Assembly: GCA_026986885.1 (NCBI GenBank) | Contig: JALSNT010000288.1 | Span: 1-11,758 of the forward strand | DNA from: Desulfobulbaceae bacterium | Lineage (GTDB): Bacteria; Desulfobacterota; Desulfobulbia; Desulfobulbales; Desulfobulbaceae | DNA: 11,758 nt | Reading direction: 5' to 3' | Shown: one piece after another, positions 1 to 11,758 of the stretch | Numbering within the stretch: the stretch's first letter is position 1 | Layout: every line of letters begins with the position of its first letter | Made by a program: the position numbers and the translations under genes | The notes under the pieces: model-generated | The model's database searches: none | Told to the model about the DNA's origin: nothing | The model's input: the letters and a program-made list of their open reading frames with translations, nothing else

Positions 1-2
1 CG

Positions 3-179
3 ATCGCGCCTGCCCGCATAACGGACTATAGCGAACAGACGCGCTTGCGCAAATATGACGCGGCTGTAAGCAGTTACAGGTTTGAGGTAATGAAAACGCA
101 TAGTTATTTGCCCTGTGAGGAGTTACGGTCGATCTTCATACGTTGTTGGGGTTGTAACCCGAACAGCCCTGCCGGATAA
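3..179 (+). other. Unidentified open reading frame, possible 3' end of a gene
   Basis: The third plus frame stays open from the window edge to a TAA at 177-179, giving 58 codons with no obligatory start. The residues include a small Cys-rich patch near the end (CWGCNPN). I recognise no domain. An open frame of this length occurs by chance several percent of the time, so it may be the tail of a gene entering from the left or mere noise. The stretch also holds two small perfect inverted repeats: CTGTAA/TTACAG around a 4-base loop at 64-79, and GGGTT/AACCC at 149-160. Both would be odd inside a conserved gene and weaken the coding reading. Confidence 0.2.
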
Positions 180-208
180 AAAAAAACAGGCGCCCATGGT
201 GATGGGCG
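178..208 (-). terminator. Rho-independent terminator, leftward
   Basis: On the minus strand a 7-bp perfect stem (CGCCCAT / ATGGGCG, 191-197 and 202-208) with a 4-base loop is followed after four bases by nine consecutive T (complement of the A run 178-186). This is a classic intrinsic terminator for leftward transcription. It lies almost 400 bases past the pcnB stop, so it ends either a long pcnB 3' tail or an unseen small RNA. On the plus strand no T tract follows the stem. Confidence 0.7.
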
Positions 209-316
209 AACCATTCGTATCTTAATATTTATTTTCGTGTTTTTTGTGGCAGAAAGTAAACTCGAAATTCAAATATCGAAATCCGAAACAAATTCCAAGT
301 AAGCGTCATATTTATT

Positions 317-346
317 GGTTCCACCACGCCCATGGCGTGGTGAACC
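317..346. repeat. Long inverted repeat with one-base bulge
   Basis: GGTT-C-CACCACGCC (317-330) is complementary to GGCGTGGTGAACC (334-346), with a CAT loop and one unpaired C in the left arm. That makes 13 base pairs, strong enough to fold in RNA or extrude in DNA. Neither side has a T tract, so it is not an intrinsic terminator. The core CGCCCATGG also occurs in the terminator at 191-199. Confidence 0.6.
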
Positions 347-351
347 GTAAT

Positions 352-366
352 CAGCGTATCACGCTG
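352..366. repeat. Short inverted repeat
   Basis: CAGCGT and ACGCTG are perfect 6-base arms around the triplet ATC. The repeat starts only six bases after the larger hairpin at 317-346, so the two could stack as neighbouring stem-loops in one transcript. Confidence 0.4.
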
Positions 367-466
367 CATCCGTCTCAAAAATTTCCTGATAAACAGGTAA
401 GGATTTTTTCCCTGACAGTCGCTATAAATGAAGGCTTGATGAAATAGAATCACCATGCACTACAAA

Positions 467-506
467 GGCGCGGAGCGCCGGGAAAAACGTTCACCGCAGA
501 GCGGTG
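467..506. repeat. Pair of triplet-loop hairpin units
   Basis: Two similar units begin 25 bases apart. The first is GGCGC-GGA-GCGCC (467-479) and the second CACCGC-AGA-GCGGTG (492-506). Each has perfect arms, a three-base purine loop and a following purine-rich tail of the type GGGAAAAAC or GAACGAGAAT. The resemblance suggests two diverged copies of one short intergenic repeat with compensatory changes in the stems. From memory, similar 'CCGCAGAG...' strings are common between genes of uncultured deltaproteobacteria; this was not checked. Confidence 0.5.
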
Positions 507-572
507 GAACGAGAATAAAGAAAACGCACGATTTTTGATTAAAAAGAGAAAAAAATCCCGGAAAGTGCAATA

Positions 573-598
573 GTTATCAACACCTGAATTCAGATAAC
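573..598. repeat. Inverted repeat just past the pcnB stop
   Basis: GTTATC (573-578) and GATAAC (593-598) are complementary, and inside them lies the palindrome CTGAATTCAG (584-593), so two mutually exclusive stems are possible. On the minus strand it starts only three bases after the pcnB stop codon, and a T-rich stretch (complement of 541-556) follows about 17 bases later. It could weakly terminate or stabilise the pcnB 3' end, but the gap to the T tract is too long for a textbook terminator. Confidence 0.35.
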
Positions 599-600
599 AA

Positions 601-1974
601 TCACAGAGATGAAATGCGGCCGGAACGTAGACCGAACACACCACCTTTTCGTTCTGAAAAAGAGGGATTCCCACCCCGAACACCTCGACCGCCTCTACTT
701 GAGTTTATCTTCATCCGGATGTCATCGCTGCCCTTGTCGGCATCCGCAAACAGTGCCGTGGGGGCGGCCGTACCGCCCTGTGCCTCTGCAATCAGTGCGG
801 AAAATCGATTGCAATCCTTAAAATAACTTTTGCGTTTCAACCATTTCGGCCAACTGTTTTGCTGTTGACAGCGATAAAAATTCGGCATGTTGACAAAAAG
901 TGTTGTCATGGCCTCCTTAATGGCCCGTTTAATATTAAACCGACCGCAGATACCGGCGTCAAGGCTTTGCCGAACATCATGAAAAAGTTGCCGGTACCCC
1001 CCGCCTTTCAAATCACGTTGCAACAGATCGAGTTGCCGTTCCATCCAGGGGTACAAGAGGAGCGCCAGCAACATATAATCGGGCAGGTGGATGGATTTTT
1101 TCCGGCCGCTTTGATGCAAGCGGTCGATCACGGCAAGAATAGCCAGTAATTCGGCAGTAACATCCTCGTCCGCAGGCTGATCATAGAAGGGAAAGATGGA
1201 GAAGAAGACCCGACTTTTCAGACAGAGCTCACCCCAGGGCCGACTGTATCCTGAAACCAAATCCTTTAAAATTTCATCACGGATACGCGATGGGGGGCAG
1301 AGATTAAGCTTGTCGCGATGGGCAACAATGGCGCGAAAGCTGGCCTTATCAATAGTAAAACCAGTGCGGGCCGCATGACGGACAGCACGCAGAATACGAA
1401 CGGGATCACGGGTAATACGGACATCGGGGTCGCCGACGATACGCACAATTCCATTATTTAAATCATCCACGCCACCGACATAGTCAATAATCGTATTGTT
1501 TTCTATCTCAAAAAACAGGGAATTGATTGTCAGGTCACGACGAAAAGCATCCTCTTCCAAGGTGCCGAAGGTATTGTTTGCCGGCAACACCTGGGTGTCT
1601 TCCAGGCCATACTCACTCTGGGAGCGGAGGGTGGAAACCTCTATAATTTTATTTCCCCGGAAAAAGACCTGGACTAAACGAAATCGACGGCCAATGGTCC
1701 GGCTGTTACGAAACAGTCTTCGGAGCTGACCCGGCCGGGCATTGGTGGAGATATCAAAATCTTTCGGCTTCCTGCCAAGATAGAGATCTCGGACACCGCC
1801 GCCGACGAGATATCCTGAAAATCCTGCATCGCGGAGACGATAGAGAACTTTCAAGGCCTCTCTGTCCAGATCGCCGGGGCGTATGGGATGATCGTCCTCG
1901 GTAAAAACGGTCGCCTTAATCTCAGGTGTCACCTGCCTTCCCTGCTCGTAATCGAGTAAATGACCGGGCACCAT
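601..1974 (-). CDS. pcnB: PcnB-type poly(A) polymerase / tRNA nucleotidyltransferase family
   Basis: Predicted cytoplasmic nucleotidyltransferase that adds A residues to RNA 3' ends and so marks them for decay. In the 457-residue product the class II nucleotidyltransferase core is clear: GGGVRD (58-63), then the metal-binding pair in KDFD (D72, D74), IGRRFRLV (94-101), FRRDLTINSL (144-153) and RDPVRILRAVR (189-199). The lead-in 'ALKVLYRLRDAGFSGYLVGGG' style and IGRRFRL favour PcnB over CCA-adding enzyme, though motifs alone do not prove specificity. The last ~35 residues are rich in Gly and Arg (SSRGGRGVRGGNPS) and may bind RNA, as basic PcnB tails do. I chose the ATG at 1974 because GGAG lies 8 bases upstream; an ATG at 2001 adds nine residues but lacks a ribosome binding site. 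It lies 66 bases after the nitronate monooxygenase gene, probably in the same transcript. Confidence 0.88.
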   Translation of the reverse strand: MVPGHLLDYEQGRQVTPEIKATVFTEDDHPIRPGDLDREALKVLYRLRDAGFSGYLVGGGVRDLYLGRKPKDFDISTNARPGQLRRLFRNSRTIGRRFRLVQVFFRGNKIIEVSTLRSQSEYGLEDTQVLPANNTFGTLEEDAFRRDLTINSLFFEIENNTIIDYVGGVDDLNNGIVRIVGDPDVRITRDPVRILRAVRHAARTGFTIDKASFRAIVAHRDKLNLCPPSRIRDEILKDLVSGYSRPWGELCLKSRVFFSIFPFYDQPADEDVTAELLAILAVIDRLHQSGRKKSIHLPDYMLLALLLYPWMERQLDLLQRDLKGGGYRQLFHDVRQSLDAGICGRFNIKRAIKEAMTTLFVNMPNFYRCQQQNSWPKWLKRKSYFKDCNRFSALIAEAQGGTAAPTALFADADKGSDDIRMKINSSRGGRGVRGGNPSFSERKGGVFGLRSGRISSL

Positions 1975-2040
1975 CACACCTTCTCCGCCTTCATCGGCCA
2001 TAGCATATCTACAGCCCCAACCAGTTCCACCCGGCAGACA

Positions 2041-3009
2041 TCATTCATCTTCCTTATAAACGGATTCCGCCTGGCTGACAAAACGGTCAAAAATCTCCCG
2101 CACAGGGAGAATTTCGTCCATCTTCCAGGTATTGGCCCCGGAAAATACCAGACCGTTTTCCACATCGCCGGTACAGGAGGCGGTTAACCGATCATTAATG
2201 CAATATTTATACGAGCATTTCTTAAGACACTTAAACTTGCATTTGGGAGCCGAAACATCCTCGCCTCGTTCCATCTGCTCGATAAAATGGGTTTTAATGG
2301 CCCTTCCCGGCATACCGACAGGGGATTGCACAAGGATGATATCCTCTTTTTTGGCCTTTAAATAGGTTTCTTTAAATTCTTGCGAAACAGAACATTCCTC
2401 ACTCAAGACAAAACGTGAGGCGATCTGAATGCCGTCAGCCCCAAATTTATCCATAATCTCAGCCATTTCAAAACCATTGGTGATTCCACCTGCAGCAATA
2501 AGCGGTACCTTGGAAACAACCTTACGGATGGCTGGAAAAATATCCCGCAACAACTTATCCGTACCCAGATGACCACCGGCCTCCGCCGCTTCAACGATAA
2601 TGGCGGCGGCGCCTAATTTTTCAGCAAGACGGGCAAAAGAGGGAGAGGAAACTATTGAGACGATCGGAATATTGTGTTTTTTGCCGATTTTAAAAATATC
2701 CCTGGAAAAACCGGCACCGGTAATAATCATGTCTGCCCCGGCTTCAATCGAGCCCATGACAAGCTCGTAAAAATCCTTCATTGCATACATTATATTAACG
2801 GCAATGATTCCATCCGTGGCTTTTTTCGCTTTGCGGATATCCTCCTTCAGTTCGGGAACGGGTATACCCGACCCCCCTATGGTACCGATGCCGCCACATT
2901 CAGCGACAGGAACGGCAAGAGTTGATGTCGACACCCGCACCGACATTCCTCCCTGGATAAGAGGTATGCGGGCAACAAAGGAACCGATTTTAAGTTCTGG
3001 AAGCTTCAT
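2041..3009 (-). CDS. Nitronate monooxygenase-like FMN flavoenzyme with Cys-rich C-terminal segment
   Basis: A 322-residue TIM-barrel flavoprotein of the NPD / nitronate monooxygenase family, which oxidises alkyl nitronates; related folds include the enoyl reductase FabK. Visible motifs are IPLIQGGMS (15-23), AAEAGGHLG (141-149) with the conserved His147 of the family, IAAGGI (171-176) and the FMN-phosphate segment GADGIQIASRF (190-200). Residues 257-279 hold five Cys (C257, C261, C265, C270, C279) spaced x3, x3, x4, x8. The true substrate is unknown; in a presumed anaerobe an oxygenase role is doubtful, and a reductase or enoyl-ACP reductase role is possible. The ATG at 3009 starts directly before the conserved barrel. 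A TTG 87 bases upstream would add an unconserved stretch. The upstream AAGTGA is a poor ribosome binding site. The gene is first in a leftward pair with pcnB and is transcribed from a strong extended -10 promoter. Confidence 0.82.
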   Translation of the reverse strand: MKLPELKIGSFVARIPLIQGGMSVRVSTSTLAVPVAECGGIGTIGGSGIPVPELKEDIRKAKKATDGIIAVNIMYAMKDFYELVMGSIEAGADMIITGAGFSRDIFKIGKKHNIPIVSIVSSPSFARLAEKLGAAAIIVEAAEAGGHLGTDKLLRDIFPAIRKVVSKVPLIAAGGITNGFEMAEIMDKFGADGIQIASRFVLSEECSVSQEFKETYLKAKKEDIILVQSPVGMPGRAIKTHFIEQMERGEDVSAPKCKFKCLKKCSYKYCINDRLTASCTGDVENGLVFSGANTWKMDEILPVREIFDRFVSQAESVYKEDE

Positions 3010-3111
3010 GCATTTCACTTTAGGCAACGGGAAAACGGACTGACTGATAATGCCCTGCCCCGATGTGTTTGTCAATAACGGACAACTATATTTCAACAGC
3101 CAAAAACATAA

Positions 3112-3125
3112 AAAAAGTTATTATA
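3112..3125 (-). promoter_or_regulatory. Extended -10 promoter for the nitronate monooxygenase-pcnB unit
   Basis: On the minus strand a perfect TATAAT (complement of 3120-3125) is preceded by TGG, forming the extended -10 pattern TGnTATAAT. No good -35 hexamer lies 17 bases upstream, which extended -10 promoters tolerate. Predicted transcription starts near 3112, leaving about 100 bases of leader before the ATG at 3009. This also argues against the TTG at 3096, which would be only about 16 bases from the 5' end. Confidence 0.5.
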
Positions 3126-3146
3126 CCATATAAATTCCACATCGGC

Positions 3147-3176
3147 TTGACTTTTCACCTATTTTCCGGGTAAATT
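3147..3176 (+). promoter_or_regulatory. Sigma-70-like promoter for hisS-aspS
   Basis: TTGACT (3147-3152) and TAAATT (3171-3176) are separated by 18 bases, a plausible housekeeping promoter. Transcription would start near 3183, about 78 bases before the hisS GTG. It sits back to back with the leftward extended -10 at 3120-3125, so the two polymerases may compete. I see no T-box or leader terminator in the short 5' region. Confidence 0.5.
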
Positions 3177-3261
3177 TATATTTTTTTTATTGTGGAATGA
3201 CGGCGGGCATGCAAAAATTAAATCTTTGCCCCAAATCCATAAACAGCAAGGAGAAATAACA

Positions 3262-4536
3262 GTGAAAATCAAAGCCGTTAACGGCTTTAAAGATATTCTG
3301 CCGGAGGATGCTCTTCGCAGGCAGCTGATCGAACAGACCGCCCGTGATATCTTCGCCCGCTTCGGTATGCGGGAAATCCGAACTCCCATCCTGGAGAAAA
3401 CAGAACTCTTCGCCCGTTCGATCGGCGAGGCGACGGATATCGTCGAAAAGGAGATGTATACCTTTGCCGACAAGGGCATCACCATGCGGCCGGAGGCCAC
3501 CGCTTCCATCCTGCGGGCCTTTATTGAACATGGGATGCATGTCCGGCAGCCTGTCCAGCGTCTCTATACCATCGGCCCCATGTTCCGGCACGAGCGCCCG
3601 CAAAAGGGCAGACTGCGGCAGTTTCACCAGATGGACGTGGAGGTGATAGGAGCTACCGAGCCACAGGTGGACGCCGAGTTAATGGCCATGGGCCAGTTGC
3701 TGCTGGATACCCTCGACATTGACGTCAGCCTGGAAATCAACTCCCTGGGATGCCCTGTCTGCCGTCCGGAATTTCGCAAAAAACTGATCAGCTACCTTGA
3801 GCAACAACGGCAGTCTCTTTGCTCAGACTGCCGTCGGCGTCTGCAGCTCAATCCGCTCCGGGTGCTGGATTGTAAAAACAAAACCTGCAGAGAGCTGGTC
3901 AAGGACGCGCCATCAATCCTGGAGGCACTCTGTCCTGACTGTGATGATCATTTTACAGCCGTCAAACATGCCCTGGATTCTCTGGGGGTAGCGTACAGGG
4001 AAAATCGTTTCATGGTGCGCGGGCTTGACTATTATACCCGAACCACCTTTGAATTTATCACGGATGCGCTCGGCGCCCAGGCGGCTGTCGGTGCCGGCGG
4101 CCGCTACGATGGACTTCTCAAAGAATTAGACGGCCCGGATCTTCCTGGTATCGGCTTTGCCCTGGGTGTGGAACGACTGGCGCTTCTCATGGAGCAGCAC
4201 CAGGGAAACTCTCCGTTCCTTCAGGTCAACGACCTCTTTGTTGCGGCCTTAGGGGCGGCAGCAACAACATACGCATCCAGACTGGTACATCTTTGCCGAA
4301 AAAACGGCCTTAAAGCGGCAATGGACTACAGCGGCCGCAGCCTCAAGGCCCAGATGAAGCAGGCGGGACGAGTCAACAGTCGTTTCACCCTGATTTTAGG
4401 CGACGAAGAACTCTCCCGCAAAGAAGCCGTATTACGCAACATGAAGAGCCGGGAACAGACCACATTTTCCCTGCAATCATCCATGAAGGAACAGGCTGAG
4501 CAGATCACCGCCCTTCTGGAAGACAACGACAACTGA
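3262..4536 (+). CDS. hisS: Histidyl-tRNA synthetase
   Basis: Class II aminoacyl-tRNA synthetase that charges tRNA-His in the cytoplasm. The 424-residue product matches the usual bacterial length. Motif 2 is FRHERPQKGRLRQFHQ (108-123), the histidine-specific motifs are RGLDYYTRTTFEF (253-265) and GAGGRYDGL (277-285), and motif 3 is GIGFALGVERLALL (296-309). The middle domain carries four Cys pairs (C164/C167, C187/C190, C204/C209, C224/C227), the pattern of a zinc-binding or zinc-ribbon-like insertion seen in many bacterial HisRS proteins; metal binding here is inferred. The C-terminal anticodon-binding domain starts near 325. The start is a GTG with AAGGAG (3248-3253) eight bases upstream; in-frame codons further upstream lack both a site and conservation. 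It is first in an operon-like pair with aspS, 87 bases downstream, an arrangement common in several bacterial phyla. Confidence 0.97.
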   Translation: MKIKAVNGFKDILPEDALRRQLIEQTARDIFARFGMREIRTPILEKTELFARSIGEATDIVEKEMYTFADKGITMRPEATASILRAFIEHGMHVRQPVQRLYTIGPMFRHERPQKGRLRQFHQMDVEVIGATEPQVDAELMAMGQLLLDTLDIDVSLEINSLGCPVCRPEFRKKLISYLEQQRQSLCSDCRRRLQLNPLRVLDCKNKTCRELVKDAPSILEALCPDCDDHFTAVKHALDSLGVAYRENRFMVRGLDYYTRTTFEFITDALGAQAAVGAGGRYDGLLKELDGPDLPGIGFALGVERLALLMEQHQGNSPFLQVNDLFVAALGAAATTYASRLVHLCRKNGLKAAMDYSGRSLKAQMKQAGRVNSRFTLILGDEELSRKEAVLRNMKSREQTTFSLQSSMKEQAEQITALLEDNDN

Positions 4537-4623
4537 CACCGGCAGAAGATTCTCCTGTCGACAACTTGCACAGACAACTCATCTTCCCTTCCCGGGACGA
4601 CTATTATTTGGAGCAGACCAACA

Positions 4624-6408
4624 ATGGATGCACTCGGCACACTTCAGCGTACACATAACTGCAATGAATTAGGCAAAGATCAACTTGGTGAAGAGGTTAC
4701 CCTCATGGGCTGGGTACTCAGACGTCGCGACCATGGCGGGGTCATCTTTATAGATCTCCGTGACCGCTGGGGAATAACCCAGGTTGTCTTTAATCCCGAG
4801 ATCAACAAAGACATTCACCTGAAGGCGCACAGGCTGCGCAGCGAATGGGTCCTTGCAGTTCGCGGCCGGGTCGAGGCCCGGCCAGACGACATGGCCAACC
4901 CCAAACTCGCCACCGGCGACATAGAAATCCTGGTCAGCGAACTGCGCATCTTAAATACCAGTGCAACCCCCCCTTTTCCACTGGACGAAGACGTCGACAT
5001 TTCAGACAACCTTCGTCTGCAATACCGCTATATCGACCTGCGTCGTCCCGAAATGGCAGCCAAACTCATCATGCGGCACAAGGCGGTTCAGGCGGTCCGT
5101 ACCTATTTAAGCGATAATAACTTTCTGGAAATCGAGACACCGGTACTCACCCGCTCCACCCCGGAAGGGGCGCGGGATTATCTGGTGCCCAGCCGGGTCA
5201 ATCCCGGTCGTTTTTATGCCCTTCCCCAGTCACCGCAACTCTTTAAACAGATGTTGATGATCTCAGGAATGGACCGATATTTTCAGGTGGTGAAATGCTT
5301 TCGTGATGAAGACCTGCGAGCCGACCGGCAGCCGGAATTCACCCAGATCGACATGGAGCTCAGCTTTGTCCACGAGGAAGAGATTATCACGATAACCGAG
5401 GGAATGATCAAGGCCCTGTTCGCCGCCACCCGCGGCATTGAGCTTGCCCCGCCCTTTGCCCGCATGACCTATGATGAAGCCATGCGCAGGTTCGGCACAG
5501 ACCGGCCCGACACCAGATTCGGCCTGGAACTGATCGACCTTACCGAGGATCTGCGCGGTTGCGGATTCAAGGTCTTTAACTCAATCATTGAAAAAGGCGG
5601 GGTCGTCAAGGCGATCAATGCCAGGGGCTGTGCGACTTTTTCCCGCAAGGACCTGGACGATCTCACTGAATATGCGGGCAGGTTCGGCGCTCGCGGCATG
5701 GCCTGGATAAAGATTAAAGAGGATGAGTGGCAATCGCCGATCACCAAATTTTTCAGCAAAGATGAGCTGGATGCCATGGGCAAGGCCCTGGATGCCCAAC
5801 CGGGCGATCTGATCCTTTTCGGCGCCGATAACCTGAATATCGTCCAACAGGTCCTGGCCGAGCTGCGCCTTGAACTGGCCCGGCGGCTTAATCTTGTTGA
5901 CGGTGATACTTTTAATTTTCTCTGGATCACCGACTTTCCACTGCTGGAATATGACCATGACCGGAAACGGCACACCGCCGTTCATCACCCGTTTACCGCC
6001 CCCAACGATGACCAGCTTGAGCTGCTGACAACGGATCCGGGTAAGGTGACAAGCCGGGCCTATGACCTGGTATTAAACGGCAACGAAATAGGCGGCGGCT
6101 CCATCCGCATCCACAGAAGAGATATTCAGGAAAAAGTCTTGCAGGCACTGGGAATCGAACACGAAGAGGCAGAAGAAAAATTCGGTTTTCTCCTGCGCGC
6201 CCTGGAACTCGGCGCCCCGCCCCATGGTGGTATCGCCTTTGGCGTCGACCGGCTGATGATGCTCCTCACCGGCTCCGACTCCATCCGCGACGTCATTGCC
6301 TTCCCCAAGACCCAGAAGGCAACCTGTCCGTTAACCGATGCCCCGGCGCCGGTTTCCAGAAAACAGCTGACCGAACTCTCTCTGCGGCCGGACTGGAAGG
6401 AAAGATAA
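4624..6408 (+). CDS. aspS: Aspartyl-tRNA synthetase, bacterial type, possibly non-discriminating
   Basis: A 594-residue class II synthetase of bacterial length. Order of parts: N-terminal OB-fold anticodon-binding domain (about 1-110), catalytic core with [11 protein letters not shown] (134-144) and the flexible-loop region [15 protein letters not shown] (177-191), motif 2 [18 protein letters not shown] (226-243), the bacterial GAD insertion (roughly 290-430) and motif 3 GIAFGVDR (536-543). It attaches Asp to tRNA-Asp. In the OB fold the segment RRRDHGG has His at residue 37, aligning with His31 of the Pseudomonas aeruginosa enzyme (recalled, not computed), which also charges tRNA-Asn. E. coli has Leu there. 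This favours a non-discriminating enzyme but is not proof. GGAG lies 10 bases before the ATG. It is transcribed with hisS and converges on the gene at 6503, with a tandem repeat filling the gap. Confidence 0.97.
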
Positions 6409-6420
6409 AGAGGTAACCGA

Positions 6421-6497
6421 CGATCAAGCGATCAAACGATCAAACGATCAAGCGTTTAAGTGTTCAAGCGTTTAAGCGTTTGATCGCTTAAACGTTT
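6421..6497. repeat. Tandem array of 8-base units forming an imperfect inverted repeat
   Basis: From 6421 the sequence can be cut every eight bases without a slip into nine units plus a partial tenth. The consensus is about CGNTYAAR: CGATCAAG, CGATCAAA twice, CGATCAAG, CGTTTAAG, TGTTCAAG, CGTTTAAG, CGTTTGAT, CGCTTAAA, CGTTT. The left half is the CGATCAA type, the right half the CGTTTAA type, so the halves are partly complementary: AAGCGATCAAACG (6427-6439) pairs perfectly with CGTTTGATCGCTT (6477-6489). It lies between converging stop codons (aspS at 6408, HMA gene at 6503), where a folded 3' end could act in both directions. There is no T tract of terminator length. Confidence 0.85.
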
Positions 6498-6502
6498 CTC
6501 CC

Positions 6503-6697
6503 TCATTCTACAACCCGGTATCCCTTACCCTCTATCGCCGCCCTGATAACCTCTATGGGTGCATTTCCTTCATAGGCGATCTCGCCCTTATCCAGCTCAA
6601 CCGCTACATTTCTGATGCCGTCAATTTCTTCCATGACTTTTCTGGCAGTTGCCGCACAGTGCGGGCATTTCATTCCTTGAACTTTTATAGTTGCCAT
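6503..6697 (-). CDS. Small heavy-metal-associated (HMA) domain protein, CopZ-like
   Basis: A 64-residue single-domain protein of the ferredoxin-like HMA fold, consistent with a cytoplasmic carrier of Cu(I) or another soft metal. The metal site is GMKCPHC (8-14), with C11 and C14 as ligands. The rest shows the expected pattern: a helix with the hydrophobic KVMEEIDGI, then NVAVELDKGEIAYEG, and a second helix up to the closing GYRVVE. The ATG at 6697 is preceded by GGAGG with a seven-base spacer, so the upstream extension to 6790 that would run into the neighbouring gene is not real. It is the last gene of the leftward block, 43 bases after the nitrilase-RfaE2 fusion. No copper ATPase or regulator is in the window, so its partner and metal are unknown. 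Confidence 0.88.
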   Translation of the reverse strand: MATIKVQGMKCPHCAATARKVMEEIDGIRNVAVELDKGEIAYEGNAPIEVIRAAIEGKGYRVVE

Positions 6698-6740
6698 AAT
6701 TTTTCCTCCGGCACTTCCCCGACAGAAATGCATCTCATAT

Positions 6741-8012
6741 TTATCCTTGGATTTTTTTGATAATGGCGGTTGTTGAACACTGATGCTCAAAACATACCCG
6801 CTCTACCCTGCCACCGGCCGCTTTCACTTCAACGGCCCCCACTATTTTATCTTCCGGCCAGTCAGCGCCCTTGACCAGGACATCCGGCATAAGGGTGGTA
6901 ATCAACCGCTGCGGCGTGTCCTCATCAAAAAGAACAACAAAGTCCACACAGCCCAGGGCGGCAAGCACTCTTTGCCGGTCCTGCTCGCTGTTGACCGGAC
7001 GGCCATCACCCTTGAGCGCCCTGACCGAACGATCCGAATTGACGCCGACAATTAAATAATCAGCCGTACGCCGGGCATGTTCAAGATAACTGACGTGACC
7101 GCTGTGCAGGAGATCAAAACAACCATTGGTAAAGGCTATCCGGCTACCCTGTCGGCGAATTTTTCGTATTTTCCCGGCAACTTCTTCCAGGGAGCAAACT
7201 TTATCAACAGCAGGCCGTGACCAGGGCCGTTCGCCGACACTGCAAAAACGACGGCGCAAAGCATCAAACTCGCCGGCATCAACAGGTGAAAACAACAACT
7301 CCTCATCGCGGCCGGCTTCACCGAGAATACGGCCATCCGGGGCAATAATCATCGAGTGACCGGCCAGGGTCTCCTGTCCGGCTTGTCCGCAACCGTTACA
7401 GGCCGCCACAAATACCTGATTCTCTATGGCCCTGGCCCTGAGCAGTATCCGCCAGTGCTCGACCCTGCTGTCCGGCCATTGGGCGGATACAATCAACAAC
7501 CGGGCGCCGGCGGCGGCATGGCTGCGGGCAATATCGGCAAAGCGGAGGTCATAACACACCAGCGGACCAAGATCACCCTGTGAGGTAGTAATAATACCAA
7601 ATCGCTCACCGGCCGAGATTACTTTATCTTCCTGCCAGAAGGTAAAAAGATGCTGCTTACGATACTTACCGACAACACCGGTGGCGGTCACCACGAACAG
7701 AGTATTATACGGCTTTAAGGAAAGCTCGCCGACCTCCGGCTCTGTTTCCGGCATGGAACCGGCAAACGTCACATCAAAATCCGCTGCTGTTTCTACAAGT
7801 TTTTCCAGGATATCCGGAGTAACCGCTGCTGCCGCCCGAAGATTTTCACCGGTAAAACCGCTTGACCATAGTTCCGGCAGGACAACCAGCGTATCCTTTG
7901 GTAACCTGCCATCGGCAAGTAAGCGGCGAACGGTCGCCAGATTGGCGGACGGGTCGTTCCCCGATATGTGAAACTGGAGAGCGGCCACCTGCGCAAATAA
8001 TTTTTCCGGCAT
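6741..8012 (-). CDS. Fusion: nitrilase-superfamily amidase + heptose-1-phosphate adenylyltransferase (RfaE2/HldE-C)
   Basis: A single uninterrupted 423-residue frame joins two complete enzymes. Residues 1-260 are a carbon-nitrogen hydrolase with the full Glu-Lys-Cys triad: E47 in VVLPELWSSGF, K119 in GKYRKQHLF and C153 in LVCYDLRF. This context resembles Nit2/YafV omega-amidases. Residues 270-423 match D-glycero-beta-D-manno-heptose 1-phosphate adenylyltransferase, which makes ADP-heptose for the LPS core: FTNGCFDLLHSGHVSYL (294-310, HSGH nucleotide motif), VGVNSDRSVRALKG, PDVLVKGADW and CSTTAIIKKI at the end. RfaE2 is usually alone or fused to the RfaE1 kinase. The only in-frame alternative start near the junction is a TTG at residue 252, with no evident ribosome site, so the second enzyme is probably made only as part of the fusion. 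GGAG lies eight bases before the ATG, whose A is the last base of the upstream TAA (TAATG), implying translational coupling to the DVU0298-like gene. Confidence 0.9.
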   Translation of the reverse strand: MPEKLFAQVAALQFHISGNDPSANLATVRRLLADGRLPKDTLVVLPELWSSGFTGENLRAAAAVTPDILEKLVETAADFDVTFAGSMPETEPEVGELSLKPYNTLFVVTATGVVGKYRKQHLFTFWQEDKVISAGERFGIITTSQGDLGPLVCYDLRFADIARSHAAAGARLLIVSAQWPDSRVEHWRILLRARAIENQVFVAACNGCGQAGQETLAGHSMIIAPDGRILGEAGRDEELLFSPVDAGEFDALRRRFCSVGERPWSRPAVDKVCSLEEVAGKIRKIRRQGSRIAFTNGCFDLLHSGHVSYLEHARRTADYLIVGVNSDRSVRALKGDGRPVNSEQDRQRVLAALGCVDFVVLFDEDTPQRLITTLMPDVLVKGADWPEDKIVGAVEVKAAGGRVERVCFEHQCSTTAIIKKIQG

Positions 8013-8719
8013 TATTTTTTCTCCAGGGCCCCGGCAGCCAACCGATCAATCCTTATCTCCCGAAAATTACCCTCGTGATACCAGGAAAAGGACGAGCTGT
8101 CTGTTGACAGACCCAACAGGGTTTCCCGTGGCAGATAGACACCGATTCTGACACATATTTTTAGAGCAAGGCCCCGTACCACATGATCTCCGGAGGCCAG
8201 ATAGGGGAACAGGTCATCAGCCACCCCTTTCTCCTGCAACAGAGCGATACGCCGGTCACAAAGCCTTTCCAGTCCCCAGAGTACTCCTCTCTGCAGGCCT
8301 TCATGCTCAAGAAAGTTGCCGTCCTGTTCCAGCTCAGGGCCATCCGGACGAATATAAGAGACAAGCATGTGAACATATTCACGGGCCAGTCCTTCATGGC
8401 AGTGCATGATCTCGGCCATGGACTCGGGCGCCCCCCAGCCAATGCCGCCCGATTCGTCATTTAAACTCCAGAGCAGCCGGCGCATGATGATGCGGGCCTC
8501 CTCCATATCCTGATCGGCAAGCCGGGCAACCGTGACCCCCATGGCACTTATCGCGTGCCAGCGGATCGGTTCATCGCTTCTGCAGATAGACGAAAACAAG
8601 ACATTGACGACACTTTTTGCAGGATATTGCCTTAAAGCGGACAAAATCCGATCAAGATTCGGACCGGTCAGCAGACCAGTAATCTCTTTTTTCAGTGAAC
8701 GTGTTCCCATGGGTACCAT
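8012..8719 (-). CDS. DVU0298-like alpha-helical (HEAT-type) repeat protein
   Basis: A 235-residue soluble protein of unknown function. It has no signal peptide or membrane segment and reads as successive amphipathic helices, as in HEAT-type repeats. It opens with a basic RSLKKEITGLL helix and contains the striking segment LLWSLNDESGGIGWGAPE (about 83-100), which I recall as characteristic of the DVU0298 family named after a Desulfovibrio vulgaris locus; this is memory, not a search. Such proteins usually act as binding scaffolds. The ATG at 8719 has no clear ribosome binding site, nor does the in-frame ATG three codons later at 8710, so the start is uncertain; an in-frame TAA 14 codons upstream limits any extension. 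The gene follows ferritin after 56 bases. Its stop overlaps the start of the nitrilase-RfaE2 fusion by one base, which suggests the two proteins are needed together. Confidence 0.75.
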   Translation of the reverse strand: MVPMGTRSLKKEITGLLTGPNLDRILSALRQYPAKSVVNVLFSSICRSDEPIRWHAISAMGVTVARLADQDMEEARIIMRRLLWSLNDESGGIGWGAPESMAEIMHCHEGLAREYVHMLVSYIRPDGPELEQDGNFLEHEGLQRGVLWGLERLCDRRIALLQEKGVADDLFPYLASGDHVVRGLALKICVRIGVYLPRETLLGLSTDSSSFSWYHEGNFREIRIDRLAAGALEKK

Positions 8720-8736
8720 GACGCAGCAGGCGAACT

Positions 8737-8751
8737 CTGCCTGGCAGGCAG
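8737..8751. repeat. Short inverted repeat before the DVU0298-like gene
   Basis: CTGCCTG and CAGGCAG are perfect 7-base arms around one base; as RNA, six pairs with a triplet loop are feasible. It lies in the 56-base gap between the ferritin stop and the DVU0298-like start, centred about 25 bases before that ATG. No T tract follows on either strand, so it may influence translation or mRNA processing rather than termination, or be incidental. Confidence 0.3.
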
Positions 8752-8775
8752 CGGATTCAGATTACATCCTCTTTG

Positions 8776-9288
8776 TCAGTCACCGGACGCCGGCAGGGTA
8801 AAAGCACGTTTACTGAGTTCAGCGTCAAGTAAAAAAAGACCGGATGAATTATCCTTGATCAGTTCCAGCTTGTCGACAATCTCACCGACGGATGCCTCCT
8901 CCTCGACCTGCTCGGTGACAAACCATTGCAGGAAAATTCTGGTGGCATGATCTTTTTCCTGTTCGGCAAGATCAACCAGATCGTTGATCAGTACCGTTAC
9001 CATCTGCTCATGTTTAAGAATATGTCTAAATGCCGCTAAAGGGCCCTTCCAACTGGTTTCCGGTTTATCAATCAACTCAAGTGTTACCCGTCCTCCCCGC
9101 TCATTGACAAAATCGTAAAATTTCATTCCATGCAGGAGTTCTTCCTGCACCTGGCCCCGCATCCAGGTGGCAAAGCCACCAAGACTTATGGATTGAAAAT
9201 AGGATTCCATGGACAGATACAGGTAGGCCGAATACATCTCGGCATTGATCTGCTGGTTAAGGGCTTTCTGCATTTTCTTTTTCAACAT
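8776..9288 (-). CDS. ftnA: Bacterial non-haem ferritin (FtnA-like)
   Basis: A 170-residue four-helix-bundle iron-storage protein that should assemble into a 24-subunit shell, oxidise Fe(II) and store the ferric mineral. All the ligands I know for the E. coli FtnA ferroxidase centre appear at the same positions: E17 (INAEMYSAYLY), E50 and H53 (QEELLHGMKF), E94 (KHEQM), Q127 and E130 (TEQVEEE). The haem-ligand Met pattern of bacterioferritin was not identified. The ATG at 9288 is chosen because GGAG (complement of 9295-9298) is six bases upstream and MLKKKMQKALNQQINAE is the usual start; the frame extends 21 codons further but those look unrelated. It heads the leftward block and is divergent from the dehydrogenase gene at 9546. 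The symbol denotes family, not proven orthology. Confidence 0.93.
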   Translation of the reverse strand: MLKKKMQKALNQQINAEMYSAYLYLSMESYFQSISLGGFATWMRGQVQEELLHGMKFYDFVNERGGRVTLELIDKPETSWKGPLAAFRHILKHEQMVTVLINDLVDLAEQEKDHATRIFLQWFVTEQVEEEASVGEIVDKLELIKDNSSGLFLLDAELSKRAFTLPASGD

Positions 9289-9545
9289 GGGCGACTCCGT
9301 TGCTGTAAAATTATTGGTGATAATATGTATATAGTATTTTATTTCAGACAATTACACCGTTTTTCGTGGTCTGAATCAGAAAAATAGACCTGACCGGGAC
9401 TGTTTACCGGAAAACATATGCTATCCATTATAATCATCGGTTATGTAATTTCCATCCCCTGCTTAAAAAATGTTGTTTTTTCCTGAAAAACCTGCTTATT
9501 TTCGAGGTTATTCTCGTTAGATTATTCTTCCCCACGGAATCCATT
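9289..9545. promoter_or_regulatory. Divergent intergenic region between ferritin and dehydrogenase genes
   Basis: These 257 AT-rich bases must hold promoters for both directions. For ferritin, the minus strand has several overlapping AT-rich -10 candidates (complement of about 9318-9335) and none clearly best. An inverted repeat ATTAT-N5-ATAAT at 9310-9324, 22 bases before the ATG, loosely resembles the AT-rich half-sites of a Fur box, but it is short and unproven. For the dehydrogenase, an exact TATAAT lies at 9429-9434 without a good -35, and TTGTTT (9473-9478) with TATTTT after 18 bases is a weak alternative closer to the gene. Confidence 0.35.
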
Positions 9546-10304
9546 ATGCAAGAGACTGTCTTAATTACCGGAGCAACGGCTGGTTTTGGCCTGGCCTGCA
9601 GTGAACGTTTTGCCCATGAGGGTCGGCAACTTGTCATCGCCGGCAGGCGTGGCAAACGATTAGCAGAGTTTAAGGCCGCCCATCCGGAAGTTCCCGTCCA
9701 CACCATGACCCTTGATGTCCGCGACCGGGCACAGGTGGAGAAAGGCATTGCCGAGCTCCCCGAGCGGTTCAGCAATATCGACATCCTGGTTAATAATGCC
9801 GGCCTGGCCCTTGGTCTTTCCGGTGCCCAGGACGCCGACATGGATGACTGGGAGACCATGGTCGATACAAATATTAAAGGACTCCTGTACTTGACCAGGG
9901 CCGTTCTGCCCGGCATGGTCAAACGCAACCGGGGCCATATCATAAACCTTGGCTCCGTTGCCGGTAACTATCCATACCCAGGTGCTAACGTTTACGGCGC
10001 CAGCAAGGCATTTGTCAAACAATTTTCAAAAAACCTGCTCACCGATCTTGTCACAACGAAAATCCGGGTCACTAATATAGAACCCGGACTTGCCGAAAGT
10101 GAGTTTTCCATTGTCCGCTTCCACGGCGACAAAGAAAAAGCCGACCAGGTCTACCAGGGAACCGATCCCCTGACACCCGATGATATAGCCGAAATCGTTT
10201 ATTGGGTGTGCAGTGTGCCGCCGCATGTCAATATCAACTGTGTTGAGGTCATGCCGGTTTGTCAGAGTTGCGGGCCGTTTCTCATTCACAGGGACGAAGA
10301 ATGA
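9546..10304 (+). CDS. YdfG-like short-chain dehydrogenase/reductase
   Basis: A 252-residue classical SDR with a Rossmann fold, likely NADP(H)-dependent and cytoplasmic. The cofactor motif is TGATAGFG (8-15), Arg residues in AGRRGKR (32-38) favour NADP over NAD, the structural NNAG is at 83-86, and the catalytic tetrad is N109, S137, Y150 and K154 (YGASK). The C-terminal stretch [16 protein letters not shown] is the form found in the YdfG family, which oxidises L-allo-threonine, serine and other 3-hydroxy acids, so a 3-hydroxy acid dehydrogenase is likely. Because fabB follows after 46 bases, a 3-oxoacyl-ACP reductase role is an alternative, but the YdfG-style tail argues against a plain FabG. 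The ribosome site is weak (GGA seven bases before the ATG). An out-of-phase start at 10213 would overlap this gene and is not the fabB start. Confidence 0.88.
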
Positions 10305-10350
10305 ATCTGCCGCACTATCTTTTATACTGAAAATTACTTTAAACAAACGC

Positions 10351-11559
10351 ATGCGACGTGTCGTTATCACAGGAATGGGCCTGATATCACCGCTGGGCAA
10401 CTCCCTGAAAGAAGCACTCTCCTCCTTACAGGAAGGCCGCTCCGGTATTCGCTTCCAACCCGAGTATCGTGAGCTCGGACTCCGATCCCAGGTTGGAGCC
10501 TTTGTCGATCTCCAGCCAAAAGATCATATCGACAAAAAAATCCTCCGTTTCATGGGCAAAGCAGCAGCCTATGCCTACCTTGCCATGGGTCAGGCCATTG
10601 ACGATGCCGGTTTGCCGGCAGAGCTGGTTTCTCATCCACGCACAGGCCTAATCATAGGTTCAGGCGGCACTTCTGCTGAAAATGTCGTACTGACGGCGGA
10701 TGTCATGCGCAACAGGGGATTAAAGCGACTCAGCCCGTTCATGGTTCCGCGGACCATGTCCAGCACGGTTTCCGCCTGTCTGAGCTCGCCCTACAAGATT
10801 CAGGGCACCTGTTATGCCATCTCGTCGGCCTGTGCCACCGGCTCCCATTGCATAGGCTCCGCCATGGAGCAGATTCAGCTTGGAAAACAGGACATCATCT
10901 TTGCCGGCGGCTCCGATGAGGAGCATTGGACCCAGACCTCAATGTTTGACGCCATGGGTGCCCTGTCAACCAGATACAACGATCGGCCGCAGGCCGCCTC
11001 AAGACCCTATGATATCGACAGGGACGGCTTTGTGGTCGCCAACGGCGCCGGCGTAGTCGTCGTTGAAGAGCTGGAACATGCGCGAAAGCGGGGGGCCGAG
11101 ATCTATGGAGAACTCGTCGGTTACGGAGCCACAGCCGATGGCTATGAGATGGTTGCCCCCTCCGGTGAGGGAGCTGAACGATGTATGAAACTTGCCCTGC
11201 AGAACATTAGAGACTCAATTGATTATATCAATGCCCACGGTACGTCGACGCCCATCGGCGACATGGTGGAACTACGTGCAATCGGCAATACTTTTGGTAC
11301 CGACATCCCCGCTATCAGCTCCACAAAATCCCTTTCCGGACATTCATTGGGGGCGGCAGGCGTACACGAAGCTATTTATTCCCTACTGATGCTTAAACAT
11401 AATTTCATTGCCGGCACCGCAAACATCGACAAGCTGGACCCGGAGGCCCGCGAAATGAATATTGTCCGCACTGCCCGTGAGGCGCAATTACAGGTGGTCA
11501 TGTCCAACAGTTACGGCTTCGGCGGCACGAACGGCTGCCTGATTTTTAAAAAAATATAA
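10351..11559 (+). CDS. fabB: Beta-ketoacyl-ACP synthase I (FabB type)
   Basis: A 402-residue condensing enzyme that extends acyl-ACP with malonyl-ACP in type II fatty acid synthesis. The catalytic residues C161 (SSACATG), H296 (NAHGTST) and H331 (SGHSLGAAG), with K326 (STKSLSG), each sit two residues before the E. coli FabB positions. [19 protein letters not shown] and [11 protein letters not shown] are FabB-like rather than FabF-like. FabB normally works with FabA to make unsaturated fatty acids without oxygen; no fabA lies in the window. The ATG at 10351 starts the canonical [15 protein letters not shown]; the frame is open further upstream but there overlaps the dehydrogenase gene out of phase. 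No Shine-Dalgarno motif precedes this ATG, only an A/U-rich leader, so initiation may depend on ribosomal protein S1 or on ribosomes arriving from upstream. It is probably cotranscribed with the dehydrogenase. Confidence 0.93.
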
Positions 11560-11562
11560 CCT

Positions 11563-11584
11563 CCTGAATTGAGCTCAATTCAGG
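11563..11584 (-). terminator. Perfect 22-base palindrome, probable leftward terminator
   Basis: The arms CCTGAATTGAG and CTCAATTCAGG are exactly complementary with no spacer; in RNA a 9-pair stem with a 4-base loop is expected. It lies four bases after the fabB stop and 14 bases after the stop of the converging DUF4388-like gene. On the minus strand the stem is followed by AGGTTATATTTTTTT, a usable T tract, so it fits best as terminator of the leftward gene. The plus side has no T tract (CATAAAAAAC), so fabB termination is less clear. Confidence 0.6.
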
Positions 11585-11598
11585 CATAAAAAACAGGG

Positions 11599-11758
11599 CT
11601 ACTCTTCTTTCTCCTGCTCATCAAGACGCCTGATCCCCTCCATGATCAAGCCCATGAAGCCACCGATTACGTCCAGCTTCTTTGCCTCCTCGGAGATACC
11701 CGAGGTATAGGTAAAGCGACCGGATCGCTTGGCCAGCAGTGAAAATACCGCATCCTTG
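11599..11758 (-). CDS. DUF4388-like protein, C-terminal part (cut by window edge)
   Basis: The minus strand is open from the window edge to a TAG at 11599-11601, giving 52 residues with good codon structure and no start. The pattern KDAVFSLLAKRSGRFTYTSG, followed by a helix ending in MEGIRRLDEQEKEE, matches the end of DUF4388 (PatA N-terminal-like) domains, where an 'A-x-x-x-L-L...G-x-F-x-F/Y' strand is followed by a helix ending in a basic-plus-DE motif. Such domains occur in deltaproteobacterial regulators and in proteins near small GTPases, often with response-regulator domains; function is mostly unknown. Any further domains lie beyond the edge. A palindromic terminator follows the stop closely, so the gene is last in its transcript. 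Confidence 0.6.
   Translation of the reverse strand, partial: KDAVFSLLAKRSGRFTYTSGISEEAKKLDVIGGFMGLIMEGIRRLDEQEKEE

Follow-up and report, generated by a model that had tools for sequence, protein, structure and literature searches.

A conserved fusion of a nitrilase-family amidase with the heptose adenylyltransferase RfaE2 in bacteria related to sulfate reducers

Introduction

RfaE2, also called HldC, activates the heptose that is built into the coat of the outer membrane, and is found as a stand-alone protein or fused with the kinase of its own pathway. The latter arrangement is HldE, a bifunctional protein made of the RfaE1 kinase followed by RfaE2. On the nitrilase side, a comparable fusion with a nucleotide-handling domain is the NitFhit protein of flies and worms (PDB 1ems), whose Nit moiety forms a tetramer according to PMC9913352.

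The window analyzed in this work is a stretch of 11,758 nucleotides from a Desulfobulbaceae bacterium (contig JALSNT010000288.1). A first-pass annotation had noticed in it a single frame joining an amidase to RfaE2, and knew of no carbon-nitrogen hydrolase as a partner of RfaE2. The fusion turns out to be a real, old and conserved joining of two enzymes from neighbouring genes, present in many bacteria related to sulfate reducers. It is already in databases, and it is easily missed because the public names that we saw give the RfaE2 half alone. Searches of an open-access library of papers gave no description of the fusion.

Results

The fusion gene extends from position 6741 to 8012 on the minus strand (the strand of all features given below for the window) and encodes 423 amino acids, with a single stop in its reading frame, at the end. 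Pfam detects two domains only: CN_hydrolase (PF00795) at residues 9-253 (7254..7988), with 145.3 bits against a gathering score of 23.2, and CTP_transf_like (PF01467) at residues 294-419, with 69.7 bits, also above its gathering score. The RfaE2/HldC profile TIGR02199 matches residues 283-422 (6747..7166) with 201.4 bits against a cut-off of 181.5, and the match covers profile positions 4-143 of 144.

Homologues were sought among 5.8 billion proteins. A total of 7996 candidates were scored, and 4334 had E ≤ 0.001. This was the search for full-length homologues proposed in the first-pass annotation, and the novelty that the latter attached to the amidase partner is not supported: the best 120 of the 4334 are annotated proteins of 381-457 residues, all with both domains. 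One of them, P0002, is 99% identical to the window's fusion over its full length. The remaining 119 show 54-72% identity, and all span the domain junction. A frameshift or an assembly artefact at the junction can be ruled out because P0002 and the other 119 homologues run through it.

The window's protein was aligned with these 120 homologues. Invariant in all 121 proteins are the catalytic residues E47 (7872..7874), K119 (7656..7658) and C153 (7554..7556), the second active-site glutamate E128 (7629..7631) and, in the RfaE2 half, N296-D300 (NGCFD), H303, G305, H306, K381, G382 and D384. The KGAD and STT motifs of RfaE2 are present as well, and S413 of the C-terminal STT motif is kept in 120 proteins. 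HSGH, the nucleotide-binding motif (residues 303-306, 7095..7106), had been read correctly for the window's protein; across the family the motif is HxGH. Positions such as 235-251, in the linker, are mostly variable. The view that two halves that look complete, one of them with an E47/K119/C153 triad, lie in one frame is thus borne out by domain matches above cut-off, full-length for TIGR02199, and by catalytic sets conserved in 121/121.

The absence of a suitable internal start, also claimed from the sequence, was confirmed for codons 253 to 348, where no in-frame ATG, GTG or TTG exists. However, codon 252 is a TTG, and a GGCGAG ends nine bases 5' of it. This TTG is a weak candidate for a separate RfaE2 start as judged from the sequence; leucine occupies position 252 in 63 of the 121 aligned proteins.

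Conservation was also examined in a wider fused set of 75 rows. It comprises a 56-row set (the window, 25 of the loci L001-L027, with L018 and L022 omitted, and L081-L110) and 19 added rows (L119-L137). Some rows are copies of one gene: in the 56-row set, the pairs L006/L081, L012/L084, L015/L085, L016/L086, L024/L094 and L025/L108 are the same gene, and other near-copies exist. E47, K119 and C153 are each kept in 74 of the 75 rows; W179, H303, G305, H306 and K381 are kept in all. E128 is found in 62 rows only, with Asp in six and Pro, Ala or Lys in seven. Because this residue is often replaced, the amidase chemistry of the members concerned may differ. The 13 replacements belong to a diverged subset of the fused proteins (L025:5923-7218, L027:5977-7239 and L123-L137). 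In L025/L108 the position next to the lost E128 is a Glu; L027 has no Glu there. The fused protein of genome G084 (L119:301-1617, minus strand) is 33% identical to that of the window over 417 aligned columns. All three triad residues are replaced in it and the RfaE2 motifs are intact, which makes the amidase reaction dispensable in G084.

In the phylum of Desulfogranum marinum (G006), the fusion was found as one ORF in at least 49 of 395 genomes. All 49 matches were read as ORFs; these have 385-458 residues, and a contig end truncates two of them. The amidase triad is kept in 48 and the adenylyltransferase motif in 49. All 49 scored E < 1e-53, and the same query at E ≤ 1e-53 detected the fusion in 0 of 150 genomes from the phylum of a Methylophilaceae record (G416) and in 0 of 145 from the phylum of an Omnitrophota record (G417), empty results that by themselves prove little.

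Seven long frames of the Desulfogranum phylum that matched one half only were re-examined, and none was retained as an amidase fusion. In G054, G250 and G203 the halves are unfused neighbours in another frame. Separate neighbouring halves are thereby found in at least nine more genomes of the phylum, the other six being G027, G132, G298, G373, G392 and G410. In G389, G370, G295 and G314, RfaE2 has a DUF2520/Rossmann-like protein as its partner, and the joint ORFs are 424-427 residues long. These DUF2520 fusions, which match PF10728 and PF10727, lie on the plus strand at L112:624-1895, L113:408-1688, L114:424-1695 and L115:442-1713. Their presence in four genomes suggests that RfaE2 is prone to fusion with varied partners. 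As it stands, RfaE2 occurs alone or joined with a kinase, an amidase or a DUF2520 protein.

Another proposal of the first-pass annotation was that the ADP-heptose supply may depend on the fusion, and a check for a separate rfaE2 or hldE was recommended. This check was run in the genomes of 22 fused relatives (G001-G022), and neither was found. Exactly one TIGR02199 match above cut-off, the fusion itself, was present in 21 of them. G014 has two such matches, both fused, on two contigs. The two genes (L014 and L019) are closely related and belong to one metagenome-assembled genome; they probably reflect a strain mixture or a duplication. With 66.1 bits in G006 and 24.8 bits in G017, further matches fall far below the cut-off and were rejected as second, unfused rfaE2 genes. 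No HldE was seen among the 22 genomes, and a stand-alone RfaE1 kinase scored above cut-off in 19, with open frames of 333-358 codons except in G019 (515). G003 and G007 have partial RfaE1 matches at contig ends, and G001 has none. Since the fusion is the sole TIGR02199 match above cut-off in 21 of the 22, no HldE was seen and the kinase mostly stands alone, the ADP-heptose adenylyltransferase of fused relatives is most likely the fusion itself. The proposed dependence is thus supported for relatives, which is the range over which sole-copy status was established.

Other steps of the heptose pathway were surveyed in 27 genomes (G001-G027). GmhA-like proteins were found in 23, above cut-off in only one. 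A separate observation is that hldD (TIGR02197) exceeds its cut-off in only three; genomes without such a match may rely on a diverged epimerase or make do with D,D-heptose.

In the unfused genomes G023 and G025, TIGR02199 matches of 170.4 and 175.3 bits, below cut-off, lie in a long frame with a kinase, as in HldE. Both genomes (loci L030 and L034, respectively) also carry an unfused rfaE2 beside the amidase gene. In G420 and G422, where the amidase has no adjoining rfaE2, RfaE2 lies in frames as long as HldE (497 codons). G421 (L037) has a lone rfaE2 gene and, besides, an RfaE2 match in a 492-codon frame and an amidase at a different place.

Upstream of the window's fusion gene lies a gene of the DVU0298 family (8012..8719), whose stop overlaps the fusion ATG by one base (TAATG); it scores 204.1 bits with NF045662 (cut-off 75). 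A weak HEAT-repeat match was also seen in this gene. Downstream is a small HMA-domain (CopZ-like) gene (6503..6697; PF00403, 52 bits), for which the ATG at 6697 is a more likely start than the ORF start listed at 6790. A total of 59 fused loci (L001-L029 and L081-L110) were inspected; some are copies of one gene, some are cut by contig ends and many have short flanks, so absence of a neighbour says little. The DVU0298-family gene is upstream of the fusion in 30 of the 59, with a 4-base ORF overlap in 15 of those 30, and a ComF-like gene is upstream in nine. Neighbours from window positions 4624-11559 recur around relatives of the fusion. Among 39 loci compared, many of them short-flanked, the counts are 21 for DVU0298, 19 for ferritin, 15 for fabB, 12 for ydfG, seven for HMA and six for aspS.

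The unfused relative L030 shows the gene order ComF-like/amidase/rfaE2/pgeF. Each of the two central genes is also found in such a cluster without the other: ComF-like/amidase/pgeF in L040, and ComF-like/rfaE2/pgeF in L037. The ComF-like proteins score 112.3, 116.1 and 95.3 against a comF cut-off of 233.55. They carry a double zinc ribbon, and their phosphoribosyltransferase match falls slightly short of its gathering score in two of the three. Assignment of pgeF relies on TIGR00726, with 155.1 bits in L040 (cut-off 141.15) and 135.9, below cut-off, in L030.

Separate amidase and rfaE2 genes are same-strand neighbours in different frames at nine loci (L030, L031, L033, L034, L039, L068 and L116-L118). 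The frame offset is identical in the first six, and L116-L118 have the other offset. Five of those six pairs overlap, by 8, 17, 23, 32 and 140 bases (an early start codon enlarges the last value), and in the sixth the ORFs are separated by 67 bases. Within such an overlap, a small indel could join the two genes.

Phylogenetic trees were built omitting 15 loci (same gene, near-copies or partial), and rows L119-L137 are in neither tree. The amidase tree takes E. coli YafV as outgroup and has 66 rows, of which the 45 fused ones form one branch (SH-aLRT 96.6). The RfaE2 tree (92 rows) is poorly resolved on its own: the free search needs two changes, but a tree with a single fused clade has the higher score and is not rejected (p-AU 0.747). 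Since the fused amidases are one branch and one RfaE2 clade is not rejected, a single old fusion event is likely, as the simplest reading of these trees rather than a proof. The idea of an "accidental but stable" fusion, one of those advanced at first sight, is the best fit as regards origin, given the adjacent out-of-frame genes of relatives and the existence of a DUF2520 partner for RfaE2.

The N-terminal half belongs to the nitrilase superfamily, as indicated by a PF00795 score above the gathering threshold and a Glu-Lys-Cys triad in 121/121 proteins. Finer assignment gave scores far below family cut-offs: 118.3 against 249 with the YafV profile NF007757 (E. coli YafV itself scores 548), and 112.6 against 355 with the deaminated glutathione amidase profile NF033621. 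The unfused amidase of L068 scores 149.1 with the deaminated glutathione amidase profile versus 119.8 with that of YafV. E. coli YafV, which RefSeq annotates as a 2-oxoglutaramate amidase, has all four active-site positions (E, K, E, C) and WPxxR in common with the fusion. Among 120 listed unfused relatives, six bear the name omega-amidase (source jgi) and others are named predicted amidohydrolase or carbon-nitrogen hydrolase. Omega-amidases clear reactive 2-ketoglutaramate arising from glutamine transamination, as stated in a review (PMC6302742).

Other CN_hydrolase matches (E ≤ 1e-15) in fused genomes were also recorded. In G020 the fusion is the only one. Those of G001, G002, G010, G019, G021 and G022 sit in frames 486-598 codons long, which by their length we take to be apolipoprotein N-acyltransferase and NAD synthetase. 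An additional match of 190.5-211.5 bits exists in G004, G009, G011, G012, G013 and G015, and G006 has two (180.3 and 166.2 bits).

One candidate role for the amidase was discarded, that of a glutaminase-type donor of ammonia, as in glutamine-dependent NAD synthetase (PDB 3syt, which ranks 48th among solved chains): no NAD_synthase domain was found, and the chemistry of RfaE2 needs no ammonia. As for the unusual sugar amide of LPS that the first-pass annotation suggested as a substrate, nothing was found that ties the amidase to such a compound.

Discussion

On balance, we consider it probable that the fusion is a bifunctional cytosolic protein, joined once from operon neighbours, whose two activities are not necessarily coupled. 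A small nitrilase-family amidase gene and a neighbouring separate rfaE2 would have fallen into one frame, most likely once, before the sampled fused lineages diverged. The C-terminal half would convert heptose 1-phosphate and ATP into ADP-D-glycero-D-manno-heptose, after the action of a stand-alone kinase. The N-terminal half would hydrolyze an amide in a small metabolite. Its most plausible substrate would be 2-oxoglutaramate or another deaminated amide, in a reaction of metabolite repair. Being fused, the two products would stay together, possibly as an oligomer assembled through the nitrilase domain.

A different interpretation, rather unlikely in our opinion, is that the nitrilase domain is kept chiefly because it helps RfaE2 to oligomerise, fold or remain stable, its chemistry being secondary. 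Nitrilase domains oligomerise, as in the Nit tetramer mentioned above (PMC9913352). The G084 fusion persists with its triad lost, E128 varies, and the amidase half diverges faster than RfaE2: identity to L001 is 62% for the amidase versus 85% for RfaE2, and for L119 the values are as low as 23% versus 55%. However, conservation of E47, K119 and C153 in 74 of 75 rows and of W179 in all is more than a mere scaffold requires. The DUF2520 fusions and the triad loss in G084 led us to raise the standing of this interpretation and to lower that of those based on coupling.

One of the latter is that the amidase substrate is tied to envelope or heptose metabolism, in such a way that both halves share a pathway and control damage to the envelope. 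The adjacency of amidase and rfaE2 in unfused relatives speaks in its favor, as does the presence of pgeF, encoding a peptidoglycan editing factor, in the unfused cluster (above cut-off in L040 only). We nevertheless regard it as improbable: the amidase gene lacks an adjacent rfaE2 in L040, L041, L043 and L053, and rfaE2 lacks the amidase in L037 and others. We know of no sugar amide in the heptose pathway.

It is also conceivable, as a long shot, that we are dealing with a Rosetta-stone protein, in which the amidase would sense or clear a nitrogen-derived amide such as 2-oxoglutaramate and would set, or be set by, ADP-heptose production; if so, many lineages of the phylum would have their outer-membrane synthesis tied to nitrogen metabolism. 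The smallest chance goes to regulatory tuning of ADP-heptose output by the state of the amidase, which would connect nitrogen status to the LPS core through glutamine-derived 2-oxoglutaramate: the fusion does persist through distant lineages with the triad intact, but the phylum also has RfaE2 with a third, unrelated partner, G084 has lost the triad, and linker positions are mostly variable.

Two practical points may be added. The fusion offers a clear way to find out whether amidases of the nitrilase family work close to envelope sugar synthesis, and deletion of the fusion gene in a study of LPS would remove a predicted amidase too.

Comparison with known systems places the fusion as follows. 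With stand-alone RfaE2 (HldC) it shares the full-length TIGR02199 domain and the NGCFD, HxGH, KGAD and STT motifs, and differs by its N-terminal amidase; the closest solved chain for this half is 5x9q (136.5 bits), deposited as a putative cytidylyltransferase. As in HldE, RfaE2 is the C-terminal half of a bifunctional protein; however, the window's protein is devoid of a kinase domain, the partner is CN_hydrolase, and the score with the HldE profile NF008454 is 196.9 versus a cut-off of 521. The DUF2520/Rossmann-like fusions (L112-L115) likewise have RfaE2 at the C-terminus, a length of 424-427 residues and an N-terminal partner from outside the pathway, in their case PF10727 plus PF10728 instead of an amidase. 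On the amidase side, E. coli YafV has in common with the fusion the E-K-E-C residues and the CYDLRF, WPxxRxxxW and ARAIENQ motifs, but it is stand-alone and remote, as the score of 118.3 against 249 indicates. The S. aureus carbon-nitrogen hydrolase of PDB 3p8k, deposited as putative, is also stand-alone. NitFhit, like the fusion, joins a nitrilase to a nucleotide-handling domain, but its partner is Fhit (HIT) and not a nucleotidyltransferase, and Pfam detects no HIT domain in the window's fusion. The fusion is best seen as a puzzling pairing that is open to test, not as a system of a new kind: next to the kinase, the amidase is a second partner of RfaE2, old, widely kept and without a known pathway link, and DUF2520 is a third, found in four genomes.
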